Assembly: GCF_021789175.1 (NCBI RefSeq)
Contig: NZ_CP084560.1
Location: 3,224,001-3,288,000, forward strand
Length of the DNA: 64,000 nucleotides
Direction: 5' to 3'
Source of the DNA: Arthrobacter sp. FW306-2-2C-D06B
Lineage (GTDB): Bacteria; Actinomycetota; Actinomycetes; Actinomycetales; Micrococcaceae
Numbering within the stretch: the first letter of the stretch is position 1; the number at the start of each line of letters is the position of its first letter. Positions 1 to 64,000 of the stretch are shown piece after piece. The position numbers and the translations under genes are program-made. The notes under the pieces are model-generated. The model made no database searches, had not been told where the DNA came from, and worked only from the letters and a program-made list of their open reading frames with translations.

Positions 1-23
1 CCGGTGAGTGTCTGGACGGTCAT
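1..23 (-). CDS. adnB: AdnB helicase-nuclease subunit, 5' end only (partial)
   Basis: An ATG at 23-21 overlaps the TGA stop of adnA (ATGA overlap) and opens a frame reading MTVQTLT before the window ends. In actinobacteria adnA is followed immediately by adnB, which encodes the second UvrD-like motor and RecB-like nuclease subunit of the double-strand-break resection machine. Only seven codons are visible, so the identity rests on position and coupling, not on domains. Confidence 0.55.
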
Positions 24-3000
24 TCCGTGACCTGCTTTCCCCTGGCGCACAACGGGCAAATATCGGGCAATCGGCAGCCGTGGCCTCCATGGCTGCCTTT
101 TGAGGGATCGTGACGGGCTTCGAAGCTTGCTCCGGCCATGAGCACGGCGGCCTCGCTGACAAGGTCCTGTGCCCAGTTATCTCCCGGGTCCAGGGGCTCC
201 TGGGCTTGGACTGCAGGCGTCTTTGTCTTGGTCCCCAGCTGTGCCAGTACGGCACCGCCGGGAACAATCCCCGGAACAGGCAAATCCTGGAACGCCCCGT
301 GCAGTACCGCCGCCTGATACGCACCGAGCTGGGGGTGACGGGCGAGTTCGGCTTTGCCGGGCTGGCGTTTGCCCGTCTTAAGATCAACAATCACCAGCCT
401 GCCCTCTGCGTCTATTTCCAAACGATCCACTTGTCCCCGAAGCACGGCGTTCCGGACAACATCGGAATCCTCGGCGGCGTTGTCCAGGCGTACCTCTGGC
501 AGGGGAACCTCGAAGTCCACTTCGACCCCGGCCAGGCTTCGGCCTTCGCTCCGCATGACAAGGACGTATTGGGCGAGTTTCCGGACCATTTGCTCTGCCC
601 GTTGGAAGTCGAGCCTGCCCTCCCAGTTGTCCTTCATGCCCAGGGTCGGCCAGCGACGCACGAGCTCCGCGACATATTCGGCGCCGGAAGCATCGGGCAA
701 CTCCTGGGCAATCGCATGGACCAAGGTGCCCAGGCTGCGGGCAAAGTCGGTAGCGGCTTCGCCCCCGGCTGCCTGGACAAACCAATCCAACGGCGATTTG
801 TGCACGGTTTCCACCTTCGAGGGAGAAACGAACACCGTGCCTTCCCCCGGCACTACCGGCGCCTCGCTGCTGAGCGGTGCCAATCCCCACCAGGAATCCG
901 GATGCGCGCCCGGCACTGCAGGCTCCGCGGTGGCAAGGTGTGCCAGCACGCGCGCAGCTTCCGCGGCGTCCTCTGCCACGCCCGGGCGGCCAAGCGCGGC
1001 GTCGTCCGGCTGAACGCGCTGCCTCAGCTCGGCCACCAAGGCACGCAGCGTCATGGGTCGGCCAACCGGCGTGTACTCACGTTGGTACTGTCCCGGTTCC
1101 AAAGGGGCCACATAGTCGAGAAAGGCCGACTGCTGCTCGTCTTCGGAAGAAACCGCGGTGCAGATGAGGACTTCCCGGGCCCGCGAAACGGCTGTGGAGA
1201 AGCTGCGCAGTTCGTCGTAGCGGATATCCCGCAGCCTGCTGAGGGGCCCGCGTTGCAAGGCATGTTCGACTCCGTGCTCCACGGCATCGGCGAACAAAGT
1301 GCTCCCGAGGAGTTCACCACGGAGCCTCGTATTGGGCCAGACGCCTTCCTGCAGTCCCGCCACGATGACCACGGCCCACTCGCGCCCGGCCGCGCTGGCC
1401 GGCGTCATGAGCTCCACTGCTTCCTCCAACTGTGCCCTGGCGGCAAGGGTGTCCATGGGGAGTTCCTGGCTGAGCAGATACTCGAGGAACTGTTCGGGGC
1501 CGGAACCGGGGAGTTGGTCGACATAGCGCTCAGCAGTGTGGAACAGTGCCATCATTGCGTCAAGATCCCGGTCCGCCCGGGCGCCGGCCGCGCCGCCGTC
1601 GAGCGCCTTTTCCGTCCAGCGCGAAGCAAGCCCGGTGGCTTGCCACAACGCCCACAACACCGTCTCCGCATTGGCTCCGGGTTCGGCGGCCGCCGAACGT
1701 CCCGCCGCGATCATGCGGGCCAAACGGCGGGCCGAGCTACCCTCGATGCCCAAAGAACCCAGTGCCCCAGGCTCCAGCAACGCTTCAACCAACAACGCAT
1801 CGCTGGACCGTCCACCACCGCCCAACAGTTCCTCCCGGCGCAGCGATTGCCGCAGGCGGCGCAACTCGATGGCGGTAGCCCCGCCGATCCTCGACGTGAG
1901 AAGCGAGACGGCAGACTCAGGCGTCAGCTTGGCAGCATCCAGCACCACGCCGTACACCTCAAGCAGGGGACGGACGGCCACTTCGTCGCGGACAGCCGAG
2001 TCCGCGACGGGGACGCGGACCGGGATTCCCTGACCGCTCAGATAGCGCTGGAGTTGCGCCAATTGCCCACCGTTGCGCACAATCACTGCGATGTCGCCGA
2101 ACTCGTGGTTCTCGCGCAGCTGTGCTTCCAGGATGCGTTGTGCCACGTAGCGCAATTCGTGGACTGTGGAGGGCAGGACATGTGCTTCCACCCGGCCCGG
2201 TGCCCGGCTCCCTGCGGAAGGAGACTCGTCCGCCGATGCGGGAAGCGGGTCCAGTCGCCGGGCCAATTGGCCTCCCGCACGCTGCGAGATACGGGCAGCC
2301 ACGCCTGTCCACGCTTTTGCGACGTCGGGGAGGTGCCGGTGGGTGTGCCACAGGGGAAGCTCCCGAACGGCACCCGCAAGGCCTCCGAGAAGCCGCGGCA
2401 GTTCGGCGACAAGGTCCGGCCGGGCACCGCGGAACCCTTGGACCACGGTGTCCGGGGAGGACGCCACCAAAACGTCTTTTCCTTCGGCGATGTCCGCGAG
2501 CAGTTCAAACACGGCGGGGTTTGCCTCCTGGACGTCATCCACCAGGATCAACTGCAGCCGCTCGCGCTCCGCCGCCAGGAATCCGGGCGAGTCCTGGAAG
2601 ATTTGGCGCGCAGCGGTAATGATTCCTGCCGGGTCAAAGGCCTCCGGCATGCGCAGGTCCAGGACATCCCGGTACTCCGAATAGAGGTCTGCGGCAGCGA
2701 TCCAGTCCGGTCTGCCGCATTCATAGGCAAGCGACGTGAGATCGTCCGCAGTGCGGCCGGATTCGATGATCCGGTCGAAGAGTTGCCGGATCTCCTGCCG
2801 GAAACCCCGAGTTGGCAACGCGGCCGTCAAGTCCTGCGGCCAGGGAAGTTCGAAGCCCGGCCGGGAGTGCCCCTCCAGCAGTTCCTTGATGATGAGGTCC
2901 TGTTCCGGCCCCGAGAGCAACTTGGGCGGCCGCTGCAGCGGCAGCACGCCCTCGGCCTTGGCTCGCCGGATCAGATCGAAAGCGTACGACGCCCAGGTGC

Positions 3001-3391
3001 GCGCCGGCGTCGTACTCAAGCTGCGATCCAGCCGCCCTGTAAAGGTGTCCCGCAACGCCGACGCCGCATGCCGGCCGGGTGCGAGAATCAGGATCCGTTC
3101 CGGATCCACGCCGTCGCGCTGGACCCGGCGGACGGCGGTTTCCACCAGCACGGTGGATTTTCCGGTGCCCGGCGCCCCCGGTACCAGGACCGGCCCGGAT
3201 CCGTGCGGAAGCCCGACGACGGCGGCCTGGTCGGCGGACAACTCCGGTGCTGCGTAGTGGACCTCGCGCGGGGGAAGCAGGCGCAAGCGGGCGGGCGCCT
3301 GCCGCGATGGTGCTTGTGGCTGCTGTTCGTGTCGCGGTGCGGGTGTTGCTTCCTGCGTTGTTGTTGCTTGAGGTGTCGGTGTTGGACTCAC
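20..3391 (-). CDS. adnA: AdnA-type ATP-dependent helicase-nuclease (UvrD/PcrA fold plus RecB-like nuclease)
   Basis: Likely subunit of the AdnAB helicase-nuclease that resects DNA double-strand breaks for recombination. After a Pro/Gln-rich N-terminus there is a Q-motif-like LSADQ (about 51-55), Walker A GAPGTGKST (72-80) and a degenerate motif II LILVDDVQE. A RecB-family nuclease module lies at the C-terminus, with VIVDLKTGKR at 1000-1009 and QLGAYQ just after. Three cysteines (about 1106, 1112, 1115) match the distal part of the AddB/AdnA-type iron-sulfur site. The expected upstream cysteine (CPL before a W) is KSPL here, near residue 860. The GTG start overlaps the stop of the alkyltransferase-like gene, and the stop overlaps the next gene. 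Length, 1123 aa, suits AdnA. An AdnB-like assignment is possible but less likely given the gene order. Confidence 0.85.
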   Translation of the reverse strand: MSPTPTPQATTTQEATPAPRHEQQPQAPSRQAPARLRLLPPREVHYAAPELSADQAAVVGLPHGSGPVLVPGAPGTGKSTVLVETAVRRVQRDGVDPERILILAPGRHAASALRDTFTGRLDRSLSTTPARTWASYAFDLIRRAKAEGVLPLQRPPKLLSGPEQDLIIKELLEGHSRPGFELPWPQDLTAALPTRGFRQEIRQLFDRIIESGRTADDLTSLAYECGRPDWIAAADLYSEYRDVLDLRMPEAFDPAGIITAARQIFQDSPGFLAAERERLQLILVDDVQEANPAVFELLADIAEGKDVLVASSPDTVVQGFRGARPDLVAELPRLLGGLAGAVRELPLWHTHRHLPDVAKAWTGVAARISQRAGGQLARRLDPLPASADESPSAGSRAPGRVEAHVLPSTVHELRYVAQRILEAQLRENHEFGDIAVIVRNGGQLAQLQRYLSGQGIPVRVPVADSAVRDEVAVRPLLEVYGVVLDAAKLTPESAVSLLTSRIGGATAIELRRLRQSLRREELLGGGGRSSDALLVEALLEPGALGSLGIEGSSARRLARMIAAGRSAAAEPGANAETVLWALWQATGLASRWTEKALDGGAAGARADRDLDAMMALFHTAERYVDQLPGSGPEQFLEYLLSQELPMDTLAARAQLEEAVELMTPASAAGREWAVVIVAGLQEGVWPNTRLRGELLGSTLFADAVEHGVEHALQRGPLSRLRDIRYDELRSFSTAVSRAREVLICTAVSSEDEQQSAFLDYVAPLEPGQYQREYTPVGRPMTLRALVAELRQRVQPDDAALGRPGVAEDAAEAARVLAHLATAEPAVPGAHPDSWWGLAPLSSEAPVVPGEGTVFVSPSKVETVHKSPLDWFVQAAGGEAATDFARSLGTLVHAIAQELPDASGAEYVAELVRRWPTLGMKDNWEGRLDFQRAEQMVRKLAQYVLVMRSEGRSLAGVEVDFEVPLPEVRLDNAAEDSDVVRNAVLRGQVDRLEIDAEGRLVIVDLKTGKRQPGKAELARHPQLGAYQAAVLHGAFQDLPVPGIVPGGAVLAQLGTKTKTPAVQAQEPLDPGDNWAQDLVSEAAVLMAGASFEARHDPSKGSHGGHGCRLPDICPLCARGKQVTE

Positions 3392-3804
3392 ACGGTCATT
3401 TCATCATCGGGTACCGACAATTTATGGAGCTGACGCTCGAGTTGTTCAGAGATCGCGTCGATACTGTCGAAGTCGCGGTCAGTCGGAGCCCACCGGGCCA
3501 GGACCAGGTCAACCCGCCAGCGGCCCTCGCCGGTCCGCAGATACTCCGCGTAGGCGCCGTGCAGCGGAGTTCCCTCATCGAGGTAGTGATGCAGCGCTTC
3601 CGACTCAAGGCCTGGGGGCGCCTCGCCACTTGCACGCAGTACCCGCCACCAAGCCACCGTGCTCCCGTGGTGGCTCATGACCGATCCGATCTGCCGGGGA
3701 CCACCCGAGCCCAGAAGCTCGGCAACATCCCCATACGACACGGCAACGCCGGGCGGCATGAGATCCACGACGGCCAGTACCGCCGTCACAAACTCCATCC
3801 GCAT
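3388..3804 (-). CDS. Alkyltransferase-like protein (MGMT family, no catalytic Cys)
   Basis: A 138-aa protein with the DNA-binding fold of O6-alkylguanine-DNA alkyltransferase. The helix-turn-helix region VSYGDVAELLGSGGPRQIG (22-40) is present. The active-site PCHR is replaced by AWWR (51-54), so the alkyl-accepting cysteine is a tryptophan. Such ATL proteins bind O6-alkylguanine and hand it to nucleotide excision repair instead of reversing it (family knowledge). It is the first gene of a coupled unit with adnA, overlapping it by GTGA. A TAGGCT hexamer at 3816-3811 lies exactly 6 nt before the ATG, so the transcript is probably leaderless. Confidence 0.88.
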   Translation of the reverse strand: MRMEFVTAVLAVVDLMPPGVAVSYGDVAELLGSGGPRQIGSVMSHHGSTVAWWRVLRASGEAPPGLESEALHHYLDEGTPLHGAYAEYLRTGEGRWRVDLVLARWAPTDRDFDSIDAISEQLERQLHKLSVPDDEMTV

Positions 3805-3810
3805 GCCACC

Positions 3811-3886
3811 AGCCTATCGGCACGCGCCGCCGGATCGGCGCAGAAGGAGTGTCGCTCCGGTTCTTGTCGGAGGGCGCCGGTAGCGT
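3811..3886. promoter_or_regulatory. Divergent leaderless-type promoters (ATL/adnA and exonuclease)
   Basis: Two -10-like hexamers face outwards. TAGGCT (3816-3811, minus) is 6 nt from the ATG at 3804, and TAGCGT (3881-3886, plus) is 6 nt from the ATG at 3893. Neither start has a Shine-Dalgarno sequence. Both fit the TANNNT-N6-start layout of actinobacterial leaderless promoters. No clear -35 was assigned. Confidence 0.5.
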
Positions 3887-3892
3887 TGAAGC

Positions 3893-4603
3893 ATGAGCTC
3901 CTGGAACACCCTCCCCCGCGCCGCGTTCGACCTTGAGACCACGGGACGGAACTCCCGTTCCGCGAGGATCGTCACCGCTTCCGTCACGGTAGTGGACGAC
4001 GACGGCGGCATCGTCAAGGAACTCGAATGGTTGGCGGACCCTGGAGTGGAGATCCCCCTGGAGGCCAGCGAGATCCACGGCATCACCACTGAAAAGGCGA
4101 GGGCCGAAGGCCGACCGGCGGCAGAAGTGACGCGCGAACTCGCGGCAGCGCTCCAGGAACTTTTCGACGACGGCGTGCCGGTCATTGCGTTCAACGCCAG
4201 CTATGACTTCACGGTCCTGGCGGCCGAATCCGCCCGCTACGGCGTGCCGCAACTCAGCCGTTTCCCCGTGCTTGACCCCTACGTCATGAACAAGCAGGTC
4301 GACCGGTACCGCAAGGGCAAGCGGACCCTGACCGCTTTGTGCGAGGAGTACGGCGTGAACCTCGATAACGCCCACACCTCCGCTGCAGACGCCCTCGCCA
4401 CACTGCGCGTCCTCGATGCCATGGCCGGCAAGTTCCCGAAACTGCAAATGCCCGCTTCCAAGCTGCACCACCTCCAGGTCGATTGGGCGGCTGCACAGGC
4501 CGCCGATTTCCAGAGCTACTTGCGCAAGACCAAACCGACAGCCGTCATCGAGGGCAATTGGCCGGTCCTTCCCCCGGAAGATGCCAGCCGGGGAGACTTC
4601 TAA
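3893..4603 (+). CDS. DEDDh-type 3'-5' exonuclease (DnaQ-like)
   Basis: A 236-aa stand-alone exonuclease of the DNA polymerase III epsilon/RNase T superfamily. Exo I FDLETTG carries D13 and E15. Exo II is in NASYDFTVL. Exo III HTSAADALATL supplies the catalytic His and Asp of the DEDDh type. No BRCT or UvrC/GIY-YIG extension is present, so it is a minimal proofreading-like or repair exonuclease rather than a polymerase subunit. It lies back to back with the AdnA repair genes. The start is an ATG 6 nt after a TAGCGT -10 element. Confidence 0.85.
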   Translation: MSSWNTLPRAAFDLETTGRNSRSARIVTASVTVVDDDGGIVKELEWLADPGVEIPLEASEIHGITTEKARAEGRPAAEVTRELAAALQELFDDGVPVIAFNASYDFTVLAAESARYGVPQLSRFPVLDPYVMNKQVDRYRKGKRTLTALCEEYGVNLDNAHTSAADALATLRVLDAMAGKFPKLQMPASKLHHLQVDWAAAQAADFQSYLRKTKPTAVIEGNWPVLPPEDASRGDF

Positions 4604-4958
4604 AGCGGCCGGACTTTCATAGCGCCCGTCCACGTACCGGACGCTTTTCCAGAGTCCGCATGATGGGACGCACGTCACATGGCGCTTGCTGCCTGAAAGC
4701 CAGCTGAACGTCAGTCACGAATTCCCCTCGATGCCTGAGGGGCACGGCACTTCAAGCACATTTCCATTCAATCTTGAATTTAATTCGGAGTTTCCGGGAA
4801 TCCCACGTCTTATCGCCGCCAATTTATCGCTGAATGCGCGGATGACATAATTAAGTTTGGCGGGTCGAGTCCTGATATTGCAGCCCAAACCTGCTTTGGC
4901 TGCGTTCCCCGCCCGTCTCGATACGAACGCGTGTTCCCCGATGAAAGTGATTTGCTTG
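4604..4958. other. 355-bp intergenic region upstream of an ABC importer
   Basis: No gene-like frame is supported. The stretch is locally A/T-rich (about 4760-4860, including CATAAT at 4845-4850 as a weak -10 candidate), unlike the flanking coding DNA, and probably holds the promoter and 5' leader of the importer at 4959. No strong inverted repeat or known riboswitch was recognised. Confidence 0.4.
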
Positions 4959-5912
4959 ATGAAAATCAAAGCCCTGAAGTGGTTCTCTGCTGTCCCCGTG
5001 GCAGCAGTCCTCGCCGTCTCCCTGGCCGCGTGTGGTGGCGGAGCGGGCAGCACCAGCAGCGCCTCGCCGACCGATGCCCTCCAAGGCAGCGACCAGAAGA
5101 CGCTGGACAAGTACACCACCAAGGACGTCACCCCGCTGGACAAGATCGACAAGTCCAAGCTGGGCCTCATCACCGACGGCACCCTGCGCGTCGGCACCCT
5201 CTCGGACGCCCCGCCGAACATCTTCATCGATCCCTCGGGCAAGTTCACCGGCTACGACAACGAGCTGCTGCGCGCCGTTGGAGCCAAGCTGGGCCTCAAG
5301 GTCGAGTTCGCCTCCACTGACTTCTCCGCACTGCTCTCCCAGGTCAAGAACAAGCAGTTCGACGTCGGATCCTCCTCGATCTCCACCACGGACAAGCGCC
5401 GCGAGTCGGTCGGCTTCACCAATGGCTACGACTTCGGCTACATGGCCGTCGTGACCAAGTCCGACTCCAAGGTCAAGGGCTTCGCGGACCTCAAGTCCGA
5501 CGTCCGCATCGGCGTCGTTCAGGGCACCGTCCAGGACGACTACGTCACCAACACGCTCAAGCTTGAGCCCGTCCGCTTCCCGGACTACAACACGGTCTAC
5601 GCCAACGTGAAGAGCGGCCAGGTTGACGCCTGGGTCGCCCCGTCACAGCAGGCAACCGGCCAGGTCAAGGACGGCGACAACACCAAGATCGCCGAAAAGG
5701 TCGTCAACACCCAGAACTTCACCGCATGGGCCGTGAACAAGGACAACCAGCCTCTGCTCGATGCCCTCAACTCCGGCCTTGACGCCGTGATCGCAGACGG
5801 TACCTGGACCAAGCTGACGGCTGAGTGGTACAAGGACCGCCCGACGACGGCGGAGCAGACCCCGCAGGGCTGGAAGCCGGGCAGCAAGGCCGTCCAGATC
5901 CCGGCCAAGTAA
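4959..5912 (+). CDS. Amino-acid ABC transporter substrate-binding lipoprotein
   Basis: Family-3 (SBP_bac_3) polar amino-acid binding protein. The ATG at 4959 gives a clean lipoprotein signal, MKIKALKWF, a hydrophobic stretch and lipobox LAAC, so longer upstream starts (4857 TTG, 4941 ATG) are less likely. AAAGTGA lies 8 nt upstream of 4959. The mature part has the usual landmarks: TLRVGTLSDAPP, FTGYDNELLRAVG, FDVGSSSISTTDKRRE and a second lobe with GVVQGT. It is the first gene of a three-gene importer with permease and ATPase. The exact amino-acid substrate cannot be read from sequence. Confidence 0.9.
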   Translation: MKIKALKWFSAVPVAAVLAVSLAACGGGAGSTSSASPTDALQGSDQKTLDKYTTKDVTPLDKIDKSKLGLITDGTLRVGTLSDAPPNIFIDPSGKFTGYDNELLRAVGAKLGLKVEFASTDFSALLSQVKNKQFDVGSSSISTTDKRRESVGFTNGYDFGYMAVVTKSDSKVKGFADLKSDVRIGVVQGTVQDDYVTNTLKLEPVRFPDYNTVYANVKSGQVDAWVAPSQQATGQVKDGDNTKIAEKVVNTQNFTAWAVNKDNQPLLDALNSGLDAVIADGTWTKLTAEWYKDRPTTAEQTPQGWKPGSKAVQIPAK

Positions 5913-5924
5913 CCCAGGCGTTCC

Positions 5925-6698
5925 ATGGATCTCCAGGAAATCCTCAAACAGCTCGGCGAGACCTTCCTCGACTGGAAGGCGATGGGCGAAGTCATCCCCA
6001 AGATGTTCGCGGTCGGCTTGCCGAACACGCTTGTCCTCGCCGTCACCTCCGGCATCATCGGAACGCTGCTCGGGATGTTGCTCGCCCTCATGGGGATCTC
6101 CCGGAATCCTGTCGCCCGGTGGATTGCCAGGATCTACACGGATGTCCTCCGCGGACTCCCGGCAGTACTCACGATCCTCGTGATCGGCCTCGGTTTCGGA
6201 CCCATCATCCGGCATTTGACGGGTTCAACAAGCCCGTACCCGTTGGCTGTCGCGGCTCTGTCCCTGATGTCGGCGGCGTACATCGGCGAGATCTTCCGCT
6301 CGGGCATCCAGAGCGTCGACAAGGGGCAGCTCGAGGCAACACGCGCCCTGGGGTTCGGCTACGGCCCTGCCATGAGGCTTGTGGTGGTTCCCCAGGGTGT
6401 TCGCCGCGTGCTGCCCGCGCTCGTGAACCAGTTCATTGCGCTGATCAAGGAGTCCTCCTTGGTGTTCGTCCTGGGCCTCCTGGCCTCTGAACGGGAAGTT
6501 TTCCAGATCGGCAAGGACTTTGCGTCGACGAGCGGCAACTTGTCCCCCTACGTGGCGGCGGGGCTGTTCTACCTGGTCATGACGATTCCGCTGACGCATT
6601 TCGTGAACTGGCTGGACCGCCGCCTTCGTTCGGGACGACCGGAAAAGAAAGAACCGGACGAGGCGGCCGCCGTCGTCGGGAAGGGAGCCCAGGCATGA
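5925..6698 (+). CDS. Polar amino-acid ABC transporter permease (HisM/GlnP type)
   Basis: A 257-aa inner-membrane permease with several hydrophobic helices. The EAA-type cytoplasmic loop reads [30 protein letters not shown], and the N-terminal region [19 protein letters not shown] is typical of His/Glu/Gln/Arg/opine permeases. A Lys/Glu-rich cytosolic tail follows the last helix. It starts 12 nt after the binding-protein stop and overlaps the ATPase start by four bases, so the three genes form one operon. Only one permease gene is present, suggesting a homodimeric channel. Confidence 0.9.
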
Positions 6699-7432
6699 GC
6701 GAGTTCGCTTCAGGAACACTGACGGCTAAAAACATCCATTTGTCCTTCGGGTCCAACCATGTCCTGCGCGGCATCGATCTGCACGTCGAGAAGGGGACCA
6801 CGGCTTCCGTGATCGGTCCTTCCGGTTCGGGGAAATCCACGCTCCTGCGGGTCATGAACCGGCTCATCGAACCCGAGCAGGGTGACATTTTGCTCGACGG
6901 CCGTTCGGTGCTCAAGGACAACCCGGATGAACTGCGCCGGCGGATCGGCATGGTTTTCCAACAGTTCAACCTGTTCCCGCACAAGACCGTGGCGGAAAAC
7001 GTCTCCCTCGCACTGCGGAAGCTCCGTGGCATGTCCAAGGAGCAGGCACGGGAGGATGCCCTGGCCCAACTGGACCTCGTAGGCCTCAAGCACAAGGCCG
7101 ATGCCCGGCCAGCCAACCTCTCCGGCGGGCAACAGCAGCGAGTGGCCATTGCCCGGGCGCTCGCCATGAAGCCCGAAGTGATGTTCTTCGACGAAGCAAC
7201 ATCGGCCCTGGACCCTGAATTGGTCAAGGGCGTTCTGGCGCTCATGACCGATCTGGCCAAGGGCGGCATGACGATGGTGGTTGTAACCCACGAAATGGGC
7301 TTCTCAAGGAACGTGTCCGACACCGTGACGTTCATGGACGCAGGTGTCGTCGTGGAAACCGGATCGCCGGAACAACTCTTCACGGAGCCGCGGACCGATC
7401 GCCTGAAGGGCTTCCTTTCGGACGTGCTCTAA
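6695..7432 (+). CDS. Polar amino-acid ABC transporter ATP-binding protein (GlnQ type)
   Basis: A 245-aa ATPase energising the importer. Walker [11 protein letters not shown]-loop [12 protein letters not shown], signature [15 protein letters not shown], Walker [15 protein letters not shown] and the switch-His segment VVTHEMGF are all intact. It overlaps the permease stop (ATGA). Transcription very likely ends in the long hairpin just downstream. Confidence 0.92.
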
Positions 7433-7444
7433 GCCTTAACAACG

Positions 7445-7506
7445 AAAATCCCCGGTTTCCGGACGAACCACCCACAGTGGTGAACCGTCCGGAAACCGGG
7501 GATTTT
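7445..7506. terminator. Bidirectional terminator hairpin
   Basis: Perfect inverted repeat: arm 7445-7465 pairs with 7486-7506 (21 bp, core CCCCGGTTTCCGGAC), flanked by A-runs and T-runs on both sides. It lies between the convergent ABC ATPase and the family-3 glycosidase, so it can terminate both transcripts. Confidence 0.9.
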
Positions 7507-7517
7507 TCCCGTCCGGG

Positions 7518-8798
7518 CTACTGCCCTGCCTTCACTTGAAGAACAGTCAAAGCAGCGGCATCGACTGATTTGCGGAATTCAGGATCGCCCTGCGCACGTT
7601 GCAGGACCTGGGTGTACATCGCAGGAACCGAAGCAGTGTCTGCGCACAGAACCATGGTGCCGCCCGCCCCGATGAAGTTCGTTGCCCTATCCCCCATGCT
7701 CCAAGGCGACATCTGCACGGCGTTGCAAAGGTCATCGGACACTATGATGCCGGTGAACCCCGCGTCCGTCCGCAACATGGTGCGCATGATCACCGACGAA
7801 AACGGGGCCACATGGTCGGGATCGATCTTGTCGTAGTAGGCGTTCGAAATCATGACCCACCGGAGTCCGCCGTCGATCGCCGCTTTGAACGGCATCAGGT
7901 ACGGATCCGTCCGGGTGGTTTCGGCGTCGTGGACGTTCGCGCTGACGTCAGTGTTCAGGCTGACGCGCCCCATTCCTGGAAAGTGCTTGACCACCGGCGC
8001 CACCCCCGCGTCACGCAGTCCGGCCGCCATCGCGTTCCCGTGCTCGGACACCGCGGACGGGGTGAAGCCGTATTCGCGCTTGAACGCCCCAATGGGCTTG
8101 TTCGAGGGCGCGAATTCGGGGCTGGGAACCGTATCCAGTACCGGCGCCAGGTCAACATTCACTCCGGCGCGCAGGAGTTCGGACCCCCAGTTCCGGGCAT
8201 CGGCGCGTAGTTGTTCGGGGCTCGAATTGCCCTGGTCCAAGGCTGCGGGAATAGCCTGGAATCCAGGCCCCCTGAGGACTTGGACGGAGCCACCTTCCTG
8301 GTCCGTCGCGACGGACAGAGGCAACCCTCCGCTTGAGGCCGGCGAAATCGCTGCCCTCAGCGTTTCCACAACCGATGCCGTTGCCGCAACGCCTGCCTGG
8401 CTGCGTCCGGCCAGATAGATGTTGCCCACGTGGTTGTTCAGGAGATCGGCCACTGCACTCGAATCGCTTCCGTCGGCCTTGGCCGCCACCATGAACAACT
8501 GCCCTACCCGTTGTTCCAGGGTCAGGCCCGCGAGCCGCTGTTCCGGCGTCGGGTGCGGAGGCGGCGGATCAGCAGGCCGGGTTGGCGTTGCAGAAGCACT
8601 CGGTGATGCCCCGGACGGAGAGATGGAAAATTCGGGGACCGGGGCGGCCTGTGGGGTGCTTGGCGCCGGGGGCGGGTCTCCGACGGCCGTGACCCCGCGG
8701 TCAGGGGCGTCGGCATGCGCAATACCGGCAAATGCCCCGGCCATCAGGGCGAAAAGCACGAGCAGTGAAATTCTGGACGGCTTGAGCAGATAAATCAT
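7518..8798 (-). CDS. Secreted glycoside hydrolase family 3 protein (NagZ-like)
   Basis: Predicted exported beta-N-acetylhexosaminidase-like enzyme of about 426 aa. The ATG at 8798 is chosen because it begins a signal peptide (MIYLLKPSR, hydrophobic core, AHA cleavage site). The longer frame would bury it. A Pro/Ser/Thr-rich linker (about 35-75) precedes the catalytic barrel. Landmarks are VATDQEGGSVQ, VVKHFPGMGR and GIIVSDDL, whose first Asp is the expected nucleophile. Canonical NagZ has KHFPGHG followed by a D-S-H loop supplying the acid/base His. Here it reads FPGMGRVSLNTDVSANVHD, so that His is not in its usual place. The substrate may therefore differ. The gene follows hemL on the same strand. 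Confidence 0.8.
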   Translation of the reverse strand: MIYLLKPSRISLLVLFALMAGAFAGIAHADAPDRGVTAVGDPPPAPSTPQAAPVPEFSISPSGASPSASATPTRPADPPPPHPTPEQRLAGLTLEQRVGQLFMVAAKADGSDSSAVADLLNNHVGNIYLAGRSQAGVAATASVVETLRAAISPASSGGLPLSVATDQEGGSVQVLRGPGFQAIPAALDQGNSSPEQLRADARNWGSELLRAGVNVDLAPVLDTVPSPEFAPSNKPIGAFKREYGFTPSAVSEHGNAMAAGLRDAGVAPVVKHFPGMGRVSLNTDVSANVHDAETTRTDPYLMPFKAAIDGGLRWVMISNAYYDKIDPDHVAPFSSVIMRTMLRTDAGFTGIIVSDDLCNAVQMSPWSMGDRATNFIGAGGTMVLCADTASVPAMYTQVLQRAQGDPEFRKSVDAAALTVLQVKAGQ

Positions 8799-8887
8799 CG
8801 CCTTGTCGATTCGATCGTTGCGCACAGCCTGCTCCCGGCCCGGCGGGGCGTGCAAGGACCAGGCTGCAAAACATCGGAAAAGACCCG

Positions 8888-10210
8888 CTACAACGCGGTG
8901 GCCTCCGCTGCGGCCTTGGCTGCCGCAGGGAGCGCGTCGAAGATCCGGTTCATCGCCGCGTCGTCGTGGGCAGCAGACAGGAACCATGCCTCAAAGACGG
9001 ACGGCGGCAGGTAGACGCCGGAGTCCAGCATGGAATGGAAGAACGGTGCGTAGCGGAAGACCTCTTGGGCCTGGGCGTCGGCGTAGTTGTGGACTCCGCT
9101 GGCCGAAGTACCGAAGGCCACGGAGAAGAGGTTCCCTGCGCGCTGAATGGAGTGGTCCACGCCGGCGGTGTCCAGCGCCGATGAGAGCGCCGCCGAGAGT
9201 TCCAGCGAGCGGGCATCCACGAAGCTGTAGACCTCCGGGGTCGCGAGCGTCAGGGTGGCGACGCCGGCGGCCATCGCCACCGGGTTCCCGGACAAGGTTC
9301 CTGCCTGGTACACCGGGCCAAGGGGCGCAAGGTAATCCATGACGTCCGCACGCCCGCCGAGCGCCGCCGTCGGCATGCCGCCACCGATGACTTTGCCGAA
9401 GGTCAGCAGGTCCGGCGTCCACCCTTCCTGGCGGCCCGTAAGGCCCCAGTAGCCTGCGTAACCGGTGCGGAAGCCGGTGAGTACCTCGTCCAGGATCAAC
9501 AGCGCGCCGTGTTCGCGGGTGATGCGGGACAGTCCCGCGTTGAAGCCTTCGTTCGGCGTGACGACGCCCATGTTGGCGGGAGCGGCTTCGGTGATGACGG
9601 CAGCGATGTTGTTGCCGTGCGCGGCGAAAGCGGCTTCCACCGCGCCGAGGTCGTTGTACGGCAGGACGAGGGTCTCAGCGGCGGCAGCTTCAGTGACCCC
9701 TGCGGAACCGGGCAGAGCCATGGTGGCAAGGCCCGAGCCGGCCGCGGCGAGCAGTCCATCAAGGTGGCCGTGGTAGCAACCGGCGAACTTCACGATCAGG
9801 TTGCGGCCAGTGAACCCGCGGGCCAGACGTACGGCGGTCATGGTGGCCTCGGTGCCCGTGGACACCATGCGGATGCGTTCGACGGCGGAGACGCGTTCCT
9901 TGACGATCGCGGCGAGGTTTGCTTCATCCGGCGTGGAGGCGCCGAAGGACAAGCCGCGGTCGACGGCGGCGTGGACGGCGTCGAGGACGGCCGGGTGCGC
10001 GTGACCCAGCAGCGCCGGGCCCCATGAGCACACGAGGTCGACGTATTCGCGGCCATCCGCATCAGTCAAGTACGGACCCTGGGCCGAAACCATGAACTTC
10101 GGAGTGCCGCCGACGGAACCGAAGGCGCGCACCGGAGAGTTGACGCCGCCGGGCATCAGGGAACGGGCGCGGTCGAACAGCTGGTCGGAGACAGGGGTGT
10201 TTGAAGTCAT
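8888..10210 (-). CDS. hemL: Glutamate-1-semialdehyde 2,1-aminomutase
   Basis: PLP enzyme converting glutamate-1-semialdehyde to 5-aminolevulinate, the second step of the C5 route to heme. The 440-aa frame from the ATG at 10210 has GAAAGA 9 nt upstream. ATG 10219 and TTG 10276 are alternatives. Family landmarks: [11 protein letters not shown] near the N-terminus, FVSTGTEA-like [28 protein letters not shown] and the PLP-lysine segment [12 protein letters not shown]. It is the last enzyme gene of the minus-strand heme operon, just after the LLM oxidoreductase. Confidence 0.96.
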
Positions 10211-10272
10211 GGTGTCCATTCTTTCAGGGAATCGGGGAGGTTCAGGCGCCGGCAGAGACGGTTCAGCCGCGT

Positions 10273-11349
10273 TCAAGCGTCGGCAAGCTCCTTGGCCACC
10301 AGTGGGGCCACCACGGTGCCGAAGAGTTCGATGCAGCGCATCATGGATTCGTGGGGCAGGGTTCCGTTGCTGTATTTCAGGTCGAAACGGTCGACGCCGA
10401 GGTTCCGCTTCAGCAGGACGATCTTCCGGGCGACCGTTTCCGGGGAACCCACGTAAAGTGCACCCTCAGGGCCGCACATGGCGTCGAACTCGCCCCTGCT
10501 CGCCGGTCCCCAGCCGCGCTCGGCGCCGATGCGGTTGCGCTGGGCAAGCCAATGCGGGAACAGTTCCTCCCGGGCCTGCTCGTCGGTGGGAGCGACGTAG
10601 CCGGGCGAGTGCGTGGCAATCTGCTGCATGGGGTGTCCATATTTCCCCATTGCCTCGCGGTAGAGCTCCACGAGCGGGGCAAAGCGGCGCGGTTCCCCGC
10701 CGATGATGGCGAAAATGATCGGATAGCCGTATTGGGCGCAGCGCAGCACCGATTCAGGGGTACCGCCCACACCGATCCACGTTGGCAGCAAGTGGTGTTC
10801 CAGCGGCGGAAAGACGCTCATTCCGTTCACGTTCGGCCGGGTACGGCCTTCCCAATGCACGGGCTTCTGGGCCCGGACCTTGTCGAAGAGTTCCAGCTTC
10901 TCCTCGAACAGGACTTCGTAGTCCGCCAGGTCCAGGCCGAACAGGGGGAACGATTCCACGAACGAGCCGCGGCCCAGCATCACCTCCGCACGACCGTTGG
11001 AGATCGCGTCAACGGTCGAGAAGCGCTGGAAGACCCTGATGGGGTCGTCGGAGCTGAGCACGGTGACCGCCGAACCAAGTTTGATCTGCGATGTCCGGGC
11101 GGCGGCGGCCGCCAGGAACACTTCGGGCGCGGAGACAGCGAAGTCGCGGCGGTGGTGCTCCCCCACCCCAAAGGCATGAAGCCCGACGGCGTCCGCCAGT
11201 TCCGCTTCCGCCAGCAGCTCCCGCAAAACCTGTGCATGCGGTTTCGGATTGCCGTCGGCGTCCACCCCGGCGTCACCGAAAGTATTCAGTCCGAGGAGGA
11301 TTTCCGTAGCTCCTACAGGGGCCGTGGGTGTGGAAGCGGTATCTGTCAT
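10273..11349 (-). CDS. LLM-class flavin-dependent oxidoreductase embedded in the heme operon
   Basis: A 358-aa bacterial-luciferase-like (F420/FMN) TIM-barrel protein. N-terminal [53 protein letters not shown], and [14 protein letters not shown] are typical of the luciferase family group that includes alkanal monooxygenase-like proteins. The ATG overlaps the TGA of hemB by one base, and the gene lies between hemB and hemL, so it is co-transcribed with heme genes. A heme-pathway role is not established by sequence. The substrate is unknown. Confidence 0.85.
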
Positions 11350-12329
11350 CAGGACTCCTTAAGCCAGCCGGCAAGTTCGGAGGCCCAGTACGTCAGCACC
11401 ATGTCGGCGCCGGCCCGCTTGATGCCGAGCACGGATTCTGTGATGGCGCCGCGGCGATCGATCCAGCCGTTCGCGGCAGCCGCTTCGATCATGGCGTATT
11501 CACCGGAGATTTGGTAGGCCGCAACGGGAACCGGGCTCATGGCGGCGACGTCGGCGAGGATGTCGAGGTAGCTCATGGCCGGCTTGACCATCACCATGTC
11601 CGCGCCCTCTTCGAGGTCGAGTTCCACCTCGATGATCGCTTCGCGGCGGTTGGCGGCATCCATCTGATACGTCCGGCGGTCACCCTTGAGCTGCGAGTCC
11701 ACTGCTTCGCGGAAAGGGCCGTAGAAGGCGGAGGCGTACTTCGCCGCGTAGGCCAGGACCGCGGTGTTCTGGTGTCCGGCCTCCTCAAGGGCCTGGCGAA
11801 TCACGGCGATCTGGCCATCCATCATCCCGGACGGCCCCAGGACGTGGGCTCCGGCGTCGGCCTGCGCGACTGCCATTTGAGCGTAGATTTCAAGGGTGGC
11901 GTCATTGTCCACGTAGCCGTTGGAGTCCAGGACACCGCAGTGGCCGTGGTCGGTAAATTCGTCGAGGCACACGTCGCCCATGACCACCAGGTCATCGCCG
12001 ACTTCCGCGCGGACATCCCGGATGGCCTTGTTCAGCACGCCGTCCGGATCCAGGGACGCTGTGCCGCGGGCATCGCGGACGGCCGGAACACCGAACAGCA
12101 TGATGCCGCTGACGCCAAGTTCCACGGCTTCCGCAGCGGCGCGCCTGAGCGAGTCGGTGGTGTGCTGCACGACACCGGGCATGGAGCTGATCGGTGCCGG
12201 TTCGCTGAGTCCTTCGCGAATAAAGGCGGGCAGGATGAGGTCCGCGGGAGCCAACCGGTGTTCGGCGGTCATCCGGCGCATGGCGGGGGTGGTGCGGAGC
12301 CGGCGGGGCCGGTGGTTTGGAAAGCTCAA
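11349..12329 (-). CDS. hemB: Delta-aminolevulinic acid dehydratase (porphobilinogen synthase)
   Basis: Condenses two 5-aminolevulinates to porphobilinogen. The start is a TTG at 12329 overlapping the hemD stop (TTGA). It yields the family N-terminus [11 protein letters not shown], whereas upstream starts give low-complexity shadow residues. An SD-like GAAGGGAACGAAAG precedes it. Landmarks: [14 protein letters not shown] (metal region, with Asp where zinc-type enzymes carry a second Cys), [14 protein letters not shown] (first lysine) and [12 protein letters not shown] (Schiff-base lysine). It is 326 aa. Confidence 0.96.
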
Positions 12330-13219
12330 CTTTCGTTCCCTTCGGTGGCGAATACGGTGCGTAGGGCGGTCACGATGCCGTCGGGTGAGGGTTCTTTGGC
12401 GGTTGCCGCGACCGGGATGCCGAGAGCGGCGGCCTCTGCCGCCGTCGAGCGCCCGATCGCAATAAAGCGGCAATCCCGCAGCGGCCCCAGCGAGGCGTGG
12501 ATGCGGCGTGCCGCACTGGGTGAAGCGGCGACGACGGCGTGGAGCCGGCCGCTGGAAAGTTCGGCCTTGGCGGCTTCGGGGGTGAGCTCCGGCGCCCCGG
12601 ATCCCGCCCCTGTCTTCCAGCCGTTCGCCGCTACCAAGGCAGCAGTCAGCCTGCGTTCGGGGGCTGCCGGGTAGTCCACCGTGTGGTAGGCCGTCACTGA
12701 CTGGACCGCGGCTCCCTTGGCTTCGATCCCCTCCGCCAACATCGCGTCGGCGATGTCCGCTTGGGGCAACAGCACACTGCCCGGGCCTGTCGGCCAGACT
12801 GCCACGAGTCCCGCGGCCGACTGGGCGTCTTCCGGCGCGAGGTCCACGGGAATGCCCTCCGCTTCGAGGACCCGCCGGCTCGACGGACCGATCGTCGCGA
12901 TCCGGACGGAATCCGGGAGCAGGTCCTTCAACTCCAAGCGACGCTCGGCCGCTTTTTCCTTCAGGGCCCGCACCGTGGTGATACTGCTGACCACCAACCA
13001 GCCGTACGCTCCCGCGCGGAGGGCGTCCAAGGCGACCTCGAGGGAATGCTGGTCCCGGGCACGCTCAAAGTCGATCAAGGGCAACAGGAACGGTTCCGCG
13101 CCGGCTTCGCGCAGGGCGCTGACGAGCGGGGCGGCACGGTCCGGGCTGCGCGTCACAAGGACCCGGGCGCCTTCAAGGACCCGGGCCTCCCCCGACTTCA
13201 CCGCGCTGTGCCGTCCCAT
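12326..13219 (-). CDS. hemD: Uroporphyrinogen-III synthase
   Basis: Cyclises hydroxymethylbilane with D-ring inversion to uroporphyrinogen III. The ATG at 13219 is set by a strong AGGAGACC site directly upstream; the longer frame runs into hemC. The 297-aa product has the two-domain HemD pattern: [23 protein letters not shown] and LPLIDFERA at the N-terminus, [30 protein letters not shown], and a C-terminal half ending in [22 protein letters not shown]. It begins 20 nt after hemC. Confidence 0.92.
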
Positions 13220-13238
13220 GGTCTCCTGTTGGCTCCGG

Positions 13239-14225
13239 TTATCGGGAAGCTGCAAGATCTGTGATGTCCGCGGCACCGGCGGCAAGCAGGAGTTCGGCGA
13301 CTTCGATGCCCAGCAACGTGGCGCCCACCTCAGTGAGTCCGTCAGTGGCCTTTTTCTCGCGTACCGACTTGCTCCCGTCCACGGCGCAGACAACGGCTTC
13401 AAGGTACAGCATGCTGCCCTTGCGGTAAGCGTAGGCGCCAACGGGCGCTGCACAGCCGGCTTCGAGGCGGGCCAGGACGGCGCGCTCCGCGGTGACGGCC
13501 AGCCGGGTGTCTTCATCGTTCAATGCGGCCAGGGCCTGGGCGAGGGCGCCCTGGGCACCTTCGGCCGAGCCGGACTGCCCGGGAGCGTCGACGGTGCGGC
13601 ACTCGATCGCAAGTGAGCCCTGTCCGGGAGCAGGAAGCATGACGTCGGTCTCGAAGAACTCCGTCACGACGTCGAGCCTGCTGATCCGTTCCAGACCCGC
13701 CGCGGCGAGGACGACGGCGTCGAGGTCCCCGGGTGAATCTTCCGCGTTGCCGGCGAGCCCCGGAACGCGGCCCAGCCGGGTGTCGACGTTGCCGCGGATG
13801 TCCACGACGTCCAGATCCGGGCGGGCGGCGCGCAGCTGGGCGGCGCGGCGCGGCGATCCGGTGCCGACCTTCGCGGCTGCCGGAAGATCCGCCAACTTGA
13901 GCCCGTCACGGGCGCACAAGGCGTCCCGAACGTCGACGCGTTTGGGCGTTGCGGCAATGGTGAGTCCCGGCGCCGCACCCGTGGGGAGATCCTTCAGGGA
14001 GTGCACCGCGACGTCGCACGCGTTCTCCAACAGCGCGTCGCGAAGGGCGGCGACGAAGACTCCCGTGCCGCCCATCTGGGACAGCGAGCCCGTCCGGACA
14101 TCGCCTTCGGTCTTGATGCGCACCAGTTCAACGGGAAAGCCACCGACGGCGGCCAGCTGGTCCGCGGCCTGCTGGCTCTGGGTGAGCGCGAGTTTGCTCG
14201 CGCGGGTGCCGATCCGTACGGTCAT
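13239..14225 (-). CDS. hemC: Hydroxymethylbilane synthase (porphobilinogen deaminase)
   Basis: Polymerises four porphobilinogens on a dipyrromethane cofactor. MTVRIGTRASKLALTQS, VHSLKDLPTG (catalytic Asp region), GTGSPRRAAQL and the cofactor-cysteine segment LEAGCAAPVGAYA are present. It is 328 aa. ATG at 14225 overlaps the ferrochelatase stop by ATGA, showing translational coupling in the operon. Confidence 0.97.
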   Translation of the reverse strand: MTVRIGTRASKLALTQSQQAADQLAAVGGFPVELVRIKTEGDVRTGSLSQMGGTGVFVAALRDALLENACDVAVHSLKDLPTGAAPGLTIAATPKRVDVRDALCARDGLKLADLPAAAKVGTGSPRRAAQLRAARPDLDVVDIRGNVDTRLGRVPGLAGNAEDSPGDLDAVVLAAAGLERISRLDVVTEFFETDVMLPAPGQGSLAIECRTVDAPGQSGSAEGAQGALAQALAALNDEDTRLAVTAERAVLARLEAGCAAPVGAYAYRKGSMLYLEAVVCAVDGSKSVREKKATDGLTEVGATLLGIEVAELLLAAGAADITDLAASR

Positions 14226-15466
14226 TTCGCGTTTTCTCCTACGGGGTAGGCATCATGTCCGGTGCCCACTGTGGTGTCCGCACCCGCAATCGTGGGCTTC
14301 TCTCCACGGAAGTTGGCGCAGCAGCCGGGACGGCAGATGTCGTACCACGGTCCCAGCCCGGTCATGGCAGGGCGATCGGCGATGTTGTTGGCTGCGGTCC
14401 GCTCGCAAATGAGGTCCACCAAGCCGGAAACGAACTTGCGGTGGGTTCCCGGCGTGGGGACGCGGGTCGCCGTGAGCCCGAGGTTCTTGCACGTTTCCAA
14501 GGCCTCGGTGTCCAGGTCCCAGGCCACTTCCATGTGGTCGGAGACGAAACCGAGCGGAACGATCACGACGCCCTTGATCCCCTGGCCGGCCAGTTCCTCA
14601 ATGGCATCGTTGATGTCCGGCTCAAGCCATGGAACACTCGGTGCGCCCGAACGGGACTGGTACACCAAGGACCATGGTGCGGTGAGTCCGGATTCGGCTT
14701 CGACCCGCCGAACAACCTCGGCGCCGGCGGCCAGGTGTTGGGCCACATATGCCGAGTCCTGCTCGAACTCGCGGGGCTCGGCGTCCGAACGCCCGGCGGC
14801 CTCGGCGTCGCGGGTAGGAATGGAGTGCGTGGCAAACAGGATGTGGACGGGAGCGTCCTGGAGACCGGCCGCGGCCAGTTTCGCCTTGACCTCCGCAAGT
14901 CCCGCAGCCGTTCCTTCCACGAACGGTTCGACGAAGCCGGGGTGGTCGAAGTACTGGCGTACCTTGTCCACCTCGAGTTTGCCGTCAAGGCCGGTCTCCG
15001 TCAGCGCAATGCCGATGTCCTCGCGGTATTGGCGGCAGCTGGAGTAACAGGAATAAGCACTGGTGGTGACCATCAGCAGCTTGCGGTGGCCGGCGTCGTA
15101 GGCTTCCTGGAGCGTCTGCGGGATGTAGGGATCCCAGTTGCGGTTGCCCCACAGCACGGGCAGGCTGATCCCGCGCGCCGCAAGCTCCGCCTCGAGGGCG
15201 GCCTTGAGGTTCCTGTTTTGCTGGTTGATGGGGCTGATCCCGCCAAAGGCGCGGTAGTGGTGGGACACCTCTTCGAGGCGCTCATCCGGGATGCCGCGGC
15301 CACGGGTCACATTGCGCAGGAAAGGAATGACGTCGTCCTGGCCTTCGGGCCCGCCGAACGAGGCGAGGAGGACGGCGTCGTACTCTTTGGGAGCCATGCG
15401 TCCGGCCTCGGTGACGTCATTGACCTCGGTGAGGCTGGCCGGACCGGCGGAGTGACGGCCGCTCAC
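14222..15466 (-). CDS. cpfC: Coproporphyrin III ferrochelatase
   Basis: Inserts Fe(II) into coproporphyrin III in the actinobacterial coproporphyrin-dependent pathway (formerly called hemH). The 414-aa frame has LLASFGGPEGQDDVIPFLRNVTRGRG near the N-terminus, FATHSIPTRDAE with the conserved metal-binding His, and the C-terminal motif GFVSDHMEVAWDLDTEA. A cysteine cluster CRPGCCANFRGEKP near the C-terminus fits the [2Fe-2S]-ligating tail reported for actinobacterial ferrochelatases. ATG overlaps the chdC stop (ATGA), and its own stop overlaps hemC. Confidence 0.95.
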   Translation of the reverse strand: MSGRHSAGPASLTEVNDVTEAGRMAPKEYDAVLLASFGGPEGQDDVIPFLRNVTRGRGIPDERLEEVSHHYRAFGGISPINQQNRNLKAALEAELAARGISLPVLWGNRNWDPYIPQTLQEAYDAGHRKLLMVTTSAYSCYSSCRQYREDIGIALTETGLDGKLEVDKVRQYFDHPGFVEPFVEGTAAGLAEVKAKLAAAGLQDAPVHILFATHSIPTRDAEAAGRSDAEPREFEQDSAYVAQHLAAGAEVVRRVEAESGLTAPWSLVYQSRSGAPSVPWLEPDINDAIEELAGQGIKGVVIVPLGFVSDHMEVAWDLDTEALETCKNLGLTATRVPTPGTHRKFVSGLVDLICERTAANNIADRPAMTGLGPWYDICRPGCCANFRGEKPTIAGADTTVGTGHDAYPVGENAK

Positions 15467-16164
15467 GCGAGGACCTCGGCGATCTCCGCGGCAGTGATGC
15501 GGCGGCCGGTGTAGAACGGGATTTCCTCGCGGACGTGGTTGCGGGCGTCCGTGGCCCGCAGGTGGCGCATGAGGTCCACCAGATCAACGAGTTCGGGTGC
15601 TTCCAGTCCGAGGATCCACTCCCAGTCGCCCAAGGCGAACGAGGACACCGTGTTGGAAATGACCTGGGGGAAGTCGCGGCCCAGCATGCCGTGATCGCGC
15701 AGCATCTTTCCACGCTCTTCGGCCGGGAGGATGTACCACTCGTAGGAGCGCACGAACGGGTAAACGCACAGCCAGGTGCTCGGCTCGACGCCGCGGGCGT
15801 AGGCCGGAACGTGGTTCTTGGCGAATTCGGCTTCGCGGTGGACGCCCATGGCGGACCAGACCATCTCGGTGCCGTCGAACAGCGCGCTGCGGCGGATGTC
15901 ACGGACGGCCTGTTGCAGGGCCTCTGGTTTGGCTCCATGGAGCCACACCATGATGTCGGCGTCGGACCGCATCGCGGAGACGTCGTAGCTTCCGCGGAGG
16001 ACAACGCCGTCCTCGGCGAGCTTGGCAGCCAGCTTCTCGAAATCCTGGACAGCATCGGTGCTGCGCAGGACATCGCCCGACCGCTTGAAGACGGTCCACA
16101 GCGTAAAGAACTGCTCTTCGGATTCGGCAGTTTTAGTGACAGATTCGGCAGAAGTGTGGCTCAT
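15463..16164 (-). CDS. chdC: Coproheme decarboxylase (HemQ/ChdC)
   Basis: Last step of the coproporphyrin-dependent route: peroxide-driven decarboxylation of two propionates of coproheme to give heme b. The chlorite-dismutase-like fold shows VHREAEFAKNHVPAYARG, VYPFVRSYEWYILP (catalytic Tyr region) and LRDHGMLGRDFPQV (proximal His region). ATG 16164 is chosen because MSHTSAES is a natural N-terminus; the longer frame enters the upstream hairpin. It is 233 aa and lies downstream of cgoX, separated by an 18-bp stem-loop. Confidence 0.94.
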   Translation of the reverse strand: MSHTSAESVTKTAESEEQFFTLWTVFKRSGDVLRSTDAVQDFEKLAAKLAEDGVVLRGSYDVSAMRSDADIMVWLHGAKPEALQQAVRDIRRSALFDGTEMVWSAMGVHREAEFAKNHVPAYARGVEPSTWLCVYPFVRSYEWYILPAEERGKMLRDHGMLGRDFPQVISNTVSSFALGDWEWILGLEAPELVDLVDLMRHLRATDARNHVREEIPFYTGRRITAAEIAEVLA

Positions 16165-16197
16165 GGTACAAGTCTGCCCCGTGGATGCCGCTAAGTC

Positions 16198-16238
16198 GAA
16201 ATGCACCACTTCTACAAGGCGTAGAAGTGGTGCATTTC
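16198..16238. terminator. 18-bp perfect stem-loop between cgoX and chdC
   Basis: Arm 16198-16215 pairs perfectly with 16221-16238 around a 5-nt loop. The arm begins at the cgoX stop. No U-run follows on either strand, so it is more likely an intra-operon attenuator, mRNA-stability or processing element than a full terminator. Confidence 0.6.
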
Positions 16239-17706
16239 ACAAAATTGCGTCGATCTGCGCGGACGTGTCCGCAACCACCGCGGCCAGGCCGTTTCCGGCG
16301 AGCCAGCCACCCACAACCGACAAACCCTCTGCTTCGGCGCAGATGCGCCGCACCTCGGCAACGCGCTGTTTATGACCGACGGCGGCGAACGGCAACGCGC
16401 CCGCCCAGCGGACAACGTCCCAATCAAGCACGTCTTCGCGGACAATCGGCACCGTCAGCAAGGTCGAGGCGTCGCGGAGCGCAGCCTCAAACAGGGCATC
16501 GTCGGCCAGCTCGGCCGCCGATTCAGGGGCGTCCGCTCCCTCGCCCCGCCCATAGGACAGGCGCAGCACGTGCGTGCCGGGGCCGGCTTCTTCCGCCAGC
16601 CAGTCCCACTTTGCCGTGGCATGCGTGAGCGCTTTCGCCTCGATCCCCTCGGTTTGAGGAGCAACGAGAATGCCGGTGCCGCGGGGACGGCGGTCCAGTT
16701 CGGGCACGTCCACCACCAGGGTCACGAGGCTCACCAAGGGGCCCGGGGCGGGACGCAGCGCCGACAGCTCCGGAAGCGCCCCCTCCAGCAGCCCGACGGC
16801 GGCCGGACCGTCGAGCGCCACCACGAGCCGGCCGGCGTCGTAGGTTGTGCCCGCTGCGCTGGCCTGCCAACCGCTTTCAGTGCGGGAAATCGACTCCACC
16901 CGGGCACCGGAAACGAGGGCGACCCCCTGCGAACGCAGCTCCGCGACGAGGGCGGAGACGAGGGTGTTCATTCCGCTTTTCAAGCCGCCGACGGCGGATC
17001 CGGCCTTCGCCGCCCCGGTTCCGTTTTGCTTTGGACCGGCTACGCGCTGGCTGGCCACCGCGGCGGCCAACGAACCGTGTTTCCGCAATGCGGCGCGCAG
17101 CCCGGGGGCCACCATGTCGACGTCGAGCAGTCCGGGATCCGCGGAGTGCACCCCCCCGACGACCGGTGCCACAAGTCGATCGAGGACCCGCTTGCCCATC
17201 CGCGCCCGGACCAACGAGGAGACACTCGTAACTTCGGCGGCGGTACCCACAGAGACGGGCAGGTAGCGGTCGAGCGAGGCCCGCAAGGAGCCCGCGAAGC
17301 CCAAGGACCGGCGGACCTCGCGGTCCCAGGGGTTCGCCGGAATTCCGAGCACTCCGGTCCTGGGTAGTTCCTGCGGGCCGTCGGGCAACTGCACCCAGGC
17401 TCCGCCAGGATGGGGCGCCACGATGTTGCCGCCGAGCCCGAGGTCGCGGGCGAGATCGGCCACGGCGGTGGAGCGCGTGGCGAAGGATTCCGCCCCGCTG
17501 TCCAGCTCAAGGCCGCCAACAGTGTGGCGGCCCACGCAACCGCCCCACGCGTCGCCCGCTTCGAGCACGGTGACAGCGATGCCGGCCTTGGCCAGCCCGC
17601 GGGCGGCGAGCAGGCCGGAAATGCCGCCGCCCACGACGACGGCCGTCAGCCTAGTTGCTGAATCTTCCGGAAGTGCGTGTTCGGGCCGTGCATGTGTCCC
17701 GCGCAT
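16237..17706 (-). CDS. cgoX: Coproporphyrinogen III oxidase, FAD-dependent (HemY/CgoX)
   Basis: Six-electron oxidation of coproporphyrinogen III to coproporphyrin III. The ATG at 17706 has AGGATA at good spacing and lies just after the hemE stop. The dinucleotide-binding motif VVVGGGISGLLAARGLAKAG is near the N-terminus, followed by VLEAGDAWGG and LDSGAESFATR. The C-terminal FAD segment AVGHKQRVAEVRR...LSVVGGWLAGNGLAAVVADT is intact. It is 489 aa. In organisms with chdC and cpfC this enzyme acts on coproporphyrinogen, so the cgoX name is preferred over hemG/hemY. Confidence 0.94.
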   Translation of the reverse strand: MRGTHARPEHALPEDSATRLTAVVVGGGISGLLAARGLAKAGIAVTVLEAGDAWGGCVGRHTVGGLELDSGAESFATRSTAVADLARDLGLGGNIVAPHPGGAWVQLPDGPQELPRTGVLGIPANPWDREVRRSLGFAGSLRASLDRYLPVSVGTAAEVTSVSSLVRARMGKRVLDRLVAPVVGGVHSADPGLLDVDMVAPGLRAALRKHGSLAAAVASQRVAGPKQNGTGAAKAGSAVGGLKSGMNTLVSALVAELRSQGVALVSGARVESISRTESGWQASAAGTTYDAGRLVVALDGPAAVGLLEGALPELSALRPAPGPLVSLVTLVVDVPELDRRPRGTGILVAPQTEGIEAKALTHATAKWDWLAEEAGPGTHVLRLSYGRGEGADAPESAAELADDALFEAALRDASTLLTVPIVREDVLDWDVVRWAGALPFAAVGHKQRVAEVRRICAEAEGLSVVGGWLAGNGLAAVVADTSAQIDAIL

Positions 17707-17711
17707 GCCCG

Positions 17712-18839
17712 CTATCCTGCCGGGATCGAGTGGATGAGTTCCACTACCCGGGTCAGGACGGCGGGGTCCGTCTCGGGAGGCACGCCGTGGCCGAGGTTCA
17801 GGACGTGGCCCGGCGCTGCGGAACCGGCGGCGATGACCTCGCGCACATGGGCTTCCAGGACCTCCCACGGGGCGGAAAGCAGCGCTGGGTCCATGTTGCC
17901 CTGCAAGGGCACGGTGCCACCCAGTCGCCGGTTTGCTTCGTCAAGCGGCAGCCGGTAGTCCACGCCTACGACATCCACGCCGACGTCCCGCATCGCGACG
18001 AGCAACTCGGACGTTCCCGTACCGAAGTGGACCAGCGGCGCGCCGAGGTGGCGGACGTGGTCAAGGGCGCGGCTCGAGGCGGGGGCGACGTACTTGGCGT
18101 AGTCGGCCAAGCCAAGGGAACCGGCCCAGGAGTCGAACAGTTGCCCTGCGGAGGCGCCCGCTTCCAGTTGCGCCCGCAGGAACATGCCCGATGCGTCGGC
18201 TGCCCAGTTGGCCAGGGCGGTCCAGGTTTCCGGATCGGCGTGCATCATGGTGCGCGGACCGAGGTGGTCGCGGGAAGGCTTGCCTTCCACCATGTAGGCG
18301 GCGAGCGTGAACGGCGCACCGGCGAAGCCGATCAGGGGCGTGGTGCCGAGCTCCGCCACTGTCAGGCGCACGGCCTCGCGGATCGGCTCAAGGGCTTCCC
18401 AGGTGAGCTGCGGCAGGGCGGCCACGTCAGCGGCCGTGCGGACGGGCTTGTCCAGGACAGGACCCACGCCGGGGACGATGTCTACGCCGACGCCCGCCAG
18501 CTTGAGGGGAATGACGATGTCCGAGAAGAAGATGGCCGCATCAACGTCGTGGCGGCGGACAGGCTGCAAAGTAATCTCGGAGGCGAGCTCGGGACGCAGG
18601 CAGGAGTCCAGCATCGCCACGCCTTCACGGACTTTGAGATACTCCGGTAACGAGCGGCCGGCCTGGCGCATGAACCACACCGGACGGCGGGACGGCTTGC
18701 CTCCACGGTATGCCTGGATCAGCGGGGAGTCTGCGGTGCGGCCATCCATGAGCGGGTGGCTTGCATCAAGGCTCGAGGCGGCGGTGCCGGAAACGCCGTT
18801 GGCCGACACAGAATGAGGCAGTGCGGAACTGGAAGTCAT
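17712..18839 (-). CDS. hemE: Uroporphyrinogen decarboxylase
   Basis: Decarboxylates uroporphyrinogen III to coproporphyrinogen III. The 375-aa frame from the ATG at 18839 contains PVWFMRQAGRSLPEY (hallmark N-terminal motif), FFSDIVIPLKLAGVGVDIVPGVGPVL, GFAGAPFTLAAYMVEGKPSRD and NLGHGVPPETDPA. It is the first gene of the minus-strand heme operon and is divergent from hemA across a 148-bp gap that must hold both promoters. Confidence 0.97.
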   Translation of the reverse strand: MTSSSALPHSVSANGVSGTAASSLDASHPLMDGRTADSPLIQAYRGGKPSRRPVWFMRQAGRSLPEYLKVREGVAMLDSCLRPELASEITLQPVRRHDVDAAIFFSDIVIPLKLAGVGVDIVPGVGPVLDKPVRTAADVAALPQLTWEALEPIREAVRLTVAELGTTPLIGFAGAPFTLAAYMVEGKPSRDHLGPRTMMHADPETWTALANWAADASGMFLRAQLEAGASAGQLFDSWAGSLGLADYAKYVAPASSRALDHVRHLGAPLVHFGTGTSELLVAMRDVGVDVVGVDYRLPLDEANRRLGGTVPLQGNMDPALLSAPWEVLEAHVREVIAAGSAAPGHVLNLGHGVPPETDPAVLTRVVELIHSIPAG

Positions 18840-18972
18840 GCCTTCGATTGTGCCGAAGATCGGGATCAAAAGATAACGACAGCCTGTCCCGCGCACTGCG
18901 AGGTGACGGGCGTCACTCCGGACAGTGCGGAGAACCACTCGCGCGCGTTGTTCTACATGGCGCCGAAAAAGC

Positions 18973-18988
18973 TATGATTGCTTTGCTG
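18973..18988 (+). promoter_or_regulatory. Putative hemA promoter with near-leaderless start
   Basis: TATGAT at 18973-18978 is a good -10, and TTGTTC at 18948-18953 is a weak -35 with 19-bp spacing. The GTG start of hemA is only 9 nt beyond the -10, with no Shine-Dalgarno, so the mRNA would begin at or within a few bases of the start codon. Confidence 0.45.
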
Positions 18989-20316
18989 TGGTTCTTTTCT
19001 CATTGGTGGCTACACACGCCGACATCGATCTTGAGACCGTCGCTCAGTTGAGCAACGGTTCATCCGAGGTTGCCTCGTCCGCTTTGGCCGATTCCCAACT
19101 TGTGTCAGGCGCCGTGGTCCTGGCTACCTGCAACCGTTACGAAATCTACGGCGAAACGCCGCACGCCGAGAACCTTGAAGCTGCCCGCTCGGCGCTCGTC
19201 ACGCAGATCAGTGGCTTGAGCGGACTCAGCGAGAAACTCGTCTCGCGCGCCTTCAGCACCCGCACCGGCCCTGAGGTCAGCAGGCACCTCTTCGCCGTCA
19301 GCGCCGGACTGGACTCCGCCGTCGTCGGCGAACGCGAAATCGCCGGCCAAGTGCGCCGCGCCCTCATCACTGCCCAGCACGAAGGGACCGCGAGTTCCGG
19401 GCTGGTCCGCTTGTTCCAGGCCGCTTCCAAGACGGCCAAGGACGTCGGGGCCCAGACCGCCCTCGGTTCCCGGGGCCTGTCCATAGTTTCAGTTGCCCTG
19501 GACCTCGCCACGGACCTCTCAGAGAACGCCGACTGGAGCACCAAGAAGGTAGTTGTCTTCGGGACAGGGGCCTACGCCGGGGCCACTATGTCCCTGCTTC
19601 GCGATCGCGGCTGCACCGACGTCTCGGTCTACTCGTCTTCCGGCCGCGCGGAGGCTTTCGTGGCGACCCGCGGCGGAACCGCGCTCGACGCCGAAACCCT
19701 TCCGGCCGCCGTCGCTGCCGCCGATGTCATGATCGGTTGCAGCGGATCGGACACCCGCGTCGAGGCCACAGAGCTTGCCAAGGTCCGCGCGTTCTCCGCC
19801 CAGACTCTCATCGCGATCGACCTCGCGCTCACCCACGACTTCGACCCCGCGGTGGGCGAGCTCGACGGCGTCGAGCTCCTGACGCTCGAATCCGTGCGGC
19901 TCGCGGCGCCCCAGGAACAAGCGGAGTCGCTAGCGCAAGCGAGCACTATTGTTTCCGGTGCGGCAGAGGCCTTCGAGCAAGAGCGCGAAGCCCGGTCCGT
20001 GGATTCGGCCATTGTGGCGCTGCGCCGGCACACCATGAACGTGCTCGACGCCGAGATGGAAAAAGTCCGGGCCCGGCACGGCTGCACCGCCGCGGCTGAA
20101 GAAGTCGAGTTCGCGCTCCGCCGCATGGTCAAGCAATTGCTCCACATCCCCACGGTCCGCGCACGCGAGCTCGCCGCCAACGGCCAGCAAGACGATTACG
20201 TGGCAGCCCTCGAGGCCTTGTACGGCATCCAGGTGGAACAGCCGGCTGCGGCGGCTCCAGCAGCTGAATGCCCCGTGGACCACCACCAGGCATCCCAGCA
20301 GGCTGAAAGCGCCTAG
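18988..20316 (+). CDS. hemA: Glutamyl-tRNA reductase
   Basis: First committed step of the C5 heme pathway: NADPH reduction of glutamyl-tRNA(Glu) to glutamate-1-semialdehyde. GTG 18988 gives the N-terminus [15 protein letters not shown]. The catalytic cysteine is in [13 protein letters not shown], followed by [28 protein letters not shown] and a Rossmann NADPH domain ([21 protein letters not shown]). The C-terminal dimerisation helix ends in a Pro/Ala-rich tail. At 442 aa it has the usual length. It is divergent from the hemE operon. Confidence 0.95.
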
Positions 20317-20360
20317 CCCTCGTAGCCCAGCCCGCTAGGTCCATCCTGCAACACCTCTGG

Positions 20361-20567
20361 GGACATGCGCTCCCCTGATCACCAGGACCGGACATAACAG
20401 GATCATGTCCAGCAACAATGACCAAGAATGGGCATGTCCCTCTGAAGCGGTGCTTCCCGAGTCACTGCGCTGATCCGCCCCACGCAGAGCATGCCCTCCC
20501 CTGATCACTAAGACTGGACATAACAGGATCATGTCCAGCAACAATGACTCGGAATGAGCATGTCCCT
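20361..20567. repeat. Two copies of an 81-bp intergenic repeat (first pair)
   Basis: Copies at 20361-20441 and 20487-20567, each 81 bp, separated by a 45-bp spacer. Each carries the inverted repeat CTGGACAT-(9 nt)-ATGTCCAG (one base off in the first copy) and ends in a GRGCATGTCCCT box. The 207-bp pair is repeated almost identically at 20624-20830. Small open frames across the region are artefacts of the repeat. Confidence 0.9.
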
Positions 20568-20623
20568 AGGTTCTCGAAATCTGGTTATGGTTCGCGAATC
20601 GCCGTGCAGGTACGCTCCACCCG

Positions 20624-20830
20624 GAGCATGCCCTCCCTTGATCACTAAGACTGGACATAACAGGATCATGTCCAGCAGCAATGACTAAGAATGAGCATGT
20701 CCCTCTGAAGCGGTGCTTCCCGAGTCACTGCGCTGATTCGCCCCACGCAGAGCATGCCCTCCCCCGATCACCAGGACTGGACATAACAGGATCATGTCCA
20801 GCAGCAATGACCAAGAATGAGCATGTCCCT
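20624..20830. repeat. Two further copies of the 81-bp repeat (second pair)
   Basis: Copies at 20624-20704 and 20750-20830 with a 45-bp spacer nearly identical to the spacer of the first pair, so the 207-bp block was duplicated as a unit with 56 bp of unique DNA between. A solitary terminal box GGGCATGTCCC follows at about 20852-20862. The whole hemA-SDR gap (20317-20882) contains no supported gene. Confidence 0.9.
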
Positions 20831-20882
20831 TTGATGTTGTGGTTCAAGAATGGGCATGTCCCACTGTGGTGCCCCGCGAATC

Positions 20883-21875
20883 CTAGGCGAAGGCGTTGAC
20901 GCCCGTCATTTCGGCCGACACAGCCCATAGCCTTGTTGCGGCTTCCGGATCCACTGCGTGCGCATCCACTCCTTGGTACCGAGCGAGCGGCGAGGCCGGG
21001 TCCGTGGGCTTGGCGATGTCGCAGTCTTCGCAATACACCCCGCCCATGCCCGCCAGGGCCGAGGACGTGGCCGCCCACGTGGACGTGGCAGCCCCCTGCT
21101 CCGGAGTCTTGAAACCCTCGCGGACGTTGCCTGCGTCGTCCATCCAACCCGCCGCGACCATCTCTTCACGCGGAAGGTAGCGCTGGAGCTCGGTCATGAT
21201 GCCGCCGGGATGGACCGCGAAGGTCCGCACGCCGGCGGATTTAGCCAGGCGGTCGAGTTCCACGGCGAACAGCGCATTTGCGGTCTTTGCCTGGCCGTAG
21301 GCCTTCCACTTGTCGTAACCGGTCTCGAAATTGATGTCCTCGAAACGGATGGGCGAGAGTTTGTGTCCCGTGGAGGACAGGGAGACTACTCGGGCCGAAC
21401 CGGCGGCCGCCAGCGCCGGCCACAAAGTGTTGAGAAGGGTGAAGTGGCCCAAGTGGTTGGTGGCGAACTGGGACTCCCAGCCCGGGCCCACGCGTCGTTC
21501 CGGGCTCGCCATGATGGCGGCGTTGTTGATCAGGATGTCCAGGGTTGGGTTCGATGCCAGGAAGCGGGTCGCGAAATCCTTCACTGCATGCTGGTCGGCC
21601 AAATCCAAAGTTTCCACATTGACCTGCTCCGGGGCCAGGCCGGCCGCGGCGAGGACTTCCCTAGCGTGTTCAGGACGCCGGGCGGGAACCGTGACCCGGG
21701 CGCCAGCGGAGGACAACGCCCGCACCGTTTCCAGGCCAAGCCCGGAATAGCCTCCCGTGACGATTGCCGTCTTACCGCGGAGATCGACTCCGGCCACAAC
21801 TTCCGAAGCCGTGGAGCCGTGGCCGAAACCCGATCCGATGGGGTGTTGCGGTGTGGTCATGGATTCCTCGCTCAT
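20883..21875 (-). CDS. Short-chain dehydrogenase/reductase
   Basis: A 330-aa classical-type SDR of the retinol-dehydrogenase-like subgroup. Cofactor motif TAIVTGGYSGLGLETVRALSSAG (about 34-56), NNAAIM, the catalytic Ser in VVSLSSTGHK and YGQAKTANA (Tyr and Lys) are all intact. The substrate is not predictable. ATG 21875 is the first of two close Met codons. Its 3' end faces the repeat cluster. Confidence 0.88.
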   Translation of the reverse strand: MSEESMTTPQHPIGSGFGHGSTASEVVAGVDLRGKTAIVTGGYSGLGLETVRALSSAGARVTVPARRPEHAREVLAAAGLAPEQVNVETLDLADQHAVKDFATRFLASNPTLDILINNAAIMASPERRVGPGWESQFATNHLGHFTLLNTLWPALAAAGSARVVSLSSTGHKLSPIRFEDINFETGYDKWKAYGQAKTANALFAVELDRLAKSAGVRTFAVHPGGIMTELQRYLPREEMVAAGWMDDAGNVREGFKTPEQGAATSTWAATSSALAGMGGVYCEDCDIAKPTDPASPLARYQGVDAHAVDPEAATRLWAVSAEMTGVNAFA

Positions 21876-21939
21876 ATCGGATCTTCGTGTTCTGCGGCAC
21901 TGGGTTCAACGGCACAGTGGGTTCAAAAGCACAGTCGGT

Positions 21940-23151
21940 TCAGTAGACCGGTTTGCCCGGCTCGACGTCCCGCACCCACGCCAGGATCCCGCCGTCGAGG
22001 TGGCTGACCCGGGTGTAACCGGCGCGCTGCGCAGCGGCGAGCACCGTGGCGGAACGGGTGCCGGCCTTGCAGTGGAACACGATCTCTTTGTCTTGCGGCA
22101 GTTCCGTCCAGGCCTCTCCCGCCAGGATGCGTCCCTGCGGGATGAGCACCGAACCGTCGATGTTCACAATCTCGTGCTCGCCGACCTCGCGGACATCCAC
22201 CAGTTCAAAGTCGCGTTGCCCCGCCGCGCGGGCCTCGAGCATCCCGGAAAGTTCGGTGGGTGTGACGGTCGGAACCGAGTCGCCTGCGGGGGCCGGGGTG
22301 ATGCCGCAGAAGGCTTCGTAGTCGGTCAATTCAGTGATCGGCTTGGCCTCCGGGTCTTTCGAGACCTTGATTTCGCGCCAGCTGCCGCCGAGGGCGTCGA
22401 AGAGCGCCACGCGTCCCAGCATGGAGCGCCCGACGCCGGTGATCAGCTTCACGGCCTCCGTCACCATGAGCGAGCCGACGGCGGCGCACAGCATGCCGAA
22501 CACGCCGCCTTCGCCGCAGGACGGGACGGAGCCTGCAGGAGGGGCTTCTGGATAGAGATCGCGGTAGCTAGGGCCGTGCTTCTCCCAGAACACGCTGACC
22601 TGGCCGTCGAAGCGGAAAATGGATCCCCAGACGTACGGCTTGCCGAGGATCGCGGCAGCATCGTTGACCAAGTATCGGGTGGCGAAATTGTCTGCGCCGT
22701 CCAGGATGAGGTCGTAGCCGGAGAAAATCTCCAAAGCGTTGGAAGAGTCCAGGCGCACGTTGTGCAGTTGCACGTTGACCAGCGGATTGAGTTCCTTGAT
22801 GGCGTCACGTGCCGATTCGATCTTCGGCCGTCCGACGTCGCCCACGCCGTGGATGATCTGGCGTTGCAGGTTGCTGAGGTCGACGTCGTCGTCGTCCACG
22901 ATTCCGAGCGTCCCCACTCCTGCCGCGGCCAGGTACAGCAACGCCGGAGAGCCCAGTCCGCCTGCCCCGATCACGAGGACTTTTGCGTTCTTGAGCCGGC
23001 GCTGACCGGCCGCTCCGATTTCGGGAATAATGAGGTGGCGCGAGTACCGTTCGACCTCTTCGGTGGTCAGCTCCGCGGCCGGTTCCACAAGTGGCGGCAG
23101 CGCGGCAGAAGGAGAGGGCGGCAACGTTTGGGCAGCAAAAATAGTGGCCAT
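21940..23151 (-). CDS. moeZ: MoeZ-type adenylyltransferase/sulfurtransferase (E1-like plus rhodanese)
   Basis: A 403-aa fusion. The N-terminal E1-like domain has VLVIGAGGLGSPALLYLAAAGVGTLGIVDDDDVDLSNLQRQI, which activates the C-terminal Gly-Gly of ubiquitin-fold sulfur carriers. The C-terminal rhodanese domain has the persulfide loop VFHCKAGTRSA. In actinobacteria MoeZ/MoeBR serves MoaD-, CysO- and ThiS-like carriers. As no separate thiF is seen here, it is a plausible activator of the ThiS encoded 3 kb away (inference). It is divergent from a TetR regulator. Confidence 0.92.
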   Translation of the reverse strand: MATIFAAQTLPPSPSAALPPLVEPAAELTTEEVERYSRHLIIPEIGAAGQRRLKNAKVLVIGAGGLGSPALLYLAAAGVGTLGIVDDDDVDLSNLQRQIIHGVGDVGRPKIESARDAIKELNPLVNVQLHNVRLDSSNALEIFSGYDLILDGADNFATRYLVNDAAAILGKPYVWGSIFRFDGQVSVFWEKHGPSYRDLYPEAPPAGSVPSCGEGGVFGMLCAAVGSLMVTEAVKLITGVGRSMLGRVALFDALGGSWREIKVSKDPEAKPITELTDYEAFCGITPAPAGDSVPTVTPTELSGMLEARAAGQRDFELVDVREVGEHEIVNIDGSVLIPQGRILAGEAWTELPQDKEIVFHCKAGTRSATVLAAAQRAGYTRVSHLDGGILAWVRDVEPGKPVY

Positions 23152-23186
23152 ACTCCAAAGTATGCCTGCCGCTGCCGCCCGGTCAT

Positions 23187-23202
23187 ATTACTGCGCAGTA
23201 TT
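23187..23202. promoter_or_regulatory. Palindrome, candidate operator between moeZ and tetR
   Basis: TACTGCGCAGTA at 23189-23200 is a perfect 12-bp palindrome, extending to 16 bp with one mismatch. It is central in the 85-bp divergent gap and is a reasonable binding site for the adjacent TetR protein, controlling itself and possibly moeZ. Functional assignment is inferred only from symmetry and position. Confidence 0.4.
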
Positions 23203-23236
23203 GTGGTCATAACTGCAAAGGAAAGGCGGCAGACAA

Positions 23237-23893
23237 GTGGCTGAGAGTGCACGTATCAAACAGGAGGCGCAGGTCAGGCAAGATCGGACCGGTTCCTCAC
23301 GCTCGGCGAGGCTGCCACGCGATGAGCGCCGGGCCCAGCTCCTGAACGCCGCATTGGAAGTCTTCGTTGCCAACGGCTTCCACGGTGCAGCGATGGACGA
23401 AATCGCCGAGACCGCCCACGTCAGCAAGCCGGTGTTGTACCAACACTTCCCGTCCAAGCGGGAGCTTTACATGGCCCTCCTCGACAGCCACCTGGCCATG
23501 CTCACGGACCAAATGCTCACGGCGCTGAATTCGACGTCGGACAACAAGGAACGCGTCCAGGCCGTCATGCGCGCCTACTACCGTTTCATCGCGGGCGATG
23601 ACCAAGCCCACCGGCTCGTCTTCGAATCCGATCTCATCAATGACCCGGATGTCAGCTCGCGACTGGAGACTTTCAACCGCACCTTCGCCGACGCCGTCGC
23701 CAAGGTCATCGCCGAAGACACCAAGCTGCCCCTTCTGGAGGCCCAGTTGCTCGGCCGGGGCCTGGCAGGAATGGCGCAGGTCAGCGCCCGGTACTGGCTC
23801 GAAACCGACGGCGATTTGGACCTCGATGTCGCCAGCGACCTGATCTACCGTTTAGCTTGGCGCGGAATCAGTCGCTTCCCGAAAGAGTCCTAG
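23237..23893 (+). CDS. TetR-family transcriptional regulator
   Basis: A 218-aa repressor-type protein. The N-terminal helix-turn-helix is textbook TetR: RAQLLNAALEVFVANGFHGAAMDEIAETAHVSKPVLYQHFPSKRELY (about 33-79). The C-terminal ligand domain lacks a recognisable ligand signature. The GTG start at 23237 follows a GGAAAGGCGG site. It may control the divergent moeZ or the DUF3107 gene just downstream. The ligand is unknown. Confidence 0.9.
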   Translation: MAESARIKQEAQVRQDRTGSSRSARLPRDERRAQLLNAALEVFVANGFHGAAMDEIAETAHVSKPVLYQHFPSKRELYMALLDSHLAMLTDQMLTALNSTSDNKERVQAVMRAYYRFIAGDDQAHRLVFESDLINDPDVSSRLETFNRTFADAVAKVIAEDTKLPLLEAQLLGRGLAGMAQVSARYWLETDGDLDLDVASDLIYRLAWRGISRFPKES

Positions 23894-23943
23894 ACTACAA
23901 ATAGAGGACTGAGTAATTTTTTGATTGGCTGGGAGGCCCCGCT

Positions 23944-24168
23944 GTGGAAGTAAAGATCGGCATTCAGAATGTTGGCCGTGAGATCGCGCTTGAGTCCGCT
24001 CTCGATGCCGAGGCTGTTGCCAAGATCGTGAGCGAGGCCATTGCCAACGGCACGGACCTGCGCCTGACCGACGAAAAGGGCCGTCAGGTCATCGTTCCCG
24101 GCAACGTCCTCGGATACGTGGAGATCGGCGCCGAGGAAGTACGCCGGGTCGGCTTCGGAGCCCTCTAA
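23944..24168 (+). CDS. DUF3107 family protein
   Basis: A 74-aa actinobacterial protein of unknown function: MEVKIGIQNVGREIALES at the start and GYVEIGAEEVRRVGFG at the end match DUF3107. A GTG start follows GGGAGG. It is encoded 50 bp after the TetR regulator on the same strand. No catalytic or membrane features are seen. Confidence 0.85.
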   Translation: MEVKIGIQNVGREIALESALDAEAVAKIVSEAIANGTDLRLTDEKGRQVIVPGNVLGYVEIGAEEVRRVGFGAL

Positions 24169-24204
24169 GCAAGACGCAAGAACACCAGCGAGCCAGGAGT
24201 CCGC

Positions 24205-24507
24205 ATGCTCTCACTTGTCATCGTGGCGCTAGCCACCATCGCCTCAGGCTTCATCGTCTGGGGAACTGACAAACACCGTGGCACGTACGGAATCACCCTG
24301 CCCGCCGGCGTTTCGGTGGCCGTCGCCATGCTGAGTTGGATGATCTTCATCCAACTTGGCTTTGGCTACCAGCCTGGCGTGACGTGGATCCCGTGGGTGC
24401 TGCCCATCCTCCTGGGCACCGTGGCTGCCGCGGTGGCCTCCAAGTTCCTGGGTCGCCATCGGACCCGGCACGACACCGCCCAGCTGACCGCGGCGCTGCG
24501 ACTCTAG
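24205..24507 (+). CDS. Small membrane protein, function unknown
   Basis: A 100-aa protein with about three hydrophobic helices (roughly 1-19, 29-50, 60-80) and a basic C-terminal tail (FLGRHRTRH). It starts with an ATG after AGGAGT, 36 bp downstream of the DUF3107 gene. Its last codons and stop lie inside an 18-bp tandem repeat, so the C-terminus may be a recent product of repeat expansion. Not recognised as a named family. Confidence 0.7.
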   Translation: MLSLVIVALATIASGFIVWGTDKHRGTYGITLPAGVSVAVAMLSWMIFIQLGFGYQPGVTWIPWVLPILLGTVAAAVASKFLGRHRTRHDTAQLTAALRL

Positions 24508-24559
24508 CTGGCGCTGCGGCTCTAGCCGGCGCTGCGACTCTAGCTGGCGCTGCGGTTCC
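24493..24559. repeat. 18-bp tandem repeat, about 3.6 units
   Basis: Units of GCGCTGCGACTCTAGCTG and close variants start at 24493, 24511, 24529 and 24547 (last one partial). The first unit contains the TAG stop of the upstream membrane protein, and every following full unit repeats an in-phase TAG. Confidence 0.85.
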
Positions 24560-24574
24560 AACAACAAGTCCGGC

Positions 24575-24907
24575 TCATGGTGTGGCTTCGGGTTTGGCCA
24601 CTGCCCCCACTTCCGCCGCTGCTTCGCTGGCGCTCGTGGCCGCCCGGACGTCGCGACGGGTCACCTCACTCCCGGCATCGTGGGAGGTGTACCGGATGAA
24701 CACCCGGTTGTACCGCCAGTCCAGGTCCGGGTGATGGTTCTGCTGTTCGGCGATGCGCCCGACGGCGGCAATCAGTTCGAGCGCGGCAGCCGACGTCGGG
24801 CATTTGTAGACCGTGACTAGGTCGCCCTGGCGGTACCGCCAGTCCGGCAGCTCCGCCAGGGCGTCGTCGATCTCGGACTTCGTGAGCATGTCATCCTTGC
24901 CGGCCAT
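24575..24907 (-). CDS. Pterin-4a-carbinolamine dehydratase (PCD/DCoH family)
   Basis: A 110-aa protein with the family core WRYRQGDLVTVYKCPTSAAALELIAAVGRIAEQQNHHPDLDWRYNRVFIRYTSH. The QNHHPDLDW segment holds the conserved histidines of the 4a-hydroxytetrahydrobiopterin dehydratase site. The C-terminal 25 residues are Ala/Glu-rich and outside the domain. No pterin-dependent hydroxylase is in the window, so the physiological role may be other than phenylalanine metabolism, as suggested for many bacterial PCD proteins. Confidence 0.85.
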   Translation of the reverse strand: MAGKDDMLTKSEIDDALAELPDWRYRQGDLVTVYKCPTSAAALELIAAVGRIAEQQNHHPDLDWRYNRVFIRYTSHDAGSEVTRRDVRAATSASEAAAEVGAVAKPEATP

Positions 24908-24967
24908 GGGGCGCTCCTTCGCTGACGTGGAATTCGCAGGAATCCCCGAAGCAGCCAGCGTAGGCCG

Positions 24968-25777
<810 letters not shown>

Positions 25778-26014
25778 TCAGCCTCCCTGTACTGCGGTAA
25801 CGATTTCGAGTTCGTCGCCCTCTGCGAGCGCGGTGGCAGCCCACTGGCTGCGTGGCACCACTTCGGAATTGCGCGCGACGGCGACGCCGATCTTGCGTCC
25901 GTCGGCCGCCTGGCCGCTGGGGTCCACAACACGTCCGGTGATGTGGCTGACGAGGGTGGTGACAGACGCGTCGTCGCTCAGCGTGTGGTCTGCACCGTTC
26001 AATTTGATGTTCAT
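25778..26014 (-). CDS. thiS: Sulfur carrier protein ThiS
   Basis: A 78-aa beta-grasp protein ending in Gly-Gly (VTAVQGG), the tail that is adenylated and thiocarboxylated to donate sulfur to ThiG. ATG 26014 overlaps the thiO stop (ATGA), giving N-terminus MNIKLNGADHTL. The family pattern EIVTAVQGG near the end is intact. It has no dedicated thiF neighbour. The MoeZ protein encoded at 21940-23151 is the likely activator (inference). Confidence 0.93.
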   Translation of the reverse strand: MNIKLNGADHTLSDDASVTTLVSHITGRVVDPSGQAADGRKIGVAVARNSEVVPRSQWAATALAEGDELEIVTAVQGG

Positions 26015-27315
26015 GCGTGGTCCTTCGGAAGGGGATTTGAGGTACCGGCCGATGGGCCGTCTGTTGAGGCCCGTGCCGCCGAAAGCTGGCGGGAGAAGCG
26101 GTCCGGGCGGAACTTGTTCCAACGGGGATCCGCGGTGCCGTCCATGAGTCCGAGGCAGATCTTCGCCGCTGCCGGAGTGAGGAGCACGCCGTGGCGGAAG
26201 AAACCGCTGGCCACGATGAGGCCGGGCACAGTTCCTTCACGCCCTTCCACGCGGCCGAGCAGCGGTGCGTTGTCCGGAGTGCCCGGACGGGCACGAGCAG
26301 TCGCTTCCAGGAGTTCCAGTTCTGCGACAGCCGGAACCAGTACCTGGGCGTCGCGGAGCAATTGGTACACGCCGCCGGCCGACACCGGATTGGCCGATCC
26401 CCCGGACGCCGACAAGCCGCCTTCGCGCTGCGTCGCGCCGATCACCACGGTCCCGTCGTCGCGAGGGACGATATACACGGGCACTCCGCGCACCATTCCG
26501 CGAACCGTAGCGGTGACCAACGGTTGCAATTGCTCCGGGACGCGCAAACGCAGTATGTCGCCATACACCGGACGCAACGCGAGTGACAACCCATCCGGCA
26601 GGCCGTCCAAGCGGGCGGCATTCAGCCCGTTGGCAACCACCGTTTCCGTGGCGAGCACGTTGATGCCCGAGTCCATCACAGCCCCCACGACGCGCCCGTC
26701 CTCCCACAGGAGGCCCGCCGCAGTTTCCTGGACCGCAAAACCGTCCTCGGCGCCCGGAATCCAGCTCGAATCGCCGGGCTGGTGGTCTGCCAGCGCGCCC
26801 AGGATCGCGGCTGAAAGCCGGCGCGGATCCACTTGGTGGTCGCCAGGAATGTCGTAGGCACAGGAAATCTGCGGGCTCAGCAACGGCTCACGCTCCCGCG
26901 CCTCGCGCAACGGCACGGATTCCACCACGAGGCCGTTGGCCAGCTGGACGTCCCGGAGATCGGCGAGCGCCCGGCGGTCCGCGGCGTCCGCACCGACGGC
27001 GAGGGTCGGCGTCGTGCGGTAACCCGTGCTGAGTCCGGCCCTTGAGCCGGTCACATTGCGTTCGAAGTCCGGCCACAACGCCGACGATTCGAGCATGAGC
27101 TCCAGGAGGTCCTCTTCCTGGTAGTGCAGTTCACTGACGGGTGCCAACATGCCCGCCGCCGCGAACGTAGCGCCGCTGGCCGGTGCGGGATCGATGAGGA
27201 CAACCGAACGGCCGGACCTGCGGGCTTCCCACGCGATGCCGAGGCCAATGACACCGCCCCCGATCACCGCGACATCCGCGCGCAGCGGTTCGTGCTGGGT
27301 GTTTACTTCGTCCAT
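26011..27315 (-). CDS. thiO: Glycine oxidase ThiO
   Basis: FAD-dependent oxidase making iminoacetate (dehydroglycine) for thiazole synthesis. The N-terminal DVAVIGGGVIGLGIAWEARRSGRSVVLIDP is a classical FAD-binding fold, followed by GATFAAAGMLAPVSE. The C-terminal half has RPGTPDNAPLLGRV and LIVASGFFRHGVLLTPAAA typical of the DAO family. It is 434 aa, first gene after the TPP riboswitch, and overlaps thiS. Confidence 0.93.
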   Translation of the reverse strand: MDEVNTQHEPLRADVAVIGGGVIGLGIAWEARRSGRSVVLIDPAPASGATFAAAGMLAPVSELHYQEEDLLELMLESSALWPDFERNVTGSRAGLSTGYRTTPTLAVGADAADRRALADLRDVQLANGLVVESVPLREAREREPLLSPQISCAYDIPGDHQVDPRRLSAAILGALADHQPGDSSWIPGAEDGFAVQETAAGLLWEDGRVVGAVMDSGINVLATETVVANGLNAARLDGLPDGLSLALRPVYGDILRLRVPEQLQPLVTATVRGMVRGVPVYIVPRDDGTVVIGATQREGGLSASGGSANPVSAGGVYQLLRDAQVLVPAVAELELLEATARARPGTPDNAPLLGRVEGREGTVPGLIVASGFFRHGVLLTPAAAKICLGLMDGTADPRWNKFRPDRFSRQLSAARASTDGPSAGTSNPLPKDHA

Positions 27316-27320
27316 GGAGT

Positions 27321-27424
27321 CCTTCCCTACGCCGGTACTAGCCGGATCAGGTCAAGCGGTCGGCGCTGAAGCCCTCTCAGCCGCGCGGCGATTGTGACTG
27401 CCGCCGCGGCTCCCGCGGTACCAG
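27321..27424 (-). promoter_or_regulatory. TPP riboswitch (THI element) upstream of thiO
   Basis: On the minus strand the leader carries the conserved THI-box blocks in order: a GCGGGAGCC-type stem, CTGAGAGGGC, CTTGACCTGATCCGG, TAGTACCGGCGTAGGGAAG. It ends 6 nt before the thiO start codon, so thiamine pyrophosphate probably represses the thiO-thiS-thiG operon by sequestering the translation start. Confidence 0.95.
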
Positions 27425-27452
27425 CCCAGTTTAGAGGAACTACTCTGTTTCC

Positions 27453-28142
27453 ATGACCCAGCACGATGTCCACACCACCGCCCGCCTTTACCTGTGCACC
27501 GACGCCCGCAAGCAACAAGGTGATTTTGAGCAGTTTGTCGATGCCGCATTCGAGGGCGGCGTGGACATCATCCAGCTGCGTGACAAGACGATTGAAGCGG
27601 CAGAAGAACTCGAACTCCTGGCGATCCTGCAATCCGTGGCACACCGTCACGGCCGTCTCTGGGCAGTCAACGACCGGGCGGACGTAGCTTCCCTCTCGGG
27701 CGCACCTGTTTTCCATATCGGCCAAAAGGACATTCCGCTGCGCTCGGCCCGGAAGCTGCTCCACGACCCCACCATCATCGGCCTCTCCACGCACACGCCG
27801 GAGCAGATTGACGCCGCCATCGCCGCATCGCCTGGCCGCAGCGGCCTGGACTACTTCTGCGTCGGGCCGGTGTGGGCCACCCCCACGAAGCCGGGGCGCT
27901 CCGCCGTCGGGCTCGATCTGGTGAAGTACGCTGCCAACGCGGTGAAGCAGGCAGACGAAGAGACCGTCGGGGGCGTCGTGCTCCCTTGGTTTGCGATCGG
28001 CGGGATCGATCTCGGCAACGTGGAAGAGGTCGTGCAGGCCGGCGCGAGCCGCATCGTGGTGGTTCGCGCCATCACTGAGGCGGAGGATCCGACGGCGGCA
28101 GCCCGGGCACTCCTGGATGCCTTGGACGCAGCGGCGGCCTAG
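27453..28142 (+). CDS. thiE: Thiamine-phosphate synthase
   Basis: Couples thiazole phosphate with HMP pyrophosphate. It is a 229-aa TIM barrel: [12 protein letters not shown] at the start, [54 protein letters not shown] and [12 protein letters not shown]. It is divergent from the thiO operon. TACTCT at 27441-27446 lies 6 nt before the ATG, indicating a leaderless mRNA without its own riboswitch. Confidence 0.94.
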
Positions 28143-28179
28143 CGAGACTCCGGAAGATTTTGGAGTTACCCTGACTTTC

Positions 28180-29700
28180 GTGTCACATCAGCGGTTAGCC
28201 CCGAATGTCAGTGAAACGTCGAACCAGCTCGCGGAAGCGCTGGCGGCGCTTCGGACTGAACTCGAGCTGCCCGCAGGTTATCCCGCTGAAGCGCTGCGGG
28301 ACGCCGAAGCCGCGGTTTCCGGACACACCCTGCCGGCGCAGGACTTCACGGACGTTCCGTTCATCACGATCGACCCGGCTTCTTCCACGGATCTCGACCA
28401 GGCCCTCTTCATTGACAGGTCCGGCGATGGTTACAGGGTTCTCTACGCCATCTCGGATGTGCCTTCCTTTGTGCCCCCGGGAGGCGCTCTCGACGCCGAG
28501 ACCCGCCGCCGCGGGCAAACGTACTACGCCCCGGACGGCCGCATCCCGCTGCACCCCGAGATCATCAGCGAGCATGCCGGGAGCTTGCTGGCCGGCCAGA
28601 CGTGCGGCGCGTTCGTGTGGGACTTCGAACTCGATGCCGAGGCGGAGTTCCGCACCGTCTCCGTGCGCCGGGCAAGCGTACGAAGCCGCGCCAAGCTCAA
28701 CTACAAGGGCGTGCAGCGGGAGATTGATTCCGGAACGGCTGATCCCGTCCTGCAGTTGCTGAAGGAAGTCGGGCTCAAGCGGGTGGAACTCGAACGCCGC
28801 CGCGGCGGGGCAAGCCTGAACATGCCTGAGCAGGAAATCGTCCAACTGCCCGACGGCGAGGGGTACAGGATCGTCGCCGCTCCCTCGCTGCCGGTGGAGG
28901 ACTGGAACGCCCAGATCTCGCTCATGACGGGGATGGCTGCCGCCCAGTTGATGCTCGACGGCAAAGTGGGGATTTTGCGCACCATGCCGGCCCCCGACGA
29001 GCGCTCGCTGCTCCATTTCAAACGGCAAACGGGGGCACTCGGGAAACCCTGGACCGAGGGGACCAGCTATGGAGAGTACCTCCGGACCCTCGACGCAAAG
29101 GACCCCCGGCAACTCGCCATCCTCCATTCAGCGGGGCTGCTTTTCCGTGGTGCCGGCTATACGCCTTTCGACGGCGAGGTGCCGGGCAGCGTCATGCAGT
29201 CAGCCATCGGGGCACCGTATGCCCACACCACCGCGCCGTTGCGCCGGCTTGTCGATCGTTTCGTGCTGGTCATCTGCGAAGCATTGAGCAATGGAACTGA
29301 GATCCCTGCATGGGCCCGGCGTGCTTTGCCGAGCCTGCCCGAGATCATGGCGTCATCCGACCAGCTTGCCGCCAAAATGGAGCGCCTGGCCTTGGACACG
29401 GTGGAGGCAGCCCTCCTGGTGAACCACATCGGACAGGAATTCGACGCCGTAGTGATTTCCGGATCGAAACCCGCCAAGAACAACGGAAACGGCAACGGGA
29501 ACAGCGCCAACGGCAACGGCAACAACGGCAACGGCAATGGGAACGGAGCCCCGCACGGCCCTTACGGCATCGTCCAGATCGCCGAGCCGGCGGTCACCGC
29601 TCGCTGCGACGGCGAAATGGAGTCCGGCACGAAAGTCCGGGTGAAACTGCTTGACGCGGATATTGCCACCCGCCAAATCACCTTCGAACTGATCCCGTAG
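28180..29700 (+). CDS. RNB-domain exoribonuclease (RNase II-like)
   Basis: A 506-aa 3'-5' exoribonuclease-family protein. The RNB core starts with ITIDPASSTDLDQALF (about 60-75), followed by YAISDVPSFV, GRIPLHPEIISEHAGSLLAGQ and YAHTTAPLRRLVDRFV. The last Asp of the canonical DxDD cluster is Gln (DLDQ), a form I recall from actinobacterial members. Near the C-terminus an Asn/Gly-rich low-complexity stretch (about 430-456) interrupts the sequence before a final beta-rich segment. The GTG at 28180 lies 7 nt after TACCCT; the longer frame overlaps thiE and is rejected. Confidence 0.88.
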   Translation: MSHQRLAPNVSETSNQLAEALAALRTELELPAGYPAEALRDAEAAVSGHTLPAQDFTDVPFITIDPASSTDLDQALFIDRSGDGYRVLYAISDVPSFVPPGGALDAETRRRGQTYYAPDGRIPLHPEIISEHAGSLLAGQTCGAFVWDFELDAEAEFRTVSVRRASVRSRAKLNYKGVQREIDSGTADPVLQLLKEVGLKRVELERRRGGASLNMPEQEIVQLPDGEGYRIVAAPSLPVEDWNAQISLMTGMAAAQLMLDGKVGILRTMPAPDERSLLHFKRQTGALGKPWTEGTSYGEYLRTLDAKDPRQLAILHSAGLLFRGAGYTPFDGEVPGSVMQSAIGAPYAHTTAPLRRLVDRFVLVICEALSNGTEIPAWARRALPSLPEIMASSDQLAAKMERLALDTVEAALLVNHIGQEFDAVVISGSKPAKNNGNGNGNSANGNGNNGNGNGNGAPHGPYGIVQIAEPAVTARCDGEMESGTKVRVKLLDADIATRQITFELIP

Positions 29701-29988
29701 CACACTCCATTCGCGGGCCCGGGACCGGGATCCGGGGATTATCGCCCCCAGACGCTAGACTGGGTGAGTAGTAATGGATGCCCGGTCGTTGATTCAGTTA
29801 ATTTTTTGACATCAACAAGCCCGCCCCTACGCGATCTTGAGATACACCAGCTGGTCCCCAGTGCCAGTATTTAGATAGCCCGCGATCGGCTTCCACTGGA
29901 TTTGCTTGCGCCCATCCGTGCTCCGGAACGGCCCTGCCACAACCGTTGAGCACGCAGCGCAGCCCAAATGAATAAGGAAAACTCCACT
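29701..29988. other. 288-bp leader/intergenic region before the DEAD-box helicase gene
   Basis: Contains TAGACT at about 29755-29760 as a possible -10 and an A/T-rich tract near 29797-29810, so the helicase may have a long 5' UTR, as is common for cold-induced helicases. On the minus strand 29827 upwards, a frame ends in a protein-like sequence (IAGYLNTGTGDQLVYLKIA) without a credible start. It may be a gene remnant. Confidence 0.35.
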
Positions 29989-31698
29989 GTGAGTGAATTG
30001 CACACCCATGAAGTTCTGACAGACGGAACCGAAACGATCGAACCCGAGGAAACCATTTCCTCGGACGAAACACCCCACGAGATCGCAGAAAAGACCTTCG
30101 CCGACTACAACGTCCGCGCCGACATCGTCGAATCCCTCGCCGACGCCGGAATCACCCACCCGTTTCCCATCCAGTCCATGACGCTCCCGGTCGCCCTAGG
30201 CGGTCACGACATCATCGGCCAGGCCAAGACCGGTACCGGAAAGACTCTCGGCTTCGGCATTCCGGCGCTGCAGCGCGTTGTCGGACCGGACGACGCCGGG
30301 CACGACAAGCTCGCTGTCCCGGGTGCACCCCAGGCCCTCGTGATTGTGCCTACCCGCGAACTCGCCGTTCAGGTGGCCAACGACCTCCAGACGGCGTCCC
30401 GGAAGCGCAACGCCCGCATCGCCACCATCTATGGCGGCCGCGCTTACGAGCCCCAGATCGAAGCCTTGCAAAAGGGCGTCGAAGTTGTTGTCGGCACGCC
30501 CGGCCGTCTGATCGACCTGTACAAGCAGAAGCACCTGAACCTCAAGAACGTTCGCATGGTGATTCTCGACGAAGCAGACGAGATGCTTGACCTCGGCTTC
30601 CTTCCGGACGTCGAGACCCTGATTGCCGGCACACCCGCCGTCCGCCAGACCCTGCTCTTCTCGGCCACCATGCCTGGCCCGGTCATCGCCATGGCGCGCC
30701 GTTACATGACGCAGCCCACGCACATCCGTGCCGCCGACCCGGACGACGAGGGCCTGACCAAGCGGGACATCCGGCAGCTCATCTACCGCGCCCACAGCAT
30801 GGACAAGGTCGAGGTTGTCGCCCGCATTCTGCAGGCCCGCGGCCGCGGCCGGACCATCATCTTCACCAAGACCAAGCGCACCGCGGCCAAGGTTGCCGAG
30901 GAACTCGTGGACCGCGGCTTCGCGGCCGCCGCCATCCACGGTGACCTGGGCCAGGGTGCCCGCGAGCAGGCCCTCCGCGCCTTCCGCAACAACAAGGTGG
31001 ACGTCCTCGTGGCCACCGACGTCGCCGCCCGCGGCATCGACGTCGATGACGTCACGCACGTGATCAACTACCAGTGCGTCGAAGACGAAAAGATCTACTT
31101 GCACCGCGTTGGCCGCACCGGCCGCGCAGGCAACAAGGGCACGGCCGTGACGTTCGTCGATTGGGACGACATGCCGCGCTGGGGCCTGATCAACAAGGCG
31201 CTGGGCCTGAGCTACCCGGAGCCGGTGGAAACCTACTCCTCGTCGCCGCACCTTTTCGAGGAACTGGACATCCCCGCGGGCACCAAGGGCCGCCTGCCCC
31301 GCGACAAGCGCACCCTCGCGGGCGTCGACGCTGAGGTCCTGGAAGACCTGGGCGAGACCGGCAAGAAGAACTCCCGTTCCGGCGGCGATTCCGGTCGTGG
31401 ACGCACGGGCCGCGATGGCGGCCGTGAAGGTGCACGCCGCGGTCCCAAGTCCGGCGACGCTCCGTCCCGTGAAGGAGACGGTGACGGCGGACGCAACCGC
31501 ACCCGCCGCCGTCGTACTTCCGAAGGCGACGCAGCCCCCGCTGAAGGTTCAGTTCAGTCTGCCGAGCCCCAATCCCGGCAGGCACAGTCCGACGAGGGCG
31601 CGGACAAGCCGTCCCGCGCACGCCGTTCCCGCACCCGCCGCCGCAACGGCGAAGTGGTGTCCGCTTCCGGTGCATCCGGCGAGAGCACCGAGGCTTAA
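29989..31698 (+). CDS. DEAD-box ATP-dependent RNA helicase
   Basis: A 569-aa RNA helicase for ribosome assembly or mRNA decay. The GTG at 29989 has AAGGAAAA upstream; an ATG at 29968 lacks a site. In order: Q motif FPIQSMTLPVALGG, Walker A AKTGTGKT, PTRELA, GTPGR, VILDEADEMLD, SAT, then GRTIIFTKTKRTA, ATDVAARGIDVDDV and HRVGRTGRAG. The C-terminal 130 residues are Arg/Gly/Ser-rich (RSGGDSGRGRTGRDGGREG and a TRRRR block), a disordered RNA-binding tail. It is followed within 10 bp by a DNA methyltransferase. Confidence 0.93.
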   Translation: MSELHTHEVLTDGTETIEPEETISSDETPHEIAEKTFADYNVRADIVESLADAGITHPFPIQSMTLPVALGGHDIIGQAKTGTGKTLGFGIPALQRVVGPDDAGHDKLAVPGAPQALVIVPTRELAVQVANDLQTASRKRNARIATIYGGRAYEPQIEALQKGVEVVVGTPGRLIDLYKQKHLNLKNVRMVILDEADEMLDLGFLPDVETLIAGTPAVRQTLLFSATMPGPVIAMARRYMTQPTHIRAADPDDEGLTKRDIRQLIYRAHSMDKVEVVARILQARGRGRTIIFTKTKRTAAKVAEELVDRGFAAAAIHGDLGQGAREQALRAFRNNKVDVLVATDVAARGIDVDDVTHVINYQCVEDEKIYLHRVGRTGRAGNKGTAVTFVDWDDMPRWGLINKALGLSYPEPVETYSSSPHLFEELDIPAGTKGRLPRDKRTLAGVDAEVLEDLGETGKKNSRSGGDSGRGRTGRDGGREGARRGPKSGDAPSREGDGDGGRNRTRRRRTSEGDAAPAEGSVQSAEPQSRQAQSDEGADKPSRARRSRTRRRNGEVVSASGASGESTEA

Positions 31699-31706
31699 CG
31701 GCCTCG

Positions 31707-32570
31707 ATGACTGACACTGTTTGGGCGCCGGACGGCAGCAATTTGGTGGTTCACGCGGACAACGCGGATTTCCTCCCGACGCTGCCGGACGGCGCCTTCA
31801 CACTGATTTACGTGGACCCGCCCTTCAATACGGGCCGGGTCCAGAGCCGCCAGGAAACGCGCATGGTCCGCAACGCCGACGGCGACGGCGACCGCGTCGG
31901 ATTCAAGGGACGCTCCTATGACACCATCAAGGGCGCCCTGCACCGCTACGACGACGCCTTCAGCGACTATTGGTCCTTCCTGGAACCCCGGCTCGTGGAG
32001 GCCTGGCGCCTGCTCGCCGACGACGGCACCCTGTACCTGCATCTGGACTACCGCGAAGTGCACTATGCCAAGGTCATGCTTGACTCGATCTTCGGCCGGG
32101 AGTGCTTCCTGAACGAGATCATCTGGGCCTACGACTACGGCGCACGCGCCAAGAACCGTTGGCCCACCAAGCACGACAACATCCTCGTGTACGTCAAGAA
32201 CCCTGCCAAGTACCACTTCGACAACGCCGAGGTCGACCGTGAGCCGTACATGGCGCCGGGCCTCGTGACGCCGGCCAAACGCGAACTTGGGAAGCTTCCG
32301 ACGGACGTCTGGTGGCACACCATCGTTTCCCCGACCGGCAAGGAAAAGACTGGCTACCCGACGCAGAAGCCCGAAGGCCTGGTCCGGCGCATCGTCACGG
32401 CATCGAGCCGGCCGGGAGACTGGTGCCTCGACTTCTTCGCGGGCTCAGGAACCCTTGGTTCAGTCGCGGCGAAGCTTGAGCGCAGGTTCGTGTGCGTGGA
32501 CCAGAACGCCCCGGCCATCGACGTGATGCGGAAGCGCCTGGACGGCAAGGCCACCTTCTACCCCGTCTAA
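31707..32570 (+). CDS. Orphan site-specific DNA methyltransferase (N6-adenine/N4-cytosine class)
   Basis: A 287-aa amino-methyltransferase. Catalytic motif IV YVDPPFNTGR (about 36-45) precedes the AdoMet motif DFFAGSGTLGSVAAKL (about 243-258), the beta-class order. TQKPEGLVRRIV precedes the AdoMet motif as usual. No restriction endonuclease or specificity gene is adjacent, so it looks like an orphan methylase. It is placed directly behind the RNA helicase, and its TAA stop overlaps the convergent PHP gene stop. Target sequence not predictable. Confidence 0.87.
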   Translation: MTDTVWAPDGSNLVVHADNADFLPTLPDGAFTLIYVDPPFNTGRVQSRQETRMVRNADGDGDRVGFKGRSYDTIKGALHRYDDAFSDYWSFLEPRLVEAWRLLADDGTLYLHLDYREVHYAKVMLDSIFGRECFLNEIIWAYDYGARAKNRWPTKHDNILVYVKNPAKYHFDNAEVDREPYMAPGLVTPAKRELGKLPTDVWWHTIVSPTGKEKTGYPTQKPEGLVRRIVTASSRPGDWCLDFFAGSGTLGSVAAKLERRFVCVDQNAPAIDVMRKRLDGKATFYPV

Positions 32571-33412
32571 CGGACCACTGAACTACCCGTGCCCAGCTCC
32601 TCGATGCGGGCCAGGACATCGGGCGAGGTCAGGTTCTCCCCGAGCAGATTGGGCTTGCCGGTCCCGTGGTAGTCGGACGATCCGGTCATGAACAACCCGT
32701 GTTCGGCAGCCAGGCGCCGCAGGAACACGCGGCCTTCCTCGGGGTTATCGCGGTGCTCCACTTCCAGGCCCAGGAGGCCTGCGTCGATCATTTCACGGTA
32801 AGTCCGCTCCCCGACCACCCGGCCGCGGGCCGAGGCCACCGGATGCGCGAAGACGGGGACACCGCCCGCCGACCGGACGAGCTCGACGGCGAGCGCCGGG
32901 TCCGGTGCGTAGTGCTGCACGAAATAGCGCGAATGCGAAGTCAGGATCGCGGTGAACGCCTCGGAGCGGCTCGCCACCGCACCGGCCGCCACGAGGGCGT
33001 CGGCGATGTGGGGCCGGCCCACAGTGGCACCCGGAGCCACATGATGGATGACATCGTCCCAGCTCAAGGGGTAATCCTCGGCCAGGAGCGTGACCATCCG
33101 TTTAGCGCGGGTGAGCCTCGCGTCTTTCGCCTTGGTGATTTCCTCGAGCAGGCCGGGATGTGCGGGATCGTGGAGATAGCTGAGCAGATGGACGCTGATC
33201 CCCTCCCGGGTGCGGCACGAGATCTCTATCCCCGGAACGAAAGCCACTCCGAATTCGCGGGCTGCGACCGAGGCCTGCTCCCATCCGTCAGTGGAATCGT
33301 GGTCGGTCAAGGCCACCACATCCAGACCCGCAGCTGATGCGGAAGCGATCACTCCCGCGGGAGCCTCGGTCCCGTCGGAAACATTGGAGTGCGCGTGCAG
33401 GTCGATCTTCAC
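32567..33412 (-). CDS. PHP-domain phosphoesterase
   Basis: A 281-aa stand-alone PHP protein. All metal-ligand motifs are visible: DLHAHSNVSDGT, LTDHDST, FVPGIEISC, VFAHPVAS and TGSSDYHG. The family includes 3',5'-nucleoside bisphosphate phosphatases and 5'-3' exoribonucleases (RNase AM/YciV). Either function is possible. GTG 33412 lies 6 nt after TACGCT (minus 33424-33419), so the transcript is probably leaderless. Its 3' end overlaps the methyltransferase stop. Confidence 0.88.
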   Translation of the reverse strand: MKIDLHAHSNVSDGTEAPAGVIASASAAGLDVVALTDHDSTDGWEQASVAAREFGVAFVPGIEISCRTREGISVHLLSYLHDPAHPGLLEEITKAKDARLTRAKRMVTLLAEDYPLSWDDVIHHVAPGATVGRPHIADALVAAGAVASRSEAFTAILTSHSRYFVQHYAPDPALAVELVRSAGGVPVFAHPVASARGRVVGERTYREMIDAGLLGLEVEHRDNPEEGRVFLRRLAAEHGLFMTGSSDYHGTGKPNLLGENLTSPDVLARIEELGTGSSVVR

Positions 33413-33492
33413 TTTCCAAGCGTATTTGATTGGGGACGGCTTGGACCGTTTCGGCGTTGGCCTAGTGTCGGCCTTGATGGGACGATTGGACG

Positions 33493-35076
33493 GTGAACGA
33501 TGCAGATAACACCCAAAACGGTGAAACCACAGCCTCCCAGCCCCTGGAGGAGCGCGTCAACAACCGCTCCCAGCGGCCCACATCCGATGCCTTCAAGGCT
33601 TTCATGGCCAGCAATTGGGCGCCGGCGCCGCAGGTGACCCCTGCGCGTGACGCCGTCGCCGACCATGCCGCCACGCGTCGTCGGGCCATCTCCGACAAGT
33701 TCGCTGGCCTACGCCTCGTCGTACCGGCGGGCCCGCTCAAGGTCCGCTCGAACGATTGCGACTACCGCTTCCGCCCCCACTCCGGCTTTGCCCACCTCAC
33801 GGGCCTGGGCCTGGACCACGAGCCCGATGCCGTGCTGGTCCTGGAACCCGTCGAGGAGGGAACCGGCGACGACGGCGGCAACCACCTCGCGACGCTCTAC
33901 TTCCGTCCGCTGGCCGGCCGGGACACGGAACAGTTCTACGCCGACTCGCGTTCCGGTGAGTTCTGGATCGGCGCGCGCCCGACGCTCAGCGAATTCGAAG
34001 CGCGACTCGGGCTCAGGACCGCGCACATCGACGAACTCGAGATGGCCATCACCAAAAACGTGGGTGCCCCGGAAATCGGCGGCATCTCCATCCGCCTGGT
34101 CCGCAAAGTCGACGAGAACATCGATGCCCTCGTGGACACCGCCCGCTACAACACAGCCAAGGATCCGGAAAACCTGGACCTCGGCGAACTCGATGCCCTC
34201 GACGAACTGCTCAGCGAGGCGCTCTCCGAGCTGCGCTTGCTCAAGGACGCTTGGGAAGTCGAGCAAATGAAGATCGCCGTGTCTGCGACGGTGGAGGGTT
34301 TCGCCGACGTTGTCCGCGCCCTCCCCCGCGCCATGACCCACCACCGCGGCGAACGCGTCATCGAAGGCGCCTTCTTCGCACGTGCCCGCGAGGAAGGCAA
34401 CGAGCTCGGCTACGACACCATCGCGGCCGCAGGAAACAACGCCACCGTGCTGCACTGGACCCGGAACACCGGCAGGGTCAACGCCGGAGAGCTCGTGCTG
34501 CTCGACGCCGGTGTGGAGGCAGATTCCCTCTACACAGCCGACGTCACGCGTACCATTCCCGCCAACGGAAAGTTCTCGGACGTCCAGCGGAAGGTCTATG
34601 AAGCCGTCCTTGACGCAGCCGACGCCGGATTCGCCGCAGCCCAGCCGGGCGTGAAGTTCCGCGACATCCACACCGCCGCCACCACGGTCCTCGCAGAGCG
34701 CCTTGCCGAGTGGGGACTGCTGCCGGTCTCCGTGGAGGAAGCCATCAGCACCGAAGGCCAGCAGCACCGCCGCTGGATGCCACACGGCACCAGCCATCAC
34801 CTTGGGCTGGACGTCCACGACTGTGCCCAGGCCAAGCGTGATCTCTACTTGGACGGCGTACTCACCGAGGGAATGGTCTTCACCATCGAACCCGGGCTCT
34901 ACTTCAAGGACGAGGACCTCGCCATTCCGGAGGAATACCGAGGAATCGGAGTCCGGATCGAGGACGACATCCTGATGACGGCAGACGGTCCCGTCAACCT
35001 CAGCGCTGCCCTCCCCCGCAAGGCCGACGACGTCGAGTCCTGGATGGCGGGCATCTACCAGGACGCCGAAGCCTAA
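33493..35076 (+). CDS. pepP: Xaa-Pro aminopeptidase (aminopeptidase P, M24B)
   Basis: Removes N-terminal residues before proline. It is 527 aa, with an N-terminal creatinase-like domain and a pita-bread domain. Metal ligands appear in LLDAGVEADSLYTADVTRT (two Asp), MPHGTSHHLGLDVHD (His), MVFTIEPGLY (Glu) and GIGVRIEDDI (Glu). The first 45 residues are non-conserved, and the GTG start has no clear SD site, so a slightly later start is possible. A strong terminator follows. Confidence 0.92.
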   Translation: MNDADNTQNGETTASQPLEERVNNRSQRPTSDAFKAFMASNWAPAPQVTPARDAVADHAATRRRAISDKFAGLRLVVPAGPLKVRSNDCDYRFRPHSGFAHLTGLGLDHEPDAVLVLEPVEEGTGDDGGNHLATLYFRPLAGRDTEQFYADSRSGEFWIGARPTLSEFEARLGLRTAHIDELEMAITKNVGAPEIGGISIRLVRKVDENIDALVDTARYNTAKDPENLDLGELDALDELLSEALSELRLLKDAWEVEQMKIAVSATVEGFADVVRALPRAMTHHRGERVIEGAFFARAREEGNELGYDTIAAAGNNATVLHWTRNTGRVNAGELVLLDAGVEADSLYTADVTRTIPANGKFSDVQRKVYEAVLDAADAGFAAAQPGVKFRDIHTAATTVLAERLAEWGLLPVSVEEAISTEGQQHRRWMPHGTSHHLGLDVHDCAQAKRDLYLDGVLTEGMVFTIEPGLYFKDEDLAIPEEYRGIGVRIEDDILMTADGPVNLSAALPRKADDVESWMAGIYQDAEA

Positions 35077-35095
35077 CAACTGAAGCAAAACGCAC

Positions 35096-35137
35096 GAGGA
35101 GGGCTACCGGATACTTTTCCGGTAGCCCTCCTCTTTT
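35096..35137 (+). terminator. Rho-independent terminator after pepP
   Basis: A 16-bp perfect stem (35096-35111 with 35118-35133), 6-nt loop, followed by TTTTG. It closes the housekeeping segment just before the low-GC block. Confidence 0.92.
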
Positions 35138-35236
35138 GCTTTGCGCCGTCCTCGTAGCGTGACTGGCCGTGATGAGCAGATGCTCCTGTGCCATGTCCTG
35201 CTGGCGCGTTCAAACACGTAGACGCGGGGCACCGAC

Positions 35237-35301
35237 CACTTAATTTCGGGTTTTTTACACTGAGATTTGCCGTTTTGACCACTGAGATTGGCGAAATCCA
35301 C
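35237..35301. repeat. Three iterated ~22-bp direct repeats upstream of the peptide gene cluster
   Basis: CACTTAATTT (35237), CACTGAGATT (35258) and CACTGAGATT (35280) recur every 21-22 bp, with T-rich or TTTTGAC-type spacers. This could be a multi-site operator on one face of the helix. It could also be a relic of an IS21-type transposon end, which typically bears such iterated motifs. The remaining DNA between the pepP terminator and the peptide gene (35138-35439) contains no supported gene. Confidence 0.6.
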
Positions 35302-35424
35302 ACGGAGACGCCCTTCGGCACTTGTACCCTCCTCCTAGGCGCAGCACCGATAGTCGATCCCCCGTTTGGTGCTGTTGCCACGCTGTGAAATGGCATTTTC
35401 TCCATCTTCGAATCGGTCAAAGCG

Positions 35425-35433
35425 AGGAGGTGA
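35425..35433 (+). promoter_or_regulatory. Consensus Shine-Dalgarno for the precursor peptide
   Basis: AGGAGGTGA, a full anti-16S complement, lies 6 nt before the ATG at 35440. It is the strongest ribosome site seen in the window, in contrast to the leaderless or weak sites of most neighbours, and is good evidence that the 24-codon frame is translated. Confidence 0.85.
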
Positions 35434-35439
35434 ACACAC

Positions 35440-35514
35440 ATGGAGATGATCTCAGAAGATGTGCTGGAGGCGGAAGCCACCCTGGCCTGTAGCAGCGGGT
35501 GCATGTGCACCTGA
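35440..35514 (+). CDS. Putative RiPP precursor peptide, 24 aa, Cys-rich C-terminus
   Basis: A very short gene that automatic calling misses. The ATG follows a perfect SD site and the frame ends with TGA. The first 16 residues are acidic and leader-like (ISEDVLEAEA), and the last eight are CSSGCMCT: three Cys, two Ser, one Thr and one Gly, a typical modifiable core. There is no hydrophobic signal and no Gly-Gly cleavage site. The ATG two codons later (Met3) is an alternative start. A 15-bp hairpin follows and then four coupled genes including an E1-like enzyme with a leader-recognition domain, the architecture of microcin C7 and pantocin A clusters. The product and its modification are inferred, not known. 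Confidence 0.75.
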   Translation: MEMISEDVLEAEATLACSSGCMCT

Positions 35515-35524
35515 TCTAGCGCTC

Positions 35525-35566
35525 GGTTCGTTGGTGGCGGGGCTTGTGTATCGCCACCAACGAACC
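35525..35566 (+). terminator. Hairpin between precursor and processing genes (attenuator)
   Basis: Arms 35525-35539 and 35552-35566 pair perfectly over 15 bp (GGTTCGTTGGTGGCG) with a 12-nt loop. No U-run follows, so read-through is expected. The usual effect in peptide clusters is high precursor and low enzyme expression. Confidence 0.7.
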
Positions 35567-35611
35567 AAGTGAGATAGCAAGATACGAACAACACTGAATT
35601 TGGGGGGCAGC

Positions 35612-36550
35612 GTGCGCTTGCCACTGTTCAATATTTTCGACTTTCCGAAGCACAAGAATTTCTATGAGGCGATCCAAGCTGCAGGTCCAGTTGGCGCGTG
35701 GAACCTTATGAAGGAGCTAGACGCGCTTGATCGGCCCATCTACCGGGCAAACCAACCTGACATAGACAATTTCGCACTCTTGAAGGCCCGGGCCCTGGAT
35801 TTCATGAATGCTGTCCCTGGGCTTGATCGGTTTGACAAGGAGTTGCACGCCACGAGCTTTGCTGAATACGGACCGAAGCTGCAGTTTGAATCGACTTTCA
35901 TCAATCTGTGGATGAAAGACACTGAGACCCTGTTTCGGGACGTTGTGACCGTCGATGGGCGCCATCACCTTCACGAGGCGGCGTCCAGTGGCAGAGGGGT
36001 AATCGCTCTCCCGCTGCATCTGGGACCCTCATATGCCGCCATTCCCATGCTCGCTTATGAAATGCCGACGACGACGCTCTACAACCGAATGAATTTTGAC
36101 GAGATCCACGCAGCGTCCTTTCCTGATTTGGACTTCCGCGGGATCCGGCTCGGGAGCACATCGGCGATGCGCTCTGGCCTGGCCGCCCTGCGTGAGGGCA
36201 GGATCTTCTCCATGTTCCCTGAACTGGACCCTCGTGGAGTGGATGAGCACCACGCCCGAATTCCCTTCTTGGGAACAACCATCATGGCTCCCACCGGTCC
36301 GATTGTCCTGAGCCATGTTTCGGGTGCCCCTATGGTCCCACTCACCCTCAGGGCTATCGGCGACGGGCGCTTTCGACTCAAATACCACCCTGCCATACCA
36401 CCGCCGGCATCTCCCGATGAACGTCGCCGCTCCCTCCTGGCCGTTTGGGATGTCATTGAGTCCGAGCTTCTCGCCGGCGACGTCGGAGAATGGGAAATGT
36501 GGTTCGAATTTGACCGGATGCTACCCCAGGTATGGGCCATCGAATCATGA
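35612..36550 (+). CDS. LpxL/HtrB-like acyltransferase-fold protein in the peptide cluster
   Basis: A 312-aa protein related to lysophospholipid/lipid-A acyltransferases. GVIALPLHLGPSYAAIPML (about 129-147) aligns with the HX4D/E motif block, and GRIFSMFPELDPRG...IPFLGTTIMAPTGPIVLSHVSGAPMVPL follows the family's second and third blocks. His136 is present, but the acidic partner expected at 141 is Tyr. GTG 35612 with GGGGGG upstream is preferred over TTG 35600. No clear N-terminal membrane anchor is seen. The stop overlaps the ABC ATPase start (ATGA). Possible role: N- or side-chain acylation of the peptide, or handling of a lipid partner. The odd active site makes this uncertain. Confidence 0.7.
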   Translation: MRLPLFNIFDFPKHKNFYEAIQAAGPVGAWNLMKELDALDRPIYRANQPDIDNFALLKARALDFMNAVPGLDRFDKELHATSFAEYGPKLQFESTFINLWMKDTETLFRDVVTVDGRHHLHEAASSGRGVIALPLHLGPSYAAIPMLAYEMPTTTLYNRMNFDEIHAASFPDLDFRGIRLGSTSAMRSGLAALREGRIFSMFPELDPRGVDEHHARIPFLGTTIMAPTGPIVLSHVSGAPMVPLTLRAIGDGRFRLKYHPAIPPPASPDERRRSLLAVWDVIESELLAGDVGEWEMWFEFDRMLPQVWAIES

Positions 36551-37329
36551 CTGTTGCCCCTCTTCCCGCCATTTCTCTCAAAGGCGTTCGTCGCCTCTAT
36601 GACGACGGTGCCGGAAACGAGAAAACTGCGCTAGAAATTGATGAACTCGAGATCCGGTCGGGTGAACTTGTTGCCGTCATTGGCCCATCTGGATCCGGCA
36701 AGTCAACCCTGCTCCAATTGGTCGGGGGGATCGATTCGCCGACTGCGGGGAGCATAGACGTAGCAGGACTCCGGGTCTCCGGGATGGATGAAAAACAGAA
36801 GACAATCTTCCGGCGAGAGAATATTGGATTCATTTTCCAGGCATTTCATCTTGTTCCAAGCATGACAGTGGTGGAGAACGTCGGATTGTCATCGATTGTT
36901 TCCTGTCAAAAAGGCTTTCGTTGGCGAGCAGACGCTCTGGTGCTGCTCGATCAGCTGGGACTGTTTGAATATGCCGATAGGTTTCCCGATCAATTGTCAG
37001 GCGGGCAACGTCAGCGGGTCGCCGTAGGTCGAGCGCTATTCGGGGCTCCTGGCGTCGTCCTGGCCGATGAGCCGACGGGAAGCCTCGACTCCGGGAATAG
37101 GGATATTGTTCTCCATCTGATTCGCGACGCGATCGGAGACGGTCGTCGCACGACCGGGCTGATCGTCACCCATGATCCATATGCTGCGAGTTACGCCGAC
37201 CGGATCATCGCGCTGCGGGACGGGAAGATCGTTGATCAACTTGACCTGACCCTCAACGGACCACCTCGGGAGGGAGATTCTCACCATGATGAGCGCGTTC
37301 GCTCGTGGTTTGCGGCAACTTCGCTTTGA
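36547..37329 (+). CDS. ABC exporter ATP-binding protein (MacB/LolD type)
   Basis: A 260-aa ATPase with Walker [10 protein letters not shown] (46-54), Q-loop FIFQAFHLVPSMT, signature LSGGQRQRVAVGRAL (150-164), Walker B VVLADEPTGSLDSGN and switch His in LIVTHDPYA. The LVPSMTVVENV and DEPTGSLD wording is typical of MacB/LolD ATPases that pair with FtsX-fold permeases. It overlaps the preceding gene by four bases and the permease gene by 44 bases. Likely powers export of, or immunity to, the cluster's peptide product. Confidence 0.9.
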   Translation: MTVAPLPAISLKGVRRLYDDGAGNEKTALEIDELEIRSGELVAVIGPSGSGKSTLLQLVGGIDSPTAGSIDVAGLRVSGMDEKQKTIFRRENIGFIFQAFHLVPSMTVVENVGLSSIVSCQKGFRWRADALVLLDQLGLFEYADRFPDQLSGGQRQRVAVGRALFGAPGVVLADEPTGSLDSGNRDIVLHLIRDAIGDGRRTTGLIVTHDPYAASYADRIIALRDGKIVDQLDLTLNGPPREGDSHHDERVRSWFAATSL

Positions 37330-39769
37330 TTTTCCACGATATGGAGTCGCAGCGGTTGCGCTGGTGTTCGGCGTAGCGCTCATTTTCGGCACTCTCCTCA
37401 CATCTAAGAGCATCAACGACCAGATCTCGCAAGGAGTTGGCTCGCTATCAGGCATTGGCGACTTCGCCGTGGTCCCTGCTATTCCCGGGACCACGGTCCC
37501 GGAGAGCGCAGTGAAGGCCTTGGCGGAGCTCCCTGGCGTTGCGACGCCGATCCCGACTCTGGCACGAAATTCGAGCGTCCGGCCTGCGGGAACCGTCGGA
37601 ACAGGCCGCCCGCTGACGGTTACGGGTTACCCCACTACGTTCAACTCTGAGTTTCAACTCATGAGGCTTGAGCTACGGGGACGGCTCCCTGCCGTAAACA
37701 AGCCTGAGGCACTGGTTCCGTCTGACGTGGCTTCGCGTTTAGGCGTGGACGTAGGCGATTCGCTGGTGGTCGCGTCGAGCGACGCTACCACGCAACTGCG
37801 AATCGTAGGGGTGTTCAATGGCAAGGTTCTTGGTCCGTTGGCGTACGACAATATTTTCGTCGATTTGTCGTACGCCCAGATGATATTCAAGCAACAAGGC
37901 CAGGTATCAAGGGTCGACATCCAGCTGACGGCCGGAAACTCCGCTGAACGCTGGCAGAGCGAGTATTCGTCCAGCCTGCCTCCTCAGTTCAAAGTACAGG
38001 ACACTTCTGCCTTCAATTCGACCCTCGGCCCCCTCCTCGCGGTTGTTTCACTCATCTTGATGATCGCCTCCGGCACCGTACTGGGCATCTCGATCCTGCT
38101 CTCAGCGACGGCCTTCCAGTCCGTCGTAAATGCCCGTCGGCTGACTTATGGTGTCATGCGCGCTGCCGGCGCCCGCGGTTCCTGGCTGGCGGGCGCCGTC
38201 TTTTATGAGGCACTGACGCTCGCGTTCGCGTGCTCGATGGTCGGGCTGGGGCTTGGGTTTGGTGTCAGCTGGATCCTCAACCAAGGGCTATCGTCGATCG
38301 GCAACATACCTCCAACAACCATTGCGGTCGAACTTTGGCAAGTTCTGCTTGCCATTCTGAGCGGCGTCGCCGCGGGCTGCGCCGGGGCGGCCCGGGCCAT
38401 AATGAAAGTGCTGCGCCAGGCCCCTCTTACGGCTATCTCGCCTGAAGACGCAGAGCGCAGGTCTTCAACGAGATTCCGCGTCGCCCTCGGCATCATGCTC
38501 CTCGTATTCGGAGCCGGCAGCTACTGGCTTGACTCCATTGTCGTGAAGCTCGTTGGCTTCGTCATATCGCTGGCCGCCGCGGGACTCCTTGCTCCGTCAG
38601 TTCTCATCGCCTGCACCAGGCTGCAGATCTTCAAAGGATGGACAGGGAAGGCTGCGGCTCAGCGCCTGCGCAAACACGCATCCCTCGACTCCACGACGGC
38701 CATCATGGGGATTGTCGTCTGCCTGGGTACGGCCCTTGTGATCGGGGTCGGCTCCGTACGGAGCGCCATGATGGAGCAGATTGGCCGTCAATTCGGGGCC
38801 GACATTCAAATATCGTCCACGACGCCCATCACCGAGAAACTGGACAAACGCTTGGGGTCCATTGAGATGATCAACCGGGTTTCGGACACAGTTTGGGATC
38901 ACGCGGCGTTGCAGTTCCAAGGCTCCACGACCCAGGTTGCAATCCTGGCTGTCGATCCAAATAGCTACTTCGCCACTGCTCAGCTTCCATGGCGCCAAGG
39001 AAGTGACGGATCTGCGCCCGTTGCCCTCAAAAAGGGCGGCGCGGTCATCATTCCTGAAGCTCTCGCCGCCAGCCGCGATATTTCCTTGGGCGACTACGTC
39101 AGATTGGATCGGGCGGGTAAGACCCTCCAGCTTCGCCTTGTCGGGACGTATGCGTCCTTGGCAACAGGGAATCAGGTGGTGATGAGTCGCGACGCGGCAG
39201 CCGAGCTCGGAATTACCGGATCCAATGGCTGGAATGTAGAAGCGAGACCGGGTGTCGACGTCACAGCGCTCCGGGACACGATCGCCGATTCAGTTGCCGA
39301 CATCCCTGGCGTCTCGGTGATCACAGCCGCCAAAATGAAGGAGCGCGCAGAATCAGAGCTCGGCTCCTACGCCGGAGCCGCCTTCGGCATCGTGGTGCTT
39401 GCGCTCAGTCTCGGCGCGATCGGCGCGGCCGGCCTGTTCTCGATCGGCGTCGCTCGTCGGGAGAAAGAGTTCGGGATGTTGCGCGCGATTGGTGCCACCC
39501 GGGGCGACATAACGAGGCTCGTTGCCGTTGACGCGATCTTGATTGGAATCGCGGCGCTTGCTTCGGGACTTCTCGTTGGTCAGTTGGCTGGGTGGATACT
39601 GACCCGGCTTGTCGCCGGGGCACTCGGAGTGACGCTGAGCGCGACTGTTTCCGTCCTGGCATTCAGTGGAATCGCAATTGTCACCTTGACTGCATTGTGC
39701 ATGGCGGCGATAGGACCGAGCCGCAGGGCGGCTCGAATAGAGCCTGTAGCGGCCCTGAGGGCCGAGTAA
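37286..39769 (+). CDS. Large FtsX-type ABC permease (MacB-like)
   Basis: An 827-aa membrane protein with a duplicated FtsX architecture: an N-terminal helix (about 18-37, VAAVALVFGVALIFGTLLTS), an extracytoplasmic MacB-PCD-like domain, a helix group around 245-440, a further helix near 475-490, a second extracytoplasmic domain, and three C-terminal helices (about 700-820). GMLRAIGATRGDITRLVAVDAILIGI is the classic FtsX C-terminal motif. A GGAGGGAG site precedes ATG 37286 (ATG 37289 is also possible). No peptidase domain is fused. Its TAA overlaps the next start (TAATG). Fits a one-protein exporter or immunity pump working with the adjacent ATPase. Confidence 0.88.
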   Translation: MMSAFARGLRQLRFDFPRYGVAAVALVFGVALIFGTLLTSKSINDQISQGVGSLSGIGDFAVVPAIPGTTVPESAVKALAELPGVATPIPTLARNSSVRPAGTVGTGRPLTVTGYPTTFNSEFQLMRLELRGRLPAVNKPEALVPSDVASRLGVDVGDSLVVASSDATTQLRIVGVFNGKVLGPLAYDNIFVDLSYAQMIFKQQGQVSRVDIQLTAGNSAERWQSEYSSSLPPQFKVQDTSAFNSTLGPLLAVVSLILMIASGTVLGISILLSATAFQSVVNARRLTYGVMRAAGARGSWLAGAVFYEALTLAFACSMVGLGLGFGVSWILNQGLSSIGNIPPTTIAVELWQVLLAILSGVAAGCAGAARAIMKVLRQAPLTAISPEDAERRSSTRFRVALGIMLLVFGAGSYWLDSIVVKLVGFVISLAAAGLLAPSVLIACTRLQIFKGWTGKAAAQRLRKHASLDSTTAIMGIVVCLGTALVIGVGSVRSAMMEQIGRQFGADIQISSTTPITEKLDKRLGSIEMINRVSDTVWDHAALQFQGSTTQVAILAVDPNSYFATAQLPWRQGSDGSAPVALKKGGAVIIPEALAASRDISLGDYVRLDRAGKTLQLRLVGTYASLATGNQVVMSRDAAAELGITGSNGWNVEARPGVDVTALRDTIADSVADIPGVSVITAAKMKERAESELGSYAGAAFGIVVLALSLGAIGAAGLFSIGVARREKEFGMLRAIGATRGDITRLVAVDAILIGIAALASGLLVGQLAGWILTRLVAGALGVTLSATVSVLAFSGIAIVTLTALCMAAIGPSRRAARIEPVAALRAE

Positions 39770-40875
39770 TGGCCGATAGAGGAGGAGCGAAGACCGGCTG
39801 CCGCCCGTTGAGACTGCGGGACAGCGTTCTGGTATTCAACCGCGATTGTCGAATGCAGTTCATTTGTACCATGGAACTCAGGGTCCTTGAATTCGACGTA
39901 TCCCCGTTTGTGATCGAGTTGATCCCGTTGCTTGACGGGTTGAATTCCATCGAGAGGATCGAATCGATCCTCGAAGGAAGTGCCGGGTTCAGTCGCAAAT
40001 CGCTTGAAAACGTCCTGGCCATCATGGAAACCGAGCGCCTCTTTGATAGATACCCGCAGCCGGAGTATTTGAACGCAAACAGGTTCGAACGTCAAGAGAG
40101 GCTGTTCCAGGAGTTCGCATCCACGTTTTCCCTTGCTAGCTCGCCGACTCAACTGCAGGAAAGACTCCGTACTTCGAAAGTCGTGGTCGTGGGAGTCGGC
40201 GGGACCGGGACCTGGCTACTGCAATCCCTTGTCGCCGCAGGCATCGGCAGAATTGAGATTTTCGATCCGGACATTGTAGAACTCACAAACTTGAACCGGC
40301 AGATCCTATTTCAGCCGGGCGACCTAGGCTTGGCTAAGGTGGACGTCTCCGCCGAACGGTTCACGTCGATAGACGAGAACCTTCAGGTCACGGCGAACCG
40401 TCATCGAGTGGTTGCAGCAGCAGATCTCGAATCGGCGCTAAGGGATGCCAGCCTGGTGGTCGGATGCGCCGATGAGCCCGACGTCGTCGTCATCTCGGAT
40501 ATCATCGCTGAAGCCGCGATGGAAGCGCGCGTTCCCCACATTGTCGGTGGCGCATATGGCGGAAACCTGGGGGTGCCCGGCACCAGCATCATCCCTGGAC
40601 AGACGGTGTGCTGGCAATGCATTCGCGCACAGACCATGAACGATCACAGCCGCTCCAATTTCCTTCCGCTCAAGGGACGGACGAGGAGCGGCGGAAGCAC
40701 CGCAGCCATTTCGGGCTTGGTAGCGAATCTGGCAGCCTGGGAGGCCATGCGGATCCTGCTCGGGTTGCCGCTTGCGTTGTCCGGGCAGGTGCGGGAACTC
40801 GAGCTGTTCACCTTGGACTGGCGCGTCCGAAAGCTCGCAGGCCTTCCAGATTGCAGGTGTGAGGCCCAGCAATAA
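39769..40875 (+). CDS. E1-like adenylating enzyme with N-terminal PqqD-like leader-binding domain (MccB/PaaA/ThiF type)
   Basis: A 368-aa protein. Residues 14-95 look like a RiPP recognition element as found in ThiF-like TOMM and MccB/PaaA proteins: LRDSVLVFNRD, a beta-rich strand set, then FVIELIPLLDGLNSIERI and helices. Residues 136-330 form the adenylation domain: VVVVGVGGTGTWLLQ (GxGGxG 142-147), IFDPDIVELTNLNRQ (D166, N174, R177) and K190. CWQC (281-284) supplies two zinc ligands; the second pair is CRC (362-364) instead of CxxC. Unlike many cyclodehydratase partners, the ATP site looks complete. Predicted to bind the leader and activate a peptide carboxylate as the adenylate. The start overlaps the permease stop (TAATG). 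Confidence 0.85.
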   Translation: MADRGGAKTGCRPLRLRDSVLVFNRDCRMQFICTMELRVLEFDVSPFVIELIPLLDGLNSIERIESILEGSAGFSRKSLENVLAIMETERLFDRYPQPEYLNANRFERQERLFQEFASTFSLASSPTQLQERLRTSKVVVVGVGGTGTWLLQSLVAAGIGRIEIFDPDIVELTNLNRQILFQPGDLGLAKVDVSAERFTSIDENLQVTANRHRVVAAADLESALRDASLVVGCADEPDVVVISDIIAEAAMEARVPHIVGGAYGGNLGVPGTSIIPGQTVCWQCIRAQTMNDHSRSNFLPLKGRTRSGGSTAAISGLVANLAAWEAMRILLGLPLALSGQVRELELFTLDWRVRKLAGLPDCRCEAQQ

Positions 40876-41703
40876 CTACTGCTTCGCCGGATCCTCACCG
40901 TTGGCGGCCTGCTCGCCGTTTCCGGTCTCGTTCACCCGCACACCGTACTGCGGCCGGCCGTCGGGAAGGTCCGGGTAGCGGACGCCGGCGGTTGGCCGCG
41001 CGGCCGCGGCCGGGGCCGGGGCATCCGCAACAGGCTGGGCGGGTTCGCCGCCCGTACCCTGTCCGGCTTCGGGTCCGCGCTGGCCATAGGGGTCCTGCCA
41101 TGACGCCGGACGTTCCGGGGCCGGGCCCTGGGGTGCACCTGGATGGGCCGGCGGGTTCCGGTAGTCCTGCGGCGTGTATGCCTGCGGCGGCCGGCCGAAG
41201 GCTGCCTCGGAAGGATTCATCGGCAATTGGTGAAGGAGACGTCGGGCTTCGTGGGATGCCTCCAACGCGACAATGACGTCATAGTTCGTCGCAACTACCT
41301 GGCTGGTGGAGGTGAAGTCCCGCTTCCCGCGCTGCGCAGCGTAGGTGACAATCCCGAAGAGCATGAAGAATGCCGCACCCATGAGGACCGAGGTCACAAT
41401 CGAGAAGGGCCCCCCGGCCGGGGTAAAGAACGAAAGCATGACGCCCACGAACAGGCCGAACCACATACCGCTCAGGGCGCCGGACAAAGCGACCCGCGGG
41501 TAGCTGAGCCGTCCCGTTACCCGTTCCACCATTTTGAGGTCGTTTCCGACAATGGAGACATGCTGGACGGGGAACTGCTGGTCGGCAAGATAATCCACCG
41601 CCTTCTGGGCATCGAGATAGGAAGTGTAAGAGCCCACGGTGTCGCCCTTGGGGACGCTGCGGGATTCCTCCGTGGCCTTAGGGGCACCGAAAATGTTCGC
41701 CAT
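40876..41703 (-). CDS. General stress protein-like membrane protein (YflT/GSP17M domain)
   Basis: A 275-aa protein. The N-terminal domain GSYTSYLDAQKAVDYLADQQFPVQHVSIVGNDLKMVERVTGRL matches the general-stress-protein-17M-like domain, followed by two membrane helices (roughly 80-105 and 112-135) separated by a short turn. The C-terminal 110 residues are Pro/Gln/Ala-rich and disordered. ATG 41703 has a GGGGG site. Its stop abuts the E1-like gene stop with no spacer, marking the right edge of the low-GC block. Confidence 0.8.
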   Translation of the reverse strand: MANIFGAPKATEESRSVPKGDTVGSYTSYLDAQKAVDYLADQQFPVQHVSIVGNDLKMVERVTGRLSYPRVALSGALSGMWFGLFVGVMLSFFTPAGGPFSIVTSVLMGAAFFMLFGIVTYAAQRGKRDFTSTSQVVATNYDVIVALEASHEARRLLHQLPMNPSEAAFGRPPQAYTPQDYRNPPAHPGAPQGPAPERPASWQDPYGQRGPEAGQGTGGEPAQPVADAPAPAAAARPTAGVRYPDLPDGRPQYGVRVNETGNGEQAANGEDPAKQ

Positions 41704-41779
41704 ACCCCCATTCTGTCCCATACACATGTGAACCGGCTGAAATTCAGCTAAAAGAGAGCAGACTCGGTAGCCTGTAAGG

Positions 41780-43063
41780 GTGAGCACAAATCCTTCACGC
41801 ATCTTTGTTGCGCGCTTGCTCGGCCTCGACGTTTTCGACCCGCTCGGCGATCGCCTGGGCCGGCTGCGCGATGTCGTGGTGCTCTCGCGCGGCCTGCGCG
41901 GGGCCCCGCACGCAGTGGGTATCGTCGTCGAAGTTCCGGGCAAGAAGCGCGTCTTCGTTCCCATGACGAGGCTGACGTCCATGGACCAGAGCCAGATCAT
42001 CTGCACCGGGCTCGTCAATCTGCGCCGCTTCCAGCAACGCGGTGCCGAGCAGCTGGTGGTCGGCGAGCTCTTCGATCGCAAGGTGACCCTCAAGGACGGC
42101 AGCGGCGATGCCATCATCGAAGACATCGCCATGGATCAGCAGCGCAACGGTGACTGGCTGGTCTCCAAACTCTTCATTCGACGCGGCACCTCTACCTCCA
42201 GGCTGCGGGGGCTGCGCCGCGGTCACACCCTCCTGGTGGACTGGGCGGACACGCTGCAGGGCTCCGAGAACGATCCCCAAGGCGCCAGCCACTTCGTTGC
42301 GACCCACGAGGACCTCAAACCGGCCGACTTTGCCGACGCACTCCAGGAGATGTCGGACAAGCGACGGATCGAAGTGGCCAGCGAGCTCCAGGACGAACGC
42401 CTCGCGGACGTTCTCCAGGAATTGCCGGAAGAGGACCAGGTGACGCTCTTGTCCGCCCTGGACAACGAACGCGCAGCGGACGTGCTGGAAGAGATGGACC
42501 CGGACGACGCCGCAGACCTGTTGGCAGACCTTCCTTCCGCGAAGGCCGAGGAACTGCTGCTCCTCATGGAGCCCGATGAGGCCGACGACGTGCGCCGGCT
42601 CCTGCAGTATGACGAAGACACCGCCGGCGGCCTCATGACCCCGGTTCCCGTCATCCTTCCCCCCGAAGCCACCGTCGCTGAGGCTCTCGCCCACGTGCGC
42701 AGCGAGGAACTCTCCCCCGCCCTGGCCTCTGCTATCTTTATCTGCCGCCCGCCGCTGGAGACCCCGACGGGCCGATTCCTCGGCGTCGTGCATATCCAGC
42801 AATTGCTCCGGAGCGCCCCGCCCGAACAGCTGGGCAGCATCGTGGACAAGAACCTGGAGCCGGTTTCCGATCACGCCAGCGTCAGCGAGGTCAGCCACAC
42901 CATGGCCTCCTATAACCTCAACTCCCTCCCGGTCGTGAATAGCGCCGGTCGCCTCGTAGGGGCGGTGACTGTTGACGACCTCTTGGACCATTTGCTCCCG
43001 GACGACTGGCGAACCCACGAAGACGGAGCCCCGATCAGGAAACTAGGAGGCCGAATTGGCTGA
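41780..43063 (+). CDS. PRC-barrel/MgtE-N/CBS protein without transporter domain
   Basis: A 427-aa cytosolic protein. The first 160 residues contain two PRC-barrel-like segments (LGLDVFDPLGDRLGRLRDVVV, LFDRKVTLKDGSGDAIIEDIAM). Residues about 175-290 are the MgtE N-terminal superhelix (LADVLQELPEEDQVTLLSAL, EEMDPDDAADLLADLP). Two CBS motifs follow (TAGGLMTPVPVILPPEATVAEAL; NSLPVVNSAGRLVGAVTVDDLLDHLL). The MgtE transmembrane domain is absent, so it is a sensor-like relative, not a channel. GTG 41780 lies 6 nt after TAGCCT, a leaderless arrangement. The DUF1003 gene follows with a small overlap. Confidence 0.85.
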   Translation: MSTNPSRIFVARLLGLDVFDPLGDRLGRLRDVVVLSRGLRGAPHAVGIVVEVPGKKRVFVPMTRLTSMDQSQIICTGLVNLRRFQQRGAEQLVVGELFDRKVTLKDGSGDAIIEDIAMDQQRNGDWLVSKLFIRRGTSTSRLRGLRRGHTLLVDWADTLQGSENDPQGASHFVATHEDLKPADFADALQEMSDKRRIEVASELQDERLADVLQELPEEDQVTLLSALDNERAADVLEEMDPDDAADLLADLPSAKAEELLLLMEPDEADDVRRLLQYDEDTAGGLMTPVPVILPPEATVAEALAHVRSEELSPALASAIFICRPPLETPTGRFLGVVHIQQLLRSAPPEQLGSIVDKNLEPVSDHASVSEVSHTMASYNLNSLPVVNSAGRLVGAVTVDDLLDHLLPDDWRTHEDGAPIRKLGGRIG

Positions 43064-43757
43064 GAAGCCCACCAGCGGAGGACTGGACACCCCGCTCGAG
43101 CTACGTTCCCGCATGCTGCCGAACTTCGGCAGCGATCCCGATGCCTTCGGCCGATTTGCCGAGCGCTTCGCCCGATACATGGGTACGGCGAATTTCCTGT
43201 TCTACATGACGATCTTCGTGATCGTCTGGATCGCGTTCAACGTTATTGGCTTGTTCGGCTTCCAATGGGATCCCTACCCGTTCATCCTCCTGAATCTCTT
43301 CTTCTCCACGCAGGCCTCCTACGCCGCACCCCTGATCCTGTTGGCCCAGAACCGCCAGGACGACAGGGACCGCGTGACAATCGAGCAGGACCGCGCCCGA
43401 GACGAGCGCAATCTGGCTGACACCGAATACCTGACCCGTGAGGTCGCGGCTCTTCGCATCGCCTTGCGCGAGGTCGCCACCAGGGACTACGTACGTGCAG
43501 AACTCCGCTCGCTCCTGTCAGATCTGCTCGAAGCGCAGGAGGAGTTGGGTCCGAACAATTCCGGCGGCTCCAACAACGGCGAGAAAGCCAAGGACAAAAT
43601 CAAGGACAAGCGCAATAAACAGCGCAATCCCCCCACGCAACAGATTCCCAAGGTCCATCCGGCCCATTCCAACGCGGAGCAATCTGCCCCCGACCTCTCG
43701 GCAGTCGGCACTTCGCCGGCGCGTCACTCAAGTCCTCCCACCCAGCCCGAAAGCTGA
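43056..43757 (+). CDS. DUF1003 membrane protein
   Basis: A 233-aa protein. AEKPTSGGLDTPL then two helices (about 47-67 and 78-100) with PYPFILLNLFFSTQASYAAPLILLAQNRQDDRDR, the DUF1003 hallmark. A charged coiled-coil-like stretch (RDRVTIEQDRARDERNLADTEYL) and a disordered Lys/Asn-rich tail follow. The TTG start has AGGAGG at ideal spacing and overlaps the MgtE-N gene. Neighbourhood conservation with MgtE-N and mrp is known in actinobacteria. Function unknown. Confidence 0.86.
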   Translation: MAEKPTSGGLDTPLELRSRMLPNFGSDPDAFGRFAERFARYMGTANFLFYMTIFVIVWIAFNVIGLFGFQWDPYPFILLNLFFSTQASYAAPLILLAQNRQDDRDRVTIEQDRARDERNLADTEYLTREVAALRIALREVATRDYVRAELRSLLSDLLEAQEELGPNNSGGSNNGEKAKDKIKDKRNKQRNPPTQQIPKVHPAHSNAEQSAPDLSAVGTSPARHSSPPTQPES

Positions 43758-43768
43758 ACATCCACCCC

Positions 43769-44896
43769 ATGAGCACACCATCTGTCGAGGCCCTCAACGC
43801 TGCCTTGGCAACCGTCATCGATCCCGAACTCCGCCGGCCCATCACTGAGTTGGGGATGCTGGATTCGGTAGAGGCCCGTCCGGACGGAACCGTCCGGGTT
43901 GTGGTGCTGCTGACCATCGCCGGCTGCCCCCTGCGTGAGACGATCACGGCCGACGCCACGGCTGCCCTTACGGGGGTTCCGGGCGTGGCGGGCGTCGAAG
44001 TCGAGCTCAAGGTCATGACACAAGCGCAGCGCGACGCACTCAAGGAACAGCTGAGAGGCGCAGGGGGACAACGCGGAATCCCCTTCAACGAACCGGGTTC
44101 CCTGACGAAGGTCTTCGCCGTGGCGAGTGGCAAGGGCGGCGTGGGAAAGTCCTCGGTAACGGTCAACCTCGCGTGCGCCCTTGCTGCGCAGGGGCTGCGC
44201 GTGGGAATCGTCGACGCCGACGTCCACGGCTTCTCCGTCCCGGCGCTCATGGGAATCACGCAACAGCCCACACGGGTGGACGACATGATCCTCCCCCCCG
44301 TGGCTTTCGGCGTGAAAGTGATCTCCATTGGCATGTTTGTTTCCGGTAACAAGGCTGTGGCCTGGCGGGGACCCATGCTGCACCGTGCCCTGGAGCAATT
44401 CCTCACGGATGTCTATTTCGGCGATCTGGATGCCCTGTTCCTGGATCTTCCGCCAGGCACGGGCGACATCGCCATCTCGGTGGCGCAGTTGCTTCCCAAC
44501 GCGGAAATCCTCGTGGTGACCACCCCGCAGGCCGCAGCGGCGGATGTTGCCGAGAGAGCCGGAACCATCGCAACGCAGACCGGCCAGAAGCTTGCCGGAG
44601 TCGTCGAGAACATGTCCTTCCTGGAAATGCCCGACGGCGGCAGGATGGAATTGTTCGGAAGCGGCGGCGGGCGGGTGCTGGCTGAGCGGTTGAGCGCCGC
44701 CGTCGGGACCGACGTTCCGCTGTTGGGACAGATCCCCCTGGACATCCTTCTGCGCGAAGGCGGAGACGCGGGCCGTCCCGTAGTGTTGACGGCGCCGGAG
44801 ACGGCCGCCGCACAGGCACTTCAGGGCATCGCGGGAAAGCTCAACGCCAAGCCGCGCGGCCTCGCCGGAATGTCCCTCGGGATCCAGCCGAAATAG
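43769..44896 (+). CDS. mrp: Mrp/NBP35-type P-loop ATPase (iron-sulfur carrier)
   Basis: A 375-aa protein with an N-terminal MIP18/DUF59 domain (LATVIDPELRRPITELGMLDSV, about 12-33) and a deviant Walker A ASGKGGVGKSSVTVN near 125. DADVHGFSVPALMG and LDLPPGTGDIAISVAQ follow. Members bind and transfer Fe-S clusters, e.g. to apoproteins. The CxxC of some Mrp proteins is not obvious. The gene converges with tatB with 5 bp between stops. Confidence 0.92.
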   Translation: MSTPSVEALNAALATVIDPELRRPITELGMLDSVEARPDGTVRVVVLLTIAGCPLRETITADATAALTGVPGVAGVEVELKVMTQAQRDALKEQLRGAGGQRGIPFNEPGSLTKVFAVASGKGGVGKSSVTVNLACALAAQGLRVGIVDADVHGFSVPALMGITQQPTRVDDMILPPVAFGVKVISIGMFVSGNKAVAWRGPMLHRALEQFLTDVYFGDLDALFLDLPPGTGDIAISVAQLLPNAEILVVTTPQAAAADVAERAGTIATQTGQKLAGVVENMSFLEMPDGGRMELFGSGGGRVLAERLSAAVGTDVPLLGQIPLDILLREGGDAGRPVVLTAPETAAAQALQGIAGKLNAKPRGLAGMSLGIQPK

Positions 44897-44901
44897 CTCT
44901 T

Positions 44902-45285
44902 CTAGGTGGCCTCAGCGTCGAAGGGCGCCTTTTCACCAATGGAAAGCCGTTCAACAACGCGCTCGGGAACCTTCGTCGGGGTCTCCACGGTTGCCACGGC
45001 AACAGGCGCGCCGTCGCTGACGGGCTTCGTGTCGTCGTCGAGCAGTGCTTCCTTGATGATCCGACGTGGATCGTACTGGCGCGGGTCATACTTCTTCCAG
45101 TCGACTTCATCTATGTCGATGCCGACTTCTTCCTTGATCTGCTCGCGGGCACCGGACGCCATGCGCCGCAACTCCTTGACCAGGTTCGTCAGCTTCCGCG
45201 TGTATTCAGGCAAACGGCTGGGGCCGATCACGATGACGCCGATGATCAGCAGGATGAGAAACTCCGAGCCATTGATTCCAAACAC
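44902..45285 (-). CDS. tatB: Twin-arginine translocase subunit TatB
   Basis: A 127-aa membrane protein. The GTG at 45285 gives the short TatA/B N-terminus: VFGINGSEFLILLIIGVIVIGPSRLPEYTRKL, one helix followed by an amphipathic helix and a charged C-terminal tail. TAATCT (45298-45293 minus) lies 7 nt before the GTG, suggesting a leaderless promoter separate from the sigE operon. The longer frame overlaps the anti-sigma gene and is rejected. Confidence 0.9.
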   Translation of the reverse strand: MFGINGSEFLILLIIGVIVIGPSRLPEYTRKLTNLVKELRRMASGAREQIKEEVGIDIDEVDWKKYDPRQYDPRRIIKEALLDDDTKPVSDGAPVAVATVETPTKVPERVVERLSIGEKAPFDAEAT

Positions 45286-45316
45286 GTATCGAAGATTACC
45301 TTGTCCGTTGGTCCGC

Positions 45317-46228
45317 TCAGAAACCTGCGAGGCCCGCCAGGGCATGGAGTCCCCGTTGCAGCCGCTCATTCCAGGTCTCGGGGCTGTTTTCGGCGGGCCG
45401 GGAGACCACCAGCGAATCGCCCGCTTTCACGAGCTCAGGAACGGCTCCCGCAGCCTGATTGGCAGGCATGTCGGAGGAGTATCGCAGCACGGCCACCGGC
45501 GAGGAATAGACGGCCTGCCACGGGGCCCCCTGGGTGATGGACAGTTGGGTTCCCGAAGTTCCGCTGCCCTCCAAGTGCTGCTCCACCAGGGTGGCATGGT
45601 GGTCACCGTCGCTGAGGTGCAGCTCAACGGCGGGATGCCCGTCCTGCATCAAGGCCCGGGCGGAAACCACGTGGTATCCTATGCTCGCCATTTCGGGACA
45701 TGCCCAGCCGTCTCTCCGCAGCTCGGACAACTGCTGCTCGCTCAGGCTCACCGTCCCGGCGACGCTCGCGGGCAGACTCAACTGCGCACCAGTCACGGGG
45801 AGCTGCTCTCCGGCGTTTCCGGGCACGGTTGAACTCACCAGCGTCCGGACTTCCTGCTCTCCGTGGTTCGAGGCCTGCGGCGCAACTTCACCGCCGACCG
45901 CGTAGGCAGCAACCGCCAGGATTCCGGCGCTCACGGCGAGTCCGCCGGCCGCGGCGCTGGCAAGCCGGATACCGTGCCACACACTTCGCTGGGGCACAGG
46001 GCGCTCAGGAAAATCGGATTGCGCCAACCGCTGGGTCTGTTCGATCAACCTGTTGGTGAAATCCTGGCTTGCCTCCGGAACGGCGGCACGGCGAAGCCGT
46101 TCCAGGTACTGGCGCTCCCGCAGGACCGCGGCGTGGCAATCAGAGCATTCCTGCAGGTGGCCCGGGGCGCGGCTGTGCCGGACACTTCCCCGGGTCAAAC
46201 CACCGCGTCGTCCTTTCAGCAGACCCAT
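45317..46228 (-). CDS. Anti-sigma factor (RseA/RsrA-like, zinc-binding)
   Basis: A 303-aa predicted membrane anti-sigma factor. The ZAS motif HLQECSDCHAAVLRE (about 24-38) supplies His-Cys-Cys ligands, and one helix (about 88-110, ASAAAGGLAVSAGILAVAAYAV) separates a cytosolic N-terminal domain from an extracytoplasmic part of about 190 residues. ATG 46228 is 6 nt after the sigE stop; the TTG at 46234 is an alternative. Translationally linked to the sigma factor it presumably holds inactive. Confidence 0.88.
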   Translation of the reverse strand: MGLLKGRRGGLTRGSVRHSRAPGHLQECSDCHAAVLRERQYLERLRRAAVPEASQDFTNRLIEQTQRLAQSDFPERPVPQRSVWHGIRLASAAAGGLAVSAGILAVAAYAVGGEVAPQASNHGEQEVRTLVSSTVPGNAGEQLPVTGAQLSLPASVAGTVSLSEQQLSELRRDGWACPEMASIGYHVVSARALMQDGHPAVELHLSDGDHHATLVEQHLEGSGTSGTQLSITQGAPWQAVYSSPVAVLRYSSDMPANQAAGAVPELVKAGDSLVVSRPAENSPETWNERLQRGLHALAGLAGF

Positions 46229-46234
46229 CGGCAA

Positions 46235-46879
46235 CTAAAGGAGACCGGCGATGCGCGGCATCTTGAGCCGCGGCTTGCGGGTTTGGACGGGACGTGGATC
46301 CCTGTGCGCCAGCTTTTCACGAAGCATTGTCCGTCCGCGGTGGATGCGGGACCTGACGGTCCCCAGCTTCACGTCAAGTGCTTCGGCAACTTCGTCGTAC
46401 GAAAGGCCTTCTAGATCGCAAAGCACGACGGCGGCGCGGAAGTCCGGGGGGAGTTCTTCCAGGGCGCGCTGGACGTCGAGGTCGAGGTTGTTCAGCTCGA
46501 AGCTCTGCTCGGGCCCGGGTTCATGCCCCGGCAACCGGGATTCGGCGTCTTCGGCCAACGCATCGAAGCGTATGCGGCTCTTCCGGCGCGCCTGGTCAAG
46601 GAAGAGGTTGGTGGTGATGCGGTGCAGCCAGCCGTCGAGTGTGCCTGGCTTGAAGTTTTCGAGCGAACGGAAGACCCTGACGAAGACTTCCTGGGTGAGG
46701 TCCTCGGCGTCGAACTTGTTTCCAGTGAGCCGGTAGGCAAGGCGGAAGACCTTGGCGGAGTGGTTCTCCACCACTTCTTCCCAGCTTGGCCTGACCCACT
46801 CTTCGGCCGGAGGGGCCGTGTCGGTGGAACCCAGGACTGCTGCCGTTGTCTGGACTGGCGCAGCACTTGATGCCCGCAT
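46235..46879 (-). CDS. sigE: ECF sigma factor (SigE-like)
   Basis: A 214-aa group-4 sigma factor. Region 2 reads [66 protein letters not shown]. Region 4 reads [55 protein letters not shown] 46879 has GAGGGGAG at good spacing. With the adjacent anti-sigma, tatB and O-methyltransferase genes this matches the mycobacterial sigE locus order (recalled), where it responds to envelope stress. An htrA-type protease is not present here. Confidence 0.92.
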
Positions 46880-47149
46880 CGTCCGCTCCCCTCAAACTGT
46901 TTGTCATCCTGCCGGTCACTCAGGAGTTCGTTGCCGGCCCTCGCTTGGATGGCTGGATATACATCATCCCAGTCTTGCCTGAGATTTTGCTGATCACAGC
47001 CAGGCTTTTCCCGCAGAGCGAACATTGTCCGAAGGACACCCGCGAGACACCCGGGAAGACACAGAATTGCGGGCCGCGGGCGTCCGGGCCGGACGCCCCG
47101 TAGCCAGTAGTCTGGAAGCAATAACCCTCTGCCTGGAAAGCGAACCCCC

Positions 47150-47782
47150 ATGAGTGCCGACAAGTCAACCAGCTGGTCCTACGCAGAAGATCTGCCTGCC
47201 GAGGACGACGTGTTGCTTCGCGCCCGTGAACGCTCCTTCGAGCTGGGCGTTACTCCCGTCAGCCCCGGCGTGGGCGCTGTCCTGACAGTCCTCGCCGCGG
47301 CATCGAAGGCCCAGACGGTTGTAGAGGTCGGATCCGGCGCTGGCGTCTCCGGCGTGTGCCTGCTGCGCGGCCTCAGCCCGCAGGCTGTCCTGACCACTAT
47401 CGACGTCGACGTCGAGCACCTCAAGGCGGCCCGCGAAGCCTTCCTGGAATCCGGCAGCCCCGCGAACCGGACCCGGACCATCTCCGGCCGTGCAGCCGAC
47501 GTCTTGCCGCGCCTCACCGACTCCGCTTACGACCTCGTGTTCATCGACGCAGACAAACCCAACTTTCCCCGTTACGTCGAGCAGGCCATCAGGCTGCTCA
47601 AGTCAGGCGGAACACTGGTCATCAATGACGCGCTGGACAAGGACAAGGTTTCCAACCCGGCTGCCAGGGACAGCACCACCGTGGTGCTGCGCCAGATCGG
47701 CAAGGCCATCCGCGACGACGAACGGCTCTCCTCGGCGATGCTTCCTACCGGCGACGGCTTGCTGGTAGCGGTCAAGAAGTAA
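47150..47782 (+). CDS. SAM-dependent O-methyltransferase (COMT-like)
   Basis: A 210-aa class-I methyltransferase. VVEVGSGAGVSGVCLLRGL (motif I, about 61-79), LTTIDVDVEHLKAAREAF, YDLVFIDADKPNFPRYVEQAIRLLKSGGTLVINDAL (metal-binding Asp and Asn residues of the catechol-OMT-like family). Divergent from sigE as in mycobacteria. The acceptor substrate is unknown. Confidence 0.88.
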   Translation: MSADKSTSWSYAEDLPAEDDVLLRARERSFELGVTPVSPGVGAVLTVLAAASKAQTVVEVGSGAGVSGVCLLRGLSPQAVLTTIDVDVEHLKAAREAFLESGSPANRTRTISGRAADVLPRLTDSAYDLVFIDADKPNFPRYVEQAIRLLKSGGTLVINDALDKDKVSNPAARDSTTVVLRQIGKAIRDDERLSSAMLPTGDGLLVAVKK

Positions 47783-47817
47783 CCGGCCAGCCTTCGCTTT
47801 CAGCCTTAAACATGAAA

Positions 47818-47848
47818 GCAGGGCGCCGGCTCTTCTGCCGGGCCCTGC
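47818..47848. terminator. GC-rich hairpin between convergent O-methyltransferase and DUF3117 genes
   Basis: 47818-47830 pairs with 47837-47848 (GCAGGGC/GCCCTGC and CCGGC/GCCGG, one bulged base) around a 6-nt loop. No long U-run. Probably serves both convergent genes. Confidence 0.7.
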
Positions 47849-47857
47849 CCAGTGAAT

Positions 47858-48025
47858 CTATTCGGTAACGCCTACGAGGCATTCCTTGAGGTTCGCCGCC
47901 TCTGCTGCGTTGAGCTCGACCACCAGCCGTCCTCCGCCTTCGAGCGGCACACGCATGATCAGGCTGCGGCCCTCTTTGGTTACTTCCATAGGGCCGTCGC
48001 CAGTACGTGGTTTCATAGCCGCCAT
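47858..48025 (-). CDS. DUF3117 protein
   Basis: A 55-aa actinobacterial protein: MAAMKPRTGDGPMEV then SLIMRVPLEGGGRLVVEL and AAEAANLKE. ATG 48025 has GGAGGGG upstream; a start nine codons earlier is less likely. Very conserved in length and sequence across actinobacteria, with unknown function. Convergent with the O-methyltransferase gene. Confidence 0.9.
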   Translation of the reverse strand: MAAMKPRTGDGPMEVTKEGRSLIMRVPLEGGGRLVVELNAAEAANLKECLVGVTE

Positions 48026-48256
48026 TAGGAAAATCCCCTCCAGTTGTCCCAAATCCCGCCAACCCGGCCGGGTTGGCTCCGCGTGGAATATACGGCGTCG
48101 ACAGTCATGGCAGTTCAGTCGTCGTCGCCGGGCACCCGAGAGTGCCTTCGTCCTTGCTTGTGTCCATTATCTCGTAATTACCCGCCCGTAGCTAATTGAT
48201 GGACTTTTCCCGGCGGGCCGTGATCGCGCTTGAAGAGGCGAAACGACGCTCAGGCA

Positions 48257-49534
48257 TCACGGAGGGTAGTCGCCGCCGCCCGGCAACTGCGCCCACGCCC
48301 ACAGCCAGACGATCCATACGATCTGGAGGAGGAAGAACATGACCACCACAGTGCCGCGGTAGGCCTTGGAGCGGGACAACCAGGCTGCGCCGAGCGCCAA
48401 AGGGAACAAGGGCAAGAGCATCCGGAACGTACTCGTCTGGGGGTGCAGGAAGACCAGGAGGTAGCCCATGTAGCACGCGCACCACAGCCTCAGTTCGGTG
48501 CCCAGTGCCCGGACCGGTTTGCTCAACATCAGCAGGGCAAAGAGCGCCACGAAGACAAACGGCGCCAGAATACCGAGTACCGGTCCGAAGAGCATTTGAC
48601 CGGTCTCGAACCATGGCTTGAACGGAACGAGGTCAGCGCCGCGCCAAACAGTTTCGGTCTTGGTGTAGGCCAGCGGATCCCCCGTGACCGCCCACGCAAT
48701 GGCCGGCCAGGCGAAAGCCCCTGCCACGCTGACGACCACGAGCGCGGCCAACCAAATGAGTTCCCGGAGCGTCAATACGGCGGCTGTTGGCACGGAGTCC
48801 GGAATTGACCCGGCGCCGGGGCGGCGTCCGAACCTCTTCCACAGGTGGTGCAGCAGCAACAGGCCCGCCATGCCCGCGAAGGGCACTCCGGTGGGCCGCG
48901 ATAGGCACATGAGCAAGACCACGGGCATCGCGCCAAGATACTTGCGTCGCACCACAAGTAGAAGCGATCCCGCCAAGAGAAGGGTATTGAGGGATTCCGC
49001 ATAGGGGACCTGCAGGATGGCCGAGACGGGGAACATCGAGAAGAAGGTCAGTGCCCACAGCGCAGTTGTTCGCCCGGCGAATTCGCGGAACAGTTTGTAG
49101 ACCACCAGGGCCGCCCCAATCCCGGCAACCATGGCGACGACCGTCAGGGCCGGCAGAGCCGGCAGTCCAGTGAGAGCACCGAGCGCCCTGGCAAGGTAGG
49201 GGAAGAGCGGATAGAACGCCCAGGAATTCTCGGCGACACCGCCGTTCGCATCGACCGGCAAAACGGACGGATAACCGTTGTTTGCTGCTTCGGAGTACCA
49301 GCGCCCATCCCAGATCGTGATGAAGTTCCAGTAGTCCGGTGCTGGCGGAAACCACGGATTGACGCCTTGCTGCAATGCAGCAGCCATGAAAATACAAGCG
49401 CTGACGAGCCTCGAGGCGATGTAAATGAGGGCGACCTGGATCCACCACGGCCAGCTCGCGGCGTGGGCTCCGGCGCGGCTCAGTCTTCGGGCGAGGGATC
49501 CCGTCGAGGACCGCGATTCGACTGACGGGGTCAC
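48257..49534 (-). CDS. PIG-V-like mannosyltransferase (GT-C membrane protein)
   Basis: A 425-aa polytopic protein with about ten hydrophobic helices. After the first helix, FITIWDGRWYSEAANNGYPSV and NSWAFYPLFPYLARAL match the PIG-V/GT-C lumenal loop with its Trp-Asp motif, followed by PYAESLNTLLLAGSLL and CLSRPTGVPFAGMAGLL. Bacterial relatives are polyprenyl-phosphate-mannose-dependent transferases for envelope glycans or protein mannosylation. Acceptor unknown. The start overlaps the DivIVA-like gene stop (ATGA-type), so they are co-transcribed. Confidence 0.82.
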   Translation of the reverse strand: MTPSVESRSSTGSLARRLSRAGAHAASWPWWIQVALIYIASRLVSACIFMAAALQQGVNPWFPPAPDYWNFITIWDGRWYSEAANNGYPSVLPVDANGGVAENSWAFYPLFPYLARALGALTGLPALPALTVVAMVAGIGAALVVYKLFREFAGRTTALWALTFFSMFPVSAILQVPYAESLNTLLLAGSLLLVVRRKYLGAMPVVLLMCLSRPTGVPFAGMAGLLLLHHLWKRFGRRPGAGSIPDSVPTAAVLTLRELIWLAALVVVSVAGAFAWPAIAWAVTGDPLAYTKTETVWRGADLVPFKPWFETGQMLFGPVLGILAPFVFVALFALLMLSKPVRALGTELRLWCACYMGYLLVFLHPQTSTFRMLLPLFPLALGAAWLSRSKAYRGTVVVMFFLLQIVWIVWLWAWAQLPGGGDYPP

Positions 49535-49866
49535 TCTTTTGGTTCTTCCTGGGTCCCCGCTGCTTCAAGGGCCAGTTTCAGCCGTTCAATTTCCCTCTCC
49601 CGCCAGGTGAGCTGATCCCTCAGCTCATCGAGGACCTCATCCACCTGGTCCATCCGGTAGCCCCGCAGCCCAAGGGCAAAGCGCACGCGGTCGACGTCGG
49701 ACGCCTTGGCTCCGGCCGGTAACAGAACGGGCGGCAGGTTCGGAACGGGTTCATCCAAACCAGCGCCGGAGTCGCGGCTGGATTTCGCCATTCCGGCGCC
49801 AAGGAACAACACGGCACCGACAATGGCAATGGCGAGAAAGACCAGAAAAAAGCTCACAACAACCAT
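49531..49866 (-). CDS. Membrane-anchored DivIVA-domain protein
   Basis: A 111-aa protein. ATG 49866 gives MVVVSFFLVFLAIAIVGAVLFLG, a single N-terminal helix, then a linker and a short DivIVA-like motif ASDVDRVRFALGLRGYRMDQVDEVLDELRDQLTWREREIERLK (about 63-104) with a coiled coil. This is the small actinobacterial DivIVA-domain type, likely at the membrane, possibly at poles or septa. It overlaps the PIG-V-like gene. Confidence 0.82.
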   Translation of the reverse strand: MVVVSFFLVFLAIAIVGAVLFLGAGMAKSSRDSGAGLDEPVPNLPPVLLPAGAKASDVDRVRFALGLRGYRMDQVDEVLDELRDQLTWREREIERLKLALEAAGTQEEPKE

Positions 49867-49903
49867 CGTGCCAGACTCAGCTGAGAGCTCAGTTCCGGCA
49901 AGG

Positions 49904-50755
49904 CTACTCCGGGCGCTGGTCTCCGTTGGTCGAGGGTGGCCGCGGGATTCCGTGCAGGACGCGGTGAACGGCATCCGCAGGATCGTCCACAAGCTGGATG
50001 AGGTCCAGGTCTTTTGCGGAGACCATTCCTTCGGCCACGAGGGTCCCCTTGATCCATTCGATCATCGGGCTCCAGAAGTCGACCCCCAGAAGAACGATAG
50101 GGAACGATGTCACCTTGCGGGTCTGCACCAGGACCATGGCTTCGAACAGTTCGTCCAGGGTTCCCAAACCACCCGGGAGGACGATGAAGCCTTGCGCGTA
50201 CTTGACGAACATGGTCTTGCGGGCGAAGAAGTACCTGAAGTTGATGCCAAGGTCCACCCAGCGGTTGAGGCCTTGTTCGAAGGGCAGCTCGATTCCCAGT
50301 CCCACGGAAACGCCGTTGCCTTCAACGGCCCCCCGGTTGGCGGCTTCCATGGATCCCGGGCCACCGCCGGTGATGACGGCAACGCCGGCTTCCGCGAGGT
50401 GGCGGCCGACCTGCACGCCCATATCGTAGTAGCCGGTGCCCGGCTTGGTCCGGGCAGAGCCAAAGACACTGACGGCGGGGCCGAGCTCGGCGAGCGCACC
50501 GAATCCTTCAACGAATTCACTCTGGATCCGCAAGACCCGCCAAGGATCGGTGTGAATGAAGTGGTCGGCTCCCCTGGTGTCGAGGAGTCGCTGGTCCGAC
50601 ATCGGCATGGCGGCCTGTTTGCGCCGAAGCTCCAAGGGTCCTTTGTGCTTGGCTGGCGGTTCCGCGGCTACGGCCGGAGCTGACGCTGCCGATCCGTTGC
50701 TCATCGCCTTGCCATTGGCGTCTGGACTTGGAACTTGGGGCTGGCTGGTACTCAT
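49904..50755 (-). CDS. LOG-family Rossmann protein (TIGR00730 type)
   Basis: A 283-aa protein of the lonely-guy family. VSVFGSARTKPGTGYYD, VITGGGPGSMEAANRGAVEG, and the signature LPGGLGTLDELFEAMVLVQTRK (PGGxGTxxE) are intact. LOG enzymes release nucleobase from nucleoside 5'-monophosphates, including cytokinin ribotides. The bacterial role is often purine-nucleotide metabolism. The N-terminal 55 residues are non-conserved. TAGCCT (50767-50762 minus) lies 6 nt before the ATG, a leaderless promoter. Near dapE/dapD as in mycobacteria (recalled). Confidence 0.9.
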   Translation of the reverse strand: MSTSQPQVPSPDANGKAMSNGSAASAPAVAAEPPAKHKGPLELRRKQAAMPMSDQRLLDTRGADHFIHTDPWRVLRIQSEFVEGFGALAELGPAVSVFGSARTKPGTGYYDMGVQVGRHLAEAGVAVITGGGPGSMEAANRGAVEGNGVSVGLGIELPFEQGLNRWVDLGINFRYFFARKTMFVKYAQGFIVLPGGLGTLDELFEAMVLVQTRKVTSFPIVLLGVDFWSPMIEWIKGTLVAEGMVSAKDLDLIQLVDDPADAVHRVLHGIPRPPSTNGDQRPE

Positions 50756-50927
50756 TGACCTAGGCTAGCGCGGATGGCGGCTGCAGCCGTTCCAGCGTGG
50801 CCCTGTTGTTTGCGGTGTTGAGTTCGCTACCCACCATTTGCTGTCAGATAGCTGCAAAGCAGGTATCTGTTGAATCACGATCCGCGGAAGTAACTGTGAC
50901 CTGGCTCAACTTGAATCATTTGTTCGC

Positions 50928-50940
50928 TAGATTCGTCTCA
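50928..50940 (+). promoter_or_regulatory. gluA promoter -10 with leaderless start
   Basis: TAGATT at 50928-50933, then 6 nt, then the gluA ATG at 50940. No Shine-Dalgarno is present. A -35 could lie near 50905-50911 but is weak. Confidence 0.45.
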
Positions 50941-51695
50941 TGACTATTCAAGCCGCCAGCGATGCCCTCGTCTCCCTGAATGGCGTCAATAAGCACTTTG
51001 GTCAACTGCATGTCCTGAAGGACATCAACCTCCAAGTGAAAAAGGGGGAAGTCGTGGTTGTCATCGGGCCGTCGGGCTCGGGCAAGTCCACCCTGTGCCG
51101 CGCCATCAACCGCTTGGAGACCATCGATACCGGCGAGATTTCGATCGATGGCAAGAAACTGCCCGAGGAAGGCAAGGAACTTGCACTCCTCCGGGCCGAC
51201 GTCGGGATGGTGTTCCAGTCCTTCAACCTGTTCGCCCACAAGACGATTCTCGAAAACGTCACGCTTGGACCGATCAAGGTGAAGAAACAGGACAAAGCAA
51301 CCGCTGACAAGGACGCCATGGCGTTGTTGGAGCGGGTCGGCGTCGGGCAACAGGCACCCAAGATGCCTGCACAGCTGTCCGGTGGCCAACAACAGCGTGT
51401 GGCAATTGCCCGGGCGCTCGCGATGAAGCCGAAGGTCATGCTGTTCGATGAGCCGACCTCGGCACTTGATCCTGAAATGATCAACGAGGTCCTGGATGTC
51501 ATGGTCCAGCTGGCCAAGGAAGGCATGACCATGATCGTGGTCACCCACGAGATGGGATTTGCGCGCAAAGCTGCCGACCGCGTCGTCTTCATGGCTGACG
51601 GCCAGATTGTGGAAGACGCCAAGCCGGAGGAATTCTTCACCAACCCACAGAGCAACCGCGCCAAGGATTTCCTCTCAAAACTCCTGACTCACTAG
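50940..51695 (+). CDS. gluA: Glutamate ABC transporter ATP-binding protein
   Basis: A 251-aa ATPase, closest in type to corynebacterial GluA. Walker [11 protein letters not shown]-loop [17 protein letters not shown], signature [15 protein letters not shown], Walker [15 protein letters not shown] and [19 protein letters not shown]. First gene of a four-gene operon with ATPase, binding protein and two permeases in the order of the Corynebacterium gluABCD operon. Glutamate specificity is inferred from order and similarity. Confidence 0.9.
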
Positions 51696-51745
51696 CACTA
51701 ATCGCACCCAGGCTGCGGGGGTGGCCGCACAATGAAAGGAAAATC

Positions 51746-52645
51746 ATGAAGGCTTTTATCAACCGGAGGAAAACCCTCCTTGTCGCTGCAAGCGCGGCGC
51801 TCGCCCTTTCGCTGAGCGCATGTGGCGGCGGCGGGGGTTCCACTTCCGCTCCGAGCAGCGAGTCCGCACCGTTTACGGTGGCTCAAAACGTGTCCATTAC
51901 GGGCAGCCCCACGTTCGACAAGATCAAGTCGAACGGAAAGATCACGATCGGCGTCAAGCAGGACCAGCCCGGCCTGGGCTTCAAGGATGCAGCGACCGGC
52001 GAGTACAGCGGTTTTGACATCCAGGTTGCCCAGTGGATCGCCGCATCCCTCGGTTTCTCCAAGGACAAGATCGAGTACAAGCCCATTCCTTCGGCCAACC
52101 GCGAATCCGCCATTACCAACGGCGACATTGACTACTACGTCGGCACATACTCCATCACGGACAAGCGCAAGCAGTTGGTCGACTTCGCCGGTCCCTACTT
52201 CGTGACGGGTCAGGGCCTGCTGGTCAAGAAGTCCAACACGACGATCAACAGCGAGAAGGACCTGTCCGGGAAGAACGTCTGTTCAGCCACGGGCTCAACG
52301 CCCATCCAGAACATCAAGGCGAACTTCCCCGGCACCAAGACCACCGAGTTCGACACGTACTCGCAGTGTGTCGAGGCCCTGAAGAGCGGCCAGGTCGATG
52401 CAGTGACCACCGACCAGGCAATCCTGATCGGCTACGCCTCCCAGGACACCGACAACCTCAAGGTCGTCGGACAGCCGTTCACCACTGAGAAGTACGGTGT
52501 GGGCTTGAAGAAGGGCGACACCGCCTTCCGCAAGTTCGTCAACAAAATGTTCACCGACGGCGGCTCCGTGTGGCAGAAGATCTACGACGCCACGCTGGGA
52601 CAGTCCGGCACCAAGGTCACCCAGCCCGCAGTGGACAACTACTAA
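51746..52645 (+). CDS. gluB: Glutamate-binding lipoprotein
   Basis: A 299-aa family-3 solute-binding protein. Signal MKAFINRRKTLLVAASAALALS ending in lipobox LSAC, a Gly/Ser-rich linker, then KITIGVKQDQPGLGF, GEYSGFDIQVAQWIAASLGF, GDIDYYVGTYSITDKRKQLVDFAGPY and VCSATGSTPIQNIKA. AAAGGAAAA precedes the ATG. A hairpin follows, which may keep this gene's mRNA more abundant than the permease part. Confidence 0.93.
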   Translation: MKAFINRRKTLLVAASAALALSLSACGGGGGSTSAPSSESAPFTVAQNVSITGSPTFDKIKSNGKITIGVKQDQPGLGFKDAATGEYSGFDIQVAQWIAASLGFSKDKIEYKPIPSANRESAITNGDIDYYVGTYSITDKRKQLVDFAGPYFVTGQGLLVKKSNTTINSEKDLSGKNVCSATGSTPIQNIKANFPGTKTTEFDTYSQCVEALKSGQVDAVTTDQAILIGYASQDTDNLKVVGQPFTTEKYGVGLKKGDTAFRKFVNKMFTDGGSVWQKIYDATLGQSGTKVTQPAVDNY

Positions 52646-52654
52646 ACCCATGTT

Positions 52655-52681
52655 GAGGGGGCGGCCATTGGCCGTCCCCTC
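52655..52681 (+). terminator. Intra-operon hairpin after gluB
   Basis: Arm 52655-52667 pairs with 52669-52681 (13 positions, one G-U), with a minimal loop centred on 52668. No U-run follows. It lies between gluB and gluC, a usual site for partial termination or 3'-end protection in binding-protein operons. Confidence 0.65.
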
Positions 52682-52707
52682 GAATATCGGCTGAAAGCGA
52701 CCATTCT

Positions 52708-53355
52708 GTGAATACGCTGCTGAATAATTCGGACCTTTTCATCACGGGGTTCCGGAACACCCTCATACTTTTCGGCGTTGCCGGGATCTTTGCGCTGATC
52801 CTGGGCACCATCGTGGCGACACTGCGGGTTTCTCCGATCCCAGCGATGCGCGCCGCGGCCACGTTGTATATCAACGTCGTGCGCAACACTCCGCTGACGT
52901 TGGTTCTTTTCTTCTTTGCCTTGGGCTACCCGAAGCTCGGCCTCGTGGAAATCGATTTCATGACGGCGGCAACTGTCGGTCTCAGCCTGTACACGGCTAC
53001 CTATGTGGCTGAAGCCGTGCGCTCCGGCATCAATACCGTTCCTGTCGGTCAGGCCGAGGCTGCCCGCGCCATCGGCCTACCGTTTACGCAAACCCTGACG
53101 CTGGTGATCCTCCCCCAGGCTTTCCGCGCCGTCATCCCGCCCATGTTCAGTGTGTTCATTGCATTGCTCAAGAACACCACCGTGGCTGCCGGCTTCTCGG
53201 TCGCCGAAGCGGGAGCCATCCGATCGAATCTTTCCGAGCGCGGTGAGCCCGCCATGGCCGGGCTGCTCTGGGTCGCACTCATCTTCGTTCTGCTCGTTTT
53301 CATTCTTTCCTTTGTCCAGCGGAAGCTTGAAAAGAAATGGAAGGTGGCCCGATGA
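52708..53355 (+). CDS. gluC: Glutamate ABC transporter permease 1
   Basis: A 215-aa permease: FITGFRNTLILFGVAGIFALILGTIVATLRVSP at the N-terminus, NVVRNTPLTLVLFFFALGYPKLG, and the EAA loop RSGINTVPVGQAEAARAIGLPFTQTLTLVILPQAFR. GTG start. Overlaps gluD by four bases (ATGA). Pairs with GluD to form a heteromeric channel. Confidence 0.92.
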   Translation: MNTLLNNSDLFITGFRNTLILFGVAGIFALILGTIVATLRVSPIPAMRAAATLYINVVRNTPLTLVLFFFALGYPKLGLVEIDFMTAATVGLSLYTATYVAEAVRSGINTVPVGQAEAARAIGLPFTQTLTLVILPQAFRAVIPPMFSVFIALLKNTTVAAGFSVAEAGAIRSNLSERGEPAMAGLLWVALIFVLLVFILSFVQRKLEKKWKVAR

Positions 53356-54206
53356 GTTCGGTCCTTTTCGACGCTCCGGGCCCAAAGGCCCGCGCACGCT
53401 ACCGGATTCTCGGCGTCGTGACCGCTTTGGTCATTATCGCCATCGTCGGATTCATCGTCCTTCGCTTCGCCCAAAGCGGCCAGTTCGATGAGAAGAAGTG
53501 GCACTTGTTCACCTTCCCGCTGGTTCAGCAGACCATCATCCAATCGGTGGGTGCAACGCTTTCGGCGTTTGCCACAGCGGCCGTGCTCAGCCTGGTGCTG
53601 GGTGTCTTCCTGGCCTTCGGCAGGCTCTCCGACCGTAAGTGGATCAGCTTGCCCTGCTACGGGTTCACAGAACTCTTCCGTGCCATTCCCTTGCTGATCC
53701 TCATGATGATCTTCTACTACGGGCTCCCTCCGCTCGGCGTCCAGGGGATCACGCCCTTCACGGCAGTCGTTGCAGGCCTGGTGCTCTACAACGGGTCAGT
53801 GCTCGCTGAAGTCTTCCGTGCCGGCATCGAATCGCTCCCCCGCGGCCAAAGCGAGGCCGGCTATGCCATCGGATTGCCGAAGAGCGCGGTCATGACGAAC
53901 ATCCTGCTTCCGCAGGCGGTCCGCTCAATGCTCCCGGTGATCATCTCCCAGCTCGTGGTCATTCTCAAGGACACGGCTTTGGGCTTCATCGTGACCTACA
54001 ACGAGATCCTCTTCCAAGCGAAGTACTTCGGAAGCCAGGCCCAGTACGGTTCGCCCATCATTCCTTCCGCGATCATCGCCGGCGTCCTGTACGTCGGAAT
54101 GTGCCTGATTCTGGCTGGAATCGCCAAGTGGCTTGAAAGCCGGATGCGCCGCAACGTCAAAGTGGTAAAGGTAGCCAAGTCGGAGATTGTGGCAATCGAG
54201 GGCTAG
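53352..54206 (+). CDS. gluD: Glutamate ABC transporter permease 2
   Basis: A 284-aa permease. The first helix (about 21-41) and a larger N-terminal domain distinguish it from GluC. GFTELFRAIPLLILMMIFYYGLPPLG and the EAA loop RAGIESLPRGQSEAGYAIGLPKSAVMTNILLPQAVR are typical. ATG 53352 overlaps the gluC stop. A basic tail (ESRMRRNVKVVKVAKSE) follows the last helix. Ends before a 60-bp palindrome. Confidence 0.92.
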   Translation: MSSVLFDAPGPKARARYRILGVVTALVIIAIVGFIVLRFAQSGQFDEKKWHLFTFPLVQQTIIQSVGATLSAFATAAVLSLVLGVFLAFGRLSDRKWISLPCYGFTELFRAIPLLILMMIFYYGLPPLGVQGITPFTAVVAGLVLYNGSVLAEVFRAGIESLPRGQSEAGYAIGLPKSAVMTNILLPQAVRSMLPVIISQLVVILKDTALGFIVTYNEILFQAKYFGSQAQYGSPIIPSAIIAGVLYVGMCLILAGIAKWLESRMRRNVKVVKVAKSEIVAIEG

Positions 54207-54222
54207 GCGCAAGAACGCCGGA

Positions 54223-54282
54223 AACGCGGGTGTGGCCCGTGGGCTTGGTTCCGGAACCAAGCCCACGGGCCACACCCGCGTT
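54223..54282. terminator. 60-bp spacerless perfect palindrome between gluD and dapE
   Basis: Bases 54223-54252 are exactly complementary to 54253-54282, centred on TTCCGGAA with no spacer. It lies between the convergent gluD and dapE stops, so it probably acts as a bidirectional transcription barrier, though no U-tract follows. Confidence 0.8.
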
Positions 54283-54308
54283 CACGAGCAAAAGTGAGGT
54301 TGCTCGAC

Positions 54309-55433
54309 TTAGTCAGCCAGCCACGACCGCAGCGCGCGGAGGCACTCACGGATGGCGTCGGCGTCGACGTGTTCGTTGTCTTTGTGCGCTAGAAGCGGAT
54401 CGCCCGGCCCGAAGTTGACCGCGGGAACGCCCAGCTCGCTGAAGCGCGCGACGTCGGTCCAACCGTATTTGGGTTTGGGTTCGGCTCCGACGGCGGCAAC
54501 GAAGGACGCAGCAGCCGGGTGGTTGAGGCCGGGCCGCGCTCCAGCGGCAGCGTCGGTGCGGACGACGTCGAAGCCCTCCAGCAGTTCGCGGACATGGGCT
54601 TCGGCCTGGTCCGGGGTCTTGTCCGGCGCGAAGCGGTAGTTGATCTCCACGACGCAGCGGTCCGGGATGACGTTGCCCGCGGTACCGCCGTTGATCTTCA
54701 CGGCATTCAGGCTTTCCCGGTAGTCCAACCCGTCCACGTTGACTGTGCGCGGTTCGTAGGCTGCCAAGCGGCCCAGGATGGGGGCGGCGGCGTGGATGGC
54801 GTTGCTGCCCATCCAGGCCCGGGCGGAATGCGCCGCTTCACCGGTGGTGGTGGCCTCGAAGCGGCTAGTGCCGTTGCAACCGCCTTCCACCGTGCCGTCA
54901 GTCGGTTCGAGCAGGATCGCGAAGTCCCCCTCCAGGAGATGGCCATGGTTACGGACCAATCGGCCAAGGCCGCTCTTGACCGCTTCAACTTCCTCATGGT
55001 CGTAGAAGACGAACGTGACGTCTTTGCCCGGCTCGGCGCCGCCGTCGAACATTGTCGCGGCGAGCGCAAGCTGGACCGCGACCCCGCCCTTCATGTCCGT
55101 GGCTCCGCGTCCGTAGAGGTTTCCCGTCCCGGGGACGCCGGACTCCCATGTGGACGGCACGGTGCCGAGTGAACCTTCCACAGTGGGCAACGGCACGGTA
55201 TCGAGGTGGCCGGCCAGGATCACCCGCTCCGGGCGTCCCAGCTCGGTGCGGGCAATGATGGCGTCGCCGTCCCGCACAAGCTGCAGGCCCGGGATGGTGC
55301 GGAGGGCGGATTCAACGGCGTCTGCAAGCGCGGCTTCGTTGCCGGACACGCTGTTGATGTCCATCAGCGCGGCGGTCAGCAGCGCAACGTCTTGCCTGAT
55401 GTCAAGAAGGACTGGAGTAGTTTCAACGGTCAC
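54309..55433 (-). CDS. dapE: Succinyl-diaminopimelate desuccinylase
   Basis: Hydrolyses N-succinyl-L,L-diaminopimelate to L,L-DAP and succinate (lysine and peptidoglycan). An M20 metallopeptidase of 374 aa: VILAGHLDTVPLPT (His and Asp ligands), GRGATDMKGGVAVQLAL, FYDHEEVEAVKSGLG and the C-terminal LAHKDNEHVDADAI. GTG 55433 with an adjacent GGAGAG is preferred; the frame is open further upstream. Divergent from dapD, 86 bp apart. Confidence 0.94.
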   Translation of the reverse strand: MTVETTPVLLDIRQDVALLTAALMDINSVSGNEAALADAVESALRTIPGLQLVRDGDAIIARTELGRPERVILAGHLDTVPLPTVEGSLGTVPSTWESGVPGTGNLYGRGATDMKGGVAVQLALAATMFDGGAEPGKDVTFVFYDHEEVEAVKSGLGRLVRNHGHLLEGDFAILLEPTDGTVEGGCNGTSRFEATTTGEAAHSARAWMGSNAIHAAAPILGRLAAYEPRTVNVDGLDYRESLNAVKINGGTAGNVIPDRCVVEINYRFAPDKTPDQAEAHVRELLEGFDVVRTDAAAGARPGLNHPAAASFVAAVGAEPKPKYGWTDVARFSELGVPAVNFGPGDPLLAHKDNEHVDADAIRECLRALRSWLAD

Positions 55434-55519
55434 CTCTCCACTGTATCCCGAGCGAATTGCGACCCCTTCGGTACACACACGGTTTCAAGGGAAGCAGTGG
55501 CTCTCGATAGACTTGCGCC

Positions 55520-56545
55520 ATGACTGAAACCGCTGCCTCTGCCGCTCTCGATAGCGCTTCTGACAACGATCGCTCCGCCTATGGCTTTGGCCTGGCCACC
55601 ATCGCCACCTCCGACTCCGGCGAAGCGACAGTGCTGGACGTATGGTTTCCGGCGCCGGCGCTGGGCGAAGCGGCCGCATCCCTGCGGGCCGTGGAGCACG
55701 CCGACGAGTCGCTGACCGCTCTCGCGGCTGAAAGCCACGACGCCGACCGCCGGACCGAACAGAAGGTGGTCTTTGCCCAGATCAACCTGGACGAAGCCCC
55801 CGCGGACACCGTCGACGCCTACCTGCGTCTCCACTTGCTCTCGCACCGGCTGGTCAAGCCCAACAGCATCAACCTTGACGGCATCTTCGGCAAGCTCCCC
55901 AACGTTGTGTGGACAAACTTCGGCCCCGCCGCAGTGGACGGCTTCGAATTGACCCGTGCCCGCCTGCGCAAGCGCGGCGCCGTCACGGTCTACGGAGTGG
56001 ACAAGTTCCCGCGCATGGTGGACTACGTCGTACCCACCGGCGTCAGGATCGCCGACGCCGACCGGGTCCGCTTGGGCGCATACCTCTCCGAAGGCACCAC
56101 GGTCATGCACGAGGGCTTCGTGAACTTCAACGCCGGCACGCTCGGCACGTCCATGGTGGAAGGCCGCATCTCGGCGGGCGTCGTTGCCGGTGACGGCACC
56201 GACGTCGGTGGAGGCGCGTCCATCATGGGCACCCTCTCCGGTGGCGGCAAGGAAAAGATCGCCCTGGGTGAGCGAGTGCTCCTGGGCGCCAACTCGGGCG
56301 TCGGCATTAGCATCGGCGACGACTCCGTGGTTGAAGCAGGCCTCTATGTCACGGCTGGAACCCGCGTGCGCATCCCGGGCCCGAAGGACGACAACGGCGA
56401 GGACACCAGCAGCATCATCAAGGCTGTTGAGCTCTCCGGCGTGCCGAACCTGCTGTTCCGCCGCAACTCCACCACAGGTGAAGTCGAGGTCCTCCCCCGC
56501 AAGGGCCAGACGGTGGAACTCAACGAAGCCCTTCACGCCAACTAG
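55520..56545 (+). CDS. dapD: Tetrahydrodipicolinate N-succinyltransferase
   Basis: Left-handed beta-helix enzyme using succinyl-CoA in the succinylase DAP branch. It is 341 aa of the long actinobacterial type: FGLATI near the N-terminus, [43 protein letters not shown], a run of hexapeptides, and [23 protein letters not shown] at 55508-55513 lies 6 nt before the ATG (leaderless). With dapE and dapC in this window, three succinylase-branch genes cluster. Confidence 0.94.
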
Positions 56546-56556
56546 CTGGTACCTGG

Positions 56557-57399
56557 ATGCGCCGTCTCCGACGCACCATCATTTTGTTGCTGGCGCTTGC
56601 CTTGGTGGCGGGCGCAATCTACGCCGTGGTGACTGTACTGCAGCGCTCCGAAACCTTGGTTACGGAGCGCTGCGTCGCCGTCGTCGGCTCCGACTCCTAC
56701 GAGCTGGCGACGGACCAGGCGGCGAATGCCGCCCTCATCACCGCCATTGCTGTGCAGCGGGGGCTGCCTCCGCGCGCGGCCACGATCGCTGTGGCCACCG
56801 CCATGCAGGAATCCAAGCTTCGCAATATCGGCCACGGTGACGAAGTCGGCCCCGATTCGAGGGGACTGTTCCAGCAGCGCCCCTCCCAGGGCTGGGGCAC
56901 CGAAGCCGAGGTCATGGATCCCGTCTACGCGACAAACGCCTTCTATGACCACCTGGTGAAAATACCCGGCTACGAAACCATGGCGATCACTGATGCGGCG
57001 CAAGCGGTCCAGCATTCCGCATACCCGCAGGCATACGCGCAGCAGGAACCCATGGGCCGGGCGTATGCGTCGGCGCTGACGGGACATTCCGAACGGGCAC
57101 TCGACTGCACGCTCCGGGCCTCGGACACTGCCGGTGACCCGAACGCCGTTGTAGCGGCCATGACGACGGCGTTCGGGTCCCTGCCCGCCGTGGCACAGGG
57201 ACGCGCGGTCCAGTTGAACACGACGGGTGCGCAGGCGTGGGCTGTCGCCCAGTGGGCCGTGGCGAATGCCAAGGACCTCTCCGTGACGCAGGTCGACGTG
57301 GCCGGCGCCACCTGGAACCGGCAGGACCACAAGGGCTGGCAGGATTCAGCAGCAGCATCGGGAACCGTGACCATTACCGTTTCGGCTCCGAAGACGTAG
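56557..57399 (+). CDS. Secreted or membrane-anchored lysozyme-like domain protein
   Basis: A 280-aa protein. An N-terminal helix (about 5-26, RTIILLLALALVAGAIYAVV) acts as signal or anchor. The central region resembles actinobacterial lysozyme-like domains: AATIAVATAMQESKLRNIGHGDEVGPDSRGLFQQRPSQGWGTEAEVMDP, with the candidate catalytic Glu in MQES. The C-terminal 90 residues are a separate non-recognised domain ending in a beta-rich segment. It is 11 bp downstream of dapD, so possibly co-transcribed with this cell-wall precursor gene. Enzyme activity is not certain. Confidence 0.75.
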   Translation: MRRLRRTIILLLALALVAGAIYAVVTVLQRSETLVTERCVAVVGSDSYELATDQAANAALITAIAVQRGLPPRAATIAVATAMQESKLRNIGHGDEVGPDSRGLFQQRPSQGWGTEAEVMDPVYATNAFYDHLVKIPGYETMAITDAAQAVQHSAYPQAYAQQEPMGRAYASALTGHSERALDCTLRASDTAGDPNAVVAAMTTAFGSLPAVAQGRAVQLNTTGAQAWAVAQWAVANAKDLSVTQVDVAGATWNRQDHKGWQDSAAASGTVTITVSAPKT

Positions 57400-57455
57400 T
57401 ACTTGGCCAGGGTTCAGGCGTGCGGCGTCAGCATGCGGGCCGCATACCGCGCGCG

Positions 57456-58067
57456 TCAGACCAGTAGTTCAACCACCGGCTGGACGTAGCTGCGGAATAT
57501 CTCCGGCTCGGACAGGAGCCTGTGGCTCATGATCATCTTGTCCGGCTCAAGGTACCAGGCCCGTGGTTCGTTGAGGGGTAGTTCGATGATGGTCAGCTCA
57601 AAGTCCCGGGAGCTCCGTCCGACTTCGAGCAGCCGGTCCTCCACCATGTCCCCCAGGAGCAACGTGGCGCCGCTCGCTTCGCGTTCAGCTTCCAGCTTTT
57701 CGTACTCTTCGAGGCGTTCACGGGCCCACGTCAGGGCGGCCCCGAAGTGGGCCTGCAGAACCCGCCGGAGGGCAGGCGAGTTGCCGAAGGCATTGAATCC
57801 CGGGGGTGAAAGCTCCGGAGCGGCATCCGGATACGCCCTCAACAGCTGCTCCCACCATGCCTCCCACTCTGTCTTGAGGGCCGGCACTCCGCCTACCTCA
57901 GCGGTGAGGTGGGTGTGGTCCGCGTGTCTGACTTTGGGTGTGGCGTGGGACAACGTCGGCGTACCGGCTCCGTCCAATCCAGCAACGTCTCTCAGATACA
58001 AGGCAATGAGCATCGGTCCGGAGGTGTCCATTGTGATGCGCCACCCCTGACCGCCTGTGTCATGCAT
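57456..58067 (-). CDS. Conserved-looking hypothetical protein, about 200 aa
   Basis: A 203-aa soluble protein not matched to a family. Features: PMLIALYLRDVAGLDGAGTP at the start, a Trp-rich helix (TEWEAWWEQLLRAYPD), PPGFNAFGNSPALRRVLQAHF, a charged helical stretch ARERLEEYEKLEAEREASG, and a beta-rich C-terminus with YLEPDKMIMSHRLL. No signal peptide or membrane segment. The start is uncertain among several codons near 58067. Isolated between convergent and same-strand neighbours. Confidence 0.6.
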   Translation of the reverse strand: MHDTGGQGWRITMDTSGPMLIALYLRDVAGLDGAGTPTLSHATPKVRHADHTHLTAEVGGVPALKTEWEAWWEQLLRAYPDAAPELSPPGFNAFGNSPALRRVLQAHFGAALTWARERLEEYEKLEAEREASGATLLLGDMVEDRLLEVGRSSRDFELTIIELPLNEPRAWYLEPDKMIMSHRLLSEPEIFRSYVQPVVELLV

Positions 58068-58130
58068 CCGATTGCCTCCCTTGGCAGGTGCCCACTCAGA
58101 GTTCCAGTCTATTCCCGATGAGCCGTGACG

Positions 58131-58757
58131 TTAACGGTTGGACGGGAGTGCAATAAGGCTGTCCAGATGCGCGGTGAGAACGTCGCGGCAGACTTCGGCT
58201 GTCATCCACTCAGGCTGCAGCAGGGCATGCATGCACAGTCCGTCGAGGGTCGCCAGGAGGCGCTCGGCCTCGGTCACCAGACGCTCCTGGCCGGATCCGC
58301 CGTCGGGCATCAGCCGCATCACCAAGCGGCCGACGACGGCGGCCACGGCTCGGTGGCTGCGAGCGGCTTCTTGTTCGAGCACCGGCCGGATCCGGGCGGC
58401 GTGCCGGAATGCCATCCACACGCAGGCGTCGACGGCCAGTTCCTCGTCGAGCGGCAGGAATTGACCCAGCAGGGTTAACACGGCGGCGTCGTGTTCCGCC
58501 GAGCCCGGCACCAACGATTCGACGACGGCGAACGCTTCCTCAAGCCGCCCGGCGATCCTGTCGATGACCACCGCAAAGGAATGGACGAGCAGTTCGTCGC
58601 TGCTGGCAAAGTAGTGGCGGACCGAGCCAACGGCGAGCGCGGCTTCGTCGGCCACCTCCCGCAAAGAGGCGCGTTCCAGGCCATCCGAGGCGATGATCCT
58701 GAAGACGGCTTCAACTACTTCCTGGCGCCGGGCTTCGGCATCAACAATCTTGGGCAC
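58131..58757 (-). CDS. TetR-family transcriptional regulator
   Basis: A 208-aa regulator. GTG 58757 gives PKIVDAEARRQEVVEAVFRIIASDGLERASLREVADEAALAVGSVRHYFASSDELL, a complete TetR helix-turn-helix, with BetI-like wording in GSVRHYF. The C-terminal domain (TetR_C) has no identifiable ligand. Divergent from galE; an AGCAC-4-GTGCT inverted repeat at 58768-58781 beside its start could be an operator. Longer starts run through the galE promoter. Confidence 0.87.
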   Translation of the reverse strand: MPKIVDAEARRQEVVEAVFRIIASDGLERASLREVADEAALAVGSVRHYFASSDELLVHSFAVVIDRIAGRLEEAFAVVESLVPGSAEHDAAVLTLLGQFLPLDEELAVDACVWMAFRHAARIRPVLEQEAARSHRAVAAVVGRLVMRLMPDGGSGQERLVTEAERLLATLDGLCMHALLQPEWMTAEVCRDVLTAHLDSLIALPSNR

Positions 58758-58872
58758 AAGTCTTTTTAGCACAAACGTGCTTGAACCGTTCCGTCCGGCG
58801 CACGGGAACCACGGGACTGTGGCGTACGCAACACTGAGCGGGCAGGGACCAAGTTCGGATAGCGTTGCTTGC

Positions 58873-59886
58873 ATGAGAATTCTTGTCACGGGTGGCACCG
58901 GCTACATCGGATCGCACACCGTCCTGTCCTTGTTGGAAACCGGACACGAAGTGGTCGTGGTGGACAACCTTGTGAATTCAAGCGAAGAATCCCTGCGCCG
59001 CGTTGGTGAATTGGCGGGAAAGACCGCAGCGTTCCATCAGGTGGACCTGGTGGACGAGGCTGCGCTTGAGGCCGTGTTCGACCAGCACAGCATCGACGCC
59101 GTCATCCATTTCGCCGGGCTCAAGGCGGTTGGGGAATCCGTCCAGGAACCCCTGAACTACTACTACAACAACATCGTGGGCACGTTGAACCTGCTGCGCG
59201 CCATGGACAAGCACGGAGTCCGTTCGATCGTTTTCAGCTCCTCCGCAACGGTATACGGCGAGCACAACCCCATCCCATACATCGAGAAGATGGAGATCGG
59301 GGCGAACAACCCCTACGGCCGCACCAAGGAACAGATCGAAGACATCCTCACGGACCTCGGGGCCGCGGACGAGCGCTGGCACATCGCCTTGTTGCGCTAC
59401 TTCAACCCGGTGGGAGCACACCCCTCCGGCAGGATCGGCGAGGACCCACAGGGCATCCCGAACAACCTGGTTCCGTACATCGCCCAGGTTGCCGTTGGCC
59501 GCCGCGAAAAGCTCATGGTCTTCGGTGGAGACTACGACACCCCGGACGGCACCTGCCTGCGGGACTACATCCACGTCGTCGACCTCGCGGATGGGCACGT
59601 CGCCGCCCTGGACTACGTTGCCGAGCGCCCCGGCGTGCACCGCTGGAACCTTGGCTCCGGAAAGGGCACGTCCGTGCTGGAGATGCTCCACGCCTTCGAA
59701 CAAGCCGTGGGCCACCCGCTGCCGTACGAGATCACGGGACGCCGCGCTGGAGACCTGCCCGCGTTCTGGGCCGATGCCTCCTCCGCCCTGGCTGACCTGA
59801 GCTGGTCCACCACGAAGACCGTGGACCAGATGTGTGAAGACCACTGGCGCTGGCAGAAAAACAACCCGCTCGGCTATAGCTCTTAA
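58873..59886 (+). CDS. galE: UDP-glucose 4-epimerase
   Basis: Interconverts UDP-glucose and UDP-galactose. A 337-aa extended SDR: MRILVTGGTGYIGSHTVLSLLETGHEVVVVDNL, FAGLKAVGESVQEPLNYYYNN, VFSSSATVYGEHNPIPYIE (catalytic Ser/Thr), NPYGRTKEQIEDIL (YxxxK-type) and LRYFNPVGAHPSG. TAGCGT (58860-58865) lies 7 nt before the ATG, so mRNA is probably leaderless. Longer frames overlap the TetR gene. Confidence 0.94.
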   Translation: MRILVTGGTGYIGSHTVLSLLETGHEVVVVDNLVNSSEESLRRVGELAGKTAAFHQVDLVDEAALEAVFDQHSIDAVIHFAGLKAVGESVQEPLNYYYNNIVGTLNLLRAMDKHGVRSIVFSSSATVYGEHNPIPYIEKMEIGANNPYGRTKEQIEDILTDLGAADERWHIALLRYFNPVGAHPSGRIGEDPQGIPNNLVPYIAQVAVGRREKLMVFGGDYDTPDGTCLRDYIHVVDLADGHVAALDYVAERPGVHRWNLGSGKGTSVLEMLHAFEQAVGHPLPYEITGRRAGDLPAFWADASSALADLSWSTTKTVDQMCEDHWRWQKNNPLGYSS

Positions 59887-59888
59887 AG

Positions 59889-59951
59889 CAACGCGGGGTC
59901 ACTTACGGCCCATGATGTCCCTTGGGACGGACCGTAAGTGACCCCGCGTTG
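59889..59951. terminator. Long bidirectional terminator hairpin between galE and gltA
   Basis: Arms 59889-59908 and 59932-59951 pair perfectly (20 bp). The 23-nt loop contains its own small hairpin (GTCCC-TT-GGGAC, 59917-59928). It lies between convergent galE and gltA. The outer AACGCGGG bases match those of the 54223-54282 palindrome. Confidence 0.8.
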
Positions 59952-59953
59952 GG

Positions 59954-61237
<1,284 letters not shown>

Positions 61238-61385
61238 GGAGTCCCCTTCATGAGGCTCTTGGCCTCGGTCGAAAGCTTGATCCAACCAACATCTGGTGAC
61301 TCCAGCCAGGAGTCTGCAGGTGCAGACACCATTGGCCGAACTGCCTTCGTGGAGAAAGCCACCATTGATAGTCAGTTAAAAGCTA

Positions 61386-61433
61386 CCGCCAGTAAGCGGG
61401 ACAAACTAATCCACAAGCTACGGTTACTGGCGG
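61386..61433. promoter_or_regulatory. Inverted repeat in the gltA upstream region
   Basis: CCGCCAGTAA (61386-61395) and TTACTGGCGG (61424-61433) are perfect 10-bp arms separated by 28 bp. The position, about 150-200 bp before the gltA start, suits a regulator site or looping operator. Regulator unknown. Confidence 0.4.
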
Positions 61434-61467
61434 AATGACGCACCCTGTGCGGCAAGTCACAGGATTG

Positions 61468-62625
61468 TTACCGAGCGGTGTTCAAGCGCTCCACGGCCGC
61501 ATCGATGCGTTCGTCCGTGCCCGTGAGCGCCACCCGGATGAAACCATTGCCGGCGTCTCCGTAGAACACTCCAGGCCCGACGACGATCCCCAGGTCAGCG
61601 AAACGCTGGACCGTGTCCCACGTCGCCTCCCCTGCGGTGGACCACAAGTACAGGCCTGCTTTGGACTCCTGGATCTCCAGGCCGAAGTTCTGCAGTGCCG
61701 GCAGGAGGCGCTCACGGCGGCCGCGGTAGAGATCCTTTTGGGCGAGCACATGGCCGGCATCGCCGAGAGCGACGCGCATGGCCTCCTGGACCGGGTAGGG
61801 CACGATCATGCCGGCGTGCTTGCGGCTGTTGACCAGATTCGCCACGATCGACGAGTCACCGGCCACGAAGGCGGCACGGTAGCCGGCGAGGTTCGACTGC
61901 TTACTGAGGGAGTAGACGCACAACAAGCCATGCGTGGACCCTCCCGTGACACGCGGGTCAAGGACGCTCGGCACTGGCTCGCCGCCACCCTGGGCATCCC
62001 ATTCGCCCCAGCCGAGTTCGGCGTAGCATTCGTCCGACGCCACGACTGCGCCGATCTCGCGCGCCTGGGCCACTATCTGCCTGAGGGACTCGACGTCACG
62101 GACGCTGCCCGTGGGGTTGCCCGGCGAATTGATCCAGATGAGCCGGACCCTGGAGCGGGTGGCCGAGTCCAGTTCGTCCAGGCTGTCCGCGGCGATAGCA
62201 GTTGCCCCGGCGAGCATGGCACCGATGTCGTAGGTCGGGTAAGCCACAGTGGGGCGGACCACGACGTCGCCGGCGCTGAGTCCCAGCAGGAACGGCAACC
62301 AGGCCACTAGTTCCTTCGAGCCGACCGTCGGCATGACATCCCTCGGATCGATTCCCGGGACCCCGCGACGGGTGGCGAACCAGTTCGATACGGCCTCACG
62401 AAGAGCTTCCGTGCCGTGGACCGTTGGGTAACCGTGGGCGTCCGCTGCCCCCGCGAGCGCCTCACGGATCAGCTGCGGCGTAGGATCCACAGGGGTGCCA
62501 ATAGAGAGGTTGACTGCCCCGCCCGAGTGCTCCGAAGCCTTGGCCACGTACGGCGCCATAGCTTCCCACGGGTAGTCAGGCAGGTTGAGGCCGAAAGCGG
62601 GGGCCGCAGAAATCAAAGGAAGCAA
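61468..62625 (-). CDS. dapC: N-succinyldiaminopimelate aminotransferase
   Basis: PLP aminotransferase of the succinylase DAP route. It is 385 aa: VNLSIGTPVDPTPQLIREAL, GYPTVHGTEALREAVSNWF, INSPGNPTGSV, VVASDECYAELGW and the PLP-lysine motif VYSLSKQSNLAGYRAAF. The start is a TTG near 62625 (62616 is also possible), directly after the ferredoxin stop. fdxA-dapC adjacency is common in actinobacteria. Confidence 0.93.
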   Translation of the reverse strand: MLPLISAAPAFGLNLPDYPWEAMAPYVAKASEHSGGAVNLSIGTPVDPTPQLIREALAGAADAHGYPTVHGTEALREAVSNWFATRRGVPGIDPRDVMPTVGSKELVAWLPFLLGLSAGDVVVRPTVAYPTYDIGAMLAGATAIAADSLDELDSATRSRVRLIWINSPGNPTGSVRDVESLRQIVAQAREIGAVVASDECYAELGWGEWDAQGGGEPVPSVLDPRVTGGSTHGLLCVYSLSKQSNLAGYRAAFVAGDSSIVANLVNSRKHAGMIVPYPVQEAMRVALGDAGHVLAQKDLYRGRRERLLPALQNFGLEIQESKAGLYLWSTAGEATWDTVQRFADLGIVVGPGVFYGDAGNGFIRVALTGTDERIDAAVERLNTAR

Positions 62626-62631
62626 CCGTTC

Positions 62632-62958
62632 TTAGTGGTCTTGGTTCTGTGGAGGCAGCGCGGCGATGAACGGGTGGTCCTTGCCGGTGTTGCCGATCTT
62701 GGCAGCTCCGCCCGGGGAACCAAGGTCGTCGAAGAACTCGACGTTGGCCTTGTAGTAGTCGGCCCATTCCTCCGGGGTGTCGTCCTCGTAGTAGATCGCT
62801 TCCACCGGGCACACGGGTTCGCAGGCACCGCAGTCCACGCACTCATCCGGGTGGATATAGAGGGAACGTTCGCCTTCGTAGATGCAGTCAACAGGGCATT
62901 CTTCAATACATGCCTTGTCCTTGACGTCCACACACGGCTGCGCGATTACGTAGGTCAC
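62632..62958 (-). CDS. fdxA: 7Fe ferredoxin
   Basis: A 108-aa electron carrier with [3Fe-4S] and [4Fe-4S] clusters. GTG 62958 (TYVIAQPCVDVKDKACIEECPVDCIYEG) has GGAGAGGCAAGGGA upstream. The second cluster motif is CVDCGACEPVCPVEAIYYEDD. Conserved downstream dapC suggests a shared operon rather than a shared pathway. Confidence 0.96.
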   Translation of the reverse strand: MTYVIAQPCVDVKDKACIEECPVDCIYEGERSLYIHPDECVDCGACEPVCPVEAIYYEDDTPEEWADYYKANVEFFDDLGSPGGAAKIGNTGKDHPFIAALPPQNQDH

Positions 62959-63094
62959 GTCCCTTGCCTCTCCACAGTTGTCCCGGACAATTTCCGGGTA
63001 GTACCACCGGCCCTGTGGCCGGTACATCGAATTCTGAGCCTATTATCCACCAGCCGGAACTCAGCAACCTAGCCGGGCGTCTTACTATGAACTG

Positions 63095-63337
63095 GTGAAC
63101 CTGCCCCGGCCCCAGGATTTCCTGCTTCATACCGTATCCGGAACACGGGTAGTTGTCCGATACCGCCTGGACAACGGCCTCACCGATGCCCTCGGCTACC
63201 TGCTCTCCGTCACCGAGGGTGCGTGCACCATCCGTACCCGACAGTCCGACGTCGAGATCCCGCTGGCCCTTGTAGTGGCGGCAAAGGAGGTCCCCCCTCC
63301 GCCGCCGCGCCGTGGTGCTCGCATATCGCGGGAGTAG
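63095..63337 (+). CDS. Small SH3-like/hypothetical protein
   Basis: An 80-aa protein: LHTVSGTRVVVRYRLDNGLTDALGYLLSVTEGACTIRTRQSDVEIPLALVVAAKEVPPPPPRR. The beta-rich pattern resembles the N-terminal SH3-like domain of some actinobacterial GNAT acetyltransferases, but no acetyltransferase follows. A C-terminal Pro/Arg tail ends it. GTG 63095 lies 6 nt after TACTAT (63083-63088), consistent with leaderless expression. Confidence 0.65.
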   Translation: MNLPRPQDFLLHTVSGTRVVVRYRLDNGLTDALGYLLSVTEGACTIRTRQSDVEIPLALVVAAKEVPPPPPRRGARISRE

Positions 63338-63363
63338 ACCCGCGCTCACCGGCGGCCCCCACA

Positions 63364-63444
63364 GGACATGCCCCCTGCTCACTCGAACCACTGGACATAA
63401 TGCCAATATGCCCATTCCTGGCTTTCAGGGCAGAGCATGTCCCT
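63364..63444. repeat. Diverged copy of the 81-bp intergenic repeat
   Basis: Exactly 81 bp, starting with GGACATGC, with GGACATAA at the same internal position and the terminal AGCATGTCCCT box shared with the copies at 20361-20830. Related GGACATG boxes follow at 63466-63476, 63496-63505 and 63518-63527, the last two forming a 10-bp inverted repeat. The gap 63338-63562 holds no gene. Confidence 0.75.
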
Positions 63445-63562
63445 AGGCAGCGCAGGCCCTTGAGAGGGACATGTCCGTTCCTGAGGAGCAGCGATGGGCA
63501 TGTCCCTTTTGAGCGATGGACATGCCCCTCCTGGCACGGGTGAAAGTTGGCCTACGCCGAGC

Positions 63563-64000
63563 TCACGCGGCTCGGTCGAGAGACCTCAGAGTGTCCCGGA
63601 CCATCGCCACAAATTCCCGAGGCCTGTTCTTCACCATGGAATAGCTCACAACCAAGGTGGGGACACCCAACCTGGTGGTGACATTCCACCGACGGCGGTC
63701 CTCTTCGAAACTCGGCTTGTCCATGTGGAATCCTGCTCCGTCGGTTTCAATCCCAAGTCTTCCGTCCACCATCAGGTCCAGATGCCCCATGCCCGGTATG
63801 TTCACTTGTGACTCAACGTGGAAGCCTGCTTCGCGCAGGAGGTACCGGGCGATGCACTCAATGATCGACTGTGACTGGGGGACGATCCGCGCCACGAGCC
63901 TCCGCTCCCGTGCATCGTTCCGCCCACCAAGCCTCATCCTGATGGCCGTGAGCGGTAGCCTGCCAAGGGCCACGGCAGATTCAGCGATGACCAAGCCATC
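63563..64000 (-). CDS. DUF559 (VSR-like/AbiEi-associated) protein, 5' end beyond the window
   Basis: The frame remains open to the right edge, so the start is probably outside. The visible C-terminal ~145 residues contain a DUF559-type nuclease-fold segment: QSIIECIARYLLREAGFHVESQVNIPGMGHLDLMVDGRLGIETDGAGFHMDKPSFEEDRRRWNVTTRLGVPTLVVSY. HLDL and GIETDG provide the D/E of a PD-(D/E)XK-like site, and the family is related to very-short-patch repair endonucleases. Many full-length members have an N-terminal AbiEi-like winged helix, not visible here. Confidence 0.75.
   Translation of the reverse strand, partial: DGLVIAESAVALGRLPLTAIRMRLGGRNDARERRLVARIVPQSQSIIECIARYLLREAGFHVESQVNIPGMGHLDLMVDGRLGIETDGAGFHMDKPSFEEDRRRWNVTTRLGVPTLVVSYSMVKNRPREFVAMVRDTLRSLDRAA

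Follow-up and report, generated by a model that had tools for sequence, protein, structure and literature searches.

A gene cluster around a ThiF-like enzyme in a soil Arthrobacter appears to point to a small peptide product of undescribed type

Gene order and regulatory features

The whole stretch of DNA analysed here (the window; 64,000 nt of Arthrobacter sp. FW306-2-2C-D06B, NZ_CP084560.1, positions 3,224,001 to 3,288,000 of the forward strand, to which all coordinates refer) contains a compact cluster whose features all lie on the plus strand. It is set apart from the upstream aminopeptidase P gene by a terminator-like hairpin 3' of that gene (35096..35133), in which a 16-pair stem is followed by TTTTGCTTTG. 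The upstream leader/promoter region (35211..35439) is common to three Arthrobacter clusters, with 90% identity to its counterparts in G127 and in Hiyo8, and no sigma-70-like site was found within it; paired CACTGAGATT repeats were also observed upstream. A Shine-Dalgarno sequence read directly, AGGAGGTGA (35425..35433), ends six bases 5' of the ATG of the precursor peptide ORF (35440..35514; MEMISEDVLEAEATLACSSGCMCT). A hairpin (35525..35566) separates this ORF from four genes, the first of which encodes an LpxL/PatA-fold acyltransferase-like protein (35612..36550; 312 aa, GTG start). It is followed by an ABC ATPase of the MacB/LolD type (36547..37329; the ORF list has an earlier ATG at 36532, and 36547 is used here), an FtsX/MacB-type permease (37286..39769; 827 aa), and an E1-like adenylyltransferase with an N-terminal RRE-like domain (39769..40875; 368 aa), the successive junctions being an ATGA overlap, a 44-nt overlap, and TAATG. 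The end of a convergent ORF (40876) abuts the final stop, and the GC content of the cluster is 0.587, compared with 0.644 for the window minus 35077-40875. All of these features (the tiny peptide gene with its Shine-Dalgarno site, the hairpin, the gene junctions, the low GC content, and the flush convergent stop) had been described in an earlier sequence-only reading and were confirmed on the letters. The absence of YcaO and radical SAM genes that it had reported holds for YcaO across the genome and for radical SAM among the four cluster genes; with 0 YcaO matches genome-wide (5 of 14 control genomes were positive), assignment to the TOMM/azol(in)e class was rejected.

The hairpin between the peptide and acyltransferase genes is a perfect 15-bp inverted repeat (35525-35539/35552-35566), expected by chance 0.00 times in the window, with no T-run 3' of the stem; the RNA fold has an energy of -41.5 kcal/mol. 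A strong stem occurs in all four loci folded. None of 200 shuffles equalled any of the three Arthrobacter hairpins (z -4.24 for the one described here, -4.15, and -3.70), and the hairpin of the GC-rich G482 locus is not significant (z -1.59, 13/200 shuffles as good), its 15-bp stem being unrelated in sequence to those of Arthrobacter. Considering that the mccA-mccB terminator of microcin C lies at the same position, the hairpin may act as a putative terminator that leaves peptide mRNA in excess over enzyme mRNA.

Precursor peptide and E1-like enzyme

The ORF ends in a C-x(3,4)-CMCT-stop motif that is conserved in five peptides from four genomes. All five end in Thr, and their cores have no Glu or Asp in common. 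The DNA pattern TGY-N9-TGYATGTGYACNTRR, which represents the x3 form of this motif, was found once only, at the cluster, in four of the five carrier genomes searched and was absent from the fifth (G090, whose cluster is decayed); since the backward control gave 0 occurrences in 5/5 carriers, the motif stands above chance. The dN/dS of the peptide within Arthrobacter is 0.82, based on 4 changes, a variation too small to show selection. A related locus in Nonomuraea gerenzanensis encodes a different peptide ending in Asn and gave no acyltransferase match. The short Cys-rich ORF, whose lack in homologous loci had been named beforehand as a sign against a peptide system, is conserved at a distance.

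In the E1-like protein, the ATP/Mg residues are intact and invariant, with EnfB-like spacing, and residues 20-88 form three strands and three helices resembling an RRE domain. Its closest solved structure is MccB, the alignment of which starts at residue 12 and the fold of which matches over nearly the full length. PaaA shows detectable sequence and fold similarity and has the same RRE-E1 architecture; PaaA cyclises Glu residues, whereas no Glu is conserved in the cores here. These results support the proposed MccB/PaaA-like leader-binding domain. Two homologues outside the 24-row alignment differ, P0013 being without the D235 region and P0029 without the CxxC pair. That the enzyme instead serves cofactor sulfur transfer, with the short ORF being incidental, would agree with ThiF as its top sequence match in both PDB and NCBIfam. 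However, among the best 25 of 34 NCBIfam matches all cofactor models fall below their cut-offs (ThiF 117 bits against 275; MoeB TIGR02355 93 bits against 377), a leader-binding domain is fused to the enzyme, the peptide is conserved, and the window contains a MoeB/MoeZ-type match distinct from this enzyme (22348-23004). This explanation is already contradicted and extremely unlikely, and the cofactor assignment of E1-like homologues against which the sequence-only reading had warned did not emerge.

The cluster has three features of RRE-fused ThiF-like RiPP systems, namely an E1 domain with intact ATP/Mg residues, a fused RRE-like domain, and a conserved precursor gene; membership would further entail ATP-dependent modification of that precursor. 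The conserved peptide gene beside an MccB-like enzyme supports the original RiPP assignment. The claim that the cluster lies apart from known families was too wide because ThiF-like RiPP enzymes, including MccB, PaaA, GrcB, EnfB, and IndF, are described as an already recognised group (PMC12250964, PMC12150305). IndF, from the ind cluster of Streptococcus pneumoniae, is likewise an RRE-fused ThiF-like enzyme with a short precursor and a transporter, and is described as activating the C-terminal residue and linking it to the side chain of the residue three positions earlier (Trp6-Ile9; PMC12150305). Its nucleophile is Trp and its tail WYFI rather than CMCT; in addition, the ind account cited gives an M16 peptidase and names no acyltransferase, whereas the present cluster has an acyltransferase and no peptidase gene. 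GrcB of GRC-type RaS-RiPPs, also a ThiF-like enzyme with an RRE, is reported to form a thiolactone between an internal Glu and a C-terminal Cys, together with two radical SAM enzymes (PMC12250964). Although Cys is used in that thiolactone, GRC-type membership was rejected, as the present peptides end in Thr, share no core Glu, and have no radical SAM enzyme among the four genes.

Microcin C shares with this locus the succession of a short peptide gene with a strong Shine-Dalgarno site, a hairpin, and an operon. A similar peptide-nucleotide antibiotic, in which the E1-like enzyme would attach a nucleotide such as AMP to the end of the peptide, would be consistent with the MccB structural match, with a hairpin 3' of the peptide gene as described for mcc, and with the Asn end of the Nonomuraea peptide. 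The locus differs in that most mcc precursors are 7 aa long, compared with 24-25 aa here, and in that the cluster contains an acyltransferase and an FtsX-type ABC pair. Against a nucleotide conjugate, the cluster has no MFS exporter, and precursors in the mcc survey are described as ending in Asn, which is needed for the N-P bond (PMC6495379), whereas Thr ends 5/5 peptides here. Because the C-terminal Asn is absent, microcin C-type membership was rejected despite the hairpin, and the nucleotide conjugate listed by the earlier reading among its products is very improbable.

Acyltransferase-like protein, ABC pair, and distribution

The acyltransferase-like protein has the LpxL/PatA fold and belongs to a closed family that accompanies this type of E1. 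His135 and Glu203 (in a numbering that omits the GTG-encoded first residue) are invariant in 22/22 aligned rows and align with the His/block-3 Glu dyad reported for PatA, H126-E200 (PMC4792965). In contrast, the block-1 acid of the HX4D/E motif, Glu in LpxM and Asp in PatA, is Tyr140 in 22/22 rows. A dead enzyme was set aside because PatA uses the block-3 Glu, which is retained here, and block 3 is proposed in the same source to serve HtrB and MsbB as well as PatA (PMC4792965); as a counterpoint, the title of a PDB entry for an LpxM mutant names Glu127, at the Tyr140 position, as catalytic. Since the family is closed and the HX4D/E acid is Tyr, its substrates may differ, and it is possible, if doubtful, that the activated C-terminus is not cyclised but passed to an external nucleophile (an amine, sulfide to give a thioacid, or a lipid alcohol), with this protein as a transferase using the peptidyl-adenylate or -thioester. 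EnfB is described as able to amidate its activated C-terminus with amines (PMC12250964). However, the protein retains the His/block-3 Glu pair of PatA-type acyl-CoA enzymes, and an internal thiol is favoured because three invariant Cys adjoin the activated end.

The ABC ATPase matches PF00005 (E 1.1e-30), and its top NCBIfam matches are MacB and LolD, all under cut-offs among the best 25 of 199; the permease has two stretches each of PF02687 and PF12704. Efflux or immunity is a frequent role of MacB/FtsX pairs. The acyltransferase and the ABC pair might confer self-protection by envelope lipid remodelling and drug efflux, leaving an unacylated peptide antibiotic as the product, and PatA is described as acylating envelope glycolipids (PMC4792965). 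We consider this unlikely, as the acyltransferase gene directly follows the peptide gene and is present in 5/5 loci read (including Hiyo8, where frame changes split it and the permease), and its product resembles the housekeeping PatA/LpxL models only remotely (its top NCBIfam score is 29.9 bits, where the cut-offs start at 209).

At E <= 1e-30, the E1-like protein was found in 2/345 family genomes (its own and G482) and 1/396 order genomes (its own). Its profile at E <= 1e-45 detected 18/394 class genomes (its own, G999, and 16 that scored lower) and 1/35 genomes of the genus of G482 (G482 itself); the order and class samples gave no match for other known carriers. The acyltransferase was detected in 1/396 order genomes (its own) and in 0/109 genomes of another family, a search without a positive control. 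A genome-contig scan yielded Hiyo8 and one further locus, a 31% match spanning 76 residues, and viral contigs contained no relative of either protein. Among 72,556 plasmid records there was no acyltransferase match; the E1 query hit six records at no more than about 40% identity, the annotated neighbours lacked an acyltransferase in four of the five examined, and L049, a record with no annotation, gave no acyltransferase match. At the protein level, related proteins are known from Leifsonia, Cellulomonas, and Lumbricidophila. In a tree used to ask whether the acyltransferase link had a single origin, all eight acyltransferase-labelled rows fall in one 16-row clade (88/98, not starred); their distribution needs five changes, at least three of them forced by starred branches, with the other eight clade rows entered unseen as 'without' and long branches present.

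Proposed product and its significance

Sequence and modelling give a CMCT-tailed peptide encoded beside, and conserved with, an MccB-like enzyme, the acyltransferase-like protein, and the FtsX-type ABC pair, and the remaining steps are proposed from the enzyme family. We give roughly even weight to the whole explanation of a RiPP-type cluster built on a ThiF-like (E1-like) adenylyltransferase fused to a leader-binding domain, in which a Thr carboxylate is adenylated and a Cys thiol closes a macrothiolactone, the acyltransferase and ABC pair acting as partners in lipidation and export. The leader (to about residue 16) would dock on the RRE-like domain, and ATP/Mg would be used to adenylate the carboxylate of the C-terminal Thr. 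Attack of a core thiol on this acyl-adenylate would then expel AMP and form a macrothiolactone 18 Da lighter than the peptide; the calculated monoisotopic masses are 2523.002 for the peptide and 2504.991 for the predicted thiolactone (2502.975 with one disulfide). Cys21, the fourth residue from the end, is preferred as the nucleophile and would close a 13-membered ring whose i to i+3 geometry matches that of the IndF Trp-Ile ring, but this choice from the three Cys and the other side chains is a guess. The acyltransferase-like protein might then add a fatty acyl group to the peptide, and the ABC pair might export the product; the cluster has no peptidase that would remove the leader.

No published account of the C-x(3,4)-C-M-C-T/acyltransferase branch was found among the open-licence PMC papers searched. 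Tentatively, the product could be an actinobacterial lipidated macrothiolactone RiPP, with the E1-like enzyme closing the Thr carboxyl onto Cys and the PatA-fold enzyme adding lipid; if true, both the RiPP class and the route of lipidation would be new. Autoinducing peptides contain the same kind of ring, from C-terminal carboxyl to Cys, but are made by an AgrB-type protease rather than by the adenylation proposed here. ThiF-like RiPP enzymes seem to combine one activation step with varied nucleophiles, and a branch that joins an invariant tail with an acyltransferase-fold partner of its own offers a directly testable case (peptide, one enzyme, and ATP).

Gene layout and probable insertion site

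The genome carrying the window is a single contig of 4,564,406 bases. Examination of the sequence from 35000 to 41400 and of the ORF list bore out the layout proposed by the sequence-only reading, namely a 24-codon peptide gene (35440-35514) whose Shine-Dalgarno site, AGGAGGTGA, ends six bases 5' of the start, a hairpin formed by a perfect 15-bp inverted repeat (35525-35566), and four genes whose junctions are ATGA, 44-nt and TAATG overlaps (acyltransferase, 35612-36550; ABC ATPase, 36547-37329; permease, 37286-39769; E1-like, 39769-40875). The proposed lower-GC block (0.587 for the cluster versus 0.644 for the window minus 35077-40875) and flush convergent end (cluster stop at 40875, opposing ORF stop at 40876) were also recovered. 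A terminator-like hairpin (35096-35133) lies between the upstream aminopeptidase P gene and the cluster and separates them. Within the conserved upstream region, two direct repeats CACTGAGATT (35258-35267 and 35280-35289), spaced 22 bases apart, represent a possible operator or element end.

Family matches are Lip_A_acyltrans (E 1.1e-10) for the acyltransferase-like protein, ABC_tran for the ATPase, FtsX and MacB_PCD for the permease, and ThiF (E 1.5e-43) for the E1-like protein; none of the NCBIfam cut-offs was attained among the matches listed (ATPase best 25 of 199; E1-like best 25 of 34). The four cluster genes include no evident peptidase, regulator or immunity gene. Elsewhere in the window (22348-23004, minus strand) lies a separate E1 match of the MoeB/MoeZ type, which shares 28% identity with the E1 of the cluster.

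The upstream aminopeptidase P served as a query against ten genomes of the genus that lack a cluster-type E1. The window's downstream neighbour gene lies 165-569 bases past aminopeptidase P in eight of them and was not seen within 1.5 kb of it in the other two. Because both flanking genes are close together in these eight genomes, the cluster is best read, on sequence comparison, as an insertion between them. In G482, a genome from another genus of the same family, reading of the ORFs places the cluster elsewhere, beside pheA-like and serS-like genes. In G127, a carrier of the same genus, about 330 extra bases (locus L042, about 15283-15612) separate aminopeptidase P from the shared upstream region. 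About 30 bases of the window are matched on both sides of this stretch, one strand of which contains a putative YefM/Phd-like antitoxin fragment (read by eye).

Two other carriers of the genus show changes. The E1 ORF of G090 (locus L038, 4616-5497) has an internal deletion at about residues 230-298, including Asp235 and Cys281/Cys284, and its contig starts about 440 bases 5' of the acyltransferase (L038 1-440) with a putative transposase end; judging from this sequence, the G090 cluster is in decay. The E1 in this same shortened form also occurs in the protein collection (P0013, four members on two contigs). In Hiyo8, the acyltransferase and permease genes contain frameshifts, possibly due to assembly errors.

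Distribution and precursor peptides

Cluster-type E1 relatives were detected in 4 of the 206 genomes of the genus; 16 pass E 1e-18, and the remaining 12 are only 31-36% identical. The family draw at E 1e-30 yielded two of 345 genomes (own and G482), and the order draw one of 396 (own). The suspected co-occurrence with an LpxL-like gene and an ABC pair was found in each cluster-type locus read, as acyltransferase, ATPase and permease lie 5' of E1 in all five; for the G482 permease (ORF of 826 aa), the match covers just the second half. Searching with the acyltransferase (E <= 1e-8) retrieved 24 proteins that are 44-97% identical, plus two with 31% identity. Five of the 24 are on contigs equal in size to those of E1 matches (51829, 306675, 5149366, 11328 and 19943), which we take to be the same contigs; the locus tags on the 51829 contig are B5766_03550 and B5766_03565. 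The E1 protein search scored only 8000 candidates and may have overlooked E1 genes that accompany the other acyltransferases, or such partners may be absent.

A conserved short Cys-rich ORF had also been proposed, and this stood in four carrier genomes but not in G090. The DNA pattern C-x3-CMCT-stop occurs once each in the own genome, G127, Hiyo8 and G482, always at the cluster, and is absent from the G090 genome; the backward control of the pattern gave zero in all five genomes. An x4 variant, searched in the 100 fetched loci, was found in two, both stretches of the G482 locus. Peptide conservation within Arthrobacter (Hiyo8, MEMVSEDVLEAGATLACSSGCMCT; G127, VEMISEDVLEAGATLACNSGCMCT, GTG start) proves little because the DNA around the peptide gene is itself about 90% identical; peptide dN/dS is 0.82 (4 changes). 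The G482 proteins are 42% (E1), 43% (acyltransferase) and 47% (ATPase) identical to those of the window, and two short ORFs 5' of its acyltransferase, MKLLVSRKLPAGSAARCNNRCMCT and MRVVHESELPVGAAARCTQDRCMCT, form tandem precursor genes (locus L043, 15680-15754 and 15515-15592, minus strand) with the same CMCT tail and differing leaders and cores. Leu9, three Cys and CMCT-stop are invariant in the five peptides from four genomes (window, Hiyo8, G127 and both of G482).

Predicted chemistry and literature context

According to the available portions of PMC12250964 and PMC12150305, ThiF-like RiPP enzymes (including MccB, PaaA, GrcB, EnfB and IndF) adenylate a carboxylate, which is then attacked by a nucleophile. 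Those portions describe a Glu-Cys thiolactone for GrcB and a C-terminal imide or amide for EnfB (PMC12250964), as well as a Trp-Ile link, Trp6 to Ile9 in IndA, for IndF (PMC12150305). MccB makes an N-P bond at Asn. Because the only carboxylate shared by all five cores is the C-terminus and the Cys21-Thr24 spacing equals the Trp6-Ile9 spacing of IndA, we favour, by analogy, a Cys21-Thr24 thiolactone as the product: the E1-like enzyme would adenylate the carboxylate of the C-terminal Thr24, and Cys21 would attack it. Cys17 and Cys23 are alternative nucleophiles. The acyltransferase-like protein may lipidate the peptide and the ABC pair may export it, and any biological role of the product is likewise putative.

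In the mcc operon, a terminator after mccA gives excess mccA mRNA (PMC6495379, part of the text), and the cluster hairpin (35525-35566) occupies the place of this terminator. However, termination at the cluster hairpin is uncertain because no T-run follows the stem. We found no prior description of this cluster in the open-licence PMC literature searched, including the available portions of PMC12710340, PMC7470986 and PMC9239234. According to the IndF paper (PMC12150305), several unstudied network clusters fit its criteria, so the branch may already be included among them without a name.

Other E1-like loci

The E1 of Nonomuraea gerenzanensis is 40% identical to the cluster's E1, and the ORF directly 5' of it (locus L049, 8837-8923) has a good Shine-Dalgarno site, reads MDRPPVMVKVEEVPLRVGAVTASNSHGN and ends RVGAVTASNSHGN. 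The E1 of another genome, G999, groups with it in the tree (support 100/99). At the corresponding place 5' of the G999 E1 (locus L083), RVGAVTASNSAGN-stop is preceded by no in-frame start codon, and the peptide gene is therefore broken, misassembled or not a gene. The acyltransferase had no match in the N. gerenzanensis or G999 stretch. The V-G-A part of these upstream peptides resembles LPVGAAAR of G482, and a C-terminal Asn is needed by microcin C enzymes (PMC6495379, part of the text). The V-G-A likeness and the Asn ending, in these few cases, suggest that the E1 branch may keep its leader style as the tail changes, with CMCT as the chemically modified end.

Further E1-like genes were observed with other small ORFs. 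Four loci of the same genus (L040, L046, L047 and L048, from G067, G151, G132 and G177) carry another E1-like gene with a 19-aa upstream ORF, (M)LKLKRLAKRRSKLN(F/L)VFN, that ends in Asn; this looks like a microcin C-like family. A third E1-like gene (L039, L045 and L088, from G083, G156 and G116) has a conserved 45-aa upstream ORF ending FVMRRC. ORFs 5' of the E1-like genes of L084 and L085 (G1169 and G961) share the leader KKK(L/I)E(V/L)K(I/A)RKLEK(I/V)ETT and differ in their tails. On two Moraxellaceae plasmids (L050, 4625-9220; L052, 4202-8806), a small ORF accompanies an ABC transporter and a pair of neighbouring ThiF-like genes; the L050 locus adjoins BREX genes.
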